The notes under the pieces: generated by a model | Seen by the model: only the letters and a program-made list of their open reading frames with translations | The model's database searches: none | Told to the model about the DNA's origin: nothing | DNA from: Thiomicrospira aerophila AL3 | GTDB lineage: Bacteria; Pseudomonadota; Gammaproteobacteria; Thiomicrospirales; Thiomicrospiraceae | Direction of reading: 5' to 3' | Assembly: GCF_000227665.2 (NCBI RefSeq) | Contig: NZ_CP007030.1 | Location: 124,001 to 188,000, forward strand | DNA: 64,000 bases | Made by a program: the position numbers and the translations under genes | Part shown: positions 1 to 64,000 of the stretch, one piece after another | How the letters are laid out: each line of letters starts with the position of its first letter | Position numbering within the stretch: position 1 is the stretch's first letter

Positions 1-1871
1 AAGGCGAGTCACCCGGAGAAGCGGCCGCTGGCGGGGCGAAACGCATGTTTACGCCGGTTATGGCCTCATCCTTAACTACTATTGCCGCCTTTTTACCCCT
101 AATGATCATTGGCGGTGAAATTGGTGGCATTTTAGTGGCTATTCCGATGGTCATTATTTCAGTCATTTTAGTGTCGCTGGTGCAGTGCTTTTTAGTCTTG
201 CCTGGTCATTTACGTTTTGGTTTGGGCTTATTTAACGGTGCAGAGCCTGCCTGGCGTAAGCAATGGGATAGCGCATTTGGACGTTTTAGACAGGTCTATT
301 TCCGTGCTGTGATACGCTGGGTGCTGAATAATCGGGTCAGTATGGTAGCGATGACCTTTAGTTTGATTCTGTTGATTATCGGTTTAATTGCCGGTGGACG
401 ATTGAGTTTTACCTTCTTCCCGTCGCCTGAATCGAATCGAATCAATGCCTCTGTGCAATTTGTATCGGGCACGCCAGAACAAGTCACGGCTGATTTTATG
501 CGTGACGTCTATCAAGCTTTGCGTGATGTTGAACAAGCTTTAGAGCCTGGTATCGTTAAAACAGCGGTATTGGCCTACAATCAGGGGTCTAGTGCCAGCA
601 GTGGTGTGTATGGTGCGATTCAGATTGAGCTTATTCCATCCGATCACCGCCAAACCCGTAATATTACGCTGATGCAGGCCTGGCGCGAACGCGTGCCTAG
701 TGCGCCGGGATTAGAAAATTTTAATATTGCCGCGCAAACCGGTGGGCCGCCTGGGCGTGATATACAAATTCAATTTACCGGTGCCGATGCTGAACGACTG
801 AAACTCGCTTCGGAAGCCTTACAGGCGGTGATAGAGGATCTGCCGGGTGTCAGTGGCGTGGCGGATGACTTGCCCTATGGCCGTCAGCAAATGGTCTATC
901 AACTCACTCCTTATGCACAAGCTTTGGGTTTTACGACCAGTTCGATTGGAACACAATTGAGTAGTGCGTTTTCTGGTCAGCTCGCGCAGATTTTTACCCT
1001 GGGTGAAGACGAAATTGAAGTGCGAGTCATGTTGCCGCGAGAAGAACAGGCGCAATTAGCCTTGCTTAATCAGTTGCAGTTAGTGGCACCTAATGGTGAG
1101 TTTGTGAATTTGTCGCAGTTGGTCGAGTGGCGAACCCAGCAAGGCTTTGATGTATTGCGCCATTTCAATGGTCAGCTTGCGGTGACCGTTCTTGGTGACG
1201 TCGATCGTAGTCAAAACAATGCTAATCAAATTCTGGCCAGCTTACGCGAAACTACCCTGCCAGATATTCAACAGCGTTATGGGGTGAATTATAGTTTGGA
1301 AGGCACCGCCAAAAACCAAAGCAACACATTTGGTGATATGCTTATCGGGTTAATGCTAGGTTTGGTGCTGATTTATATTGTGCTAGCCTGGGTGTTTCAG
1401 TCTTATGGCTGGCCGCTTGTGGTGATGCTCGCCATTCCATTAGGACTGATTGGCGCGATTTTAGGCCATTATGTAATGGGTATTGGACTCACTATTTTGT
1501 CCTTATTTGGCTTGTTTGGTTTGGCTGGCATCGTGGTGAATAATGCCATTATTTTAGTGAGTTTTTATCAGCGGCTATTGGCGGAAGGCCTCAGTGTTAA
1601 TGAAGCGCTTGAAGAGGCGTCGGTGCAGAGGTTACGTGCAGTATTAGTCACCAGCTTAACGACCATTGCAGGTTTAACCCCGTTATTGTTTGAAACCTCG
1701 TTGCAAGCGCAGTTTTTAATTCCGATGGCCGTATCCATTGCTTTTGGTTTAGCCTTTGCGACAATTTTAATTTTGCTAGTCATTCCGGCCTTACTATCCC
1801 TATATGAAGGCGGTGCGCGACGTGTTGGGCGCTGGTTTGGGCGTCCTAATGTCACCTCAATGTCAGGCTAA
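1..1871 (+). CDS. RND-family efflux permease, C-terminal part (5' end outside window)
   Basis: This is an inner-membrane proton-driven pump of the RND (AcrB-like) family, which normally works with a periplasmic adaptor and an outer-membrane channel. The frame is open from the left edge (first full codon at 3), and the residues before the first ATG at 45 (GAKRMF) already fit the conserved run ahead of transmembrane helix 5, so the gene starts upstream and about 620 residues of roughly 1000 are seen. Visible parts are the helix pair near PVMASSLTTIAAFLPL, a large periplasmic loop rich in pore-domain features, and the C-terminal helix bundle with GIVVNNAIILVS. The position of the AcrB Lys940 relay residue is Asn here. 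The substrate cannot be told from this fragment; no partner gene lies downstream. Confidence 0.9.
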   Translation, partial: GESPGEAAAGGAKRMFTPVMASSLTTIAAFLPLMIIGGEIGGILVAIPMVIISVILVSLVQCFLVLPGHLRFGLGLFNGAEPAWRKQWDSAFGRFRQVYFRAVIRWVLNNRVSMVAMTFSLILLIIGLIAGGRLSFTFFPSPESNRINASVQFVSGTPEQVTADFMRDVYQALRDVEQALEPGIVKTAVLAYNQGSSASSGVYGAIQIELIPSDHRQTRNITLMQAWRERVPSAPGLENFNIAAQTGGPPGRDIQIQFTGADAERLKLASEALQAVIEDLPGVSGVADDLPYGRQQMVYQLTPYAQALGFTTSSIGTQLSSAFSGQLAQIFTLGEDEIEVRVMLPREEQAQLALLNQLQLVAPNGEFVNLSQLVEWRTQQGFDVLRHFNGQLAVTVLGDVDRSQNNANQILASLRETTLPDIQQRYGVNYSLEGTAKNQSNTFGDMLIGLMLGLVLIYIVLAWVFQSYGWPLVVMLAIPLGLIGAILGHYVMGIGLTILSLFGLFGLAGIVVNNAIILVSFYQRLLAEGLSVNEALEEASVQRLRAVLVTSLTTIAGLTPLLFETSLQAQFLIPMAVSIAFGLAFATILILLVIPALLSLYEGGARRVGRWFGRPNVTSMSG

Positions 1872-2002
1872 ATGCAGCCCCCACTTGAAGAATTTAGCAA
1901 ATTAAGCGAAAATAACCGACCATTTGTGTTTAGAAGCAAGGCGCAGGCCTGCTTACTCGGTTTTAAACACCCCGAATTTTTTTAATGATTGAGGACGTTG
2001 AT

Positions 2003-4012
2003 ATGCCAACTCGTAGAGAACTCGCTAACGCCATTCGTGCGTTAAGCATGGATGCGGTACAAAAAGCCAAATCAGGTCACCCTGGTGCCCCAATGGGTAT
2101 GGCGGATATTGCCGAAGTACTGTGGAACAGCCACATGAAGTACAACCCAAAGAATTCAAACTGGGCAGACCGTGACCGTTTTGTACTGTCAAATGGCCAT
2201 GGCTCGATGTTGATCTATTCTCTACTTCATTTGACGGGTTTTGACTTGAGCATGGAAGACATCAAGCAATTCCGTCAATTGCATTCAAAAACCGCTGGTC
2301 ACCCAGAGTATGGCTATGCGGATGGTATTGAAACCACCACCGGTCCATTGGGTCAGGGTGTTACTAACGCGGTCGGTATGGCGATTGCAGAGCGTACCCT
2401 TGGCGCGCAGTTTAACCGTCCTAACTTCCCCGTTGTGAATCACCACACCTATGTATTTATGGGTGACGGCTGTTTGATGGAAGGTTTATCGCATGAGTCT
2501 TGTGCGATGGCGGGTGCATTAGGTTTAGGTAAACTAGTTGCTTTCTGGGATGACAACAACATTTCTATCGACGGTCATATTGACGAGTGGATGGAGCAAG
2601 ATGTACCAGGTCGTTTTGAATCTTATGGCTGGCACGTTATCCGTGGTGTCGATGGCCACAACGCCGATGCTGTGAATGCGGCCATTCAGGAAGCCAAATC
2701 AATTCAAGATAAGCCTACTTTGATTTGTACTAAAACCACTATCGGCTTTGGTTCACCCAACCTATGCGGCACACATGATTGTCACGGTGCACCATTAGGT
2801 GACCAAGAAATCGCGCTAACCCGTGAAAACCTTGGTTGGAACCATGAGCCGTTTGTAATTCCGCAAGAAATCTATGATGGTTGGGATCACACTGCAAAAG
2901 GTGCCGAAGAAGAAGCGGCTTGGAACGAGATGTTTGCGGCTTACGAAAAAGAATACCCAGAACTTGCAGCGGAATTCAAGCGTCGTATGTCAGGTGAGTT
3001 ACCAGCTAACTTTGAAGTGGAAATGGATAAGTTTATTGCTAAAACTCAAGCGGATATGCCAAACATTGCATCACGTAAGGCATCACAAAATGCGATTGAA
3101 GCGATGGGGCCATTGCTACCAGAATTGTTTGGTGGCTCAGCCGACTTGACCGGATCAAACCTAACTAACTGGTCAGGCACGGTTAAAGTGAATAAGCAAA
3201 ATGCTAACGGTAACTACATCTCTTGGGGTGTACGTGAGTTCGGTATGGCACACATGATGAACGGTATGGTGCTACACGGTGGCTTTAAAGTTTATGGTGC
3301 AACCTTCCTAATGTTTATGGAATTCATGCGTAATGCGTTACGTATGTCAGCTTTGATGAAAATCGGCACCATTTATGTTTACACCCATGACTCAATTGGT
3401 CTAGGTGAAGATGGTCCAACGCATCAGCCAGTAGAACAACTTGCCACTATGCGTATGATTCCACGTTTCCAAACTTGGCGTGCGTGTGACGCGGTTGAAT
3501 CAGCTGTGTCATGGAAAGTAGCGGTTATGCGTAACGAAGCGCCGACTGCATTGGTGTTCTCTCGTCAGAACCTAACGCCACAGCCACGTACCGCCGAGCA
3601 GGTTAAAAACATCGAGAAAGGCGGTTATGTTCTAAAAGATTGCAACTGCGAAGGTGCTTGCCAAGCTGAATTGATTATTATCGCGACCGGTTCTGAAGTG
3701 GATTTAGCCGTTAAAGCAGCGGATCAATTAAATGCAGCTGGCACTAAAGTGCGTGTGGTATCTATGCCATGTCCGGATATGTTTGCAGCGCAAGATCAAG
3801 CTTATCAAGATTCAGTATTGATCCCAGGTGTGAAGCGTTTAGCTGTTGAAGCCGGTGTCACCGCTTACTGGTATAAGTGGGTTGGTTTAGAGGGTGATGT
3901 TGTCGGTATTGATACTTTCGGTGAATCTGCGCCAGCAGGCGAGTTATTTAAAGAGTTTGGTTTCACGGTTGAGAATGTTGTGGCTAAAGCTCAAGCCTTA
4001 ATCGCGAAGTAA
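2003..4012 (+). CDS. tkt: Transketolase
   Basis: Thiamine-diphosphate enzyme that moves two-carbon units between sugar phosphates in the Calvin and pentose phosphate cycles. The 669 residues match the family length. SGHPGAP with His26, the TGPLGQG stretch, the cofactor motif starting GDGCLMEG and the GVREFGMAH segment carrying the catalytic Glu are all present. An in-frame ATG exists at 1985, but the GAGGA at 1991-1995 sits 7 bases before the ATG at 2003, and [10 protein letters not shown] is the usual N-terminus, so 2003 is preferred. It heads the tkt-gap-pgk-pyk-fba block, which covers the reduction and regeneration steps of carbon fixation. Confidence 0.97.
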
Positions 4013-4053
4013 TCAAGGCTAATTCATTTAAGTTTTTGTTTGTTAACTAAAAA

Positions 4054-4096
4054 AGGCTTCGGCCTCATTGAAAACACGGCACAGTGTGCCGGTTTT
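4054..4096 (+). terminator. Two hairpins between tkt and gap (terminator or attenuator)
   Basis: The first hairpin (4054-4065) is AGGC-TTCG-GCCT with a stable UUCG loop. The second (4071-4096) pairs AAAAC-CGGCAC with GTGCCG-GTTTT around the loop AGT, with one bulged A at 4076, and ends in four T. It could partly end the tkt transcript or protect the gap mRNA end. The T-run is short, so read-through into gap is likely. Confidence 0.55.
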
Positions 4097-4105
4097 CCTC
4101 AATAG

Positions 4106-5113
<1,008 letters not shown>

Positions 5114-5123
5114 GGAGCCGAGT

Positions 5124-6302
5124 ATGTCTTTTATTCGTATGGCGGATTTGGATCTTAAGGGCAAGCGCGTTTTGATTCGTGCCGACCTTAACGTTCCAGT
5201 TAAAAACGGCAAAGTGACCTCAGATGCACGTATTCGTGCCTCAATGAAAACCTTTGAAGCGGCGATGAAAGCTGGTGCAAAGGTGATGGTGATGTCTCAC
5301 TTGGGTCGTCCAGTTGAAGGTGAGTTTTCAGAAGAAAATTCTTTGGCACCAGTGGCGGCTGATTTATCAGCTAAACTAGGTAAAGACGTTCGCTTGATCA
5401 AGGATTATCTAAATGGTGGTTTTGATGTAGCAGATGGCGAGTTAGTATTACTAGAAAACGTACGTTTCAACGTCGGTGAAGGTAAGAACACGGAAGAATT
5501 GTCAAAAAAATACGCTGCCTTGTGTGATGTCTATGTGATGGATGCGTTCGGTACAGCTCACCGTGCCCAGGGTTCAACCCATGGCGCGGGTGTGTATGCA
5601 CCAGTTGCTTGTGCTGGTTTGTTGTTAACTGAAGAGTTAGATGCCTTAACTAAAGCATTGAAAGAACCAGCACGTCCACTAGTAGCGATTGTCGGTGGCT
5701 CTAAGGTTTCAACCAAGCTAACTGTACTTGAATCACTATCTACTGTGGTTGATCAGTTGGTTGTCGGTGGTGGTATCGCCAACACCTTCATTAAAGCGGC
5801 TGGCCACAATGTGGGTAAGTCTCTTTGTGAAGATGATTTGGTGCCTACAGCAAACAAGCTTAATGAAATCATGAACAGCCGTAATGCATCAATTCCTGTT
5901 GCAGTTGACGTGGTAACCGGTAAAGAATTTTCAGAAACCGCAGCGGCAGAAACCAAAGATGTTTCAGCGGTAGCGGATGACGATATGATTTTCGATATCG
6001 GACCTAAGTCTGCAGCTGAATTGGCTGAAATCATCAAAAACGCTGGCACCGTTGTTTGGAACGGTCCGGTTGGCGTATTTGAATTTGATCAATTTGGCGA
6101 AGGGACCAAAACCATCTCCAAAGCAATTGCCGAATCAAAAGCCTTCTCAATTGCGGGCGGTGGCGACACCTTGGCAGCGATTGATAAGTACGGCATTGCA
6201 GATCAAGTGTCTTACATCTCAACCGGTGGTGGTGCATTCCTTGAATTCTTGGAAGGTAAAAAACTACCTGCGGTAGAAATGCTAGAACAACGCGCTAAAT
6301 AA
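5124..6302 (+). CDS. pgk: Phosphoglycerate kinase
   Basis: Transfers phosphate between ATP and 3-phosphoglycerate. [11 protein letters not shown] near the N-terminus, [24 protein letters not shown] and the nucleotide-binding GGGDTLAAI are all seen, and 392 residues is the bacterial norm. The frame is open further upstream to an ATG at 5088 inside gap, but AAGGAG at 5112-5117 fits the ATG at 5124. A strong hairpin terminator at 6311 ends the tkt-gap-pgk part. Confidence 0.97.
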
Positions 6303-6310
6303 GTAACATC

Positions 6311-6342
6311 ACCAGGCCTGCTGATTAGCAGGCCTGGTTTTT
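6311..6342 (+). terminator. Rho-independent terminator after pgk, built from two CAGGCCTG palindromes
   Basis: Stem ACCAGGCCTGCT (6311-6322), loop GATT, stem AGCAGGCCTGGT (6327-6338), then a T-run to 6342. Each arm is itself nearly palindromic because each contains CAGGCCTG, so either arm could also fold or be bound alone. Confidence 0.85.
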
Positions 6343-6516
6343 AATAACCCGAACTCATCATCTTAGTGCAACTAGTTGAACAAGGATGACTCGAGAAGTG
6401 AATTGATCCAAGGCCAGCGCGGTCTTTCCCCAACAAGGGGAAGCAGTTTATTTTACGAGACATCTTGCAACGGTCACATTAAGACAAGGTTCATAGAAGC
6501 AAAGGAACACGCCAAG
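6343..6516 (+). other. Leader region of pyk, 174 bases without a gene
   Basis: The pyk frame stays open through part of this stretch (ATG at 6376), but the translation does not resemble pyruvate kinase and no ribosome site supports that start. A GC-rich hairpin TTCCCC-AACAA-GGGGAA lies at 6426-6442. No convincing promoter was found by eye, although one is expected because of the terminator just upstream. Confidence 0.4.
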
Positions 6517-7959
6517 ATGGCCGAAACTCTACGTAGAACAAAAATTGTCGCAACGCTTGGTCCGGCAACGGATCGTCCAGGTGAACTTGAACACATTATT
6601 AAAGCAGGTGTGGATGTCGTTCGCATCAACATGTCACATGGTAACCCAGAAGACCATTTAATCCGCGCGCAAAATATTCGTGAAACCGCGGCGCGCGTTA
6701 ACCGCGAAGTGGCGATTTTGGTCGATTTACAAGGTCCTAAAATCCGAATTGCTAAATTTAAAAACGGCCCTATTGAGTTGAATGAGGGTGACCAATTCGC
6801 GCTGGATAACAATGTTGCTAATGATGCCGGAAACCAGCAAGAAGTGGGATTAACCTACAAAAATTTACCCTATGATGTCAAAGCGGATGACCTATTGTTA
6901 TTAGATGATGGTCGTATCGTGATGAAGGTTAATCAAGTTATCGGTGAGCGGGTTGAATGTACGGTGACGGTTGGCGGTATGCTATCTAATAACAAGGGTA
7001 TTAATTTGCATGGCGGTGGTTTGTCAGCCAGCGCTCTGACCGAAAAAGATAAAGAAGACATTTTAACAGCAGCTAAGATTGATGCAGACTACTTAGCTTT
7101 ATCCTTCCCTCGTTCTGCTGAAGATGTAAATTACTGCCGTAGTTTGGCCGAACAAGCAGGACTCAAGTGCGGTATCGTTTCTAAAATTGAACGTGCTGAG
7201 GCGGTAGCCGATGATACAACACTTGACGGTATTATCCTGGCTTCCGACGTGGTGATGATTGCACGTGGTGATTTAGGCGTTGAGGTAGGCGATACCCAAT
7301 TACCCGCCTTGCAAAAGAAAATTATTAAACGTGCACGTCAATTGAATCGTGTCACCATCACCGCGACTCAAATGATGGAAACCATGATTGATAATGCGAT
7401 TCCAACCCGCGCAGAAGTATTTGACGTGGCGAATGCTGTTATGGATGGCACAGATGCGGTAATGCTGTCTGGTGAAACGGCTACAGGTAAGTTTCCGCAT
7501 CAAGTGGTCGCTACCATGGCTAAGATTTGCCATGAAGCCGAAAAATCACGTTCAACGCGCCACTCTACGCATCGTATTGAAGAAACCTTTCAGGCGGTGG
7601 ATGAAACCATTGCTATGGCTACAATGTATGCGGCCAACCACTTCAATGTTAAGTGTATCGCTGCATTGACTGAGTCAGGTAATACGCCCTTGTTGATGTC
7701 GCGTATTAGCTCTGGAATGCCAATTTTTGCGTTAACGCCTCATCAGGCTACGCGTCGTAAGGTATGTATGTATCGTGGCGTATATCCATCGATTGTAGAT
7801 TTTAAGGATTTTACTGACGAGCAAGTAACTGAATCAATTTTGAGTCAGTTAAAACAGTTTGGTCGTGTCAACACGGGTGATTTAGTGATCGTTACCCGTG
7901 GTCAACACCAGGGTGAAATGGGCGGTACCAACCGCATGGAAATTGTAAAAGTACCGTAA
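6517..7959 (+). CDS. pyk: Pyruvate kinase
   Basis: Makes pyruvate and ATP from phosphoenolpyruvate. TKIVATLGPATD at the N-terminus, VDLQGPKIRI, the active-site stretch SKIERAEAV, ARGDLGVEVG and MMETMIDNAIPTRAEVFDVA identify it, and 480 residues fits the family. The ATG at 6517 follows an AAAGGA; starting there removes a 47-residue upstream stretch with no family similarity. Its place among Calvin-cycle genes links fixed carbon to pyruvate and biosynthesis. Confidence 0.96.
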   Translation: MAETLRRTKIVATLGPATDRPGELEHIIKAGVDVVRINMSHGNPEDHLIRAQNIRETAARVNREVAILVDLQGPKIRIAKFKNGPIELNEGDQFALDNNVANDAGNQQEVGLTYKNLPYDVKADDLLLLDDGRIVMKVNQVIGERVECTVTVGGMLSNNKGINLHGGGLSASALTEKDKEDILTAAKIDADYLALSFPRSAEDVNYCRSLAEQAGLKCGIVSKIERAEAVADDTTLDGIILASDVVMIARGDLGVEVGDTQLPALQKKIIKRARQLNRVTITATQMMETMIDNAIPTRAEVFDVANAVMDGTDAVMLSGETATGKFPHQVVATMAKICHEAEKSRSTRHSTHRIEETFQAVDETIAMATMYAANHFNVKCIAALTESGNTPLLMSRISSGMPIFALTPHQATRRKVCMYRGVYPSIVDFKDFTDEQVTESILSQLKQFGRVNTGDLVIVTRGQHQGEMGGTNRMEIVKVP

Positions 7960-7994
7960 CACATATTTTTTAAACTAAAAAAGGAGTATCGCAC

Positions 7995-9059
7995 ATGGCG
8001 ATGATTACACTTCGTGAATTAATGGACTACGCAGCAGAACATAGCTTTGGTATGCCAGCGTTTAACGTAAACAACATGGAACAAGTTCGTGCAATCATGC
8101 GTGCAGCTGACGCGGTTAATTCTCCAGTTATCCTGCAGGGTTCTGCTGGTGCGCGTAAGTACGCTGGTGAACCAATGCTTCGTCACATGGTCGCAGCAGC
8201 GGTAGAAATGTACCCACACATTCCAGTTGTTATGCACCAAGACCACGGTTCAGACGTTGGCGTATGTTTACGCGCTATCCAGTCTGGCTTCACCTCGGTA
8301 ATGATGGACGGCTCCTTGATGGCTGACATGAAAACCCCAGCTTCTTACGAGTACAATGCTGGCATTACCGCTGAAGTGGTGAAAATCGCACACGCCGGTG
8401 GTGTATCTGTTGAAGGTGAGCTAGGTTGTTTAGGTTCATTGGAAACTGGTATGATGGGTGAAGAAGACGGTCACGGTTCTGATGAAAAACTAGACCATTC
8501 AGCACTATTGACTGATCCAGAAGAAGCCGCTCAGTTTGTGCGTGAAACCAACGTTGACTGTTTAGCTGTAGCAGTAGGTACCTCTCACGGTGCGTACAAG
8601 TTCACCTCTAAGCCATCAGATGACGTTTTAAAGATCGATCAGATCAAGAAAATTCATGCACGCATCCCAACCACTCACTTAGTTATGCACGGTTCATCTT
8701 CAGTACCAGAAGAGTGGTTGAGCATTATCAACAACTACGGTGGCGACATGGGTCAAACCTATGGTGTACCGGTAGAAGCGATTGTTGAAGGCATCAAGTA
8801 CGGTGTACGTAAAGTCAATATCGACACCGACCTACGTATGGCATCAACCGGTGCGATCCGTAAGCACTTGGCTGAAAACACCTCAAACTTCGATCCACGT
8901 AAATTCTTCAAAGCGGCAGAAGACGCGATGATGGAAATCTGTAAAGCACGTTTCGAAGCCTTTGGTTGTGCCGGTCATGCTTCTAAGATCAAAGCAGTTG
9001 GTTTAGAAGTCATGCAATCACGTTATGCTTCAGGTTCATTGGATCAAAAAGTAAACTAA
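7995..9059 (+). CDS. fba: Fructose-bisphosphate aldolase, class II, Calvin-cycle subtype
   Basis: Zinc-dependent aldolase joining dihydroxyacetone phosphate with glyceraldehyde-3-phosphate, and in the Calvin cycle also with erythrose-4-phosphate. The 354 residues contain MHQDHGSD with metal ligands, the [19 protein letters not shown] loop typical of the Calvin subtype, and [10 protein letters not shown]. The GGAG 8 bases before the ATG at 7995 supports this start; a second ATG at 8001 is less well placed. It is the last gene of the block and is followed by a terminator. Confidence 0.96.
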
Positions 9060-9082
9060 GTTTAGTTTTCGACTCCAACCTT

Positions 9083-9110
9083 AAAACCCAGGCCTCGTCC
9101 TGGGTTTTTT
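9083..9110 (+). terminator. Rho-independent terminator after fba
   Basis: The stem AAAACCCAGG / CCTGGGTTTT with loop CCTCGT runs into a T-run to 9110. The left arm and loop hold CAGGCCTC, one base away from the CAGGCCTG motif seen in the other terminators of this window. Confidence 0.85.
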
Positions 9111-9163
9111 TATCGCTGCATTTTATGCAACCAGGCCTGGTAAACAACTGGAATGGTTAAAAC

Positions 9164-9192
9164 TTCGCATTTTAAAAAGGCTTGGGTAGAAT
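9164..9192 (+). promoter_or_regulatory. Possible sigma-70 promoter of mcrB
   Basis: TTCGCA (9164-9169), 17 bases, then TAGAAT (9187-9192). The -10 matches 5 of 6 and the -35 4 of 6 consensus bases. A CCAGGCCTGG palindrome lies just upstream at 9131-9140. The match is moderate only. Confidence 0.35.
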
Positions 9193-9219
9193 GACGTGAT
9201 AGATTAAAAAGGCAGTCTT

Positions 9220-11067
9220 ATGGATAACTATTATTTTGTGGGTGCAGTTTGGAATGGTGACGAGGACAAAACAAATGAGTTTCTCGAGTGTGGTTACTGG
9301 GAGATGGGCTGGTCCCCAGCAGATAAACCCAAATTGGCAGAGCAAGTAAATCAAATTAAACCGGGCGAATGGATTGCTATTAAAGCCGTGAGTGTGCAGA
9401 AAAATAACTTGCCATTTGCTGGTGTTCCATTGGGTAAATCCGTTTCTAAAATGACAATTAAAGCGATTGGTCAGGTTGCGTCAAATCCACAAAATGGCAA
9501 GCGCGTATATGTCGATTGGCAAACCGATTTTAAGGTGAAGGATTGGTTTTTCTTTACTTATCGCGGAACTTTTTGGCGCATAAATGAACAAGGGCAGTGG
9601 TGGTCGCAGTATGCCAGTAAGTTGATTGATTTTGCTTTCAATAATAAGCCACAGGATTATGATTACTTTGTTAAAAATTGGAGCTGGAATCAAGAGGCTA
9701 TTGAGATGGATGAAAAAAATGAAATGGGTGGAGAGCATGAAGCCTTGGCACTGAATACCATTCTTTACGGCCCACCGGGAACAGGTAAAACCTTCAATAC
9801 CGTGGATATAGCTTGGCAGATATTAAATACAAACGATTCTGCTGACACCACCAGGCCTGGTTCGATTCAAGAACTGAAATCACGCTATCCCGGGCAAGTT
9901 GAATTTGTCACCTTCCACCAAAGTTTTAGCTATGAAGATTTTGTTGAAGGGATTCAGGCGAAAACCCATGATGGCAAAATCAGCTATCAAGTGGAAGATG
10001 GGGTGTTTAAAGCCCTTGCGAAGTCTTCGTTAAAAAATCTTCAGGATAGTAAGAAGTCTCTCACTGAACTAAACCAAGAAGTTGAATTCAAATCTCGCTT
10101 AACGGATTTTTTATCGAATGCGATTGAAACAGAACAGGGGTTTGATAAAAAACGAGGCAATCCATTTTATATCGTTGAGGTTGAGCAAGATAGCATCACA
10201 CTCCATTCTGTCGATTCGAAGTTTAACGAGGGGAACATTGCAGTTAGCCTTGATGATTTAATGGCGGTATGTACTTCGTTAATCGATTTCGAAGCCCCGA
10301 AAGATATTGCACAACAGCTTTTTAACAAGCGTCATGCACGCCAGCATGATAGTTATTTGTTTAGTCTTTGGCAGGCCTTTAAAAGGTTTAATCAGCATAA
10401 TAATTCAACGGTTGAAGTTGCAGAAACAGTCAAGGTTCTGCCACACGTCCTCATCATCGACGAAATCAATCGCGGTAATATTTCGCGGATTTTTGGCGAG
10501 TTGATTACGCTGATTGAACCGAGTAAACGCGCGGGCAATGACGAGGTGATTGAGGTCACCTTGCCTTATTCTAAAGAGCCCTTTTCCGTTCCCAATAACC
10601 TGTATATTATCGGCACGATGAATACCGCCGACCGTTCATTAGCGTTAATGGATACGGCCTTGCGCCGCCGATTTGATTTTATCGAAATGATGCCACAACC
10701 AGGCCTGGTAACGGAGGATTTGGAGGGGGTTGATCTGCGTAAAATGTTGCAGGTGATGAATCAACGCATTGAAGCCCTCTATGACCGTGAACACACGCTG
10801 GGTCATGCGTTTTTAATGAGTGTGGATTCGTTGGATGATTTGCGCCACGCATTTAAAAACAAAATCCTACCGTTGCTAGAAGAATACTTTTACGACGATT
10901 GGCAAAAAATACGTTGGGTACTCGGGGCGAGTGCGGATAACTTTTATGTACCGCAATCCTTCAGTCATTTATTCAGCGGTAATGATGCAAACATAGAAAA
11001 TAAGTTTCTGCGCAACAACTTGGATGACCTAGATGACGAAGCCTTTGTAGCGATTTATCAATCTTAG
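9220..11067 (+). CDS. mcrB: McrB-like AAA+ NTPase of a modification-dependent restriction system
   Basis: Motor subunit that binds modified DNA and, with McrC, cuts it; known McrBC systems act on purine-methylcytosine pairs. The 615-residue protein has an N-terminal domain of about 155 residues (YYFVGAVWNG, IKPGEWIAIKA) that looks PUA/EVE-like, which is an inference and would be the base-reading part. Then come Walker A GPPGTGKT at 184-191, Walker B VLIIDEINRG near 408, and the McrB signature MNTADRS near 466, followed by ALMDTALRRRFDF. Two CAGGCCTG motifs lie inside the gene, as in its neighbours, so it is not obviously a recent import. Confidence 0.9.
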   Translation: MDNYYFVGAVWNGDEDKTNEFLECGYWEMGWSPADKPKLAEQVNQIKPGEWIAIKAVSVQKNNLPFAGVPLGKSVSKMTIKAIGQVASNPQNGKRVYVDWQTDFKVKDWFFFTYRGTFWRINEQGQWWSQYASKLIDFAFNNKPQDYDYFVKNWSWNQEAIEMDEKNEMGGEHEALALNTILYGPPGTGKTFNTVDIAWQILNTNDSADTTRPGSIQELKSRYPGQVEFVTFHQSFSYEDFVEGIQAKTHDGKISYQVEDGVFKALAKSSLKNLQDSKKSLTELNQEVEFKSRLTDFLSNAIETEQGFDKKRGNPFYIVEVEQDSITLHSVDSKFNEGNIAVSLDDLMAVCTSLIDFEAPKDIAQQLFNKRHARQHDSYLFSLWQAFKRFNQHNNSTVEVAETVKVLPHVLIIDEINRGNISRIFGELITLIEPSKRAGNDEVIEVTLPYSKEPFSVPNNLYIIGTMNTADRSLALMDTALRRRFDFIEMMPQPGLVTEDLEGVDLRKMLQVMNQRIEALYDREHTLGHAFLMSVDSLDDLRHAFKNKILPLLEEYFYDDWQKIRWVLGASADNFYVPQSFSHLFSGNDANIENKFLRNNLDDLDDEAFVAIYQS

Positions 11068-11076
11068 GAGTGAGCT

Positions 11077-11121
11077 ATGCCAATTTTAAATCTTAGAGCG
11101 CATTCGAGGAGCAGATTATGA
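11077..11121 (+). CDS. Possible 14-codon coupled ORF ahead of the DUF2442 gene
   Basis: The ATG at 11077 follows a strong ribosome site (AGGAGTG, 4 bases spacing), encodes MPILNLRAHSRSRL and ends in a TGA that overlaps the next start as ATGA. It may be a leader peptide giving translational coupling, or the trimmed remnant of a gene once paired with DUF2442. No homology can be claimed for so short a peptide. Confidence 0.35.
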   Translation: MPILNLRAHSRSRL

Positions 11122-11369
11122 TTAAAATCTTAGATTGTCAGTATGAAGTGGGAGGGCGGATCAAGTTGGCCTTTTCAGACGGCACTGAGGGGGTATTTAA
11201 CTTAGCGAATTACCTCAAAAATCGCAGGGGCGAATTACTGGAAAAACTAAAAGATGAGTTGTTTGCTGCTCGTTGTTTTATTGATGCCGGCGCTTTGTGT
11301 TGGCCGAATGGATTGGAGTTATCGCCGCAACGGTTGTATGAGTTAGTACATCATAAACAGGTGGCGTAA
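11118..11369 (+). CDS. DUF2442-type small protein inside the mcrBC operon
   Basis: An 83-residue soluble protein. MIKILDCQYEVGGRIKLAFSD followed by G-x-F-(D/N)-L and, after a charged helix, the end segment LCWPNGLELSPQRLYEL is the DUF2442 pattern. The biochemical function of that family is not established; its members often sit beside DUF4160 or toxin-antitoxin-like genes. The gene begins in the stop of a 14-codon ORF and its stop is followed at once by the mcrC start, so it is embedded in the restriction operon and probably made together with it. Confidence 0.75.
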   Translation: MIKILDCQYEVGGRIKLAFSDGTEGVFNLANYLKNRRGELLEKLKDELFAARCFIDAGALCWPNGLELSPQRLYELVHHKQVA

Positions 11370-12656
11370 TTGAGCAATCACCTCGTCGTGCGCGAATGGG
11401 GACGGATCGTACGCGCTCAACACAATGCACAAAATAGCTTTGATGAAATTGAAGTCAATGACCAGGCCTGGTTGTTTCTGTCTAAAATCGCGCAGTCGTC
11501 GGATAAACATCATCGTTATTTAAGTTTTGTGAACTCGCACACCTTAAAGGTGCGGGGTTTTGTGGGCGTGATTGCCACGCCTGATGGCGTGCAAATTGAA
11601 ATCTTACCCAAACATGCGCCGACCCTTGATGCACCAGGCCTGGTGGATAGCCGCAAGCTGTTATTACGGATGCTGAAAGCGGCGAAGGTGTTGCCGTTTA
11701 TTGAATCCACCGATGCGTTAATTGACACAGTCAAACAACCCTTGCCAGAGGTGCTGATGGGTCGGTTTTTGCAGGACTTGGCGCAAGTGGTGCGCAAAGG
11801 CATTCGTAAAGACTACCAGCGCATCGAGGCGCAAGAACGGTTTTTAAAAGGTCAGCTGCAAACCGCGCGTCAACTGCGCCAATCGCCCGCCAAACAAACG
11901 CAGTTTTGTATTGAATATGATGTGTTTAGCGATAATCGGGCAGAGAACCGCCTGATTCATTCGGCATTGATTTTGGTCACCAAGTGGAGTCAGTATTTAC
12001 CGAACCAAAAGCTGGCGCGTGAATTACGTTTTGCGTTTGATGACGTGCCCGAATCGCGCCATATTGCGCAGGATTTGCAGGCCTGGCGTACTAGCCGCGA
12101 TATGCAGTATTATCAAAACTTACTGCCGTGGTTAAAGCTGATTTTAAGCCAGTACAGTCCGTTTGCCACCGCCAATCAGCATGCCGGTATTTCGTTTTTA
12201 TTACCGATGGAAAAGTTGTTTGAAGCCTATGTCGCCAGCGAAATTCAGCGTGCATTGCCGTCGGATTATCGGCTACAAACCCAATCGACCCAGCATTACT
12301 TGGCGACGCAAACTAACAGACCGATATTCCAGCTGCGACCAGACCTGGTGATTTATCGTGACAATGAACTCGTGGCGGTGTTGGATACCAAATGGAAGTT
12401 GCTCGACCAAAATCAACCCGACGGCAAAGCGGGCATCGCGCAAGCCGATATGTATCAACTCTTTGCCTATGGGCAAAAGTGTTTGCCCGGCAAAGGGCGA
12501 TTGATATTGATTTATCCGCAGTGGACGGGATTTACTCAACCGCTTGCGCCATTTGAGTTCAGCGAACATTTAACGCTGGATGTTATTCCGTTTGATTTGG
12601 ATAATGAACAACGTAATATCAACAACCAGGCCTGGTTGTGTCATTTATTAGGATAA
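11370..12656 (+). CDS. mcrC: McrC-like nuclease subunit
   Basis: Partner of McrB that carries the PD-(D/E)xK nuclease. The nuclease core is visible near residues 322-345: RPDLVIYRDNELVAVLDTKW, giving the Asp and the D-x-K pair. The length of 428 residues is usual. The start is a TTG at 11370, directly after the stop of the DUF2442 gene with AGGTGG upstream, and no in-frame ATG nearby would give the expected N-terminus. The gene holds four exact CAGGCCTG motifs, the densest stretch of the window, and one degenerate copy at the nuclease core. Confidence 0.9.
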   Translation: MSNHLVVREWGRIVRAQHNAQNSFDEIEVNDQAWLFLSKIAQSSDKHHRYLSFVNSHTLKVRGFVGVIATPDGVQIEILPKHAPTLDAPGLVDSRKLLLRMLKAAKVLPFIESTDALIDTVKQPLPEVLMGRFLQDLAQVVRKGIRKDYQRIEAQERFLKGQLQTARQLRQSPAKQTQFCIEYDVFSDNRAENRLIHSALILVTKWSQYLPNQKLARELRFAFDDVPESRHIAQDLQAWRTSRDMQYYQNLLPWLKLILSQYSPFATANQHAGISFLLPMEKLFEAYVASEIQRALPSDYRLQTQSTQHYLATQTNRPIFQLRPDLVIYRDNELVAVLDTKWKLLDQNQPDGKAGIAQADMYQLFAYGQKCLPGKGRLILIYPQWTGFTQPLAPFEFSEHLTLDVIPFDLDNEQRNINNQAWLCHLLG

Positions 12657-12662
12657 ATGTGA

Positions 12663-12920
12663 ATGTGTATTGTGGCGCTGATTATTGCGGTAGGGTTATT
12701 GATTTATTATTTAGATAGCCATTTAGAAAATTGGCATTTGGTTGAGCGTTTGGATACGCACAGCGAGATCACCTTGGCGGTTGGTTGGGAGATGATTCCG
12801 GCATTTTGGCCGCTGATTGCGTTGAGTGTGATTAGCACCTTAGTGGCGGTGATGCTGTATCAACGGATTTTTAATAAAACACAAATCGGTTGCTCAAGCT
12901 GCCCAACGGATAAGTGTTAG
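12663..12920 (+). CDS. Small membrane protein with Cys-rich tail, unknown function
   Basis: 85 residues. The N-terminal segment CIVALIIAVGLLIYYL and the segment AFWPLIALSVISTLVAVML are two likely transmembrane helices joined by an acidic loop. The C-terminus IGCSSCPTDKC carries a C-x2-C-x4-C arrangement that could bind metal or form disulfides. TTAGGA sits 9 bases before the ATG, and the gene starts 6 bases after mcrC, so it is probably co-transcribed with the restriction genes. I do not recognise the family. Confidence 0.65.
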   Translation: MCIVALIIAVGLLIYYLDSHLENWHLVERLDTHSEITLAVGWEMIPAFWPLIALSVISTLVAVMLYQRIFNKTQIGCSSCPTDKC

Positions 12921-12952
12921 TCACAGGCTTAAGATTTGTGAAAACATCAAAG

Positions 12953-12986
12953 AACCCCCACGCACCAGGCCTGGTGCGTGGGGGTT
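12953..12986. terminator. Bidirectional terminator between the mcr operon and metY
   Basis: A perfect 34-base palindrome centred on CCAGGCCTGG (12966-12973 is the 8-base core), with AA/TT ends outside a CCCCC/GGGGG stem. It separates two convergent genes. The right side continues as TTTGCTTT, so the T-run is modest for the plus strand; the left side is A-rich for the minus strand. Confidence 0.75.
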
Positions 12987-12990
12987 TGCT

Positions 12991-14271
12991 TTAAGTTTTA
13001 GCCGCGGTGAGGGCTTGGTCTATATCGGTGAGGATGTCGTCGATATGTTCAATACCTATCGATAAGCGCACCATTTCCGGTGACACACCGGCGGTTTTGA
13101 GTTCTGCATCATTAAGTTGGCGATGTGTGGTTTCTGCCGGAATGCTGGCGCAGGATTTGGCATCACCAATATTCACCAAGCGAATAATCATTTGTAGCGC
13201 GTCATAGAATTGACGCGTGCCTTCACGCCCCGATTTTAAGCCGAAACTTAGAATGCCGGAGGCTTTGCCGTTTAAATACTTGTTGGCCAGTGCGTGGTCT
13301 TTGTGGCTCGCCAGGCCTGCATAGTTCACCCAAGCCACTTGTTGGTGTTGGGCTAAGAACTCGGCGACTTTTTGTGTGTTGTCGCAAATTCGCTCCATGC
13401 GCAAAGCCAGGGTTTCCAAGCCTTGCAGTAATTGGAACGCATTCATCGGTGACAAGGCCGCGCCCATATTACGCAGTGGCACTACGCGACACCGCGCAAT
13501 AAACGCCGCCGCGCCAAAGTCCTGGGTGTAGGTCACGCCATGATAAGACACATCCGGCGTATTCAATAACGGGAAACGCTCGGCATGCTCTGCCCAAGGA
13601 AATTTGCCGGAATCGACAATCACGCCACCAATAGTGGTGCCGTGGCCGCCAATATATTTAGTGGCCGAATGGATCACTATATCCGCACCCTGTTCAATCG
13701 GTCGCCAAAGCACCGGTGACGCCACAGTGTTATCGACGACCAGCGGAATACCGTGCTGGTGCGCTAATTTGGCCAAGCGTTCAATATCGGCAATGCCGCC
13801 GGACGGATTGCCGACGGTTTCACAATAGAGCAGCTTGGTGTTGGCATCAATCAGCTGTGCAATCTCATCATCGCCGGCGTCTTTATTGAAAAAGCGGACT
13901 TCAAGTCCTTGGCGTGGCAAGGTATGGGCAAACAGGTTGTAAGTGCCGCCATAAAGCTCGCCGGTGCTGAGAATGTTATCACCGGCTTCGGCCAGGGTTT
14001 GGATGGTGTAGGTAATCGCGGCCATGCCGGACGACACCGCTAGGCCTGCTATGCCGCCTTCCATTGCGGCGATTCGGCTTTCCAGTACCGCATTGGTGGG
14101 GTTCATAATCCGCGAGTAGATATTGCCTGCAACCTTGAGATCAAATAAATCGGCCGCGTGTTGCGCATCATCAAACGCAAACGACGTGGTTTGATAAATC
14201 GGCACCGCCACCGACTTGGTGGTGTCTTCCGGCTGATAGCCGCCATGTAATGCAATGGTTTCGAGCTTCAT
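12991..14271 (-). CDS. metY: O-acetylhomoserine sulfhydrylase (PLP enzyme)
   Basis: Makes homocysteine directly from O-acetylhomoserine and sulfide, a fitting route for a sulfur oxidiser. The 426-residue protein starts METIALHGG-like (MKLETIALHGGY), has YSRIMNPT at 52-59, SSGMAA at 80-85 for cofactor binding, and HSATKYIGGHG with the PLP lysine at 205. The long insert and YTQDFG stretch set MetY apart from the shorter MetB/MetZ forms. Its stop lies within 5 bases of the bidirectional terminator. Confidence 0.93.
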   Translation of the reverse strand: MKLETIALHGGYQPEDTTKSVAVPIYQTTSFAFDDAQHAADLFDLKVAGNIYSRIMNPTNAVLESRIAAMEGGIAGLAVSSGMAAITYTIQTLAEAGDNILSTGELYGGTYNLFAHTLPRQGLEVRFFNKDAGDDEIAQLIDANTKLLYCETVGNPSGGIADIERLAKLAHQHGIPLVVDNTVASPVLWRPIEQGADIVIHSATKYIGGHGTTIGGVIVDSGKFPWAEHAERFPLLNTPDVSYHGVTYTQDFGAAAFIARCRVVPLRNMGAALSPMNAFQLLQGLETLALRMERICDNTQKVAEFLAQHQQVAWVNYAGLASHKDHALANKYLNGKASGILSFGLKSGREGTRQFYDALQMIIRLVNIGDAKSCASIPAETTHRQLNDAELKTAGVSPEMVRLSIGIEHIDDILTDIDQALTAAKT

Positions 14272-14349
14272 ATCCTGACCTCAAGTATAAATTAAATGAT
14301 TGAATTTTCTATTCTAAAGCAATCTGGACGTCTTAGCGCGCGTCAATAA

Positions 14350-15012
14350 TTAAACTACCAGCGGAGAGGGGTGGGTTTGATAGCGCTGATGGATGACCGG
14401 ATAGCGGCAGAGTTGTTGCAGATCATTGAAGTTATCTAGGTCAGCTTGAGGACTAATGTCATTGAGTATCACAGCATGAAGCTTGAGCTGGCGCTGTTCA
14501 ATCGCTTCGATAGTCAGTAACGCGTGGTTTAAACAACCGAGTCGATTGCCCACCACTAAAATCAATGGATAGTTGAGCTTTAGCGCAAGGTCGGCATTCA
14601 GGCCATCGCTGGCTAGGGGCGATAAAAAACCACCCGCGCCCTCAACCAGTGCAAATTGATCGGCTGCGACTTGGCAGGCCTGGTATAAGGCGTTGATGTT
14701 AATTGTCTGGCCGGATTGTGCTATCGCACGTGCTGGCGAAATGGCTGCTTCAAAGCGATAGGGGCAAATGCGGGCCAAGGGTTCGCTGGTCTGGCTTGCG
14801 GCTTGCAGTTGCAAGGCATCTTCAGACAGCAGGCTGCCATCGGCCTGCAGCATGCAGCCGGAAGCCACCGGCTTGCGTGGTGAAACCGCAATCCCTTGCT
14901 TAACCAAACCTTGTGCAATGCAGCAGGCGACAAAGCTCTTGCCGATTTCGGTATCGGTGCCGGTAATAAAAAAACCCGCCGCCGAAGTCTCGCCAAGATT
15001 AAGGCTAAACAT
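14350..15012 (-). CDS. bioD: Dethiobiotin synthetase
   Basis: ATP-dependent closure of the ureido ring in biotin synthesis. The P-loop variant FITGTDTEIGKS lies at residues 16-27, followed by KPVASG and, later, LVEGAGGFLSP. 220 residues is typical. It follows purC after 2 bases on the same strand. Only bioA, some 9 kb away and also on the minus strand, represents biotin synthesis elsewhere in this window; no bioBFHC is present. Confidence 0.93.
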   Translation of the reverse strand: MFSLNLGETSAAGFFITGTDTEIGKSFVACCIAQGLVKQGIAVSPRKPVASGCMLQADGSLLSEDALQLQAASQTSEPLARICPYRFEAAISPARAIAQSGQTININALYQACQVAADQFALVEGAGGFLSPLASDGLNADLALKLNYPLILVVGNRLGCLNHALLTIEAIEQRQLKLHAVILNDISPQADLDNFNDLQQLCRYPVIHQRYQTHPSPLVV

Positions 15013-15014
15013 GT

Positions 15015-15902
15015 TTAATTTTCGGTTAAGCGTGCTTGCGCTTCTTGGTATTTGCTAAGCGTGGCCTTGACCACGTCATCAGGCAGTTCTGGACCGGGTG
15101 CCGTTTTATTCCAGTCGAGTGTTTCAAGATAGTCACGCACAAATTGCTTATCAAAGCTTGGAGGGTTACTGCCGGTGGCATAGTCTTTAGCCGGCCAAAA
15201 ACGTGAGCTATCTGGGGTGAGAATTTCATCAATCAGCACTAAATTGCCTTGTTCATCTAAGCCAAATTCAAACTTGGTGTCGGCAATAATAATGCCACGC
15301 GCTAACGCAAACTCGGCGGCTGATTTGTATAAGGCTAAGCTCACTTCTTGCACTTGATTCGCCAAGTCGGCACCAATTTTGGCGACCATTTGCTCAAAGG
15401 TAATATTTTCATCGTGATCGCCCACCTCCGCTTTGCTTGAAGGGGTGAACAGCGGCTCAGGGAGTTGTTGGGCTAATACCAGGCCTGCTGGCAAAGCTAA
15501 ACCGCATACACTTTGGCTTTGTTGGTACTCTTTCCAGCCAGAACCGACTAAATAACCCCTTACGATGGCTTCAATTGGCAACGGAGTGTAGCGTCCAACA
15601 ATTACACCACGACCATCCAGTTGAGCCAGTTCATCTGGGTTTAAAAAGTCACTGAGATTTAAATCGCTAGCGAGATGATTACGAATAATACCTTGGGTGT
15701 GACGAAACCAAAACTGCGCCATTTCAGCCAAAATACGTCCTTTGCCAGGAATGGGTGTGGGCAAAATAACGTCGAACGCTGAGATGCGGTCGGTAGTAAC
15801 GATCAGTAAATGTTGATCGTTTAGCTGATATAAATCACGCACCTTGCCACGATTGAGCAAAGGTACCGATGTGAGGTTGGATTGGTGTAGGGCAGGGGTC
15901 AT
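15015..15902 (-). CDS. purC: Phosphoribosylaminoimidazole-succinocarboxamide synthase
   Basis: Joins CAIR and aspartate in purine synthesis. GKVRDLYQL near the N-terminus, TTDRISAFDV, GSGWKEYQ and LIDEILTPDSSRFWP are family motifs. The 295-residue length matches the longer PurC form common in proteobacteria and yeast Ade1, not the 237-residue E. coli type. It sits between the PsiE-like gene (22 bases upstream) and bioD. Confidence 0.95.
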   Translation of the reverse strand: MTPALHQSNLTSVPLLNRGKVRDLYQLNDQHLLIVTTDRISAFDVILPTPIPGKGRILAEMAQFWFRHTQGIIRNHLASDLNLSDFLNPDELAQLDGRGVIVGRYTPLPIEAIVRGYLVGSGWKEYQQSQSVCGLALPAGLVLAQQLPEPLFTPSSKAEVGDHDENITFEQMVAKIGADLANQVQEVSLALYKSAAEFALARGIIIADTKFEFGLDEQGNLVLIDEILTPDSSRFWPAKDYATGSNPPSFDKQFVRDYLETLDWNKTAPGPELPDDVVKATLSKYQEAQARLTEN

Positions 15903-15924
15903 GTCCGTCTCCTAAATAAGTGCC

Positions 15925-16521
15925 TTATTCGGCAGCTGAATCGGGTTGTTGGTTCGGTTTGGGGCGACGGCGGCGGTTGCGGCGGTGGCCTTCGGTTATA
16001 CGTTGCTGTTGATGCGGCTTTCGGGCGCTATCGTCATCGTTTTCTAACAAGTCATCTGTTCGTCCATCTTGGTCGCCAATAGGGTTCTTAATGGGTTGAG
16101 CGGCTATCCAACGTGGCCCCAAACGGTCTTGTGATGGAAACTTTAACGAGCCATAACGTAATGCTAACACCGCAAGAGCAATCAGAATAATGGTGAAGCC
16201 AACAGCCAACATTTCCCATTCACTGAGTTCTTTCATTTCTAAGATTAAATAACGCGCCATGGCAATAATGGCAATGTAGAGCGGTAGGCGGATCGGCAAC
16301 TTACCCGAATCCAGGTAGATGGCCACCATTGCGAGCACTTCAAGATATAAAAAGAGTAATAGTAGGTCGCCCAGGGTAACGGTAGCTGTACGCACCATAT
16401 GAGTAACCTCGGTAAATCCGGCATAAATAGTGGCGAGGGCGATGATAACGAGACCAATAATCTCGAAAACGCCAATAGTTCGGCGAATGGCGTGGGTGGT
16501 TTTGGTGTGTTGGACACTCAT
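15925..16521 (-). CDS. psiE: PsiE-like inner-membrane protein with basic tail
   Basis: Belongs to the phosphate-starvation-inducible E family, whose molecular function is not established. Of 198 residues, about 30-135 form four hydrophobic segments (IGLVIIALATIYAGF, LLLFLYLEVLAMVAIYL, PLYIAIIAMARYLIL, MLAVGFTIILIALAVLAL). The last 60 residues are hydrophilic: an acidic stretch (DDLLENDDD) and then a strongly basic run (HRRNRRRRPKPNQQ), which E. coli PsiE (136 residues) lacks. AAGGA 7 bases before the start at 16521 favours MSVQHTK over the in-frame start at 16542. Confidence 0.75.
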   Translation of the reverse strand: MSVQHTKTTHAIRRTIGVFEIIGLVIIALATIYAGFTEVTHMVRTATVTLGDLLLLFLYLEVLAMVAIYLDSGKLPIRLPLYIAIIAMARYLILEMKELSEWEMLAVGFTIILIALAVLALRYGSLKFPSQDRLGPRWIAAQPIKNPIGDQDGRTDDLLENDDDSARKPHQQQRITEGHRRNRRRRPKPNQQPDSAAE

Positions 16522-16679
16522 GGGAAAGTCCTTTTTTATCAAGCTATTTTTGCCGCATTATAGTGTTTTTGCACCGGCTAAGGTGAAATTTATCCCGATA
16601 CTGGTAAAATGCTTGGCATTTCATCGTGTTTAATGACACGATTGGTGATGTTTTTTTATTTCTTTAAGAGGATTTGAAC

Positions 16680-17384
16680 ATGGCAAAGCAACCAAATTGG
16701 ATCGCGCCTTCTATTTTATCAGCCGATTTTGCGCAGTTGGGCAAAGATGTGAAAGATGTTTTAAATGCGGGCGCAGACGTGGTGCATTTTGATGTGATGG
16801 ACAATCATTATGTGCCTAACTTGACTATTGGGCCATTGGTTTGTGAGTCGCTAAAAAATTACATGGTGCGTGAAAGCTTAACGGCGCCAATTGATGTGCA
16901 TTTAATGGTTAAGCCAGTTGATCGTGTCATTGGCGACTTTGCTAATGCCGGTGCGGACTATATTACTTTCCACCCTGAAGCCTCAGAGCATATTGACCGT
17001 AGTCTGCAATTGATTAAAGCGGCCGGCTGTAAAGCAGGACTGGTGTTTAACCCAGCCACCTCTTTAAGCTACCTTGAGCATGTGATGGACAAGATCGATA
17101 TGATTTTAATCATGTCGGTGAACCCAGGTTTTGGTGGTCAGGCGTTTATTCCACACGCGTTGGATAAATTACGTGCCGCTCGCCAGTTGATTGATGCCAG
17201 TGGTAAAGAGATTCGTTTGGAAATCGATGGCGGCGTGAAAGCAGAAAACATTGCTGAAGTCGCTGCAGCCGGTTGTGATACGTTTGTCTCAGGTTCAGGG
17301 ATTTTTGGTAAAGCGAATGCGAGCGATGCGAACCGGTATGACACTATTATCAAACAGATGCGTGACGAACTCGCAAAGGCATAA
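16680..17384 (+). CDS. rpe: Ribulose-phosphate 3-epimerase
   Basis: Interconverts ribulose-5-phosphate and xylulose-5-phosphate, a Calvin and pentose phosphate step. [38 protein letters not shown] and EIDGG are seen in order; 234 residues is standard. AAGAGGA at 16666-16672 fits the ATG at 16680 rather than the TTG at 16674. A short inverted repeat ATCGTGT/ACACGAT lies in the leader at 16623-16642. It heads the rpe-gph-trpEGDC group, an order known from other gammaproteobacteria. Confidence 0.96.
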
Positions 17385-18080
17385 GTGAACGGCATGGTAG
17401 AGAAAATACAACCAGGCCTGGTGCTTATCGACCTAGATGGTACGCTGATTGATAGTGTGCCGGACTTGGCTTACTGCGTGGATGAAATGATGGCGCAACT
17501 AGGTTTGCCATTACGCGGTGAAGCGGCGGTGCGCAACTGGGTGGGCAATGGTGTCGAGCGCCTTGTTCGTCGTGCATTAATTAATGCGGTGGATGGCGAG
17601 CCAGATGACGCCACCTTTGCCAAAGCCTATCCAATATTTTTAGAACTTTATCGTGACAATAATGCCAAGCGCTCGCAGGTATATGATGGTGTGGTGGCAG
17701 GCATTGAATGGATGCAGGCACAGGGTTATCGTTTGAGTTGTGTGACCAACAAAGCCGAGGCATTTACCTTGCCGTTATTGAAAGATAAAGGTTTGTTAGA
17801 TTATTTTGAGTTTGTTGTCAGTGGCGATACCTGCGCGGAGAAAAAACCGCATCCGATGCCGTTGTTGCATGCGGCGAAACTGATGAATGTTGCGCCAGAT
17901 AATGCGTTGATGATTGGCGATTCCAAAAGTGATGTGAAAGCAGCGCGTGCAGCAGGCTTTCATATCTTCTGCATGAGTTATGGTTATAACCACGGTGAAA
18001 ACATTCGCGATTATGCTCCGGATGTGGTGATGGATAGCATGACCGAGTTGGCCAATTATATGTGTGCACAGGAGAGTTAG
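17385..18080 (+). CDS. gph: Phosphoglycolate phosphatase (HAD family)
   Basis: Removes phosphate from 2-phosphoglycolate, which Rubisco oxygenation produces, so it suits an autotroph. The HAD motif LIDLDGTLID lies near the N-terminus, followed by KPHPMPLLHAAK and IGDSKSDVKAARAAG. 231 residues if the GTG at 17385, directly after the rpe stop, is used; an ATG at 17394 is the alternative. An ACCAGGCCTGGT palindrome encodes PGLV just ahead of the catalytic motif. Confidence 0.93.
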   Translation: MNGMVEKIQPGLVLIDLDGTLIDSVPDLAYCVDEMMAQLGLPLRGEAAVRNWVGNGVERLVRRALINAVDGEPDDATFAKAYPIFLELYRDNNAKRSQVYDGVVAGIEWMQAQGYRLSCVTNKAEAFTLPLLKDKGLLDYFEFVVSGDTCAEKKPHPMPLLHAAKLMNVAPDNALMIGDSKSDVKAARAAGFHIFCMSYGYNHGENIRDYAPDVVMDSMTELANYMCAQES

Positions 18081-18083
18081 GCG

Positions 18084-19598
18084 ATGGCAATAACCCGCGA
18101 CCAACTGCATGAATTACAAGCTCAAGGCTACAGCCATGCGCCGATGGTGCGTCAGTTGTTGGCGGATTTTGATACGCCTTTGTCGGTCTATGCCAAGCTT
18201 GCCGATGCACCCAATAGCTATTTATTTGAATCGGTGCAAGGCGGTGACAAATGGGGGCGCTATTCTATTATTGGGTTGCCCTGTGATACGCAGATTCGGG
18301 TTAAGGGGCAGCGCGTCAGTGTTTGGCAAGCGGGTAAACAGGTTGCTGAACAAGTCGTGGATGACCCACTTGCTTGGTTGGAAGCCTATCAAACTCAGTT
18401 TAAGGTCTATGATCAACCAGGCCTGCCAAAGTTTTGTGGTGGCTTAGTGGGCTATTTTGGTTATGACACGGTGCGTTATATGGAGCCACGTTTAGCCGCC
18501 AGTACGCCTGCGCAAGACGATTTAAATGCTGACGATATGGTGCTATTGGTTTCCAAAGAGTTGGTGGTGTTCGATAACTTGAATGGACAGGTGCAGTGTA
18601 TTGTTCAAGTGCCGTTGCAAGATGCCAGTATGGCCGATCCCTATGCCTATGGTATGCAGCGCTTGAGCGAGATGGTCGCACAGCTGGGTAAACCCTTGAC
18701 GCCGCCACAAGACAAGTCCAGCGGCCAATCGGTGGCTGAATTAGATTTTAAGTCTAGTTTTGGTGAGGCGGCGTTTAAAGACGCAGTGCATAAAATTAAG
18801 GACTATATTTTGGCCGGTGATGCCATGCAGGTGGTGCTATCACAGCAAATGTCCTTGGACTATCCTTATCGTTCGCTAGATTTATATCGGGCGCTGCGTC
18901 ACCTCAACCCATCACCCTATTTGTTTTACGTCAATTTAGCTGATTTGCAAATTGTCGGCTCATCGCCAGAAATTTTGGTCCGCCTTGAAGATGAGGTAGT
19001 GACGGTGCGGCCAATCGCAGGTACTCGCAAACGCGGTGAATCTGCCGAAGCTGACTTGGCTTTAGAGCAAGATTTGTTGGCCGATCCGAAAGAATTGGCT
19101 GAGCATTTAATGTTGATTGATCTGGGGCGTAATGATGTAGGCAGGATTGCCCAAACCGGTGCGGTCAAGTTAACTGAAAAAATGACTGTGGAGCGTTATT
19201 CACACGTGATGCATATCGTTTCTAATGTCGAGGCCAAAGTGCAGCAGGGATTGAGCGCGTTAGATGTGTTGCGCGCAACCTTTCCTGCGGGTACGGTATC
19301 GGGCGCGCCCAAAGTACGCGCGATGGAAATTATTGATGAATTAGAGCCGGTCAAGCGCGGGATTTATGCCGGAGCAGTCGGTTATTTGGGCTGGCACGGT
19401 AATATGGATACGGCGATTGCGATTCGCACTGCCGTGATTAAAGATGGTCGTTTATTTGTGCAGGCGGGTGCCGGTATTGTGGCCGATTCAATAGCACAAA
19501 GTGAATGGGATGAAACCATGAATAAAGGGCGCGCGGTGTTTCGTGCCGCCGCATTTGTAAGCCAAGGTATGGGAGCTGACGATGTTGTTAATGATTGA
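18084..19598 (+). CDS. trpE: Anthranilate synthase component I
   Basis: Forms anthranilate from chorismate with ammonia supplied by Trp[18 protein letters not shown] near residue 50 is in the N-terminal tryptophan-binding region; [30 protein letters not shown] and [17 protein letters not shown] make up the catalytic domain. 504 residues. It begins 3 bases after gph and overlaps trpG by 17 bases. No Trp-rich leader peptide was seen upstream, so attenuation of the E. coli kind is unlikely here. Confidence 0.95.
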
Positions 19599-20166
19599 TA
19601 ACTACGATTCCTTTACTTACAACCTTGTGCAGTATTTTGGTGAGCTAGGGCAAGAGGTGAAGGTCGTGCGCAATGACCAGTTAACGCTTGATGATATTGC
19701 CGCTTGGCAGCCTGAGTTTTTAGTGATTTCGCCCGGCCCCTGTACCCCAACCGAAGCGGGGGTGTCCGTCGCGGCCATTCAGCGTTTTGCCGGTGAGATC
19801 CCTATTCTAGGGGTGTGCTTAGGTCATCAAGCGATAGGTCAGGCCTTCGGTGGAGAAATTATTCGAGCCAAGCAGGTGATGCACGGTAAAACCTCGCCGG
19901 TATTTCATCATAATATTGGGGTGTTTAGCGATTTACCCAACCCAGTGCAAACCACCCGCTACCATTCGTTAGTGATCAACCAGGCCTGTTTACCTGATTG
20001 TTTAGAGGTGACCGCTTGGACACAAACCGAGTCGGGTGAGTTTGATGAGATTATGGGCGTGAGGCATAAAACCTTGCCCGTTGAAGGGGTGCAGTTTCAC
20101 CCTGAATCCATCTTGACCGAGCAAGGTCATCAAATGTTGCAAAATTTTTTAAATCAGAAAAAGTGA
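19582..20166 (+). CDS. trpG: Anthranilate synthase component II (glutamine amidotransferase)
   Basis: Supplies ammonia from glutamine to TrpE and, in many bacteria, also to aminodeoxychorismate synthase. Triad residues are visible in [15 protein letters not shown] (Cys) and [13 protein letters not shown] (His, Glu), with [14 protein letters not shown] at the N-terminus. 194 residues. The start lies inside the trpE end, which suggests coupled translation and matched amounts of the two subunits. Confidence 0.95.
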
Positions 20167-20174
20167 GTTAGCCG

Positions 20175-21194
20175 ATGTTAATTGCGCAAGCCTTGCAGGT
20201 ATTGTTAAAAAAACAAGATTTAACTGGTTCGCAAATGCGCGAGGTGATGCAGTATTTAATGTCGGGTGCGGCCAGTGATGCTGAAATTGCGGGTTTGTTA
20301 GTGGCTTTGCGAATGAAAGGCGAAACGATTGATGAAATTGCCGCTGCCGCCGAAGTCATGCGCAGCTTGTCAGTGAAAGTGTCCGTGAAGGATAGTCAGG
20401 GCTTAATTGATACCTGTGGCACCGGCGGTGACGGTGCGAATATTTTTAACGTGTCTACCGCAACGGCATTTGTCGCAGCAGCAGGCGGCGCAAAGGTGGC
20501 TAAGCATGGTAACCGTTCGGTCTCGAGCAAGTCGGGTAGTGCCGACTTATTGGAAGTCGCTGGGGTAAATCTAGGCTTAACCGCCCATCAAGTCGAAGCC
20601 TGCATTGAGCAGTTAGGCGTCGGCTTTATGTTTGCGCCGGCTCATCACGGTGCTATGAAGCATGTGATTGGGGTGCGTAAAGCATTAGGTGTGCGTACTG
20701 TGTTTAATTTGCTCGGCCCGTTAACGAATCCGGCTAATGCACCCGCGCAGGTATTGGGTGTTTATGATCGCGGTTTATTGGTACCTTTTGCCCAGGTCTT
20801 AAAGCAGTTAGGTTCTAAGCATGTCATGGTGGTGCATGCAGCCGATGGGTTAGATGAAATTTCAGTGGCCGCACCTACCTATGTTGCCGAGTTGCGCGAT
20901 GGCGTGATTAAAGAATGGCAAATTAATCCAGATGAATATGGTATGGCGCATAACAGCTTATTGCCCTTGGCCGTTTCATCGGCACAAGAAAGTTTGGCGC
21001 TAATTAAGCAAGCCTTTGCGGGTGAGTCAGGTCCAGCAGCCGATATTATCTGTTTAAATGCCGGTGCAGCGCTTTATGTGGCGGGTCAGGTTGCCAGTTT
21101 TGCCGATGGCGTGATAAGAGCCAAGACGCTACTGCAGGATGGTTTGGCGCAGCAGAAGTTGGCTCAATTTGTTGAGTTCACTCAAGCCATGTAA
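20175..21194 (+). CDS. trpD: Anthranilate phosphoribosyltransferase
   Basis: Adds phosphoribose to anthranilate. The glycine-rich DTCGTGGDGANIFNVST (diphosphate binding), KHGNRSVSSKSGSADLLE and FNLLGPLTNPA motifs identify it; 339 residues is the usual size. Unlike E. coli it is not fused to the TrpG domain. Eight bases separate it from trpG. Confidence 0.95.
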   Translation: MLIAQALQVLLKKQDLTGSQMREVMQYLMSGAASDAEIAGLLVALRMKGETIDEIAAAAEVMRSLSVKVSVKDSQGLIDTCGTGGDGANIFNVSTATAFVAAAGGAKVAKHGNRSVSSKSGSADLLEVAGVNLGLTAHQVEACIEQLGVGFMFAPAHHGAMKHVIGVRKALGVRTVFNLLGPLTNPANAPAQVLGVYDRGLLVPFAQVLKQLGSKHVMVVHAADGLDEISVAAPTYVAELRDGVIKEWQINPDEYGMAHNSLLPLAVSSAQESLALIKQAFAGESGPAADIICLNAGAALYVAGQVASFADGVIRAKTLLQDGLAQQKLAQFVEFTQAM

Positions 21195-21235
21195 GGTTAC
21201 AAGGCGTCTTTTTAACTTAACTTTTTAGGAATGCT

Positions 21236-22039
21236 ATGGCCACGCCGACGATTTTAACCAAGATTAATCAACGTAAATTGGCTGAAATAGCCGCAGCAGA
21301 AGCATCCATGCCCTTGGCAAATCTAGCCGAGTTGGCTAAGCAGGCCTGCTTAGTCAATCCTACAAGGGGTTTTGTTCAGGCCTTGCAAGCCAAAGTGACG
21401 GCAGGCCAAGCGGGCGTGATTGCTGAGATAAAAAAAGCCTCGCCTAGTAAAGGTATATTGCGCGAAAATTTTGATCCTGTTGCGATTGCCCAAGCTTATG
21501 AGCGTGCGGGTGCAGCCTGTTTGTCGATTTTAACGGATGTAGACTTTTTTCAAGGGTCAGCTGATTATTTGCGCCAAGCGCGTGCAGCCGTCAGTTTACC
21601 GGTGATTCGTAAAGACTTTATTATTGCGCCCTATCAAGTCTATGAAGCACGGGCGATGGGGGCAGACTGTATTTTACTGATTGCGGCGTCTTTAACCGAT
21701 ACACAGATGCAGGCGCTTACTGAACTTGCGCAGTCTTTACAAATGGATGTGCTGATTGAGGTGCATGATGCGCAAGAATTAACCCGTGCGCTGCAAATTC
21801 CGTTACCCATAATTGGTATTAATAACCGTAACTTACACACGTTTGAGGTGAGCTTGCAAACCACTTTGGATTTACTGGCCGCTTTGCCAGACGATCGTTT
21901 AGTGATTACAGAAAGCGGTATTTTAAGTGCAGCGGATGTAGCGATGATGCGCAGCCACAATGTCCATGGCTTTTTGGTCGGTGAGGCCTTTATGCGTGCT
22001 CATGATCCAGGTGATGCACTGGCGAAGATGTTTGCTTAA
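21236..22039 (+). CDS. trpC: Indole-3-glycerol-phosphate synthase
   Basis: TIM-barrel enzyme closing the indole ring. [42 protein letters not shown] and ITESGI are the family motifs. 267 residues, without the TrpF domain fused in E. coli. It ends the trpEGDC unit; trpF, trpB and trpA are not in this window. A terminator follows within 10 bases. Confidence 0.95.
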
Positions 22040-22045
22040 CATCAA

Positions 22046-22087
22046 AGCAGGCCTGGTTGAGTGTTACTTAACCAGGCCTGCTTATTT
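22046..22087 (+). terminator. Hairpin after trpC made of two inverted CAGGCCTG motifs
   Basis: The arm AAGCAGGCCTGGTT (22046-22059) pairs with AACCAGGCCTGCTT (22070-22083) over a 10-base loop, giving a 14-base-pair stem. Only a weak T-run (ATTT) follows, so termination may be incomplete or Rho-assisted. It is the second clear case of paired CAGGCCTG motifs at a transcript end. Confidence 0.7.
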
Positions 22088-22132
22088 GTAAGAATTAACA
22101 AAAATTTAATGACATTAGGTGGGGTGAAAGTG

Positions 22133-22561
22133 ATGAATAAAATCGCAACCGTTAAATGGGTGGATGGCATGAGCTTTGTCGGTGAAACAGCTTCGGGTCA
22201 TGCGGTTGTCATGGATGGGCCACCGGATATTGGTGGTAAAAACCTTGGTCCTCGCCCGATGGAAATGGTGTTGTTGGGTTTGGGGGGCTGCACGGCTGTC
22301 GATGTGATGATGATTTTGCAAAAGGGCGGTCAAGCCGTGCAGGATTGTCGTATTGAAGTCAGTGCGGAGCGAGCGGACAGCATCCCCAAGGTTTATACTA
22401 AAATTCATTTGCATTATGTAGTGACAGGACAAGCCTTATCTGCCGCTAAAGTGGAACGCGCGGTCAAGTTGTCGGCTGAAAAATATTGCTCCGTATCGAA
22501 AATGCTAGAGCAAGCGGCAGAACTCACCCACGATTTTGAAGTGATCGATACCGCGCTATAA
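22133..22561 (+). CDS. OsmC-family protein, YhfA-like
   Basis: OsmC-type proteins are small dimeric peroxidases or thiol-reactive proteins using two cysteines. VKWVDGMSFVGETASGH, RPMEMVLLGLGGCTAVDV and SAEKYCSVSKML match the YhfA branch, with both Cys present (GGC and KYC). 142 residues from the ATG at 22133, which has AGGTGG upstream; the frame is open to 22061, but that part overlaps the trpC terminator. Its place between trp genes and speD recalls the order in other gammaproteobacteria. The substrate is unknown. Confidence 0.85.
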   Translation: MNKIATVKWVDGMSFVGETASGHAVVMDGPPDIGGKNLGPRPMEMVLLGLGGCTAVDVMMILQKGGQAVQDCRIEVSAERADSIPKVYTKIHLHYVVTGQALSAAKVERAVKLSAEKYCSVSKMLEQAAELTHDFEVIDTAL

Positions 22562-22584
22562 GGTTCATGGATAATTGATTTTGC

Positions 22585-22612
22585 TTGCTTTTTTGTGAGT
22601 AGGCGTCATAAT
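22585..22612 (+). promoter_or_regulatory. Possible sigma-70 promoter of speDE
   Basis: TTGCTT (22585-22590), 16 bases, CATAAT (22607-22612), in an AT-rich stretch that leaves a leader of about 50 bases before speD. The -10 matches 5 of 6 bases, the -35 4 of 6. Confidence 0.45.
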
Positions 22613-22668
22613 TCGCGTTTTTCAAATTTTTATTAACAGCACAATAACAAGGGAAGGTGGGCCAAAAA

Positions 22669-23175
22669 ATGCCTGAAAATATTCTAAAAACCGGAAACGA
22701 GCACTTTGAAATCATTGAAAAAACGACGGTGATTGAGTCGTCTTGGCCCACCCATGATCAAGCGGTGGAAGATTTAACCCAAGATCACTTTATTGTGCGC
22801 GATGGTAAAGAATATGCAGGCACGCATCTGATTATCGACCTCTGGGGGGCGAAGCGTTTAGATGAGTTGGAGCTTATGGAAGACACTTTGCGTGAAGCTG
22901 TTAAGCAAGCAGGTGCCACCTTGTTACATATTCACTTGCATCACTTTACGCCTAATGGGGGTATTTCCGGGGTGGCGGTCTTGGCCGAGTCACACATTAG
23001 TGTCCATTCCTGGCCTGAGCGTGACTTTGCGGCATTTGATGTGTTTATGTGTGGTGATGCCCAGCCAGAAAAAGCGATCGCCGTGTTAGAAGCCGCTTTT
23101 ACACCGAGCAGAGTGGTAGTGGATACGCTGCTACGCGGTGATGTCGATACGGCCAGTGCTGAGGATGCCGCGTGA
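22669..23175 (+). CDS. speD: S-adenosylmethionine decarboxylase proenzyme
   Basis: Makes the aminopropyl donor for spermidine. It belongs to the pyruvoyl enzymes that cut themselves; the likely cut is before the Ser of [12 protein letters not shown], giving a pyruvoyl group on the larger chain. FDVFMCGDA follows with the conserved Cys. 168 residues is longer than the roughly 125-residue B. subtilis type because of an N-terminal extension of about 40. AAGGTGG 8 bases before the ATG at 22669 is preferred over a GTG at 22657. speE follows with a 4-base overlap. Confidence 0.93.
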
Positions 23176-23999
23176 GTGAATTGAGCTATTTAGAAACCTT
23201 GCATCCCTCCTGGGGGCAGGCGTTTATTATGGATGAGGTATTGTTTGAAAGCAAAACAGAGCACCAGCACCTGATCATCTTTAATAATGCGCAATGGGGT
23301 CGAGTGATGGCCCTAGATGGTGTGATTCAAACCACCGAGCGTGATGAGTTTATTTATCATGAGATGTTGACGCATGTACCAATGATGGCGCATCCAAAAC
23401 CGCAGCGCGTCTTGATTATTGGTGGGGGCGATGGCGGTATTCTGCGTGAGGTGCTGAAACATTCTGATGTTGAGCAGGTGACGCAGGTCGAGATTGATGA
23501 GGCGGTTGTTACCTTGTGTCGTGAGTATTTTCCGAATCATTCTCAGGGCGCGTATGATGATCCGCGGTTGAATTTAGTGATTGGCGATGGTGTTGATTTT
23601 GTTAACCAAACGCAGCAAAAATTTGATGTGGTCATTTCGGATTCAACGGATCCGGTTGGGCCCGGTGAAGTCTTGTTTACATCCCGTTTTTACCAAGGTG
23701 TGCAGGCCTGCTTAGCCGAGGGTGGCGTCTTTGTTGCCCAGAATGGTGTAAGCTTCCTGCAGGGCGATGAGGTAAGGACATCCGCACAGCGTTTAGGGTT
23801 AACCTTTGCAAAACGGGGTTTTTATACCGTGGCGGTGCCAACCTACGTGGGTGGCATTATGACACTGGCTTGGGCTAGCGATTCAGTGGACTTGCCATCT
23901 GTGATGCCTCGTGGGTTTGAATTGGCGACACGCTATTACACGCCTGCGGTGCACCAAGCCTGTTTTGCACTGCCACGTTATGTGGCAGAGCAACTTTAA
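23172..23999 (+). CDS. speE: Spermidine synthase (polyamine aminopropyltransferase)
   Basis: Transfers the aminopropyl group from decarboxylated AdoMet to putrescine. [19 protein letters not shown] binds the donor; the catalytic Asp is in [30 protein letters not shown] is the substrate loop. 275 residues. The start is a GTG overlapping the speD stop (GTGA). Its stop shares bases with the bioA stop on the other strand. Confidence 0.95.
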
Positions 24000-25321
24000 A
24001 CAAAAGGCTGTGCTTCAGTCCTTGGCTGGCACCTTGGCTCATTAAGTGCGGTCATGACGGCTTGGGCTATAACCAGAGCTAAACGTTCAGCGTCCTGAGT
24101 TGTAATGGTATAGGCTGGCATACTGTAAACCAGTTTGCCAAAAGGTCTTAACCAAACATTCTGTGCTAAAGCCAGTTGTTGAATGCGACTGGCTAAATCT
24201 GTCCTATTTAATTCTATAACGGCTACGCCACCCAAACAGCGCACATCGGCAATATCCGGATGTTGCAGAGATTGCCAGGTCCGTTGAAATGTGTTTTGGA
24301 TTTGAGTCACCGCCTTTTGCCAATCATAGTCATTTAAAAGCATGATGCTGCTATGCGCAATTCGACAAGCCAGCGGGTTCGCCATAAAGGTGGGGCCGTG
24401 CATCAGCAGGCCTGGTTCTGCCTGACTAATGCCGCTTCGGATTCGCTCATTGCATAGCGTGGCAGCAAGGCTGATCATACCGGCACTTAAGCCTTTTCCC
24501 AAGGTCATGATATCGGGCTGAGTCCCGGCCCATTCACAGGCAAAGAGCTTGCCCGTTCGTCCTAATCCTGTTGCAATTTCATCAGCGATCAGTAACACGT
24601 CATATTCCTGACAAAGGGCTGTGGCTTGACTCAAATAGTCAGCGGAATAAAAACGCATCCCACCTGCGCCTTGTATAATCGGCTCAAAAATGAATGCAGC
24701 AATGTTTTGATGCTGCTGCTCTAGTAGGGCTTTAAGCGAATCTAAGCAGGCCTGATTCGTAAGAGGATGGTTGGGGTGATGACATATTGGCGGTGCATCG
24801 GCAAAAAGGTTCGGCATTAGATTTTGGGCGAATAGGTGGTGCATGCCATCTACAGGGTCACAAACCGACATGGCACCAAATGTATCGCCATGATAAGCAT
24901 GTTTTAAGGCAATAAACTTGGACTTTTGCGGTTGACCAATCGATTTCCAATACTGCAAAGCCATTTTAAGTGCAACTTCCACGGCAATCGAACCGGAGTC
25001 AGCAAAAAAAACATGTTCAAGGCCTGCCGGCGTAATATCAATTAAAGCCCTAGCCAATTCAGTTGCAGGATGATGACTGAAACCGCCAAACATTATATGT
25101 GGCATTATGCTTAACTGGTCGTGAGCCGCCGCTAAAATACTCGGGTGGTTATAGCCATGGATCGCAGACCACCAAGATGACATGGCATCGAGAAGCTGGC
25201 TACCATCATCTAGCGTAATTCGACTGCCCTTTGTGGCAGCAGCATTGAGTACGGGTGAATTCGCAGGTAAGCGATTATAGGGGTGCCAAATATGTTGTTG
25301 GTCAAATTCAGTTGCGTTCAT
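23996..25321 (-). CDS. bioA: Adenosylmethionine-8-amino-7-oxononanoate aminotransferase
   Basis: PLP transaminase of biotin synthesis using AdoMet as amino donor. HIWHPYNRL and [16 protein letters not shown] at the N-terminus are typical of Bio[13 protein letters not shown] and the PLP lysine in [14 protein letters not shown] complete the set. 441 residues. It converges on speE with a 4-base overlap (TTAA read both ways), and no terminator separates the two. Upstream it is divergent from the tRNA-tuf promoter. Confidence 0.94.
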
Positions 25322-25394
25322 AATGAATAGTGTAACGAATCCTTAGCAGAATAAAATAATGGCTGAATTATTTTGAAACTTTAGCATTCTTTTG

Positions 25395-25422
25395 TTGACA
25401 GGTGTTTTTTTCTAGGTAGAAT
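25395..25422 (+). promoter_or_regulatory. Strong sigma-70 promoter of the tRNA-tuf operon
   Basis: TTGACA (25395-25400), 16 bases, TAGAAT (25417-25422). The -35 is perfect and the -10 matches 5 of 6. AT-rich sequence upstream could act as an UP element. The expected start lies about 8 bases before tRNA-Tyr. Confidence 0.8.
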
Positions 25423-25436
25423 ACGCAACCACATTT

Positions 25437-25521
25437 GGAGGGTTTCCCGAGCGGTCAAAGGGGGCAGACTGTAAATCTGCTGGCTCAGCCTTCGTTGGTT
25501 CGAATCCAGCACCCTCCACCA
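25437..25521 (+). tRNA. tRNA-Tyr (anticodon GTA)
   Basis: The acceptor arm GGAGGGT/ACCCTCC, anticodon stem GCAGA/TCTGC with loop CTGTAAA (anticodon at 25471-25473), a long variable arm as expected for Tyr, GGTTCGAATCC T-arm, and an encoded CCA at 25519-25521 all fit. Confidence 0.97.
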
Positions 25522-25528
25522 AATTCCT

Positions 25529-25603
25529 GCGGGTGTCGTATAATGGCTATTACCTCGGCCTTCCAAGCCGAAGACGTGGGTTCGATTCCCATCACCCGCT
25601 CCA
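25529..25603 (+). tRNA. tRNA-Gly (anticodon TCC)
   Basis: Acceptor GCGGGTG/CACCCGC, anticodon stem TCGGC/GCCGA with loop CTTCCAA (anticodon 25562-25564), T-arm GGGTTCGATTCCC and encoded CCA. It is 7 bases after tRNA-Tyr, in one transcript. Confidence 0.97.
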
Positions 25604-25623
25604 TTTCAAGATTTAGAAATTCA

Positions 25624-25699
25624 GCTCTCATAGCTCAGTCGGTAGAGCGCTTCCATGGTAAGGAAGAGGTCACCAGTTCGATTCTGGTTGAGAGCTCCA
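25624..25699 (+). tRNA. tRNA-Thr (anticodon GGT)
   Basis: Acceptor GCTCTCA/TGAGAGC, anticodon stem CTTCC/GGAAG with loop ATGGTAA (anticodon 25657-25659), T-arm CCAGTTCGATTCTGG and encoded CCA. The order Tyr-Gly-Thr-tuf matches the tufB operon of E. coli. Confidence 0.97.
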
Positions 25700-25705
25700 T
25701 TTTTA

Positions 25706-25722
25706 GGCTGGGGTGCCCAGTC
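25706..25722 (+). other. Short hairpin between tRNA-Thr and tuf1
   Basis: GGCTGGG pairs with CCCAGTC around the loop GTG (7 pairs, one G-T). It is not followed by a T-run and may mark an RNA processing point between the tRNA part and the tuf mRNA. Confidence 0.35.
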
Positions 25723-25750
25723 AATTAGTAATGCTAAAACGGGGTTCGTC

Positions 25751-26941
25751 ATGGCAAAAGCAAAGTTTGAACGTACAAAGCCGCACGTAAACGTGGGAAC
25801 GATTGGTCACGTTGACCATGGTAAGACTACTTTAACAGCGGCCTTAACGATTGTGCAGGGTAAGAAGTTTGGTGGTGATGTAAAAGCATACGACCAGATT
25901 GACAATGCACCAGAAGAAAAAGCGCGTGGTATCACGATTTCAACTGCTCACGTTGAGTATGAGTCTGAAGCACGTCACTATGCACACGTTGACTGCCCAG
26001 GGCACGCTGACTATGTAAAAAACATGATCACTGGTGCGGCGCAGATGGATGGTGCGATTCTTGTATGTTCGGCCGCTGATGGCCCCATGCCACAAACGCG
26101 TGAGCACATTCTATTATCACGTCAGGTAGGTGTACCTTACATCGTTGTGTTCTTAAACAAAGCGGACATGGTTGATGACGAAGAGTTACTAGAATTGGTT
26201 GAAATGGAAGTGCGTGAGTTGTTGTCTGACTATGACTTCCCAGGTGATGATACACCTGTTATCAAGGGTTCAGCATTAAAAGCGATTGAAGGCGATCAGT
26301 CTGAAATCGGTGAGCCTGCAATCGGTCGTTTGATTGAAGCACTTGATACCTATATTCCAACGCCGCAGCGTGATACGGATAAGCCTTTCTTGATGCCAGT
26401 AGAGGACGTGTTCTCAATTCAAGGTCGTGGTACGGTTGTAACCGGTCGTATTGAGACAGGTGTGGTTAAAGTGGGTGATACCATTGAGATCGTAGGTATT
26501 CGCGACACCACAACAACTACGGTAACAGGTGTGGAAATGTTCCGCAAGTTGCTAGATCAAGGTGAAGCGGGCGACAACGTAGGTGTGTTGTTACGTGGAA
26601 CGAAGCGTGAAGACGTTGAGCGTGGTCAGGTGTTAAGCCATGTTGGTAAGATCAAGCCACATACTCAGTTTGAGTCTGAAGTGTATGTATTGTCAAAAGA
26701 AGAGGGTGGTCGTCATACACCATTCTTCAATGGCTACCGTCCACAGTTCTACTTCCGTACAACTGATGTAACAGGTGCATGTGAGTTACCATCAGGTGTT
26801 GAAATGGTTATGCCAGGTGACAACATTCAGATGACAATCACCTTAATTAATCCAATCGCGATGGACGAAGGTCTACGTTTTGCGATTCGTGAAGGTGGTC
26901 GTACCGTTGGTGCGGGTGTTGTTTCTAAGATTTTGAAATAA
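25751..26941 (+). CDS. tufB: Elongation factor Tu, copy 1
   Basis: GTPase that brings aminoacyl-tRNA to the ribosome. [17 protein letters not shown] and NKADM are the G motifs; 396 residues. The open frame extends back into tRNA-Thr, but [12 protein letters not shown] at 25751 is the family start. The ribosome site is weak (GGGG 5 bases before the ATG). It differs from copy 2 at only four residues: Gln-x-Asp versus Glu-x-Ala near residue 206, and two Thr versus Val-Ser near 256. At DNA level it is otherwise almost identical, a sign of gene conversion. Confidence 0.98.
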
Positions 26942-26960
26942 TAAAATCTTGCAAAAACTA

Positions 26961-26987
26961 AAAGGGACTGGTATAGTCCCTTTTTTT
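26961..26987 (+). terminator. Terminator after tuf1
   Basis: AAAGGGACT, loop GGTAT, AGTCCCTTT and seven T. It separates tuf1 from tRNA-Trp, 9 bases further on, so tRNA-Trp-secE-nusG is reached by read-through or from a promoter not identified here. Confidence 0.88.
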
Positions 26988-26995
26988 AATTTTCT

Positions 26996-27072
26996 AGGGG
27001 TATAGCTCCAATTGGTAGAGCCGCGGATTCCAAATCCGAAGGTTGGGAGTTCGAATCTCTCTACCCCTGCCA
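26996..27072 (+). tRNA. tRNA-Trp (anticodon CCA)
   Basis: Acceptor AGGGGTA/TACCCCT, D-arm GCTC/GAGC, anticodon loop TTCCAAA (anticodon 27030-27032), T-arm GGGAG/CTCTC (one G-T pair) and encoded CCA. The first pair of the anticodon stem is G-A rather than Watson-Crick. The place just before secE is the standard one. Confidence 0.96.
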
Positions 27073-27129
27073 TATTTTAACGGTCTGTATCTAGGGTACA
27101 GGTCGTTTTTTTTAATTGTACTGAAACCA

Positions 27130-27513
27130 ATGAATAAGAAACCAGAAGTTCAAGAAGCACGCAGTACAGCGGATACCGCTAAGCTGGTATTGTCTCTCGC
27201 TATATTATTAGGTGGCGTCTTTGCCTATTACTCTTTATCTGACCTGCATGCGGTTGTTAGGGTTTTGATCGTTTTGGCCGGTGTCGCAGCCTCTGCCGCT
27301 GTGCTTTACACCACAGCACTAGGTGGCTCTTGGTTTAAATATTTGATTCAAACTAAAAAAGAAGTTCGTCAAGTGGTGTGGCCTACACGCAAAGAAACAG
27401 CACAGACGACACTTATTGTAGTGATTGCCGTCATTATCGTAGGTATTTTCCTGTGGTTGATTGATATGTTCTTTCTTTGGGCGGTCAAGCTATTAACCGG
27501 ACAAGGGGGTTAA
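27130..27513 (+). CDS. secE: Preprotein translocase subunit SecE
   Basis: Membrane subunit of the SecYEG channel. 127 residues with three hydrophobic segments, as in E. coli: [37 protein letters not shown] and [20 protein letters not shown], with the conserved [14 protein letters not shown] amphipathic stretch between the second and third. The frame is open back into tRNA-Trp, but only the ATG at 27130 gives the known N-terminus. nusG starts one base after its stop. Confidence 0.95.
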
Positions 27514-27514
27514 G

Positions 27515-28048
27515 ATGGCTAAGCGTTGGTATGTAGTGCACGCATTCTCTGGATACGAGAATAAAGTAAAAGCAGGCATCATTGATTATGCTGAACGCGC
27601 AGAGCTAACTGATCATTTCGGTAGAATTTTAGTACCTTCAGAAGAAGTTGTTGAGATTCGTGATGGTAAGAAACGTACCAGTGAACGTAAGTTTTTTCCT
27701 GGTTACGTGTTGGTTGAAATGGAGCTTAGTGAGGAAACTTGGCATTTAGTTAAAAGTGTACCTCAAGTGCTTGGTTTTATCGGCGGTAAGAGTGATCGTC
27801 CTGCGCCTATTACGCAAAAAGAAGTGGATCGCATATTGCAGCGTGTCGAAGAAAATGTCGACAAGCCAAGACCAAAAATTATTTATGAGCCAGGTGAAAT
27901 GGTGCGCGTTACAGATGGCCCATTTACCGATTTTGAGGCCGTAGTTGAAGGTGTTGACTACGATAAGAATAAATTACAAGTATCAGTTTTGATTTTTGGA
28001 CGTTCAACGCCTGTAGAGCTTGAATTTTCACAAGTCGTAAAAAGCTGA
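27515..28048 (+). CDS. nusG: Transcription elongation/termination factor NusG
   Basis: Binds RNA polymerase and links it to Rho and the leading ribosome. The NGN domain starts [15 protein letters not shown] and contains [10 protein letters not shown]; the KOW motif is in [22 protein letters not shown]. 177 residues. Confidence 0.97.
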
Positions 28049-28055
28049 TTTTTTT

Positions 28056-28092
28056 AACGGGGAGCCGAAAGGCGCTATTACCCAACTAGGAG
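28056..28092 (+). promoter_or_regulatory. Candidate L1-binding leader site ahead of rplK
   Basis: GGGGAGCCGAAAGGCGCTA followed by TTACCC folds into a GCC-GAAA-GGC hairpin inside an outer GGGG/ACCC pairing and ends at the rplK ribosome site. In E. coli, protein L1 represses the rplKA mRNA through a leader that mimics its 23S rRNA site. Assigning the same role here is an inference from position and form. Confidence 0.55.
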
Positions 28093-28099
28093 TGTAACC

Positions 28100-28528
28100 A
28101 TGGCTAAGAAGATTGCAGCCTATATTAAATTACAGATTCCTGCCGGTGCAGCGAATCCAAGTCCGCCCGTTGGCCCTGCTTTGGGTCAACGTGGTGTTAA
28201 TATCATGGAATTTTGTAAGGCATTCAATGCACAGACTGCGAATGTTGAGAAAGGCCTTCCGTTACCTGTAGTTATCACTGTTTATAGTGATAAAAGTTTT
28301 ACGTTTATTACTAAAACCCCTCCTGCAGCGGTGTTACTGAAAAAAGCAGCGGGTATTAAGAGTGGCAGTGCGGTTCCTAACCTAAACAAGGTTGGTAAAG
28401 TAACGCGTGCTCAGTTGGAAGAAATTGCAACGACCAAAATGCCAGACTTAAATGCGCATGACTTAGAAACAGCGGTAAAAATCATTGAAGGTTCTGCGCG
28501 TAGCATGGGCCTAACGGTTGAGGGGTAA
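28100..28528 (+). CDS. rplK: 50S ribosomal protein L11
   Basis: Stalk-base protein contacting the GTPase centre. [21 protein letters not shown] is the conserved N-terminus; 142 residues as in E. coli. AGGAG is 7 bases before the ATG. It is followed 6 bases later by rplA. Confidence 0.98.
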
Positions 28529-28534
28529 TACGAC

Positions 28535-29224
28535 ATGGCAAAGTTAACTAAAAAACAAAAAGCAATGGCTGAACGTATTAATAAGGATTCAGCATATGAA
28601 GTAATTGCCGCTCTTGACCTAGTAAAAGAATTAGCAACTGCTAAATTTGATGAAACCGTAGATGTCGCAGTTAAACTAGGTGTCGATCCACGTAAATCTG
28701 ACCAGGTTGTCCGTGGTGCAACTGTATTGCCCAATGGTTTGGGTAAGACGATACGTGTTGCTGTATTCACTGGTGAAGCAAACCAAGCGGCTGCAAAAGC
28801 TGCAGGTGCTGACTTTGTTGGTATGGATGAATTGGCCGCTGAAATTAAAAAAGGCATGATGGACTTTGACGTTGTTATTGCTAGTCCAGATGCAATGCGT
28901 GTAGTAGGTGCGCTAGGTACTGTTCTTGGTCCACGTGGACTAATGCCTAACCCAAAAACAGGTACAGTCACACCTGATGTTGTGACTGCCATTAATAATG
29001 CTAAGGCCGGTCAAGTTCGCTACCGTGTTGATAAGGCAGGTATTGTTCATGCACCTATTGGCAAAGCATCATTTGATAGCCAGAAATTAAAAGAAAACCT
29101 TGCAGCCTTAATTGAAGACTTAAATAAAGCTAAGCCTTCTGCTGCTAAGGGTGTTTACATGAAGAAGGTTTCCTTATCCAGTACCATGGGTCCTGCGGTA
29201 ACAGTGGAACAGTCTTCAATCTAA
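28535..29224 (+). CDS. rplA: 50S ribosomal protein L1
   Basis: L1-stalk protein and likely translational repressor of its own operon. [11 protein letters not shown] at the start and [15 protein letters not shown] in the middle identify it; 229 residues. Confidence 0.98.
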
Positions 29225-29383
29225 ATTCCTATTGCTGTATGTGGTAGGTTGCGGTTTGGGTCTCCTAAATGTGAGTGCCCGTCGCAGACCGTAGGTGGCT
29301 GTTATAAGTACAGTCTTAATTGCATTTGCGGCCTACGTAGATGAGTAGTTTAGTTTTAATAAACTAAACTTATGGAGGTTAGA
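29225..29383 (+). ncRNA. Structured L10-type leader between rplA and rplJ
   Basis: 159 bases without a gene. At the equivalent place in E. coli the L10-L7/L12 complex binds the mRNA to control its translation. The stretch contains several complementary GC-rich segments (29250-29335). A perfect 10-base-pair hairpin, AGTTTAGTTT-TAAT-AAACTAAACT (29347-29370), stands directly before the GGAGG of rplJ and could limit ribosome access. Confidence 0.6.
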
Positions 29384-29878
29384 ATGGCACTTAAACTCGA
29401 AGATAAAAAGCTTGTCTTGGAAGAAGTCTCAGCAATTTTAGCTGAAACAGTTTCTGTAGTCGTAGCTGAATATCGTGGGTTGTCAGTGGAGCAGATGACT
29501 AAGCTTCGTTCTCAAGCTCGTGACAACGGCGTTGTTGTTCGCGTAGTTAAAAATACTTTAGCGCGTCGCGCATTCGCTGGAACTCAATATGAAGATATGA
29601 CGTCTTCATTGGTTGGTCCGGTTGTGTTGGTATTCTCACAAAAAGAATTGTCAGCCGCTGCACGTATTGTTAAAGCATTTAAAAAAGAAAACGATGCGAT
29701 GGTTGTTAAGTCGGTCTCAATTGGTTCGGGCGCACTTGACGCAAGCCAGTTGGACTTAGTTGCATCACTACCAACTTACGACGAAGCAATTGCAAAACTA
29801 ATGTATGTAATGAAAGCACCAGTCGAGAAATTGGCTCGTACGCTTGCAGCTTACAAAGAGTCTCGCGAAGCGGCTTAA
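29384..29878 (+). CDS. rplJ: 50S ribosomal protein L10
   Basis: Stalk base that holds the L7/L12 dimers. MALKLEDKKLVLEEV at the start and VVAEYRGLSVEQMTKLR; 164 residues. The in-frame ATG at 29372 lies on the ribosome site (GGAGG at 29374-29378), so 29384 is the real start. Confidence 0.97.
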   Translation: MALKLEDKKLVLEEVSAILAETVSVVVAEYRGLSVEQMTKLRSQARDNGVVVRVVKNTLARRAFAGTQYEDMTSSLVGPVVLVFSQKELSAAARIVKAFKKENDAMVVKSVSIGSGALDASQLDLVASLPTYDEAIAKLMYVMKAPVEKLARTLAAYKESREAA

Positions 29879-29917
29879 TTTTTTGCATTAGTTATTTATT
29901 ACATTTAGGAGATAAAC

Positions 29918-30286
29918 ATGTCTGTATCACAAAACGATATCTTAGAAGCCGTTGCCAATATGACGGTTGTTGAAGTTGTTGAATTAATTTCAGCAATGGA
30001 AGAAAAATTTGGTGTATCTGCTGCAGCTATGGCTGTTGCAGGCCCAGCTGTTGCTGCTGAAGCTGCGGAAGAGCAAACTGAATTCAACGTTATCCTGACT
30101 AACGCTGGATCTAACAAAGTTGGCGCGATCAAGGCTGTACGTTCAATCACTGGTCTTGGTTTGAAAGAAGCTAAGGATGCGGTTGAAGGTGTACCTACTG
30201 TGCTTAAAGAAGGTGTTTCTAAGGCTGAAGCTGAAGACATCAAAAAGCAAGTTGAAGAGGCTGGCGGACAGGTTGAAATCAAGTAA
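29918..30286 (+). CDS. rplL: 50S ribosomal protein L7/L12
   Basis: Flexible stalk protein that recruits translation factors. Acidic N-terminal dimer domain, Ala-rich hinge ([11 protein letters not shown]) and C-terminal domain with [20 protein letters not shown]; 122 residues. AGGAG precedes the start. Confidence 0.98.
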
Positions 30287-30318
30287 TAACTTGGTTTTAG
30301 CTGCTTAGTTGCAGTAAA

Positions 30319-30347
30319 AATGGCTGACATTTCGATGTCGGCCTTTT
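30319..30347 (+). terminator. Attenuator hairpin between rplL and rpoB
   Basis: GGCTGACAT (30322-30330), loop TTCG, ATGTCGGCC (30335-30343) and a run of five T. A partial terminator at this place lowers rpoBC output relative to the ribosomal genes in E. coli; the same is likely here. Confidence 0.8.
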
Positions 30348-30452
30348 TGTGTTTTAACAGTGTGTAAAAGCGTCATATTTTAGTTTGATACGACCCTTTT
30401 ATACATTTGCTTGAAGTCCCACAATTTTATGACCCGATTGTCGAGGTATTCC

Positions 30453-33400
30453 ATGTCATATTCGTTAACCGAAAAGAAACGTATCCGTAAAGACTTTGCT
30501 ACCCAAGCATCTATGCTGGATGTTCCCTATCTATTGTCTTTACAAAAGAGCTCTTATCACGATTTTATCCAATTGGAAAAGAAGCCAAATGACCGTGCTG
30601 CGATGGGTCTGCATTCTGCTTTTAAATCGGTATTTCCTATTAAAGGTGTTGCCGGTACAGCAGATTTAGATTACGTCAGCTACCACTTAGGTCAGCCTGA
30701 GTTTGATGTTAAAGAGTGTAAGCAGCGTGGGGTAACCTATGCGGCGCCTTTACGGGTTAAAATGCGTTTAGTGATTTATGACAAGGATGCACCAGCTGGT
30801 AATCGTCCTGTTAAGGACATTAAAGAGCAGGAAGTCTATTTAGGCGATATGCCATTAATGACCGATAACGGGACATTTGTTATTAACGGTACTGAGCGTG
30901 TTATCGTTACCCAATTACATCGTTCACCTGGTGTAATTTTTGATAACGATAAGGGCAAATCGCATTCATCAGGTAAGATTTTATTTAATGCTCGTATTAT
31001 TCCATACCGTGGCTCTTGGTTAGACTTTGAGTTTGACCATAATGACTGTCTATTTACACGTATTGACCGTCGTCGTAAATTACCAGTTTCTATTCTGTTA
31101 CGTGCGATGGGTTATGACAATGAGCAAATTCTATCAGCATTTTTTGATACCACGCCTATTCGCATCACCAAAACCAAAATTGTGATGGGTATTATCCCAG
31201 AGCAGTTAAAAGGACAAGTAGCGGCATTTGACATTGTTGACAAGGGTGAAGTTATTGTCGCAGCGGGAAGTCGTATTAATGCACGTAGCATCAAGCAGTT
31301 TGAGCAGGCAGGCTTAAAAGAAATTGATGTCCCTGAAGCCTTTTTAGTAGGGAAGGTATTGGCGGAAAATTTAGTTGATAAGTCAACCGGTGAATTATTG
31401 GCACCAGCTAACACTGTGATTACGAGTGATTTAATTGCCAAGATGCATGAAATTGGCAAAATCCAGTTTGGGGTATTATTTATCGACGAACTCCTTCATG
31501 GTCCGTATATTTCAGACACACTGAATCTTGATAGTACAAGTACACAACTAGAAGCTCAGATTGAAATCTACCGAATGATGCGCCCTGGTGAGCCCCCAAC
31601 GAAAGAATCTTCAGAAGCATTATTTAACAGTCTGTTCTTTGAAGAAGAACGTTATGATTTGTCATCAGTTGGACGGATGAAGCTAAATCGTCGTCTTGGG
31701 CGTGAAAATAATGATGGACGTCTGGTTCTTGAACCTGAGGATGTTGTTGATGTTATCCGTGAGTTGATTCGTATCCGCAATGGCGAAAGTACTGTTGATG
31801 ATATCGATACTCTTGGTAACCGCCGTATCCGTGCTGTTGGTGAAATGGCTGAAAACGCATTCCGCGTTGGTTTAGTGCGTGTAGAGCGTGCGGTAAAAGA
31901 GCGTCTAAACAGTGCAGAAAGTGATGGTTTAATGCCACAGGATTTAATTAATGCTAAGCCTGTATCGGCGGCTATTAAGGAGTTCTTTGGCTCTAGCCAA
32001 CTTTCGCAGTTTATGGATCAGGTTAACCCTTTGTCAGAGGTCACACATAAACGTCGTGTCTCGGCACTTGGCCCTGGTGGCTTAACGCGTGAGCGTGCAG
32101 GATTTGAGGTTCGTGACGTACACCCTACCCACTATGGTCGTGTGTGTCCGATTGAAACCCCTGAAGGTCCAAACATTGGTTTGATTAACTCTTTAGCTGT
32201 TTATGCTAAAACTAACGAATATGGTTTTTTAGAGACCCCTTACCGTCGCGTGGTAGATGGGCAGGTTACAGATGAAATCGTATATATTTCGGCAATTGAT
32301 GAAGCGCAGTATGTTATCGCTCAGGCAAGTGCGCGACTAGATGATTCTGGTCGTTTTGTGGATGATCTAATCTCAGCTCGTCATCAGAACGAATTTACCC
32401 TGTCGATGTCAAAAGATATTAATCTGATGGATGTTTCGCCAAAACAAATCGTATCGGTTGCTGCAGCACTTATCCCATTCCTTGAGCACGACGATGCTAA
32501 CCGTGCTTTGATGGGATCTAACATGCAGCGTCAGGCGGTTCCTACACTGCGTGCTGATAAGCCATTAGTAGGAACAGGTATTGAAAAAACTGTAGCGATT
32601 GATTCTGGTGTGACTGTTGTAGCAGAGCGTGGTGGTGAAGTGGTATCAGCAGACGCATCTCGAATTGTAGTGCGTGTTAATGCAGACGAAATTCGAGAAG
32701 GCGAAACAGGGGTTGATATTTACAATCTGATTAAGTATCAGCGTTCTAACCAAAATACCTGTATTAACCAAAAACCGATTGTAGCTGCTGGCAATATAGT
32801 TGCTCGTGGTGACGTATTGGCTGACGGTCCATCTACTGACTTAGGCGAACTGGCCCTTGGTCAGAACATGCGTGTTGCCTTTATGCCTTGGAATGGTTAC
32901 AACTTCGAAGACTCGATTTTGGTTTCTGAGCGAGTAGTTCAAGAAGACCGCTTTACTACGATTCATATTGAAGAATTTACCTGTTTGGCACGAGATACCA
33001 AGCTAGGGCCTGAAGAAATTACGGCTGATATTCCAAACGTTGGTGAGTCGGCGCTTTCACGTTTAGATGAGAGCGGCATTGTCTACATTGGTGCTGAAGT
33101 AAAACAAGGCGATATTTTGGTAGGCAAGGTTACACCAAAAGGTGAAACGCAATTAACGCCAGAAGAAAAGTTGTTACGTGCTATTTTTGGTGAGAAAGCG
33201 TCTGACGTAAAAGATACTTCACTGCGTGTTTCAAAAGGCATTGAAGGAACTGTTATTGACGTTCAAGTCTTTACTCGCGAAGGAATGAAAAAAGACGCAC
33301 GTGCTCAAGCCATTCATGAAGAAGAGCTAGATGCTGTGCGAAAAGATATTGATGAGCAATATCGTATTCTTGAGCAGGATAGCCTAGCACGCTTACGCAC

Positions 33401-34511
33401 CATGTTGGCGGGTCAGTCAACCATGGATGGTAAGACACTAAGCGCTGAGCAGCTGGCTAGCATGGATAAAAAGGCACTGTTCCTGCTGAATTTGGCTGAT
33501 GAGGATTTAATGCGCCAGTTAGAGGCACAAGAAGATCAGTTGAATACTAAGCGTAAAGACCTTAATGCGGCTTTTGAAGAAAAGCGCAAAAAATTGACCC
33601 AGGGTGATGATTTAGCACCGGGTGTGTCAAAAATGGTGAAGGTGTATGTTGCGATTAAACGCCGTATACAACCAGGTGACAAGATGGCTGGTCGTCATGG
33701 TAACAAGGGTGTAATATCGCGCATTTGTCCGGTTGAGGATATGCCCTTTGATGAAACGGGACGTCCGGTTGATATTTGCTTAAATCCGCTAGGCGTACCT
33801 TCACGTATGAACGTAGGTCAGATTCTTGAAACACATTTAGGTCTTGCTGCTGAAGGTCTAGGTCAGAAAATTGATGCGATGTTACGTCGTGAGGCTGATC
33901 TTGCTGAAGTGCGTGGTTTCCTGTCGAAAATTTACAATGAGACCCAAGGTCAGGGTGTTGATTTTGCCGCCTTTAATGACGATGAACTAATTGAGTTGGC
34001 ACGTAACCTACGAAAAGGTGTGCCAATGGCAACGCCAGTGTTTGATGGTGCAGGAGAAGATCAAATTAAGGCATTGTTACGTTTAGCAGACTTACCAGAG
34101 TCAGGGCAAATGCGCTTATTTGACGGTCGTACGGGTGATGAGTTTGATCGCCCGGTCACGGTTGGTTATATGTATATGCTCAAGCTAAACCATTTGGTTG
34201 ATGACAAGATGCATGCGCGCTCCACTGGTCCATACAGTTTGGTTACTCAGCAACCATTGGGTGGTAAAGCTCAGTTTGGTGGCCAGCGTTTTGGAGAGAT
34301 GGAGGTATGGGCACTTGAAGCCTATGGTGCAGCATTCACGTTGCAGGAAATGTTAACGGTGAAGTCGGATGACCTGAATGGTCGTACGCGGATGTACAAA
34401 AACATTGTTGATGGCAATGAGTACATGGAACCGGGGATGCCTGAATCCTTTAGCGTATTGCGTAAAGAGATTCGTGCATTAGGTATTGATATTGAGTTGG
34501 AGCAAGACTAA
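30453..34511 (+). CDS. rpoB: RNA polymerase beta subunit
   Basis: Catalytic core subunit, 1352 residues. [15 protein letters not shown] at 30453, with GAGG upstream, is the proper N-terminus; the frame is open to 30411. The rifampicin pocket reads [18 protein letters not shown], where Val replaces the Asn found at E. coli position 518. [10 protein letters not shown] and the C-terminal [13 protein letters not shown] are intact. The stop is directly followed by the rpoC ATG, with no base between. Confidence 0.98.
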
Positions 34512-38750
<4,239 letters not shown>

Positions 38751-38771
38751 GAAAATTCAATAACTTATTGC

Positions 38772-38800
38772 TTGACTTATGGTAACTGGATAACTAAAAT
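38772..38800 (+). promoter_or_regulatory. Sigma-70 promoter of the str operon
   Basis: TTGACT (38772-38777), 17 bases, TAAAAT (38795-38800), each matching 5 of 6 consensus bases, just after rpoC. It gives rpsL-rpsG-fusA-tuf its own start. Confidence 0.68.
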
Positions 38801-38811
38801 TCTGAAACCTT

Positions 38812-38837
38812 GTTTGCGGGCTTTATTGCTCGTAAAC
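38812..38837 (+). other. Leader hairpin ahead of rpsL
   Basis: GTTTGCGGGC pairs with GCTCGTAAAC (10 pairs, two of them G-T) around TTTATT. It lies about 5 bases after the expected transcript start and lacks a following T-run, so a 5' protective or regulatory structure is more likely than a terminator. Confidence 0.45.
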
Positions 38838-38879
38838 ATTTGGCTAAAGAGTTAAGTCTCAAATTTGGAGAAAGTTTTA

Positions 38880-39257
38880 ATGGCTACAATTAACCAGTTG
38901 GTTCGTAAGCCGCGTAAAGACAAAATTAAAAAATCTGCCGTACCAGCTTTGGATGCATGTCCTCAGCGTCGCGGTGTTTGTACGCGTGTTTATACCACTA
39001 CCCCTAAAAAGCCTAACTCTGCCTTGCGTAAGGTTGCGCGTGTTCGTTTAACTAATGGTTTTGAAGTGACTTCATACATTGGTGGTGAAGGTCATAACCT
39101 TCAGGAACACTCGGTAATCCTGATTCGTGGTGGGCGTGTTAAGGATTTGCCTGGTGTGCGTTATCATACAGTTCGTGGTGCACTTGACTGTGCAGGCGTT
39201 AATGAGCGTAAACAAGGTCGTTCTAAGTACGGTGCTAAGCGTCCAAAAGGTAAATAA
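38880..39257 (+). CDS. rpsL: 30S ribosomal protein S12
   Basis: Decoding-site protein, 125 residues. [13 protein letters not shown] carries the Lys43 (Lys42 in mature numbering) altered in streptomycin-resistant mutants, here wild type. GGAG upstream supports the ATG at 38880 rather than the earlier in-frame ATG at 38865, which lies on that ribosome site. Confidence 0.98.
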
Positions 39258-39308
39258 GCCTTTTAACATACGCTAGCCAATTTTATTTCTTTAATACCGG
39301 AAGTGTGA

Positions 39309-39785
<477 letters not shown>

Positions 39786-39793
39786 TCCAATAC

Positions 39794-39820
39794 AAGGGCC
39801 CTTGACGGGCCTTTATTCTT
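39794..39820 (+). terminator. Hairpin between rpsG and fusA
   Basis: AAGGGCCC pairs with GGGCCTT over a short loop (one bulge), followed by TATTCTTT. It is probably a partial terminator or processing site, because fusA lies 30 bases on without a clear promoter of its own. Confidence 0.55.
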
Positions 39821-39849
39821 TCATAACATCAAAGTAAAAGGTTAGTAAA

Positions 39850-41952
39850 GTGGCACGTCAAACCCCTTTAGAGCGTTACCGAAATATTGGTATCATGGCT
39901 CACATTGACGCAGGTAAAACAACAACTACCGAGCGTATTCTTTTTTATACCGGTAAGTCGCACAAGATTGGTGAAGTTCATGATGGCGGTGCTACCATGG
40001 ATTGGATGGCTCAAGAACAAGAGCGTGGAATCACAATCACGTCAGCTGCAACTACTTGTATGTGGTCGGGTATGGCAAAACAATTTCCTGAGCACCGTAT
40101 CAACGTTATTGACACTCCCGGGCACGTTGACTTTACCATCGAAGTAGAGCGTTCATTGCGCGTGCTTGATGGTGCAGTAACTACATTTTGTTCAGTAGGG
40201 GGTGTTCAGCCACAGTCTGAAACAGTATGGCGTCAAGCCGATAAGTATGGCGTACCACGTATGGGTTACGTTAATAAAATGGACCGCGCGGGCGCTAACT
40301 TCTTACGTGTGGTTGAGCAGATTAAAACTCGTTTAGGTGCAACTCCCGTAGTTATGCAGTTGCCTATTGGTGCTGAAGACAATTTTAGTGGTGTTGTTGA
40401 TCTTATCAAGATGAAAGCGATAATCTGGGATAAAGCGACGCAGGGTTTAAGCTTTGAGTATCAGGATATTCCGGCTGATATGGTTGCTGATTGCGAAGCA
40501 TATCGTGAGCAAATGATTGAAGCCGCGGCTGAAGCGAATGAAGAGTTTATGGATGCTTATCTTGAGACAGGCGAGCTTTCTGAGGAACAGATTAAGCAAG
40601 GTATTCGCACGCGCTGTATTAATAATGAAGTTATTCCAATGTTCTGTGGTTCAAGTTTCAAAAACATGGGTGTACAGGCATTATTGGATGCGGTAGTTGA
40701 GTACTTCCCATCACCTGTTGATGTTCCAGCTATTGAAGGTGAGCTTGAAAATGGTGATAAAGCCAATCGTGAGTCATCAGACGACGCGCCTTTTGCTGCC
40801 CTAGCTTTTAAGATGATGACAGACCCTTATGTTGGAACCTTGACGTTTGTTCGTGTTTATTCGGGTGTGTTGAATTCAGGTGAAGCGGTTTATAATCCTG
40901 TAAAAGGCAAAAAAGAGCGCGCTGGTCGTTTAATTCAAATGCATGCTAATACCCGTGAAGAAATTAAAGAACTTCGTGCTGGTGATATTGGTTGTGTTGT
41001 TGGTCTTAAGGATGTAACAACGGGTGATACGATTTGTGATTTAAACAATATCATCACTCTTGAGCGTATGGAATTCCCAGAGCCGGTAATCTCAATTGCA
41101 GTTGAACCAAAAACCAAGGCCGACCAAGAGAAAATGGGTATTGCGTTACAGAAGCTTGCTTCAGAAGATCCATCATTCCGCGTGCGTACTGATGAAGAAA
41201 CAGGTCAAACCATTATTTCAGGTATGGGTGAGCTTCATCTAGACATCATTGTTGATCGTATGAAACGTGAGTTTAACGTAGAAGCAAATGTGGGCGCACC
41301 ACAGGTATCTTATCGTGAAACTATTCGTCAGTCTGTTGAAGCTGATGGTAAGTTTGTACGTCAGTCTGGTGGTCGTGGTCAATATGGTCATGTTGTGCTG
41401 CGTATTGAGCCACAAGAGCCTGGCACTGGATTCACCTTTGAAAATGCAATTGTTGGTGGTGTGGTGCCTCGTGAGTACATTCCTGCTATCGAAAAGGGTG
41501 CTAAAGAGCAGCTTGAGAATGGTGTAATCGCGGGTTATCCGGTAGTTGATGTTAAGGTTACTGTTTTTGATGGTTCTTACCATGATGTTGACTCAAACGA
41601 AATGGCATTTAAGATAGCAGCCTCAATGGGTGTTAAAAACGGTGTTGAGAAAGCACGCCCTGTTATTCTTGAACCTATCATGGCCGTTGAGGTTATTACG
41701 CCCGAAGAGTACATGGGTGATGTAATGGGTGACCTTAATCGTCGTCGCGGTATGATCCAGGGTATGGAAGATACGCCAACAGGTAAAGAGCTAAAGGCAG
41801 AAGTGCCATTATCTGAAATGTTTGGTTATGCTACTAACGTTCGTTCCTTATCTCAGGGTCGCGCAAGCTATACTATGACATTCGCGAAGTATGCAGAAGC
41901 GCCTGCTTCAATTCAGGAAGAAATTATCGCGAAAGCGAAAAAAGGTTCTTAA
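39850..41952 (+). CDS. fusA: Elongation factor G
   Basis: Translocation GTPase, 700 residues. G motifs [27 protein letters not shown] and NKMDR are near the N-terminus; the C-terminal domains IV-V contain [12 protein letters not shown] and [20 protein letters not shown]. The start is GTG with AAAGG upstream; [15 protein letters not shown] is the expected N-terminus. Confidence 0.98.
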
Positions 41953-41976
41953 TCATTTAATTTAGAGGGTTTTTAA

Positions 41977-43167
41977 ATGGCAAAAGCAAAGTTTGAACGT
42001 ACAAAGCCGCACGTAAACGTGGGAACGATTGGTCACGTTGACCATGGTAAGACTACCTTAACAGCGGCCTTAACGATTGTGCAGGGTAAGAAGTTTGGTG
42101 GTGATGTGAAAGCATACGACCAGATTGACAATGCACCAGAAGAAAAAGCGCGTGGTATCACGATTTCAACTGCTCACGTTGAGTATGAGTCTGAAGCACG
42201 TCACTATGCACACGTTGACTGCCCAGGGCACGCTGACTATGTAAAAAACATGATCACTGGTGCGGCGCAGATGGATGGTGCGATTCTTGTATGTTCGGCC
42301 GCTGATGGCCCCATGCCACAAACGCGTGAGCACATTCTATTATCACGTCAGGTAGGTGTACCTTACATCGTTGTGTTCTTAAACAAAGCGGACATGGTTG
42401 ATGACGAAGAGTTACTAGAATTGGTTGAAATGGAAGTTCGTGAGTTGTTGTCTGACTATGACTTCCCAGGTGATGATACACCTGTAATCAAGGGTTCAGC
42501 ATTAAAAGCGATTGAAGGTGATCAGTCTGAAATCGGTGAGCCTGCAATCGGTCGTTTGATCGAAGCGCTAGATACCTATATCCCAACACCAGAGCGTGCT
42601 ACGGATAAGCCATTCCTGATGCCAGTAGAGGACGTGTTCTCAATTCAAGGTCGTGGTACGGTTGTAACCGGTCGTATTGAGACAGGTGTGGTTAAAGTGG
42701 GTGATACCATTGAGATCGTAGGTATTCGTGATACGGTTAGCACCACGGTAACAGGTGTGGAAATGTTCCGCAAGTTGCTAGATCAAGGTGAAGCGGGTGA
42801 CAACGTAGGTGTGTTGTTACGTGGAACGAAGCGTGAAGACGTTGAGCGTGGTCAGGTGTTAAGCCATGTTGGTAAGATCAAGCCACATACTCAGTTTGAG
42901 TCTGAAGTGTATGTGTTGTCAAAAGAAGAGGGTGGTCGTCATACGCCTTTCTTCAATGGCTACCGCCCACAGTTCTACTTCCGTACAACTGACGTAACGG
43001 GTGCATGTGAGTTACCATCAGGTGTAGAAATGGTTATGCCAGGTGACAACATCCAGATGACAATCACCTTAATCAACCCAATCGCGATGGACGAAGGTCT
43101 ACGTTTTGCGATTCGTGAAGGTGGTCGTACCGTTGGTGCGGGTGTTGTTTCTAAGATTTTGAAATAA
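41977..43167 (+). CDS. tufA: Elongation factor Tu, copy 2
   Basis: Second EF-Tu gene of 396 residues, at the end of the str operon, with GAGGG upstream. It shares nearly all bases with copy 1; differences gather in two patches (42565-42620 and 42728-42745) that cause the four amino-acid changes. Copies at both the str and tRNA-tufB sites are usual in gammaproteobacteria. Confidence 0.98.
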
Positions 43168-43177
43168 TCATTATTAG

Positions 43178-43206
43178 TTGATTATCTAGAAATTTAGGTT
43201 TATAAT
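43178..43206 (+). promoter_or_regulatory. Sigma-70 promoter of the S10 operon
   Basis: TTGATT (43178-43183), 17 bases, TATAAT (43201-43206). The -10 is perfect. Transcripts would begin near 43213 and run at once into the hairpin at 43220. Confidence 0.78.
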
Positions 43207-43219
43207 CCGCAACCTTATT

Positions 43220-43254
43220 AGCAGTAGGCATCGCCTGCTGCTTTTATTTTTTTT
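43220..43254 (+). terminator. Hairpin with T-run in the S10 leader (tuf2 terminator and S10 attenuator)
   Basis: AGCAGTAGGC (43220-43229), loop ATC, GCCTGCTGCT (43233-43242), then TTTATTTTTTTT. It can end the str transcript, but it also lies a few bases after the expected S10 transcript start, so it may act as an attenuator. In E. coli, L4 regulates the S10 leader through such a structure; the parallel is an inference. Confidence 0.75.
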
Positions 43255-43272
43255 ATAAAGCGAGAAGTGGTT

Positions 43273-43584
43273 ATGGCAACTCAAAATATTCGTATTCGCT
43301 TAAAAGCCTTTGATCATCGTTTGATTGATCAGTCAGCTAAAGAGATTACAGAAACGGCAAAGCGTACTGGGGCACAAGTCAAGGGTCCTATTCCAATGCC
43401 AACACGCAAAGAACGTTTTACAGTGTTGGTTTCACCGCACGTAAACAAAGATGCGCGTGATCAATATGAGCTTCGCACTCATAAAAGAATGCTTGATATC
43501 GTTGATCCTACTGATAAAACAGTTGATGCACTCATGAAGCTAGATTTGGCTGCAGGTGTTGATGTTCAGTTGGAATTGCGTTAA
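43273..43584 (+). CDS. rpsJ: 30S ribosomal protein S10
   Basis: 30S head protein, also NusE in antitermination. [20 protein letters not shown] and [21 protein letters not shown] identify it; 103 residues. The ATG at 43273 with GAGAAG upstream is used, not the GTG at 43267. First gene of the S10 operon. Confidence 0.98.
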
Positions 43585-43640
43585 TAGCAATGGAAGCCAT
43601 CAATCGTAATGGTGGATTGCAATAATAAGAGGTAATTTTA

Positions 43641-44276
43641 ATGAGTATTGGTGTCGTTGGAAAGAAAATTGGTATGACACGTATCTTCAATGAAGAAGGT
43701 GTGTCGGTACCGGTTACAGTGGTTGAGGTTGCACCAAATCGTGTAACTCAGCTTAAGACGCTTGAGAATGATGGCTATTGTGCTGTACAGGTTACTGCGG
43801 GCGCTAAGCATGCAGGTCGTGTTAATAAGCCTGCGGCTGGCCATTTCGCTAAGGCCGGTGTTGATGCGGGTGAGGGTCTTTGGGAATTTAAGGTTTCTAG
43901 TGAAGATTTAGCTTCATTTGAGCTTGGATCTGAAATTTCAGTTGCGCAATTTGCAGATACACCTGTTGTGGATGTGATTGGTAAGACAAAAGGTAAGGGC
44001 TTTCAAGGTGGTGTTAAGCGCCATAACTTTAGAACACAAGATGCCACTCACGGTAACTCAGTTTCGCATCGTGTTTTAGGTTCAATTGGTCAAAACCAAA
44101 CCCCTGGACGTGTTTTTAAAGGCAAGAAGATGGCTGGTCATTTAGGTGATGTGCGTCAAACTACCCTTAATTTAGACCTGGTAAAAGTAGATGTAGAAAA
44201 TAATTTACTTTTAATCAAAGGTGCTGTTCCCGGAGCTAAAGGTGGAACAGTTATCGTGCGTAAAGCAATTAAGTAA
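43641..44276 (+). CDS. rplC: 50S ribosomal protein L3
   Basis: Early 50S assembly protein. [20 protein letters not shown] and the loop [21 protein letters not shown], with the Gln that PrmB methylates in [20 protein letters not shown]; 211 residues. Confidence 0.98.
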
Positions 44277-44286
44277 GGTGGGCGCT

Positions 44287-44907
44287 ATGGAATTAAAAAT
44301 GATCGAATTAGCGACAGGTAACCAGAAGGGTTCAGTTGGGGTTTCGGATGCTGTTTTCGGTGTTGACTTCAATGAAACGCTGGTGCACCAGGTTGTTGTA
44401 GCCTATATGGCTGGTGCCCGTTCAGGGACAAAAAAGCAGAAAACACGTTCAGAAGTACGTGGTGGTGGAATTAAGCCATGGCGTCAAAAGGGTACCGGTC
44501 GTGCTCGTGCTGGTACAATTCGCAGCCCATTGTGGGTAGGTGGCGGACGTGCATTTCCAGGTCAAAATCGTGATTTTAGCCAAAAAGTAAACAAGAAGAT
44601 GTACCGTGGTGCGATGAAATCCATCCTGTCTGAATTGAACAGAAATGGTCGTCTGATTGTAGTTGATGACTTTAAGGTTGAAGCCCCTAAAACACGTGAA
44701 TTTAAAGCAAAATTAGCGCAGTTGGGTGTAACCGATGTATTAGTTGTTACAGAGGCGTTTGATGAGTATTTATACCTTTCATCACGTAACCTGTATCAGG
44801 CTGACGTCTGTGATGTTGCTTCTATTGATCCACTAAGTTTAGTTGGTTTCAAGAATGTGGTAGTGACTCAGGGTGCTATCAAGCAGTTAGAGGAGAAGTA
44901 CGCATGA
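44287..44907 (+). CDS. rplD: 50S ribosomal protein L4
   Basis: Lines the peptide tunnel and may repress its own operon as in E. coli. The tunnel loop is [20 protein letters not shown]; 206 residues. AAGGTG before the ATG at 44287 fixes the start; the frame is open back to 44221 inside rplC. Confidence 0.97.
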
Positions 44908-45200
44908 GTAAAGAGCGTCTATTAAAAGTTTTGCTAGCGCCACATGTGTCTGAAAAAAGCGCCTTAATGGCAGATAGCAAATCACAATACGTTTTTAAGG
45001 TGGCACCTGACGCGACTAAGGTCGAGGTTAAGCAAGCTGTTGAAAGTCTATTTAATGTTCAGGTAGAGTCAGTAAATGTTCTGAACCTTAAAGGCAAGCG
45101 CAAAATGTTTAAAGGTCGTCCAGGTACACGCAATGGTGTTCGTAAGGCCATTGTTAAGTTAACCGCCGGTCAAGAAATTGACTTTGTTGCGGGTGAATAA
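44904..45200 (+). CDS. rplW: 50S ribosomal protein L23
   Basis: Tunnel-exit protein that docks trigger factor and [19 protein letters not shown] and [18 protein letters not shown]; 98 residues. It overlaps rplD by 4 bases (ATGA), which couples their translation. Confidence 0.97.
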
Positions 45201-45210
45201 GGAGTAATTT

Positions 45211-46041
45211 ATGGCGATTATTAAGAAATCAAAACCTACTTCTCCTGGGCGTCGTTTCGTAGTAAGTATCGTAGAGCCAGGTCTGCACAAAGGTGCACCT
45301 TATGCTCCGTTGCTTGAGAAGAAAAGCAAGAAGGGTGGTCGTAACAACAACGGTCGTATTACAGTTCGTCACAATGGTGGCGGTCATAAGCAACATTACC
45401 GTCTAGTTGATTTTAAGCGCAGTAAAGATGGAATTCCCGCCGTTGTAGAACGTCTGGAATATGATCCTAACCGCACGGCAAATATTGCACTCATCCGGTA
45501 TGCAGATGGTGAGCGTGCTTATATTCTTGCTCCACGCAATCTAAAGGCTGGGGACACTGTTGAATCTGGTTCAGGTGTGAATATTAAAGTGGGTAATACG
45601 TTACCATTGCGTAATATTCCTGTAGGTACAGTTGTTCATGCACTTGAAATGCGTCCAGGCAAAGGTGCCCAAATAGCACGCAGTGCGGGTGCTTCAGTTC
45701 AAATTGCTGGTAAAGAAGGTGCTTATGTTCTTGTAAAGCTTCGTTCAGGTGAGATGCGTAAGATTCACATCGATTGTCGAGCCACTATTGGAGAAGTTGG
45801 CAATACCGAGCACAATCTTCGCAAATTAGGTAAGGCCGGTGCTAAGAGATGGCGTGGAGTTCGTCCTACTGTACGTGGTGTTGCTATGAACCCGGTTGAC
45901 CATCCGCATGGTGGTGGTGAAGGTCGTACCTCTGGTGGCCGTCATCCTGTTACTCCTTGGGGTGTTCCAACTAAGGGCAAGAAGACTCGTAGCAATAAGC
46001 GTACTGATAATATGATAGTACGTCGTCGTAATAGTAAATAA
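45211..46041 (+). CDS. rplB: 50S ribosomal protein L2
   Basis: Needed for subunit joining and the peptidyl transferase centre. [20 protein letters not shown] and the C-terminal [18 protein letters not shown] with the conserved His; 276 residues. Confidence 0.98.
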
Positions 46042-46052
46042 GGAAGGACATA

Positions 46053-46328
46053 ATGCCACGTTCAGTTAAAAAAGGACCTTTTGTAGATCATCACTTGGCA
46101 AAAAAAGTGATTGAGGCGCAAGAATCTGGTAATAAACGTCCAATTAAAACCTGGTCAAGACGTTCAATGATTTTACCGGATATGATTGGATTAACCATTG
46201 CCGTACATAATGGCAAAGAGCATATACCTGTTTTTGTATCTGAAAACATGGTTGGCCATAAATTAGGTGAGTTTTCTATGACTCGCACTTACCGTGGTCA
46301 TGCTGCTGATAAGAAAGCTAAGCGATAG
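46053..46328 (+). CDS. rpsS: 30S ribosomal protein S19
   Basis: 30S head protein. [19 protein letters not shown] and [20 protein letters not shown]; 91 residues. AGGAAGG precedes the start. Confidence 0.98.
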
Positions 46329-46338
46329 GAGATTGAAG

Positions 46339-46671
46339 ATGCAAGTTAGTGCAACACATAAATTCGCTCGTATTTCTCCACAAAAAGCCCGCTTAGTTGC
46401 TGATCTTATTCGTGGTAAAAGAGTTGAGTCTGCTGTAAATATTCTTACTTTCAGTGACAAGAAAGCTGCTGATTTAATGAAGAAGGTATTGAGTTCTGCA
46501 ATAGCAAATGCAGAAAACAATAATGGTGCCGATGTTGATGAGCTGCATGTAACAGCAGTATTTGTGGATGAAGGTCCACAAATGAAGCGTATGAGAGCTC
46601 GCGCTAAAGGTCGTGGTAACCGTATCGTTAAGCGCATGAGTCATATCACTGTTACAGTAGGCGAAAAATAA
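46339..46671 (+). CDS. rplV: 50S ribosomal protein L22
   Basis: Tunnel protein with a long hairpin. [20 protein letters not shown] at the start and [17 protein letters not shown] near the tip; 110 residues. AGGAG precedes the ATG at 46339; upstream in-frame codons overlap rpsS and are not used. Confidence 0.97.
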
Positions 46672-46682
46672 GGAGAGCCATT

Positions 46683-47372
46683 ATGGGTCAAAAAGTACAT
46701 CCAGTTGGTATCCGTCTTGGCATTACAAAGGATTGGAATGCGCGTTGGTATGCGGATAGCAAAAATTATTCAGACTTTCTTGTAAGCGACATTGAAATTC
46801 GCAATGAGCTTAATGAGAAGTTAAAAAATGCATCAGTAAGTAAGATCCACATTGAGCGTGTTGCAAATGGTATTCGTGTGACAATCCATTCTGCACGCCC
46901 AGGTATTGTTATTGGTAAAAAAGGTGAAGATATTGAAAAGCTAAAGGCTGATCTTGTTAAGAAAACGGGTCTTCCAGTTAACATCAATATTGAAGAAGTT
47001 AAAAAGCCTGAGTTGGATGCTAAGTTGGTTGCTGAAAGTATTGCCCAGCAATTAGAAAAGCGTATTCAATTCCGTCGTGCGATGAAGCGTGCAGTTGGTA
47101 ATGCAATGCGTCTTGGAGCTCAGGGTATTAAGGTTGCTGTAGCTGGTCGTTTGAATGGTGCAGAAATTGCACGTACTGAATGGTATAGAGAAGGTCGTGT
47201 GCCTTTACATACATTCCGTGCAGATATTGATTATTCAACGTTTGAAGCAGATACAACCTATGGCAAATTAGGTGTTAAGGTTTGGATTTTCCACGGTGAA
47301 AAACTTGGCAAAATGTCTTTAGCTGCTAATGACAATCAAAAACAACCTAAAGCCAAGAAAGGCCGTAAATAA
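46683..47372 (+). CDS. rpsC: 30S ribosomal protein S3
   Basis: mRNA-entry protein with a KH domain ([19 protein letters not shown]). [20 protein letters not shown] is the standard start; 229 residues. Confidence 0.98.
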
Positions 47373-47385
47373 AAGGATTTAGACC

Positions 47386-47799
47386 ATGTTAATGCCTAAG
47401 CGTACTAAATTTAGAAAAGTTCAAAAAGGACGTAACCGTGGTTTGGCTCTAGCTGGAAGCAAGGTTAGTTTTGGTGAGTTCGGCTTAAAAGCGGTTGAGC
47501 GTGGTCGCTTAACTTCTCGTCAAATTGAATCAGCTCGTAGAGCCATGACGCGCCACATCAAGCGTGGTGGTAAGATTTGGATTCGTGTGTTTCCTGACAA
47601 GCCTATTACAAGTAAACCTCTTGAGGTTCGTATGGGTAAAGGTAAAGGAAGTGTTGAATACTGGGTTGCCCAAATCCAGCCGGGTCGTGTCCTTTATGAA
47701 GTTCAGGGTGTCAATGAAAGTTTAGCGCGTGAAGCGTTTAGCTTGGCTGCTGCCAAGCTGCCTTTCAAAACACAGTTTGTAATTAGAACGGTGATGTAA
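47386..47799 (+). CDS. rplP: 50S ribosomal protein L16
   Basis: Near the A-site t[23 protein letters not shown] compares with the E. coli start, so the first ATG at 47386 is used; 137 residues. [21 protein letters not shown] is conserved. Confidence 0.97.
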
Positions 47800-47800
47800 G

Positions 47801-47992
47801 ATGACTAGTAAAGAACTTAGAGAAAAAAGTGCTGAAGATTTAAATACTGAATTGCATGCATTGTTAAAAGAGCAATTTAATTTAAGAATGCAGCAAGCAA
47901 CTGGACAATTGGCCAGTACTGCGCAGTTAAAATCTGTTAGACGTTCTATTGCTCGTGTAAAAACCATCATTCGTGAAAAAGTGAGTGTATAA
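47801..47992 (+). CDS. rpmC: 50S ribosomal protein L29
   Basis: Small exit-tunnel protein of 63 residues: [32 protein letters not shown] and the C-terminal [15 protein letters not shown]. It starts one base after rplP. Confidence 0.97.
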
Positions 47993-47993
47993 T

Positions 47994-48257
47994 ATGAGCA
48001 CTGAAAATTTAAAAGCAAGAACTCGTGCTGGTGTTGTTGTAAGTAATGCAATGGATAGTTCAATTGTTGTCCTAACTGAGCGTTATGTTAAGCATGCTAA
48101 GTACAAGAAATATGTAAAAAAATCTACCAAGATTATGGCGCATGATGCTGATAATCAGTGTCAGGTTGGAGATAAAGTGACCATTCAAGAATGTCGCCCA
48201 ATTTCTAAGCGTAAGTCATGGACTCTTGTAGAAATTAACGAAAAAGCTAAAATCTAA
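47994..48257 (+). CDS. rpsQ: 30S ribosomal protein S17
   Basis: OB-fold 16S rRNA binder of 87 residues: [37 protein letters not shown] and [18 protein letters not shown]. The ATG at 47994 lies one base after the rpmC stop. It is the last gene before a hairpin terminator. Confidence 0.97.
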
Positions 48258-48278
48258 ACAATTAGTTTTTGTTTTTTC

Positions 48279-48327
48279 ACCGCTGATGTAACTAAGCCGA
48301 AAGGAACTGGTTACGCAGCGGTTTTTG
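48279..48327 (+). terminator. Terminator between rpsQ and rplN (S10/spc boundary)
   Basis: ACCGCTG (48279-48285) pairs with CAGCGGT (48316-48322), with inner GTAAC/GTTAC pairing, and five T follow. It sits exactly where the S10 operon ends and the spc operon begins in E. coli. No convincing promoter was found in the 50 bases up to rplN. Confidence 0.75.
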
Positions 48328-48376
48328 TGTTAACATTATTTATTTGGCTGATTTATAGCAATTTTGGAGTGCCGCT

Positions 48377-48745
48377 ATGATTCAAATGCAAACAGTATTA
48401 GAAGTTGCAGACAACAGTGGTGCAAAGCGCGTGCAATGTATCAAAGTGTTGGGTGGTTCGAAGCGCCGCTATGCGAGCGTTGGAGATGTAATTAAGGTTT
48501 CTATTAAAGAAGCTGCACCGCGTGGGAAGGTTAAAAAAGGCGATGTTTACAACGCTGTCGTTGTGAGAACTGCTAAAGGTGTTCGTCGTCAGGATGGTTC
48601 ATTGATCCGTTTCGATGATAATGCAGCCGTTATTCTTAATAACAAGCAAGAGCCAATTGGAACACGTATTTTTGGACCGGTAACACGTGAATTGCGTACA
48701 GAGAAGTTTATGAAAATTGTTTCTTTGGCGCCAGAAGTGTTGTAA
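48377..48745 (+). CDS. rplN: 50S ribosomal protein L14
   Basis: Interface protein and RsfS contact. [20 protein letters not shown] is the standard start, with TTGGAG upstream; 122 residues. Confidence 0.98.
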
Positions 48746-48755
48746 GGGGAAGAGA

Positions 48756-49070
48756 ATGAATCGTTTAAAAAAAGGTGATGAAGTTATTGTCATCACGGGC
48801 AAAGATAAGGGTAAGAGAGGAACGGTTTCATCTTTCGTTTCTAGTGATAAGGTTTTAGTTGATGGTATTAATCTTGTTAAGAAGCATACTAAAGCGAACC
48901 CAATGACCGGTTCTCAGGGTGGTATTGTTACTAAGGAAATGCCTGTGCATATTTCTAATGTTGCTTTATTAAACCCGGAGACTCAAAAGGCTGACAGAAT
49001 TGGTTTTCGCATCGAAAATGATGTGAAGATTAGATATTTCAAGTCAACAAATAAAGCGGTTGACGCTTAA
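48756..49070 (+). CDS. rplX: 50S ribosomal protein L24
   Basis: Assembly starter with a KOW motif ([19 protein letters not shown]). 104 residues from the ATG at 48756, which follows GGGGAAGAG; the frame is open into rplN. Confidence 0.97.
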
Positions 49071-49083
49071 TTGGATTGGTGAA

Positions 49084-49623
49084 ATGGCAAGATTAAAACA
49101 AGTTTACAAAGAGCAAATTGTTCCTAAATTGGTTGAACAGTTTGGTTATAAGTCAGTAATGCAGGCACCAAAAATTACTAAAATAACCCTGAATATGGGT
49201 GTTGGTGCGGCATTAGCTGATAAGAAAGTTTTAGATAACGCTTTAGCAGATATGGAAGCAATTACTGGTCAGAAGCCAGTTAAAACCTTGGCTCGTAAAT
49301 CAGTTGCGGCATTTAAGGTTCGTCAGGGCTGGCCTATCGGTTGTAAAGTTACTCTTCGTGGCGAAAGAATGTATGAGTTTTTAGATCGTTTGATCAATAT
49401 CTCTCTGCCACGTGTCCGTGACTTCCGTGGTGTTAATGGTAAGTCTTTTGATGGACGCGGTAACTATACAATGGGTGTGAAAGAGCAGATTATCTTTCCA
49501 GAAATTGAGTTTGAGAAGGTTGATATGATGCGCGGTATGGACATTAATATTGCGACAACTGCACAGACTGACGCTGAAGCTAAAGCTTTGCTAGAAGCTT
49601 TTAATTTCCCATTTAAGAAATAA
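49084..49623 (+). CDS. rplE: 50S ribosomal protein L5
   Basis: 5S rRNA binder. [19 protein letters not shown] and [19 protein letters not shown]; 179 residues. The ATG at 49084 gives the expected N-terminus; the frame is open to 49060 inside rplX. The ribosome site is weak (TGG-TGA). Confidence 0.97.
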
Positions 49624-49634
49624 AAGGAATTGAA

Positions 49635-49940
49635 ATGGCAAAGACTTCAATGAAAATGCGCGAAGTTAAACGTGCAAAGACTGTTGCAAAATATGCTGAA
49701 AAACGTGCTGAGTTAAAAACTAAATCAGTTGACATGTCACTTTCATACGAAGAGCGTATGGAAGCAATGGATAAGTTAGCTCGCCTGCCACGTAATGCAT
49801 CACCTGTAAGGCAGCAACGTCGCTGTAAACTAACAGGTAGACCGCATGGTGTTTACAAGAAGTTTGGTTTATCACGTAACATGCTTCGTTTATATGCAAT
49901 GCAGGGCGACGTACCTGGTTTAAGAAAAGCTAGCTGGTAG
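49635..49940 (+). CDS. rpsN: 30S ribosomal protein S14, zinc-free type
   Basis: 101 residues, the long form. Only one Cys is present ([13 protein letters not shown]), so this is the version without the zinc ribbon. The end [17 protein letters not shown] is conserved. Confidence 0.97.
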
Positions 49941-49950
49941 GATTTTAATT

Positions 49951-50346
49951 ATGAGTATGTCAGATCCAATTGCTGATATGTTAACGCGTATCAGAAACGG
50001 CCAAATGGCAGGACACAAAAATGTCACTATGCCGTCTTCGAAATTAAAGGCTTCAGTTGCTAAGTTGTTAGCAGATGAGGGCTATATTGAAAAATTTGAT
50101 ATTAAAGATTTAGATGGTAAGCAAACACTTTCTCTTGATCTTAAATATTTTCAGGGTCAACCTGTTATTGAACTGCTAAAACGTGTGAGCCGTCCAGGTT
50201 TGCGCGTATATAAAAACAAAGATGAATTGCCAAAAGTAATTGGTGGTCTTGGAGTAGCAGTTGTTTCAACCTCAAAAGGCATTATGTCTGATCGTCAAGC
50301 TCGTGAGGCGGGTGTTGGTGGTGAGATTATTTGCTTTGTGGCTTAA
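49951..50346 (+). CDS. rpsH: 30S ribosomal protein S8
   Basis: Central-domain protein and, in E. coli, repressor of the spc operon. [18 protein letters not shown] compares with the E. coli start; 131 residues. The end [10 protein letters not shown] is standard. Confidence 0.98.
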
Positions 50347-50358
50347 GGAGAGAAGTTC

Positions 50359-50892
50359 ATGTCTAGAGTAGCAAAAGCTTCTATTACCCTACCAGCTGGT
50401 GTTGAAATAAAGATAGAAGATAAAATAGTTTCTGTTAAAGGTGCCAAGGGTACTGTTACAGGTCCACTTAATAAGTCAGTAAGTATTAGCAATGATGGTG
50501 GTGTTTTAAGCTTCTCGCCAAAAGGTAATGCTGTTGATGGATGGGCGCAGGCTGGTACTGCGCGTTCACTTGTTAATAATATGATTGTCGGCGTTACTCA
50601 AGGTTTTGAGAAACGTTTGCAGTTGGTTGGTGTTGGTTACCGTGCCCAGGTTCAGGGTAATGTTGTAAACCTTACGCTCGGTTTTTCACATCCTGTTGCG
50701 CATCAACTTCCTGAAGGCATTACAGCTGAAACACCAAGTCAAACAGAAATTATTGTCCGCGGTGCTGATAAGCAGGTTGTTGGGCAGGTTGCTGCGCAAA
50801 TTCGTGGTTACAGACCACCAGAGCCTTATAAAGGTAAGGGTGTTAAGTATGCTGATGAGCGTATTTTGCGTAAAGAAGCTAAGAAGAAATAA
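50359..50892 (+). CDS. rplF: 50S ribosomal protein L6
   Basis: Near the sarcin-ricin loop. [20 protein letters not shown] and the C-terminal [20 protein letters not shown]; 177 residues. GGAGAGAAG precedes the start. Confidence 0.98.
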
Positions 50893-50904
50893 GGTTGGTT
50901 AATC

Positions 50905-51258
50905 ATGGATAGTAAACAAGCAAGACTTCGTCGTGCAAAAAAGACACGTGCAAAGATTAGTGAATTGAATATGCCACGTTTGTGCGTAAATCGTACTCCA
51001 CGTCATATTTATGTTCAGTTGATTGCTGCTGATGGTGCCACTGTTATAGCTTCTAGCTCAACTGTTCAAGCAGAAGTAAAGAGTGGAGTTAAATATTCCG
51101 GTAATAAAGCCGCTGCAGAGGTTGTTGGTAAGGCAATTGCTGAAAAAGCCAAAGCAGCAGGCGTGACCAAAGTAGCCTTTGATCGTTCCGGTTTTAAATA
51201 CCACGGTCGTGTGCAAGTCCTAGCTGACGCTGCACGTGCTAATGGTCTAGAGTTTTAA
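50905..51258 (+). CDS. rplR: 50S ribosomal protein L18
   Basis: 5S rRNA binder of 117 residues: [35 protein letters not shown] and the end [20 protein letters not shown]. Confidence 0.98.
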
Positions 51259-51272
51259 GATAAGGGTTGATT

Positions 51273-51782
51273 ATGTCTTCACAAGAATTGCAAGATGGTC
51301 AAGACGGCTTAATCGAAAAATTAGTTTCAGTTCGTCGTGTAGCTAAAGTGGTTAAGGGTGGTCGCGTGTTTTCTTTTTCAGCGCTTACAGTTGTAGGTGA
51401 TGGCGAGGGTCGCATTGGTTTCGGAAGTGGTAAGGCAAGTGAAGTGCCTGTTGCAATTAAAAAAGCAATGGACCAGGCACGTCGTAACATGCGTAATGTT
51501 CATCTTAACAATGGAACGCTTGAATACCCAATTAGTTTTGAACAAGGTGCAGCTAAAATTGTTATGCTTCCAGCATCTGAAGGTACAGGTGTTATTGCAG
51601 GCGGAAGTATGCGTTCTGTACTTGAAGCTGCGGGTGTTAAAAACGTACTTGCTAAATGTATCGGTACAACGCGTCCGGTAAACGTTGTAAGAGCAACAGT
51701 TAATGCACTTACGTCAATGCATTCACCTGATTATATCGCTGCGAAGCGTGGTAAGTCTGTTAATGAGATTGTAGGTGGATAA
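51273..51782 (+). CDS. rpsE: 30S ribosomal protein S5
   Basis: Fidelity protein next to S4. [20 protein letters not shown] and [19 protein letters not shown]; 169 residues. The ATG at 51273 with AAGGG upstream is used rather than the TTG at 51267. Confidence 0.97.
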
Positions 51783-51783
51783 T

Positions 51784-51972
51784 ATGGCTGAGCAAAAAAA
51801 ACTTACAGTTACTTTAATCAAAAGTACAATTGGTCGTTTACCAAACCATATTGCTTGTGTAAAAGGTTTAGGTTTACGCAGAATGCATCACACTGTTTCA
51901 GTTATTGATACACCTGAAAACCGTGGAATGATTAATAAAGTTTCTTATTTATTAAAAGTAGAGGAAGCCTAA
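51784..51972 (+). CDS. rpmD: 50S ribosomal protein L30
   Basis: Short 50S protein of 62 residues: [19 protein letters not shown] and [21 protein letters not shown]. It begins one base after rpsE. Confidence 0.96.
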
Positions 51973-51973
51973 G

Positions 51974-52408
51974 ATGTTTTTAAATACATTAGCGCCTTCT
52001 GAAGGAACCAAGCGCGCACGTAAACGTGTAGGTCGTGGTCAGGGTTCTGGACTTGGTAAAATGGGTGGTCGTGGCCATAAGGGTCAGAAATCGCGTTCTG
52101 GCGGTTTCCATAAGGTCGGGTTTGAAGGTGGTCAGATGCCAATTCAACGTCGTTTGCCAAAAGTCGGTTTCACGTCTATGAAGGCAATGGTTACTGCTGA
52201 AATACGTCTTGATGCCTTGAATCGACTTGAAGCATTTGAAATTGATGTGGCAACTTTGAAGTCGGCAAACTTAATTGGTGAAAAGATCCGTTTTGTTAAG
52301 GTTATTAACTCAGGTGAAATAACTCGTGCAATTAAATTAAATGGAATAAAGGCTACAGAGTCTGCTAAGCAAGCTATTGTTGCTGCTGGTGGAAGTGTAG
52401 AAGTATAA
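51974..52408 (+). CDS. rplO: 50S ribosomal protein L15
   Basis: Late assembly protein. [19 protein letters not shown], the Gly-rich basic N-terminal arm and [13 protein letters not shown]; 144 residues. Confidence 0.98.
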
Positions 52409-52411
52409 AAT

Positions 52412-53740
52412 ATGAATAGTCCTGCAATAGCTCAATCCAGTAGTTCTTCTCAAGGTTGGGGTGATTTAAAGGCACGTTTGTTATTTGTACTTGGAGCTCT
52501 AATCGTCTTTAGACTTGGGACCCATATTCCAGTACCATCAATTGATCCGATTGCACTTGCAGCAATGTTTGAGCAGCAAAGAGGTACCGTTCTTGACATG
52601 TTTAACATGTTTTCGGGCGGTGCGCTTGAGCGCTTATCCATTTTAGCTTTGGGGATAATGCCCTACATTTCTGCCGCAATTATTATGCAACTACTTACAG
52701 CAGTTTCACCAACACTTGAGCAACTCAAGAAAGAGGGTGAGGCTGGGCGACGTAAGATAACTCAATATACTCGTTATGGAACTGTTGTCTTGGCAACTTT
52801 TCAGGCTATAGGTGTATCGATTGCATTACAAGCCCAAAACATAAATGGTATGCCTGTTGTTGTAAATCCTGGCGCATTATTTATGGTAACGGCAGTTGTC
52901 ACGCTAGTAAGTGGAACCATATTTCTGATGTGGTTGGGAGAACAAATAACTGAGCGTGGTATCGGTAATGGTATCTCGTTGATTATTTTTGCAGGTATCG
53001 TCGCTGGGTTACCCTCAGCACTAGGTGGAACCCTAGAGCAGGTTCATACTGGCGCATTGCATGCAATTACTGTAATCATTTTATTATTACTCGTTGCTGC
53101 TGTAACAGCATTTGTTGTGTTTGTGGAGAGGGGTCAGCGTAGAATACCTGTCCAATATGCACAGAGAATGCGCGGACGTAAGCTTTATGGTGGTCAGGAA
53201 GGGCATTTACCACTGAAGTTAAATATGGCTGGGGTTATACCTCCTATTTTTGCTTCTAGTATTATCTTATTCCCAGCATCGCTTGGTGGATGGTTTGGTT
53301 CTTCTGAGAACATGAGTTGGCTTAAGGATATTGCTACAACATTGGCTCCTGGCCAGCCTTTGTACATAATGTTTTATGCTCTTGCAATCATGTTCTTTTG
53401 CTTTTTTTATACAGCGATTGTTTTTAATCCAAAAGATACCGCTGATAATTTAAGAAAGTCTGGTGCTTTCTTACCTGGTATTAGACCAGGACCTCAAACA
53501 GCAAGATATATTGATACCATAATGGGTCGATTAACACTTGCTGGCGCAGTGTATATAACCGCAGTGTGTTTATTACCTGAGTTTTTGATTCTTTATTGGA
53601 ATGTTCCATTCTATTTTGGTGGAACTGCCTTACTTATTATCGTGATAGTAGTAATGGACTTTATGACTCAAATACAAGCTCAGTTAATGTCCGGTCAATA
53701 TGAAAGTATGATGAAGAAAGCAAATTTAAAAGGGCGATAG
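52412..53740 (+). CDS. secY: Preprotein translocase subunit SecY
   Basis: Channel-forming subunit with ten transmembrane helices; 442 residues. [33 protein letters not shown] (plug region) and [15 protein letters not shown] (cytoplasmic loop C4) are typical. It starts 3 bases after rplO. No rpmJ gene fits in the 84 bases between it and rpsM. Confidence 0.97.
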
Positions 53741-53755
53741 TAGTTCATTATTGTC

Positions 53756-53796
53756 TAGTTTTTGATCGCGAAAACGGGTATAATCGCTCGTTTTCG
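53756..53796 (+). promoter_or_regulatory. Candidate alpha-operon promoter with inverted repeat around the -10
   Basis: TATAAT at 53779-53784 is a perfect -10; the -35 at 17 bases spacing (TAGTTT, 53756-53761) is poor. CGAAAACG (53769-53776) and CGTTTTCG (53789-53796) form an 8-base inverted repeat that encloses the -10, so either a DNA-binding protein or an RNA hairpin may act here. The transcript would start 25-35 bases before rpsM. Confidence 0.5.
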
Positions 53797-53824
53797 TAAA
53801 ACAGAATTTTTAGGGAGCGTCAAT

Positions 53825-54181
53825 ATGGCACGTATTGCCGGCGTAAATTTACCGTTAAACAAGCATATTGTTATCGGTTTAAGATCAATCTATGGAATTG
53901 GTCAAACTACAGCACAGAATTTGTGTAATGCAGTAAACATTGACCCAACTACTAAAGTCAGAGACATGTCTGAGGATCAGTTGGAATCATTACGTATTGA
54001 AATTGCTAAATATAAGATCGAAGGCGATTTACGTCGTCAGGTTTCGATGAATATTAAGCGTTTAATGGACATGGGTTGTTACCGTGGTATTCGTCACCGC
54101 CGTAGCTTACCTCTACGCGGACAGCGCACTAAGACTAATGCGCGTACGCGTAAAGGTCCAAAGAAACCAATTAAAAGATAA
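53825..54181 (+). CDS. rpsM: 30S ribosomal protein S13
   Basis: Head protein contacting the P-site t[22 protein letters not shown], then a C-terminal basic tail [15 protein letters not shown]; 118 residues. AGGGAG precedes the ATG at 53825; earlier in-frame ATGs overlap the promoter region. Confidence 0.98.
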
Positions 54182-54199
54182 GCATAGCTGAGATAAATT

Positions 54200-54589
54200 A
54201 TGGCAAAAGCAAATACACGTGCAAAAAAGAAAGTTAAGCAGGTCGTCAATGATGCCGTAGCGCATGTTCATGCTTCTTTCAACAACACTATTGTAACGAT
54301 TACAGACCGTCAAGGTAACGCACTCTGCTGGGCAACAGCTGGTGGAAGTGGTTTCCGTGGTTCTCGTAAAAGTACACCTTTCGCTGCGCAGGTTGCTGCA
54401 GAACGTGCTGGTCAAATGGCACATGAATACGGCGTCAAGAATATGGATGTAATGGTAAAAGGACCTGGTCCTGGCCGTGACTCTGCTGTTCGTGGTTTAA
54501 ATAGTGCTGGATTTAAAATTACATCGATTTCTGATGTGACGCCTATTCCTCATAATGGTTGTCGTCCATCTAAGAAACGTCGTGTTTAA
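54200..54589 (+). CDS. rpsK: 30S ribosomal protein S11
   Basis: Platform protein. [20 protein letters not shown] and [20 protein letters not shown]; ends CRPSKKRRV; 129 residues. Confidence 0.98.
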
Positions 54590-54600
54590 GGAATAATTTC

Positions 54601-55221
54601 ATGGCAAGATATATTGGTCCAAAGTGTAAATTAGCACGTCGCGAGGGAACTGATTTGTTCCTTAAAAGCGGCGCTCGTAGCATTGATTCAAAATGTAAAA
54701 TTGATCAGGCTCCAGGTCAGCATGGTGCTCGTCGTGCTCGTGTAACTGAGTACGGTACCCAGTTGCGTGAAAAGCAGAAAGTTCGTCGTATTTATGGTGT
54801 TCTAGAAAAGAAGTTCCGTCTCTATTATAAGGAAGCGGATCGTCGTAAGGGTTCTACTGGTGTTAACCTTTTGCAGATTCTCGAAAGCCGTTTAGATAAC
54901 GTTGTTTATCGTATGGGTTTTGCTGCAACACGCGCTGAAGCTCGTCAGTTGGTTTCCCACAAGGCTATCCAAGTCAATGGTCAAACTGTCAACATCCCTT
55001 CTTATGAAGTATCAGCAGGTGATGTTGTTGCGGTTCGTGAAAAGGCTCGTAACCAAACACGTATTGCTCAAGCATTAGAGCTTTCTGCGAAGATGGGGCA
55101 AGCTTCATGGTTAGAAGTTGATGCCAAGGCTTTCCAAGGTACATTTAAGTCTGTGCCTGATCGTAGTGATTTATCTTCAGATATTTCTGAAAACTTGATC
55201 GTAGAGCTTTATTCTAAGTAA
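54601..55221 (+). CDS. rpsD: 30S ribosomal protein S4
   Basis: 16S assembly starter and, in E. coli, repressor of the alpha operon. [20 protein letters not shown], the S4 RNA-binding domain [20 protein letters not shown]; 206 residues. No zinc Cys cluster. Confidence 0.98.
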
Positions 55222-55246
55222 TAGAAAATTTTGGAGATAACTCCTG

Positions 55247-56233
55247 ATGCAAGAGATGTTAGAACAATTGTTAACCCCGCGTCTTGTTGACATCAAAAGA
55301 ATCAGTTCAACGCATAGTCGTGTAACACTAGAACCACTAGAACGTGGTTTTGGTCACACGCTAGGCAATGCACTAAGACGTATATTATTGTCGTCAATGC
55401 CTGGTGCTGCTATAAGCGAGGTTCAGATTGATGGTGTATTGCATGAATACTCAACTATTGAGGGTGTTCGTGAGGATGTACTTGAGATTCTATTAAACCT
55501 TAAAGAAGTGTCAGTTAAGTTGAATGCTCGTCAGTCTAGTGAGATGACTTTGTCTATGACAGGTCCTGCTGTTGTGCGTGCTAAAGACATTCAGGTAGAC
55601 CATGATACTGAAATTTGTAATCCAGATTTAGTGATTGCACATCTTGGAGATGGCGCTAAATTAGTGATGACGTTGAAGGTTGAGAAGGGTATTGGTTACT
55701 CTGCTGCAACTCAGAACGAGCAGGCTGCAGGTACTGTTGGGTTCTTGCGTCTTGATGCAAGTTTTAGCCCGGTTCATACGGTTAGTTATTCGGTTGAGAA
55801 TGCACGTGTTGAGCAGCGTACCGATTTAGACAAACTGATTTTAGATGTCGTTACTAATGGTACTTTGGATCCCGAAGATGCTATTAAACAAGCTGCAACA
55901 GTTTTACACTATCAGCTTAATGCGTTTGTCGATTTAAAACACCAAGAAGTTGAGGCTCCACAGGAAGAAGAGAATGATTACGATCCAATCTTCTTACAGC
56001 CTGTTGATGATCTTGAATTAACTGTTCGTTCAGCAAATTGTTTGAAAGCAGAACAGATTTACTACATTGGTGATTTGGTACAACGTACTGAAGCGCATTT
56101 ATTAAAAACGCCAAACCTTGGTAAAAAGTCATTACAAGAAATCAAAGATGTTCTTGCTCAGCGTGGCTTAGGTTTGGGTACTAAATTAGACAATTGGCCA
56201 CCATCAAGTTTGGTGGGTAAAGAGTCAGCGTAA
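55247..56233 (+). CDS. rpoA: RNA polymerase alpha subunit
   Basis: Assembly platform of RNA polymerase. The N-terminal domain contains [20 protein letters not shown]; the C-terminal domain ([20 protein letters not shown]) binds UP elements and activators; 328 residues. It lies between rpsD and rplQ, as in the alpha operon. Confidence 0.98.
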
Positions 56234-56251
56234 TTTTAGAAGGAAGCTATT

Positions 56252-56647
56252 ATGCGTCATCGTAAGAGTGGTCGTAAATTAAACCGCAATAGCTCGCACC
56301 GTAAGGCGATGTTCAAAAACATGTCTGCCTCTTTAATTGAGCACGAAGTGATCAAAACAACGGTAGCGAAAGCAAAAGAATTGCGTAGTGTTGCAGAACC
56401 CTTAATTACCCTTGCAAAAGAAGATAGTGTGCATAACCGTCGTCTTGCATTTGCACGCTTGGGTAGTAAAGCGGCTGTAGGTAAGTTATTTTCCGATTTA
56501 GGTGTTCGTTATCAGGGACGTCCTGGCGGTTATATCCGTATTCTTAAGTGCGGTTACCGTGCTGGTGATAATGCGCCTATGGCGATTGTTGAGTTAGTTG
56601 ATCGTCCTGTTTCGGATGTTCCAGCTGCTACGGCAGAAGCAGAATAG
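56252..56647 (+). CDS. rplQ: 50S ribosomal protein L17
   Basis: [20 protein letters not shown] is the conserved start and [19 protein letters not shown] the conserved end part; 131 residues. AGAAGGA precedes the ATG. It closes the alpha operon and the long ribosomal cluster. Confidence 0.98.
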
Positions 56648-56650
56648 TCT

Positions 56651-56676
56651 AAAACCGGCGCAAGCCGGTTTTTTTA
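56651..56676 (+). terminator. Terminator after rplQ
   Basis: AAAACCGGC, loop GCAA, GCCGGTT and a run of seven T. Confidence 0.9.
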
Positions 56677-56688
56677 AATCTAAAATTT

Positions 56689-57426
56689 ATGTTGTTGTTT
56701 GACAGTCATGCCCACCTAGACAGTATTTCTTATCCTAAATCTGTTGATATATCTAATGTCATTGCTGTCGCTGTAGATTTAAAAACATCGCTGTACTTTT
56801 CTTACTATTCTTCATTAAATCAACACTTAAAAGTTTATCCGTTTGTCGGCTTACACCCCTGGTTTATTGAACGCAATTTTGAATCTGATCTGAATAGCCT
56901 TAGGCAACTGATAATAGAATCCGGTGTTTCAATTTATGGGATAGGTGAGATTGGCCTTGATTATTCCCGTAACGCTAACAATAAAATTGATCAGCAGGCC
57001 TGCTTTGAAGCTCAGGTAGCTATGGCCGTAGAGTTTAGTTTGCCTGTTTCAGTTCACTGTGTAAAAGCTTTTAACGATTTATATTCTATTTTGCGACCAT
57101 CTCGAGTCAAAGGGGTTATACATAGTTTTCCACTGAGGCAACATGAAGCAAAACGATTCGTGTCTTTGGGACTTAAATTGGGATTAAACCCGCGAATACT
57201 TTCTTCTAATCTAACTAAGCGTCATGCTTTTTATCAGCAGTTTCCTTTAAGTGTTTGGGTAGTGGAGTCTGATTTTCCAAATTTAAACCATCATAATGTT
57301 TGTAATGATCCTCGTTTGGGCATGCTTGCATTAATCAAGGATTTGGCACTTGCCTATCGAATTAGTGATGAAGAGGTTGCAGTTCAAATTTATAATACTA
57401 CCCAACAGTTATTGATGAGTCATTGA
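56689..57426 (+). CDS. TatD-family metal-dependent hydrolase
   Basis: TatD-type TIM-barrel phosphoesterase; family members act as deoxyribonucleases. FDSHAHLD with the HxH metal pair opens the protein, followed by GIGEIGLDY, SVHC and the late Asp in VVESDFP. 245 residues. The ATG lies only 12 bases after the rplQ terminator T-run and no ribosome site is visible, so the mRNA may be nearly leaderless or fed by read-through. The exact substrate is open. Confidence 0.87.
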   Translation: MLLFDSHAHLDSISYPKSVDISNVIAVAVDLKTSLYFSYYSSLNQHLKVYPFVGLHPWFIERNFESDLNSLRQLIIESGVSIYGIGEIGLDYSRNANNKIDQQACFEAQVAMAVEFSLPVSVHCVKAFNDLYSILRPSRVKGVIHSFPLRQHEAKRFVSLGLKLGLNPRILSSNLTKRHAFYQQFPLSVWVVESDFPNLNHHNVCNDPRLGMLALIKDLALAYRISDEEVAVQIYNTTQQLLMSH

Positions 57427-57427
57427 A

Positions 57428-58156
57428 ATGAATTTAAGTGATCCTTTGTTTGAACGCAGTTTGTTGGTTTTTAGTGATCAGGTTCTGCTTGATCTTGCCA
57501 ATGCTAAGATATTAATTGCTGGTGTAGGCGGTGTGGGTGGATTTGTTGCCGAAGCCTTAGCGAGAGCCGGGGCTGAAAACATAACGCTTGTTGACCATGA
57601 TCGCGTATCGGCATCCAACAAGAATCGTCAAATTGTTGCACTCGACAATACGTTAGGCGAATTAAAAGTAGCGGTGATGGCAGATCGAATTGCACAGATT
57701 AATCCTAGTTGTCAGGTTGATTGCCGAGCTGTGTTCTTTGCTCCTGAATCTATGGCAGAACTTGTGGCACCCTTTGATGTTGTGATTGATGCAATTGATA
57801 GTCTTAACTGTAAGGTGGCATTGGTTGCTGAAGCCGTAAAGCAGCGAAAACGCATTTTTTCTAGCATGGGTGCGGGTCGGCGGGTTGATCCCACCAAAAT
57901 TATGGTGACAGATATTAGTCTTACGCATACCTGCGGTCTCGCTCGAGTCATGCGACAGCGTCTAAAGAAGCTAGGCATTAAAAAAGGTGTGCCAGTGGTG
58001 TTCTCAACAGAGCTCCCAAAGGAGCCTGGTCCTATGGAAGCCATTGCCAATGCTCGTGGGCGTGTAGTGAATGGTACGGCGAGTTACATGCCAGGTATTT
58101 TTGGTTTGACCTTAGCAGGCCTGGTGATTAAGTCATTCTCTGACGCGTCGAGTTAA
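57428..58156 (+). CDS. tcdA: tRNA threonylcarbamoyladenosine dehydratase
   Basis: E1-like ATP-dependent enzyme that cyclises t6A to ct6A in tRNAs reading ANN codons. The nucleotide motif GVGGVGGFVAEALARAG, then DHDRVSASNKNRQ and DAIDSLNCKVAL, match TcdA (formerly CsdL/YgdL); GAGRRVDPTKI and SYMPGIFGLTLAG are typical of the C-terminal half. 242 residues. It follows tatD by one base. Confidence 0.93.
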   Translation: MNLSDPLFERSLLVFSDQVLLDLANAKILIAGVGGVGGFVAEALARAGAENITLVDHDRVSASNKNRQIVALDNTLGELKVAVMADRIAQINPSCQVDCRAVFFAPESMAELVAPFDVVIDAIDSLNCKVALVAEAVKQRKRIFSSMGAGRRVDPTKIMVTDISLTHTCGLARVMRQRLKKLGIKKGVPVVFSTELPKEPGPMEAIANARGRVVNGTASYMPGIFGLTLAGLVIKSFSDASS

Positions 58157-58158
58157 TC

Positions 58159-59304
58159 ATGGATGCGCGAGTCCGTTCTTGGCTAAATCGTCATCTATTT
58201 GAGGATGATGCGGGCGGGATTATTCTGCCCTATAGTCTGCTAGATCAAAAACATCCCGATTTGCGCATTCCCAGTTGGGATGAGATGCTCACCGATCAGG
58301 CGGCCATCCCACGTTATCCCGCTAAACTTAATTTGTTATCCTGGTCAGAGCATGGGCGTTTGCAGCGCTGGCAGTCTGCGATTCCTGCATGGATTAAAGA
58401 GAGTGTTGCGTTGTTTGAAACGCACCAATTAAGCCTTCTCCATTATGCAGCGCGCTATCCACAGTTATTGGAAGTGTTGGATCAGGCGCCGGTTATGGCG
58501 TGGAAATTAGTGAGTATGCCTGGTCAGGAAATAGATCTTCAGCACCTGCTAAATGGTAAACGATCAGATTTAATGGCGGCTTTGGGTGTTGAGTCGCAGC
58601 AAGAGGGCGCACGCTTTTTGCGCCAGCTGCGGTTGCGTCAGGTTTCGCCAATTATTCTGGATCAGATTGATACCTGCTTGGTAGATAAGCAACGACTCGC
58701 AGGGTTGAGTCAGTTGCCGCGTGTCAATTCAATGGCGTTGGCCTTAGCCGCACGCTTCCCGGCTCTGATTGGTTGCCGATTGCACCGAACTCTGGCACAA
58801 CTGCCTTGCCGTCCTATGCAGTGTCAGTCGATGATTGCATTGTTGGAAGATGTGTATGCACTCGCAGCTTTTTTGGATACTGAGGCCGCTGAGCAGATAG
58901 GTGAGTGTCGTTATCTTACTGATGTGGAATCACTTTATCAAAGTTGGATTGAGCAATCTGTTGCCGTTATGAATTGCGCTCAATTACAGTTAACATCCCA
59001 GCCACAGCATCTTAAAACACTTGCTGAGTTTGTAGCGCTCAGTCGCCTGCAGTACCAGGCCTGGTGGTGTGATTTTGAACAGCCGCACCATCAGTTGTGG
59101 GCATGGCTAGAAGATCAAACGCCTGTAGGCGTGTTGATATCGGAAGTGAGCCAGCCAAATACGAGTTCAAATGACTCAAACCGATATCAAGCTAGACCTT
59201 ATCAATTGGTACGCATTCGTCAAGGCAAGAATCAACTCCCTTCGGCAAGCTTAATCGCCAAAGTGGAGTTGTGGTTACTTAATCTTCATCACCAAGACTT
59301 GTAA
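58159..59304 (+). CDS. Hypothetical protein, 381 residues
   Basis: I do not recognise this family. The protein is soluble, Leu/Gln/Ala-rich, with no signal peptide or membrane segment, and reads as mostly helical (for example LLHYAARYPQLLEVLDQAPVMAWKL). It has several Trp and scattered Cys but no metal-type cluster. It starts 2 bases after tcdA, so it belongs to the tatD-tcdA transcript, and its last 16 bases overlap the end of cynS on the other strand. Coding is well supported by length, frame and position. A CCAGGCCTGG encodes QAW near residue 300. Confidence 0.75.
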   Translation: MDARVRSWLNRHLFEDDAGGIILPYSLLDQKHPDLRIPSWDEMLTDQAAIPRYPAKLNLLSWSEHGRLQRWQSAIPAWIKESVALFETHQLSLLHYAARYPQLLEVLDQAPVMAWKLVSMPGQEIDLQHLLNGKRSDLMAALGVESQQEGARFLRQLRLRQVSPIILDQIDTCLVDKQRLAGLSQLPRVNSMALALAARFPALIGCRLHRTLAQLPCRPMQCQSMIALLEDVYALAAFLDTEAAEQIGECRYLTDVESLYQSWIEQSVAVMNCAQLQLTSQPQHLKTLAEFVALSRLQYQAWWCDFEQPHHQLWAWLEDQTPVGVLISEVSQPNTSSNDSNRYQARPYQLVRIRQGKNQLPSASLIAKVELWLLNLHHQDL

Positions 59305-59732
59305 GGTAGAAACTTACCGTTCATGCTAATGACTACACGGTCACCCGCTGGATTTTCTTCCTTATCGATATGCATCGTGAAGTCAATGGCGCTCATAATG
59401 CCATCGCCAAATTTTTCATGAATAAGGGTTTTCATGGTAGGACCGTACACCCCTACAATTTCATAAAGACGATAAATCAATGGATCGGTGGGCACGGATT
59501 TATCCCACGTTTTATGCGGACATTCTTGTAATGCTAGGGCGATGTCATCACCTAACTTTAAGAATGCAGCGAGTTTTTGTGCCGGTTCCGCTTTTAGACT
59601 GTTCATACCTAGGCAGGCTGAGGTTGCAAACACTTCACTTAAGCCACAAGCTGCGGCCATCTCACCCCAACTTACGCCAAGCTCATGCTTAGCCAGAATA
59701 ATGGTTTCAGTCATCGTTGTTTTAGTCATCAT
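59289..59732 (-). CDS. cynS: Cyanase (cyanate hydratase)
   Basis: Converts cyanate and bicarbonate to ammonia and two CO2. The catalytic Arg88, Glu91 and Ser114 correspond to E. coli Arg96, Glu99 and Ser122 with a constant shift of 8: IYRLYEIVGVYGP and FGDGIMSAIDF. 147 residues, slightly shorter than the 156 of E. coli at the N-terminus. TAGGAGA stands 8 bases before the ATG. It is the last gene of a four-gene operon and supplies both nitrogen and CO2 to the cell. Confidence 0.96.
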   Translation of the reverse strand: MMTKTTMTETIILAKHELGVSWGEMAAACGLSEVFATSACLGMNSLKAEPAQKLAAFLKLGDDIALALQECPHKTWDKSVPTDPLIYRLYEIVGVYGPTMKTLIHEKFGDGIMSAIDFTMHIDKEENPAGDRVVISMNGKFLPYKSW

Positions 59733-59753
59733 AATGCTATCTCCTAAGGATAA

Positions 59754-60605
59754 TTAACTTGCAGCTAAGTCTACGGTTAAAGGTTGGTGGTCAGGTTTCA
59801 CGTCACATACGCTGCCTGATAAGCCTTTCGAGCGATTGACCAGGAAGTCCACCAAGTGGTTGCGAATTTTGTAATAATTTTCATCATGAATAATGTCGGT
59901 CCGGGTTCTGGGTCGTGGAATACTGACCTTTACCGATTCTGCAATCTGTGCTTTGGGGCCGTTTGACATTAGCAAAATTCGGTCTGATAGCAAGATTGCC
60001 TCATCTACATCATGAGTAATCATGAATACAGTTTGCTTGGACTCTTCCCAAATTTTAATTAGCTCCTCTTGGATGACGCCGCGTGTTAATGCATCTAGCG
60101 CACCAAAGGGTTCATCCATTAACAGTAGCTGAGGTTGGGTAGCAAATGCACGCGCAATACTCACGCGTTGGCGCATACCGCCCGATAGCTGTGCAGGTTT
60201 GCGATCCAGAGCATGGCTCAGTCCAACCAGCTCCAAATAACGTTTGCTATGAGCTTCAACCTTCGACTTGTCCCAGCTAGGCCAACGGGCTCTCACTGCA
60301 AAAATAATGTTATCTAGGGTGGTTTTCCAGGGTAATAAACTGTAGTTTTGGAAAATCACCCCGCGCTCCAGGCTGGGTCCTGTAATTTCCTTTCCATCCA
60401 TGAGTACCAAACCATCGCTAGCCTCATCCAGGCCTGCTAAGATGTTTAAGATAGTTGATTTACCACAACCTGAATGTCCGATGACACATACAAATTCACC
60501 CTTTTCAATGCTAAAGTTGGCGTGTTCAAAAACCGTTGACACCTCTTTGCCATCGGGAGTTGGGTAGCTTTTGCGTAACCCTTGAATTTCTAAAAACTTT
60601 GTCAT
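59754..60605 (-). CDS. cynD: Cyanate/nitrate-type ABC transporter ATPase
   Basis: Drives uptake with the permease encoded before it. Walker A IGHSGCGKST, signature LSGGMRQR, Walker B LLLMDEPFGALDAL and the switch ITHD are complete. 283 residues, of the NrtD/CynD/TauB/SsuB group. Cyanate as substrate is inferred from the cyanase gene 21 bases downstream. A C-terminal part beyond residue 230 resembles that of NrtD/CynD. Confidence 0.92.
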   Translation of the reverse strand: MTKFLEIQGLRKSYPTPDGKEVSTVFEHANFSIEKGEFVCVIGHSGCGKSTILNILAGLDEASDGLVLMDGKEITGPSLERGVIFQNYSLLPWKTTLDNIIFAVRARWPSWDKSKVEAHSKRYLELVGLSHALDRKPAQLSGGMRQRVSIARAFATQPQLLLMDEPFGALDALTRGVIQEELIKIWEESKQTVFMITHDVDEAILLSDRILLMSNGPKAQIAESVKVSIPRPRTRTDIIHDENYYKIRNHLVDFLVNRSKGLSGSVCDVKPDHQPLTVDLAAS

Positions 60606-60625
60606 GGTGTTACTCCTTAGTATTT

Positions 60626-61462
60626 TTATTCTTGATAGGCAACCATACGTGCGCCAGCAGCCAAGATCATGTCGAGAATCATGCCTATGACGCCAATCAT
60701 GAAGATTGAAAAGATCACGCGTGCGAGGTCAAGGTTGTTCCATTCGTTCCAAACGTAATAACCAATACCTGTACCGCCCACCAGCATTTCTGCGGCAACA
60801 ATAACGAGCCAAGCAATACCAATCGAAATACGCATGCCGGTCAAGATGGTCGGTGCAGCAGCAGGGAGCACTACTTGAAAAGCCGTTTGCACCGGTGAAA
60901 GTTGATGGGTTTTGGCAACATTAATCCAATCTTTGCGTACGCTGGCGACGCCAAAGGCAGTATTAAGTAGCATTGGCCAAATGGAGCAAATAAAAATTAC
61001 AAAAATCGCGGATAACTCAGAGTCTTGAATAATAAATAAGGCTAAAGGCATCCATGCCAAGGGTGAAATAGGACGCAGTACTTGGATATAGGGGTTAAGC
61101 GCCTTGTACATCATTGGTGACATACCAATAACAAATCCTAGAGGTATAGCAATAACTGCGGCCAATGCAAATCCCACAAGTACGCGATAGACAGAATGGG
61201 CTAGTTGCACCCCAATGCCTTTATCATTGGGTCCTGCGTCATAGAATGGGTTAGATAACTCTGCGATACCAAGTGCAATGATTTGAGACGGTGGTGGTAC
61301 CGCTGCTGTTGGAGCGCCAAGACCCATTAGCATTTCATATTCGGTCAATTCCCGACTCATGCTGGAATTGGCTGAATAGGTGCCTAGCTCCCAGCTACCC
61401 AGTAATACAATCAGCAGTGCGAGACTAACAAGGGTGGCTTTTAGATTAACGGACTTTAACAT
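60626..61462 (-). CDS. cynB: Cyanate/nitrate-type ABC transporter permease
   Basis: Inner-membrane permease of the NrtB/CynB/SsuC group, 278 residues with about six hydrophobic segments. VLRPISPLAWMPLALFII and the EAA-like region with VLPAAAPTILTGMRI are typical, as is the end NEWNNLDLARVIFSI. It lies between cynA and cynD with short gaps. Confidence 0.92.
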   Translation of the reverse strand: MLKSVNLKATLVSLALLIVLLGSWELGTYSANSSMSRELTEYEMLMGLGAPTAAVPPPSQIIALGIAELSNPFYDAGPNDKGIGVQLAHSVYRVLVGFALAAVIAIPLGFVIGMSPMMYKALNPYIQVLRPISPLAWMPLALFIIQDSELSAIFVIFICSIWPMLLNTAFGVASVRKDWINVAKTHQLSPVQTAFQVVLPAAAPTILTGMRISIGIAWLVIVAAEMLVGGTGIGYYVWNEWNNLDLARVIFSIFMIGVIGMILDMILAAGARMVAYQE

Positions 61463-61471
61463 AATGCCTCC

Positions 61472-62932
61472 TTATCCCTTGCGACCAATGGCAAAGCTGT
61501 TGATATAGGCCTCAGGCTCTGCTGGATCAAAGGTTTTACCCATGATAGTGTGGGTTTTATAGGTTTCAGAGGGAGGGGTCTGACCCAGTTCGCGCATGAT
61601 TTCCGCTGTTTCAGTGGCTAGGTATACGCGCTCAGCAATGTTGTTATACTGGATGTCGCCACTAATATAGCCCCAGCGCTTCATTTGAGTCAAAATCCAT
61701 ACCCCCATCGAGTGCCAAGGGAAAGGGTCAAAGTCGATTCGATCTGGAACATCCTGAATGTTACCTAAACCATCGGCAAAACGACCAGTGAGAACTTGTT
61801 CTATAACAGGCACGGGTTGGTTAAGATAATTACGTGGTGCAATCGCGCTCGCAATTTCGCGGCGATTTTCATGAATTGACGAATAATGTGTGGCATCAAT
61901 AATCGCTCTCAGCAAAGCACCATAAGTGTTTGGATTTTGGGTAGCGAACTCTTGGCTACAGGCAAAGGCGCAGCATGGATGCTTATCCCAAATGTCTTTG
62001 GTAAGCATGTGTATAAAGCCCACGTTTTCCCAAACGGCGCGCTGGTTAAACGGGTCGGGTGATAAATAGCCATCCAGGTTGCCTGCGCGCAAATTAGCGA
62101 CCATTTCAGGTGGCGGTACAACACGAATTTGAATATCTTGATCTGGGTCAAGACCATGTTCAGCCACATAATAGCGCAACAAGAAGTTGTGCATGGAATA
62201 TTCAAAAGGCACGCCAAAACGGAAACCTTTCCATTGTTTGGGGTCACGTTTGTCTTTGTGATCATTGTGTAGCACGATGGCTTGACCGTTGACATTCTCG
62301 ACTGCCGGCATAATGAAATGTCGTGATGTCGAACCCGCCCCAATGGTCATGGCAAGCGGCATAGGGGTAAGCATATGTGACGCATCATATTCACGGGCCA
62401 GTGATTTATCACGTGCGACTGCCCAACCAGCGGTTTTTTCGAGATTCACACTGAGGCCATACTTGTCATAAAAGCCCATGGGTTCAGCCATAATAATGGG
62501 TGTAGCACAGGTAATCGGTACAAAGCCAATGTTGAGGCGGCTTTTTTCCAATGGCCCTAAGGATTCTTTAATAGCCGCCTTGGCTTCGTTTAATGGAAAC
62601 ACACTGCTAATGGCGGCCGCGGCCGTACCGGCACCGACCATACTCAAAAAACTACGACGTGATAATTCGTTGTGATTAAAGACCGAGCGCACTACCGCGT
62701 TTTCAATAGCGCGATCAAGCATGGCTTCGCTTGAGTCGAACTGAGCTGGGGTGTTTGTTTTGTGTGTGGTGACTTTAAATTGATCAGCCTGTTGCTCGAT
62801 ATGCGCTTGGCGAGCCGATGCCGATGGTTGGTTAGTTGATTTTTCGGTTTGACAGATCGGGCAGGTGCAATTTTTAACGTGCAATAAGCTGCTTTTTTTA
62901 TCGAATGCGTTAGTTAGGCTTTTTATGGTCAT
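61472..62932 (-). CDS. cynA: Cyanate/nitrate-type substrate-binding protein with long N-terminal extension and Tat signal
   Basis: Periplasmic binding protein of the NrtA/CynA/CmpA group, 486 residues. The Tat signal is unusual in place: SRRSFLSMVGAGTAAAAIS has its two Arg at 92-93, followed by a likely cut after AKA near 119. The 90 residues before it would stay on the cytoplasmic side until export and include C-T-C-P-I-C (Cys22, 24, 27). The binding domain starts RLNIGFVPITCATPIIMAEP. GAGGAG is 8 bases before the ATG, so the long form looks real; an internal start near residue 71 (MLDRA) would still leave a long N-region. Confidence 0.92.
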   Translation of the reverse strand: MTIKSLTNAFDKKSSLLHVKNCTCPICQTEKSTNQPSASARQAHIEQQADQFKVTTHKTNTPAQFDSSEAMLDRAIENAVVRSVFNHNELSRRSFLSMVGAGTAAAAISSVFPLNEAKAAIKESLGPLEKSRLNIGFVPITCATPIIMAEPMGFYDKYGLSVNLEKTAGWAVARDKSLAREYDASHMLTPMPLAMTIGAGSTSRHFIMPAVENVNGQAIVLHNDHKDKRDPKQWKGFRFGVPFEYSMHNFLLRYYVAEHGLDPDQDIQIRVVPPPEMVANLRAGNLDGYLSPDPFNQRAVWENVGFIHMLTKDIWDKHPCCAFACSQEFATQNPNTYGALLRAIIDATHYSSIHENRREIASAIAPRNYLNQPVPVIEQVLTGRFADGLGNIQDVPDRIDFDPFPWHSMGVWILTQMKRWGYISGDIQYNNIAERVYLATETAEIMRELGQTPPSETYKTHTIMGKTFDPAEPEAYINSFAIGRKG

Positions 62933-62978
62933 GATGATGCTCCTCGAGTTAGCGTTAGCATTTAGTCAGGCTATACTG

Positions 62979-62994
62979 AGCATCGCACATGCCA
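62979..62994 (-). promoter_or_regulatory. Candidate sigma-54 promoter of the cyn operon
   Basis: On the minus strand: TGGCAT, GTGCG, ATGCT. The -24 GG and -12 GC are spaced by exactly 10 bases as sigma-54 needs; compared with TGGCAC-N5-TTGCA there are three mismatches, none in the key GG/GC. The transcript would start about 36 bases before cynA. The neighbouring gene is of the sigma-54 activator type. Confidence 0.6.
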
Positions 62995-63073
62995 GTTAGT
63001 GAATTTAATTTTTAAGTTATTGTTTTTAAAAGCTTTGTGGATTATTTGATTAATTATTTTCCTTGCAATTTTC

Positions 63074-63126
63074 TACGAAATAAAATAGATTTACGATATA
63101 GCGTTTATTTATTACGAAATGTCGTA
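63074..63126. promoter_or_regulatory. Four TACGANAT repeats between cynA and the regulator gene
   Basis: TACGAAAT at 63074-63081, TACGATAT at 63092-63099, TACGAAAT at 63113-63120, and an inverted TACGACAT at 63119-63126, so the last two form a TACGA-AATG-TCGTA palindrome. They lie about 80-130 bases upstream of the sigma-54 promoter candidate, the usual enhancer distance, and directly before the regulator start, so they could serve activation and self-control. The rest of the 202-base gap (62933-63134) is AT-rich without a gene. Confidence 0.55.
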
Positions 63127-63134
63127 GGTCTAGT

Positions 63135-64000
63135 ATGTCTTTATTTGGTTTGTTTTTTACCCAGTTACCCGAAGCCTGTATTTTGGTGGACCCTTTCGCC
63201 AATAAGATTTGCTATCGCAATCTCAAAGCGCAACAACTACTGCCTGAGGTCGATCGGGCCACGGACATATTTAGCTCCCCGCCGGGTAAGTTGGTGGTAT
63301 TTACTCAAGAAATCCTGGAGAAACAGCAGGCCTGGTCGAGTGAGCTGAGTATTCGTTTGCAAAGTGGCAAAACCTTAGCGGTCGAGGCGTTGGGCTTTCG
63401 GGTTGCCGATGAATCTAGTCAATCACTGGTCGCGATGGTGTTGACCAGTAAGCCTAGCCTAGCTCAACGGCGGCAATTGGCTGAAGTGCATCGCTTGCAT
63501 CGCGATGGCTTGGTTTATTGGAAAACCATTGAGCAGGCGTTTCGTGAGTTTGAGCGCGAGAATGATTTAATTTTGCAGTCGGTCGGTGATGGGATTTATG
63601 GGGTGGATATCGACGGCAAGGCAACTTTTGTTAACCCGGCTTGTGAGCGTATTTTAGAGTGGCGCGCTGAAGAGATGATTGGGAAAAATGTTCATGATCT
63701 TATTCACCACCATCATCCCGACGGGCGCCATTATCATGGTCACGATTGTCCTATTTATGCCGCCTTTCGGGATGGTGAAATTCGTCAAGTCGATGATGAG
63801 GTGTTCTGGACCAAGAGTGGTCGTGCTATTCCGGTGGCCTATACCAGTACGCCGATTTTAGATTCGGGGCAATTGGTGGGTGCGGTGGTGGTGTTTCGTG
63901 ACATTAGTGAGCGTATCGAAGCTGAAACGCAGCTAAAGCATGCCTTGGCAGAAGTGCAGGCGCTTAAACAACGCTTAGAGGCTGAAAATGCCTATTTACA
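63135..64000 (+). CDS. PAS-containing regulator, probably a sigma-54 activator (3' end outside window)
   Basis: The frame from the ATG at 63135 is open to the right edge, giving 288 residues. Residues 1-110 look like a divergent PAS-type domain (LPEACILVDPFANKICYRN). Residues 143-262 form a clear PAS domain (LILQSVGDGIYGVDIDGKAT, FVNPACERILEW, VVVFRDISERIEAE) with a His-rich loop of the HHxxPDG...CPIY kind. The last visible part, EVQALKQRLEAENAYL, is the coiled linker that normally comes just before the sigma-54-interacting AAA+ domain in FhlA/NtrC-like regulators. That domain and the DNA-binding end lie outside the window. The ribosome site is weak (AGG 6 bases before ATG). Confidence 0.75.
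   Translation, partial: MSLFGLFFTQLPEACILVDPFANKICYRNLKAQQLLPEVDRATDIFSSPPGKLVVFTQEILEKQQAWSSELSIRLQSGKTLAVEALGFRVADESSQSLVAMVLTSKPSLAQRRQLAEVHRLHRDGLVYWKTIEQAFREFERENDLILQSVGDGIYGVDIDGKATFVNPACERILEWRAEEMIGKNVHDLIHHHHPDGRHYHGHDCPIYAAFRDGEIRQVDDEVFWTKSGRAIPVAYTSTPILDSGQLVGAVVVFRDISERIEAETQLKHALAEVQALKQRLEAENAYL

Follow-up and report, generated by a model that had tools for sequence, protein, structure and literature searches.

A probable EVE-type McrBC operon of Thiomicrospira aerophila with a nested DhiTA-type cassette that has probably lost its toxin gene

The mcrBC locus of Thiomicrospira aerophila AL3 is very probably an EVE-type McrBC operon in which a toxin-antitoxin cassette of the DhiTA type is nested, with the toxin gene deleted and the antitoxin gene left behind. 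It lies on the + strand of the window, the whole 64,000-nucleotide stretch of DNA analysed here. The DUF4160-DUF2442 cassette would have settled exactly where the mcrB stop meets the mcrC start, and a later internal deletion of 218 nt within the toxin gene would have left the antitoxin alone. The arrangement tempts one to see a new McrBC subunit, as the first-pass annotation did; that idea is removed by the comparison with relatives, and the illusion can be traced to seamless nesting of the cassette followed by loss of the toxin.

The genes previously listed for this locus are all present and in the order claimed. mcrB (9220-11067), the DUF2442 gene (11118-11369), mcrC (11370-12656, with a TTG start) and an 85-aa ORF (12663-12920) follow one another on the + strand, and the last of these begins 6 bp after the end of mcrC and has the C-terminus CSSCPTDKC (C-x2-C-x4-C). 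The stop TAA of the DUF2442 gene abuts the TTG of mcrC, so that the claim of gapless joining holds on this side; on the mcrB side it fails, as 50 bp (11068-11117) intervene, which contain the larger part of what remains of a deleted gene (11077-11125, + strand).

mcrB and mcrC themselves form an ordinary McrBC pair. The product of mcrC, the nuclease subunit, belongs to the McrC family (PF10117, 317.9 bits, E 8e-95, cut-off 23.9), with orthologues 77-92% identical in five other genomes of the genus. McrB carries an AAA+ GTPase domain (AAA_5, 6e-15, 55.9 bits, cut-off 22) and is encoded next to mcrC, as expected of this subunit, and its match to the McrB equivalog model PRK11331 (1.5e-33, 116 bits) lies under the cut-off of 637. 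The N-terminal domain (about residues 1-145, 9220-9654) has no Pfam match, and a search of its sequence against solved structures returns just two weak ribosomal-protein rows with E above 1. In an AlphaFold2 model (pLDDT 81) the best solved fold matches of this domain are MJECL36, PH1033 and VcaM4I (Z 8.2-8.9), then YTH domains (Z about 7), while the McrB N-domain of T. gammatolerans scores Z 5.3 against it. The predicted fold thus resembles the EVE/YTH readers of modified bases, with low TM-scores (0.35-0.42, query) in the three best Foldseek rows. By analogy with the family, this domain would read modified bases and McrB together with McrC would cut the modified DNA, and modification-dependent restriction is the likely function of the operon.

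The DUF2442 protein (83 aa; PF10387, 8.4e-9, 36.0 bits, cut-off 23.9) appears from its sequence to be the antitoxin of a DUF4160-DUF2442 module that has lost its toxin gene, of the DhiT type, by deletion in this genome. It is 70-75% identical to the copies in two other Thiomicrospira genomes (G006 and G004), both of which are paired with an intact DUF4160 gene. The remnant keeps both ends of such a gene, with 218 nt missing between them: its first 11 nt match the intact G006 gene at 11/11 positions and its last 34 nt at 30/34, the corresponding values for the G004 gene being 10/11 and 28/34, and over 18 kb of G006 no other 35-mer does better than 21/35. The reading frame is lost, and what is left reads as a 14-codon ORF, so that the window has the DUF2442 gene behind the toxin position, as in a DhiTA module, and no intact DUF4160 gene. 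The equivalog model of the Dickeya antitoxin DhiA (NF048016) is matched at E 4e-6 and 27.3 bits, far under its cut-off of 200; this model has 160 positions, and an antitoxin function of the shorter 83-aa family member is proposed by homology. The protein has no match among solved structures at E 1 and none in plasmids.

The orphaned gene shows no sign of accelerated decay. Pairwise dN between the window copy and its toxin-paired relatives is 0.228 and 0.188, against 0.262 for the G006-G004 pair, and the window branch hence evolves no faster than those with a toxin; dS between the copies is saturated and carries no date for the toxin loss. The ORF may persist because this loss is recent and because its last codons would carry the ribosome-binding region of mcrC and couple the translation of mcrC to its own. 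The absence of a speed-up is also compatible with DUF2442 having kept a function of its own, for example as an anti-addiction antitoxin.

Comparison of nine Thiomicrospira genomes (G000-G008, where G000 is that of the window) shows the junction in several states. A close McrC is encoded in six of the nine, and a toxin-antitoxin module or its remains occupies the mcrB/mcrC junction in 5/7 mcrBC loci or ruins, DUF4160-DUF2442 in three and a VapBC-type module in two. The DUF4160-DUF2442 pair is intact in G006 and G004, and the latter also has ParDE-like and YefM-YoeB modules directly after mcrC. G003 and G005 have an empty junction, with the stop of mcrB in contact with the ATG of mcrC. In G008 it holds an intact-looking VapBC-type pair, behind an mcrB with an in-frame stop at codon 41, while G002 is a ruin that has lost mcrB and keeps only scraps of mcrC, with a frameshifted, truncated vapC and an intact vapB. 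mcrBC is absent from G001 and G007; the latter is closely related to G004, and a stretch of about 5.8 kb is missing from it, comprising mcrB, DUF4160-DUF2442, mcrC, the ParDE-like pair, YefM and part of YoeB.

Outside the genus the junction looks different. In a phylum sample, none of the 28 readable mcrB-mcrC pairs has an intervening gene (29 loci, L088-L116, of which L114, at a contig end, was dropped; 11 weaker match rows received no locus). The upstream ORF bears an McrB-like motif, by text pattern, in 27 of these 28 (not L112), and the first-start rule places the start of mcrC too far upstream in several of them. None of 15 loci from the class, among them a second, distant locus of G006 (L078), has a recognised toxin-antitoxin module in its mcrB-mcrC gap: ten have a gap without a recognisable gene, two another architecture (L078, L083), two are truncated or broken (L080, L087), and L082 is unclassified. 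Among the best 30 of 173 plasmid records, six regions were read, of which five are tight pairs and one (H5) has an insertion sequence adjoining mcrC, and there is no McrC relative among 87 pattern stretches of viral contigs. We found no paper joining McrBC and DUF2442, and the titles and abstract openings of the matches listed describe no toxin-antitoxin module between mcrB and mcrC.

The 85-aa protein, by eye a putative two-helix membrane protein, had been proposed as a membrane partner of McrBC. Its gene occurs in all nine genomes, three of which have no working mcrBC (none in G001 and G007, scraps in G002), and comparison of the filled site of G003 with the empty one of G001 shows a 3.2-kb mcrBC insertion that leaves this gene outside. 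These two observations exclude the partnership; the gene is a resident neighbour, and mcrBC is a discrete unit in front of it.

The first-pass annotation had also counted seven CAGGCCTG motifs in or next to the module and took them to mean that it is old in the lineage or came from a related genome. The motifs are there, with a different count: six lie inside 9220-12920, with a further three no more than 400 bp away (9132, 12966, 13312). They are a property of the genome and not a feature of the mcrBC module, because the window holds 30 copies against 0.55 expected by chance. The motif is found throughout the genus: each of the nine genomes contains 263-815 copies of the pattern CCAGGCCTGG, against none when it is read backwards; nothing on the motif appears among the literature matches listed. 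An old module is nonetheless borne out by the close McrC in six of the nine genomes and by CCAGGCCTGG in all of them. A further suggestion, that methylated GGCC would be an McrBC target, finds no support for the C5 type searched, since a PF00145 C5-methyltransferase is absent from 9/9 genomes of the genus (the control is positive in 10/14 genomes), and a conflict of McrBC with GGCC self-methylation is likewise unsupported.

Other readings of the locus concern its function or the position of the cassette. That DUF2442 and the Cys-tailed protein serve McrBC as functional subunits, making it an uncommon defence unit, is highly improbable: the tight operon order, the stop/start contact and the recurrence of DUF2442 at this position in three Thiomicrospira species speak for it, but the order mcrB-DUF2442-mcrC is found in only 3/6 genus mcrBC loci, two of the others being empty and one carrying the VapBC-type module, and in 0/28 readable pairs elsewhere, which puts a conserved subunit out of the question, while the small protein occurs without mcrBC and its gene is excluded from the mcrBC insertion. 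It is unlikely, too, that cassettes are recruited into mcrBC for joint defence, with a toxin-imposed dormancy during the clearance of modified phage DNA by McrBC, and with the toxin arm lost in the window. Two unrelated modules sharing one junction across species and the further modules behind mcrC in G004 would agree with this, as would the reported cooperation of MqsRAC with McrBC (PMC10783111), the embedding of DarTG2 in a restriction operon (PMC12255303), and a DUF2442 gene with a RelE/ParD-like pair between hsdS and hsdR of the same genome (hsd and RelE/ParD names assigned by eye). However, the same module type is found in housekeeping operon junctions, so that its position needs no defence reason, and no junction module exists in 2/7 genus loci or in any of the 28 elsewhere. 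A McrBC-specific attraction of the cassette is unsupported on the same ground, and a McrBC-specific role is unproven because such modules sit in other operon junctions as well. Somewhat less doubtful, and still rather unlikely, is a broader version in which unrelated toxin-antitoxin cassettes repeatedly dock at the mcrB-mcrC junction of Thiomicrospira and replace one another in translational register, giving a restriction-plus-dormancy operon; the window would then have lost the toxin arm and kept the antitoxin, since the translation of mcrC depends on it.

An addiction lock, in which the cassette stabilises mcrBC because a deletion of mcrBC would take the antitoxin away and release the toxin, and in which toxin loss unlocks it, is quite unlikely. 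The ruin in G002, with vapC broken and vapB intact, is what one would expect if toxin loss precedes operon loss, but a strict lock is weakened by the joint loss of mcrBC and its modules in G007, by the G008 pair retained despite the mcrB stop, and by the report that Dickeya dhiTA gave no plasmid stabilisation in E. coli (PMC8198452). A neutral insertion, by contrast, is moderately probable: modules would settle at any tight co-directional junction and borrow transcription and translation there. This concerns only the position of the cassette and is compatible with a nested, toxin-less DhiTA-type module. In relatives, 8/20 evaluable DUF4160 loci (25 loci, five contig-edge cases set aside) have, by eye, tight co-directional neighbours on both sides, at five distinct sites of which mcrB-mcrC is one, with two of the eight loci. 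Pairs lie in the hldD-waaC and hslU-DUF971-ubiE junctions of the same genome and in def-fmt, nuoK-nuoL and ruvC-ruvA junctions elsewhere (gene names by reading). Class-wide, however, the enrichment of nesting over YoeB modules is not robust: one script gives 4/18 vs 0/21 (p 0.037), and another 5/23 vs 1/24 (p 0.097) or 4/18 vs 1/21 (p 0.16). As the p value ranges from 0.037 to 0.16 with the neighbour rule, no significance is claimed; the loci are also non-independent, and VapC-type modules, by eye, nest too. That the orphan is kept as an anti-addiction antitoxin against related incoming or resident DUF4160 toxins is doubtful, though less so than the lock or joint defence. Toxin loss with the antitoxin kept has been reported as frequent and read in this way (PMC8198452), the genome has other DUF4160 toxins (two matches in G000), and the gene shows no speed-up; yet the resident toxins have adjoining DUF2442 partners of their own, and the overlap of the ORF with the mcrC start region also accounts for its retention.

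With the nested cassette as the preferred reading, the Thiomicrospira loci form a series comprising an empty site, bare mcrBC, two cassette types, a toxin-dead copy, a ruin and loss of the whole unit. This series records, as a compact natural experiment, the gain and loss of toxin-antitoxin modules by defence operons, and two ideas become testable with it: that toxin-induced dormancy cooperates with McrBC, and that addiction is a reason for embedding.

Like the type IV prototype, McrBC of E. coli K-12, the window operon has the order mcrB-mcrC, an AAA+ NTPase with an McrC family protein, and, from its predicted fold, an N-terminal domain resembling modified-base readers. This domain is DUF3578 in E. 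coli McrB (PMC7641849); in the window it is predicted to be EVE/YTH-like, and the junction also holds a toxin-antitoxin remnant. Among the EVE proteins of defence systems, the EVE-McrB architecture is described as the most frequent (PMC7641849). The cassette compares best with DhiTA of Dickeya dadantii 3937, in which overproduction of the DUF4160 protein inhibits growth and co-expression of DUF2442 abolishes the inhibition (PMC8198452). G004 and G006 share with it the toxin gene first, the antitoxin gene second and a short overlap (PMC8198452), and the window keeps DUF2442; it differs in its antitoxin of 83 aa, compared with the 160-position model, in the deleted toxin and in the location inside mcrBC. 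DarTG2 in the RRDM island is likewise a toxin-antitoxin module between the genes of a restriction operon, but that operon is of type I, the toxin family is another, and antiphage activity of that island has been demonstrated (PMC12255303). In E. coli, MqsRAC and McrBC are reported to act jointly against phage T2; in those experiments MqsRAC, again of another toxin family, is supplied from a plasmid and does not lie within the mcrBC operon (PMC10783111).

The locus in the window consists of an intact-looking mcrBC pair, of predicted EVE type, beside an orphan antitoxin-like gene whose toxin has been erased. It lies in a genome (G000) of 2,158,359 bases in one contig, and its relatives at this locus are Thiomicrospira. 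The four genes reported by the first-pass annotation are present, namely mcrB (9220-11067), a DUF2442 gene (11118-11369), mcrC (11370-12656) and an 85-residue ORF (12663-12920), and family searches confirm the first three. McrB also matches the PADLOC REase_II model (E 2.5e-12), and the PADLOC search returned zero matches at E 1 for DUF2442, McrC and the 85-residue protein. The DUF2442 gene had been described as joined without gaps; this holds toward mcrC, whose TTG start directly contacts the DUF2442 stop, and fails toward mcrB, where 50 bp intervene.

Judged from alignment, this 50-bp gap is the scar of a deleted DUF4160 toxin gene. In G006 and G004, both of this genus, an intact 88-residue DUF4160 gene sits between mcrB and DUF2442 (PF13711, E 1.4e-22 and 1.6e-23, respectively). 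Both ends of this gene survive in the window, 11 nt at the start (11/11 identical to G006) and 34 nt at the finish (30/34), the second-best match of the 3' segment across 18 kb of G006 being 21/35. Because 218 nt are missing from the inside, the reading frame is lost. DUF4160 and DUF2442 form the DhiTA pair of Dickeya, in which, in the passages cited, toxin overproduction reduces growth and antitoxin co-expression cancels the effect (PMC8198452). The window DUF2442, which had been proposed as an extra McrBC subunit, is therefore better read as an orphaned antitoxin-like gene, although its match to the NCBI DhiA equivalog model is weak (27.3 bits, cut-off 200). Pairwise dN values of 0.228, 0.188 and 0.262, in a comparison where dS is saturated, indicate that the window copy is changing no faster. 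It may be kept for an anti-addiction role, as proposed generally for orphan antitoxins in the introduction of the same source (PMC8198452). A simple reason for its retention would be that the start signals of mcrC lie in its end. AGGTGG, placed 5 bases before the TTG and within the last DUF2442 codons, could act as the mcrC ribosome-binding site, and TAATTG would permit re-initiation. The layout is similar in G004 and G006 (AGGCGG, then TGATTG or TAATTG), and G008 has TGATG.

From family knowledge, McrB would bind modified bases, and McrC, once activated, would cut the DNA. Against Pfam, the N-terminal 167 residues of McrB gave nothing at E 10. An AlphaFold2 model (165 residues, built from eight sequences; pLDDT 81.3, pTM 0.78) comes closest, among solved structures, to MJECL36 and PH1033 (Foldseek E 6e-4 to 8e-4, TM 0.35-0.42; VIA Z 8.4-8.9). 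Behind these come the VcaM4I endonuclease at Z 8.2, YTH domains at Z about 7 and 2eve, the namesake of EVE, at Z 6.4; Z below 8 taken alone would be weak according to the tool's note. We read the domain as a predicted EVE/YTH-like fold, since nearly all listed VIA rows are EVE, YTH or related reader domains. One N-terminal type is common to G000, G006 and G008, and others occur in G003, G004 and G005, with 39-47% DNA identity across the first 450 nt of mcrB. The middle segment of mcrB (about 9970-10420) is 50-67% identical to G008, G006, G005 and G004 and 39-54% to G003, while its flanks match G008 at 87% and 92%. It was probably swapped into the GTPase region as an insert. The N-terminal types and the divergent middle segment thus point to a probable exchange of McrB specificity regions, as is described for McrBC at large in part of the literature (PMC11090510). 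The 426-residue gene and the small protein place G008 very close to G000 and G002, and mcrC does so for G000 (dS 0.2-0.4); the pyruvate-kinase-like gene of G008 is most like that of G004/G007 (L014/L126 being G008 loci and L019/L125 G002 loci). Such a conflict, read from identities and not from a tree, suggests exchange within the genus.

The mcrB-mcrC junction is a recurrent site of modules in the genus. Of the seven loci in the genus where mcrBC survives or has left a ruin, five have a module or its remains: DUF4160-DUF2442 or its relic in G000, G004 and G006, and a VapBC type, named from the PIN toxin and gene order, in G008 and G002. The G008 pair includes a PIN-domain toxin (PF01850, E 2e-12) and a partner without a Pfam match at 0.01. 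In G002, vapB is intact and vapC frameshifted and shortened beside mcrC scraps; mcrB is absent, and the module presumably occupied the junction. The junction is empty in G003 and G005, where the mcrB stop directly contacts the mcrC ATG. At least two insertion events are required. In the G008 mcrB (L014 6805-7305), codon 41, within the EVE-like domain, is an in-frame stop, although the VapBC-type pair there looks intact, and G004 has an additional ParDE-like pair and a YefM-YoeB pair 3' of mcrC.

In the phylum sample, PF10117 matches occur in 38 of 398 genomes (G000 counted). Of the 29 loci it gave outside the genus (L088-L116), 28 are readable, and in all 28 mcrB is followed by mcrC with no gene in between; judged by ORF ends, the two overlap or are separated by no more than 17 bp. 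The order mcrB-DUF2442-mcrC, taken for an uncommon defence unit, occurs in three genus genomes, relic included, against none of these 28 loci. Fisher's test of occupied junctions (5/7 vs 0/28) gives 6e-5, the seven being relatives and non-independent. The class sample (16 of 369 genomes) yielded 15 loci for reading, ten of them clearly without a module in the gap and none with a recognised one. The two genes are tight in five of six plasmid regions read, and in 8/8 contigs from the phage collection that share this McrB N-terminal domain an mcrC-like ORF, short in L181, directly follows the mcrB-like ORF (by eye). In one class member (G379, L074 2448-2910), a pair read by eye as RHH antitoxin and RelE-like toxin ends 12 bp before an mcrB-like ORF, beside mcrBC and not inside it.

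Why modules sit here may be explained by a general riding of operon junctions, which we favour over an McrBC-specific partnership because nested DUF4160-DUF2442 pairs occur elsewhere. G000 has two more, at tight junctions read as hldD-waaC and hslU-DUF971-ubiE, and others lie at def-fmt, ruvC-ruvA and nuoK-nuoL (names by eye; loci of the housekeeping junctions: L002, L145, L143, L140, L144, L155, L205, L206). Among 25 DUF4160 loci listed in relatives, five at contig edges being set aside, tight co-directional genes flank both sides at 8 of 20 by our own reading, representing five distinct sites, mcrB-mcrC among them. Set against YoeB modules across the class, the nesting of these pairs gives a suggestive difference at most (4/18 vs 0/21, p 0.037; 5/23 vs 1/24, 0.097; 4/18 vs 1/21, 0.16), and VapC-type modules nest in operons as well. 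The type I restriction locus of G000 (L022 1952-7745; G000:C1:342000-354000) holds a DUF2442 gene without DUF4160 between hsdS and hsdR, joined there by a RelE/ParD-like pair (gene names by eye).

Joint action of module and McrBC is possible: in the portions cited, the toxin-antitoxin system MqsRAC and E. coli McrBC cooperate against T2 (PMC10783111), and a type I restriction operon harbours DarTG2 (PMC12255303). Strict addiction, by which the module would hold mcrBC in place, is disfavoured by the loss of mcrBC together with its modules in G007, by the stop codon in G008 mcrB and by the failure of the Dickeya pair, in the passages cited, to stabilise a test plasmid (PMC8198452).

The small protein, put forward as a membrane partner of McrBC, is a bystander: it is present in nine of nine genus genomes, only six of which have a close McrC. 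The closely related G001 and G003 are colinear around the site apart from one large step, flanked by a VWA-domain gene and by the gene of the small protein, which measures 40 bp in G001 versus 3.2 kb with mcrB and mcrC in G003, so that the small protein lies outside this insertion. Relative to the closely related G004, G007 lacks about 5.8 kb, from before mcrB into yoeB, besides a second difference of about 0.8 kb upstream. The larger one would be a loss in G007, since a yoeB 3' stub remains before the small-protein gene.

The window has 30 copies of the palindrome CAGGCCTG (for example at 675, 9132, 12966 and 63327), where 0.55 would be expected, and CCAGGCCTGG is present 263-815 times per genome in all nine genus genomes (reversed control 0). 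It is a highly iterated, genus-wide palindrome, which we take to resemble cyanobacterial HIP1 or uptake sequences. The mcrBC stretches of six genomes contain 4-6 CAGGCCTG each, and the locus is thus old in the genus or exchanged within it, as had been surmised from the motif. Lying where the small-protein gene and the 426-residue gene converge, a perfect inverted repeat, CCCCCACGCACCAGGCCTGGTGCGTGGGGG (12955-12984), looks like a putative bidirectional terminator built round the palindrome. Methylated GGCC, suggested as an McrBC target, is left without a candidate PF00145-family enzyme, because a family search found PF00145 in none of the nine genus genomes.

Compared with known systems, the locus combines a restriction system of a known kind with the relic of a toxin-antitoxin module whose kind is likewise known, and what is unusual is the junction that holds the relic, which has been occupied recurrently.

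Follow-up and report, generated by a model that had tools for sequence, protein, structure and literature searches.

A predicted sigma-54 promoter and a candidate three-palindrome CynF enhancer upstream of the cyanate operon cynABDS in Thiomicrospira aerophila AL3

In our study, the cynABDS operon of Thiomicrospira aerophila AL3 was found to be preceded by the site TGGCATGTGCGATGCT, which is very likely a -24/-12 promoter driven by the divergently encoded activator CynF from a CynF-bound enhancer, probably with an IHF bend in between and probably in response to a cyanate signal. The window, i.e., the whole stretch of DNA analysed, comprised 64,000 nucleotides, and the features found in it are listed in Table 1. 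An earlier note on this DNA had proposed this site as a sigma-54 promoter of the cyanate operon, and this proposal was upheld by the conserved -24/-12 site, the adjoining activator gene and the conserved activator sites; a genuine promoter is very probably present before the genes for cyanate uptake and cyanase. CynF would bind three TACGAAATTTCGTA-type palindromes, which lie some 93-132 bp upstream from the -24 box; the DNA between enhancer and promoter would bend, probably with IHF, and the AAA+ ring of CynF would use its GAFTGA loop to remodel the closed RNA polymerase-sigma-54 complex at the promoter. Transcription of cynA would then begin near 62968, the start given in the earlier note and also the +1 predicted from the position of TGGCATGTGCGATGCT. 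Cyanate or a product of cyanate would probably switch CynF on through the N-terminal PAS domains. CynF may also limit its own synthesis, since site 1 of the enhancer lies directly before the cynF start codon.

Table 1. Features of the cynF-cynABDS region, in window coordinates
Feature	Position	Strand	Remarks
cynS, cyanase	59289..59732	-	TIGR00673, 172 bits, above cut-off
cynD, ABC ATPase	59754..60605	-	
cynB, ABC permease	60626..61462	-	
cynA, NMT1/CmpA-NrtA-type substrate-binding protein	61472..62932	-	
Predicted sigma-54 (-24/-12) promoter TGGCATGTGCGATGCT	62979..62994	-	motif and conservation; predicted +1 near 62968
IHF-like site AAACAATAACTTA	63013..63025	-	differs from WATCAANNNNTTR at one position; between enhancer and promoter
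Candidate CynF site 3, promoter-proximal	63074..63087	.	degenerate, 7/10; TATTTTATTTCGTA on the cynA strand
Candidate CynF site 2	63092..63105	.	8/10; AACGCTATATCGTA as read on the cynA strand
Candidate CynF site 1	63113..63126	.	10/10 palindrome TACGACATTTCGTA; ends 8 nt before the cynF start codon
cynF, 5' part	63135..64000	+	PAS / AAA+ with GAFTGA / Fis-type HTH

The genes cynA, cynB, cynD and cynS follow one another on the minus strand, spaced by about 9-21 nt, and cynA possesses the Shine-Dalgarno sequence AGGAG at 62944-62940. The promoter site reads TGGCAT-GTGCG-ATGCT on the minus strand (62994-62979). The key GG (62993-62992) and GC (62981-62980) are separated by exactly 10 nt, which agrees with the exact spacing claimed in the earlier note; of its further statement that the candidate lies 47 bases before cynA, the presence of the candidate stood and the distance was corrected to 46 nt, as counted from TGGCATGTGCGATGCT to the cynA ATG (62932). 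Compared with the consensus TGGCACG-N4-TTGCW, the site contained two departures (C to T and T to A), which count against the proposed reading. With a weighted -24/-12 score matrix, hand-set from the known consensus, TGGCATGTGCGATGCT ranked joint first within the window, and its score was matched by 0.06% of dinucleotide shuffles of the cynF-cynA intergenic region (202-203 nt). A loose consensus scan allowing three mismatches gave 382 matches in the window vs 348 expected and was thus uninformative. The genome-wide search was made by pattern; TGGCAY-N6-TGCW was found 27 times in the 2.16 Mb genome, against 7 for the reversed control pattern, and most of the occurrences were inside genes, so that the motif by itself is moderate evidence. 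The promoter call on TGGCATGTGCGATGCT is decided by conservation and not by the motif alone. The genome contained one copy of rpoN.

For the comparison, 93 loci were gathered by CynF similarity and not by promoter, so the promoter test was not circular. The cynA or cynS gene was divergently adjacent in 85 of the 93 loci. A -24/-12 score of at least 10 bits was reached on the target strand in 82 of these 85 loci (3.8 expected) and on the opposite strand in 32; at 14 bits or more, the numbers were 48 of 85 on the target strand, 5 on the opposite strand and 0.4 expected. In the family alignment, the site was aligned and conserved in all 13 members, and it was kept while the flanking intergenic sequence diverged. 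The count matrix of 80 distinct sites gave TGGCAYR-N5-TGC with nearly invariant GG and GC nucleotides; it illustrates the motif and does not test it, because the sites had been selected by the same score.

Three TACGAAATTTCGTA-type palindromes were found between cynF and the promoter in the 13-member family alignment. The palindrome triplet was present in 81 of the 85 CynF-cyn loci (0 expected by shuffle), and its internal spacings were fixed at 21-23 and 17-18 nt. The triplet of T. aerophila scored 25/30, a value that 0 of 3000 shuffles reached, and was unique in the window; its sites 2 and 3 are degenerate, which is a further point against the reading. The sequence TACGANNNNTCGTA of site 1 occurred only once in the genome, and this points to few other CynF targets in T. 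aerophila. The triplet supplies a concrete candidate for the CynF enhancer, conserved across the alpha- and gammaproteobacteria. Enhancer-promoter distances were examined in 62 dereplicated intergenic regions, 56 of which were scored. Measured between the proximal palindrome and the -24 box, these distances fell into groups at 61, 70-74, 81-85 and 93-96 bp, with a value of 93 in T. aerophila and its closest relative. These groups lie about one helical turn apart, as predicted by activator-driven DNA looping, and are consistent with face-of-helix coupling. However, the grouping is in part confounded with lineage, as alphaproteobacteria and Pseudomonas are found near 71 and most other gammaproteobacteria near 83, so the independent shifts in distance would be few. 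Enhancer distances in helical steps would form a ready-made series in which to examine the constraint that activator distance places on sigma-54 promoters.

The IHF-like match precedes the -24 box by about 30 nt, was found at an equal offset in most of the 13 family members and was perfect in the closest relative (L098). Over the 85 CynF-cyn loci, 35 such matches were found vs 14.6 expected. Since this enrichment was modest, IHF was kept as likely for the family of T. aerophila and not as a general component.

The cynF gene is truncated by the end of the window; the full gene extends to genome position C1:188982 and encodes 615 amino acids. CynF contained a PAS domain, a sigma-54 interaction AAA+ domain with GAFTGA and a C-terminal Fis-type HTH, and no receiver domain was found. 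Sequence and structure comparison placed it with sigma-54 activators such as DmpR, ZraR and FleQ; the fold search with the CynF model was dominated by the AAA+ domain. The predicted structure was of modest confidence (mean pLDDT 74.8, pTM 0.39), and the N-terminal 105 residues appear PAS-like in it by the order of their elements. CynF was 56% identical over its whole length to CynF of Pseudomonas mendocina EF27, the protein through which orthology to the studied CynF was judged, standing in for the record of strain CECT5344. The Pfam PAS domain contained an HH...CPI motif at residues 191-207 (L010:7135-8979), in which H191, H192, C205 and I207 were invariant and P206 was nearly invariant among 31 CynF homologues. 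In signal sensing, this motif is a candidate for the binding of a ligand or a metal. Pseudomonas CynF paralogues that are not next to a cyn operon share the HH...CP part, and the motif is thus not confined to regulators of cyanate use. Such paralogues without a cyn operon nearby were present at loci L036, L042, L051, L052, L076 and L086, and in several of them the upstream stretch examined contained a strong -24/-12 site (TGGCACGGCGTTCGCT), so that these paralogues probably have a different target. The T. aerophila genome encodes several other sigma-54 activators, including an NtrBC-like pair and a REC-type activator adjoining flagellar genes.

Sigma-54 itself does not sense nitrogen, and specificity is given by the activator. 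The earlier note had held that control by sigma-54 ties cyanate use to nitrogen status; this was not sustained, as the intergenic region lacked an NtrC-type site and CynF lacks a receiver domain, and sigma-54 control alone should not be taken to imply nitrogen-status control. A promoter activated by NtrC, which would report nitrogen status directly, could draw on the NtrBC-like pair and would fit the ammonium repression of cynABDS in P. pseudoalcaligenes (PMC6627978), but it is very unlikely here: GCAC-N4-8-GTGC was absent from the cynF-cynA intergenic region, none of the seven genomic matches to TGCAC-N7-GTGC was near cyn, and the conserved enhancer differs in sequence from NtrC sites and travels with cynF. 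Ammonium repression as in Pseudomonas is possible by some other route. There is hardly any probability that the -24/-12 match arose by chance and that a sigma-70 promoter within the AT-rich intergenic region drives cynA; the single sigma-70-like match on the cynA strand, TTGCAA-16-AATAAT, is at chance level (0.9 expected in shuffles vs 1 found), whereas the sigma-54 site is conserved in diverging surroundings.

The promoter and the CynF enhancer could also be real with an inducer other than cyanate, such as a thiocyanate-derived compound, bicarbonate or a general nitrogen signal. Such a reading modifies the preferred explanation and leaves its promoter part standing, and the PAS motif shared with the cyn-less Pseudomonas paralogues speaks for it, as the motif is not cyanate-specific. 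We consider it unlikely, because cyanate raised the cyanase activity of P. pseudoalcaligenes about 13- to 18-fold compared with nitrate, glutamate or no nitrogen (PMC6627978, Table 1), and this rise required CynF (PMC6627978). Activation by CynF in response to cyanate is the most likely mechanism.

In the genomes of T. aerophila's family without CynF, cynS was found to stand alone, divergent from an OsmC-like gene in the contexts examined; an acyl-CoA-dehydrogenase-like gene was also seen in these divergent contexts. Most of the solo cynS genes were preceded, at about 30-50 nt, by a -24/-12 site of their own (L138, L146, L147, L150, L151, L158, L161, L162 and others). For this reason, the intended use of solo cynS as a control lacking the sigma-54 site was dropped. 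A full-match CynF palindrome was absent upstream of solo cynS (best 8/10), so that these genes serve as a contrast for the palindromes only. Among the 23 cynS upstream regions compared outside CynF operons, 12 contained a perfect IHF consensus (0.7 expected), and TTGTNNACAA repeats were found at 41 sites vs 10.4 expected, replacing the CynF palindromes. Judged from these upstream sequences, the promoter and IHF layout of solo cynS would be as in the CynF type, with TTGTNNACAA-type repeats instead of the palindromes, and a second sigma-54 activator for cyanase probably acts there. The chances are about even that cyanase was wired to sigma-54 at least two times with different activators, in one case by CynF with the three-palindrome, helical-step enhancer and in the other at solo cynS with the TTGTNNACAA repeats. 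Several relatives contained two cynS genes (genomes G056, G016, G048, G049, G062, G023 and G012); in some of the two-cynS genomes that bear CynF, one cynS was near the CynF gene and the other was elsewhere.

The cynTSX operon of Escherichia coli is controlled by the LysR-type regulator CynR, and the cyn genes of cyanobacteria are controlled by NtcA. In these systems, too, cyanase is regulated, but with sigma-70 and unrelated regulators. The earlier note had regarded sigma-54 control as a different solution; however, the design had already been published in 2019 for P. pseudoalcaligenes (oleovorans) CECT5344 (PMC6627978). In that strain, the genes form a cynFABDS cluster, cynF is essential for cynABDS, and a cynF mutant is without cyanase and does not grow on cyanate; cynABDS is induced by cyanate and repressed by ammonium, and a putative sigma-54 promoter was noted before cynA (PMC6627978). 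The cyn cluster of P. mendocina is 97-98% identical to the CECT5344 genes (PMC6627978). T. aerophila and CECT5344 share the gene order with a divergent cynF, and both have a putative sigma-54 promoter before cynA. Related Pseudomonas intergenic regions contained three palindromes, as in T. aerophila. The intergenic region of T. aerophila is shorter than in the Pseudomonas system (about 202-203 vs 268 nt), and its enhancer is more distant from the promoter by about two helical turns (93 vs 70 bp). No enhancer sites are described in the main text of PMC6627978. In alpha- and gammaproteobacteria, cyanate lyase (COG1513) was reported to be enriched among the predicted sigma-54 regulons (PMC12316311, 2025); cyanase is likewise a sigma-54 target there, and the prediction is genome-wide and, as far as the available text of that paper goes, names neither activator nor enhancer. 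In Bradyrhizobium DOA9, the expression of cynS falls in an rpoN mutant (PMC13207237). Given these precedents (CECT5344, PMC13207237 and, in its available text, PMC12316311), sigma-54 control of cyanate genes is not new. The three-site enhancer and the second type of sigma-54 promoter before solo cynS, both predicted from sequence, appear to be new but modest additions; neither enhancer was found described in the part of the literature covered. Our study adds a sulfur-oxidiser-type bacterium to the CynF-controlled cyanate operons.

The N-terminus of CynA (window 62932-62600, minus strand) was found to contain a long extension with a conserved SLxHxxxCxCxxC motif, common to the gammaproteobacterial relatives, and this motif is a possible metal site. 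In the family of Thiomicrospira aerophila, the Tat-like RRxF of CynA appears only after some 90 residues. At genome position C1:1040472-1040487 on the minus strand (L122), a strong -24/-12-like site, TGGCACGTTAAGTGCT, was found a short way downstream of nitrate/taurine-type ABC transporter genes; it precedes an ORF for a 423-aa FAD-dependent reductase by 83 nt.
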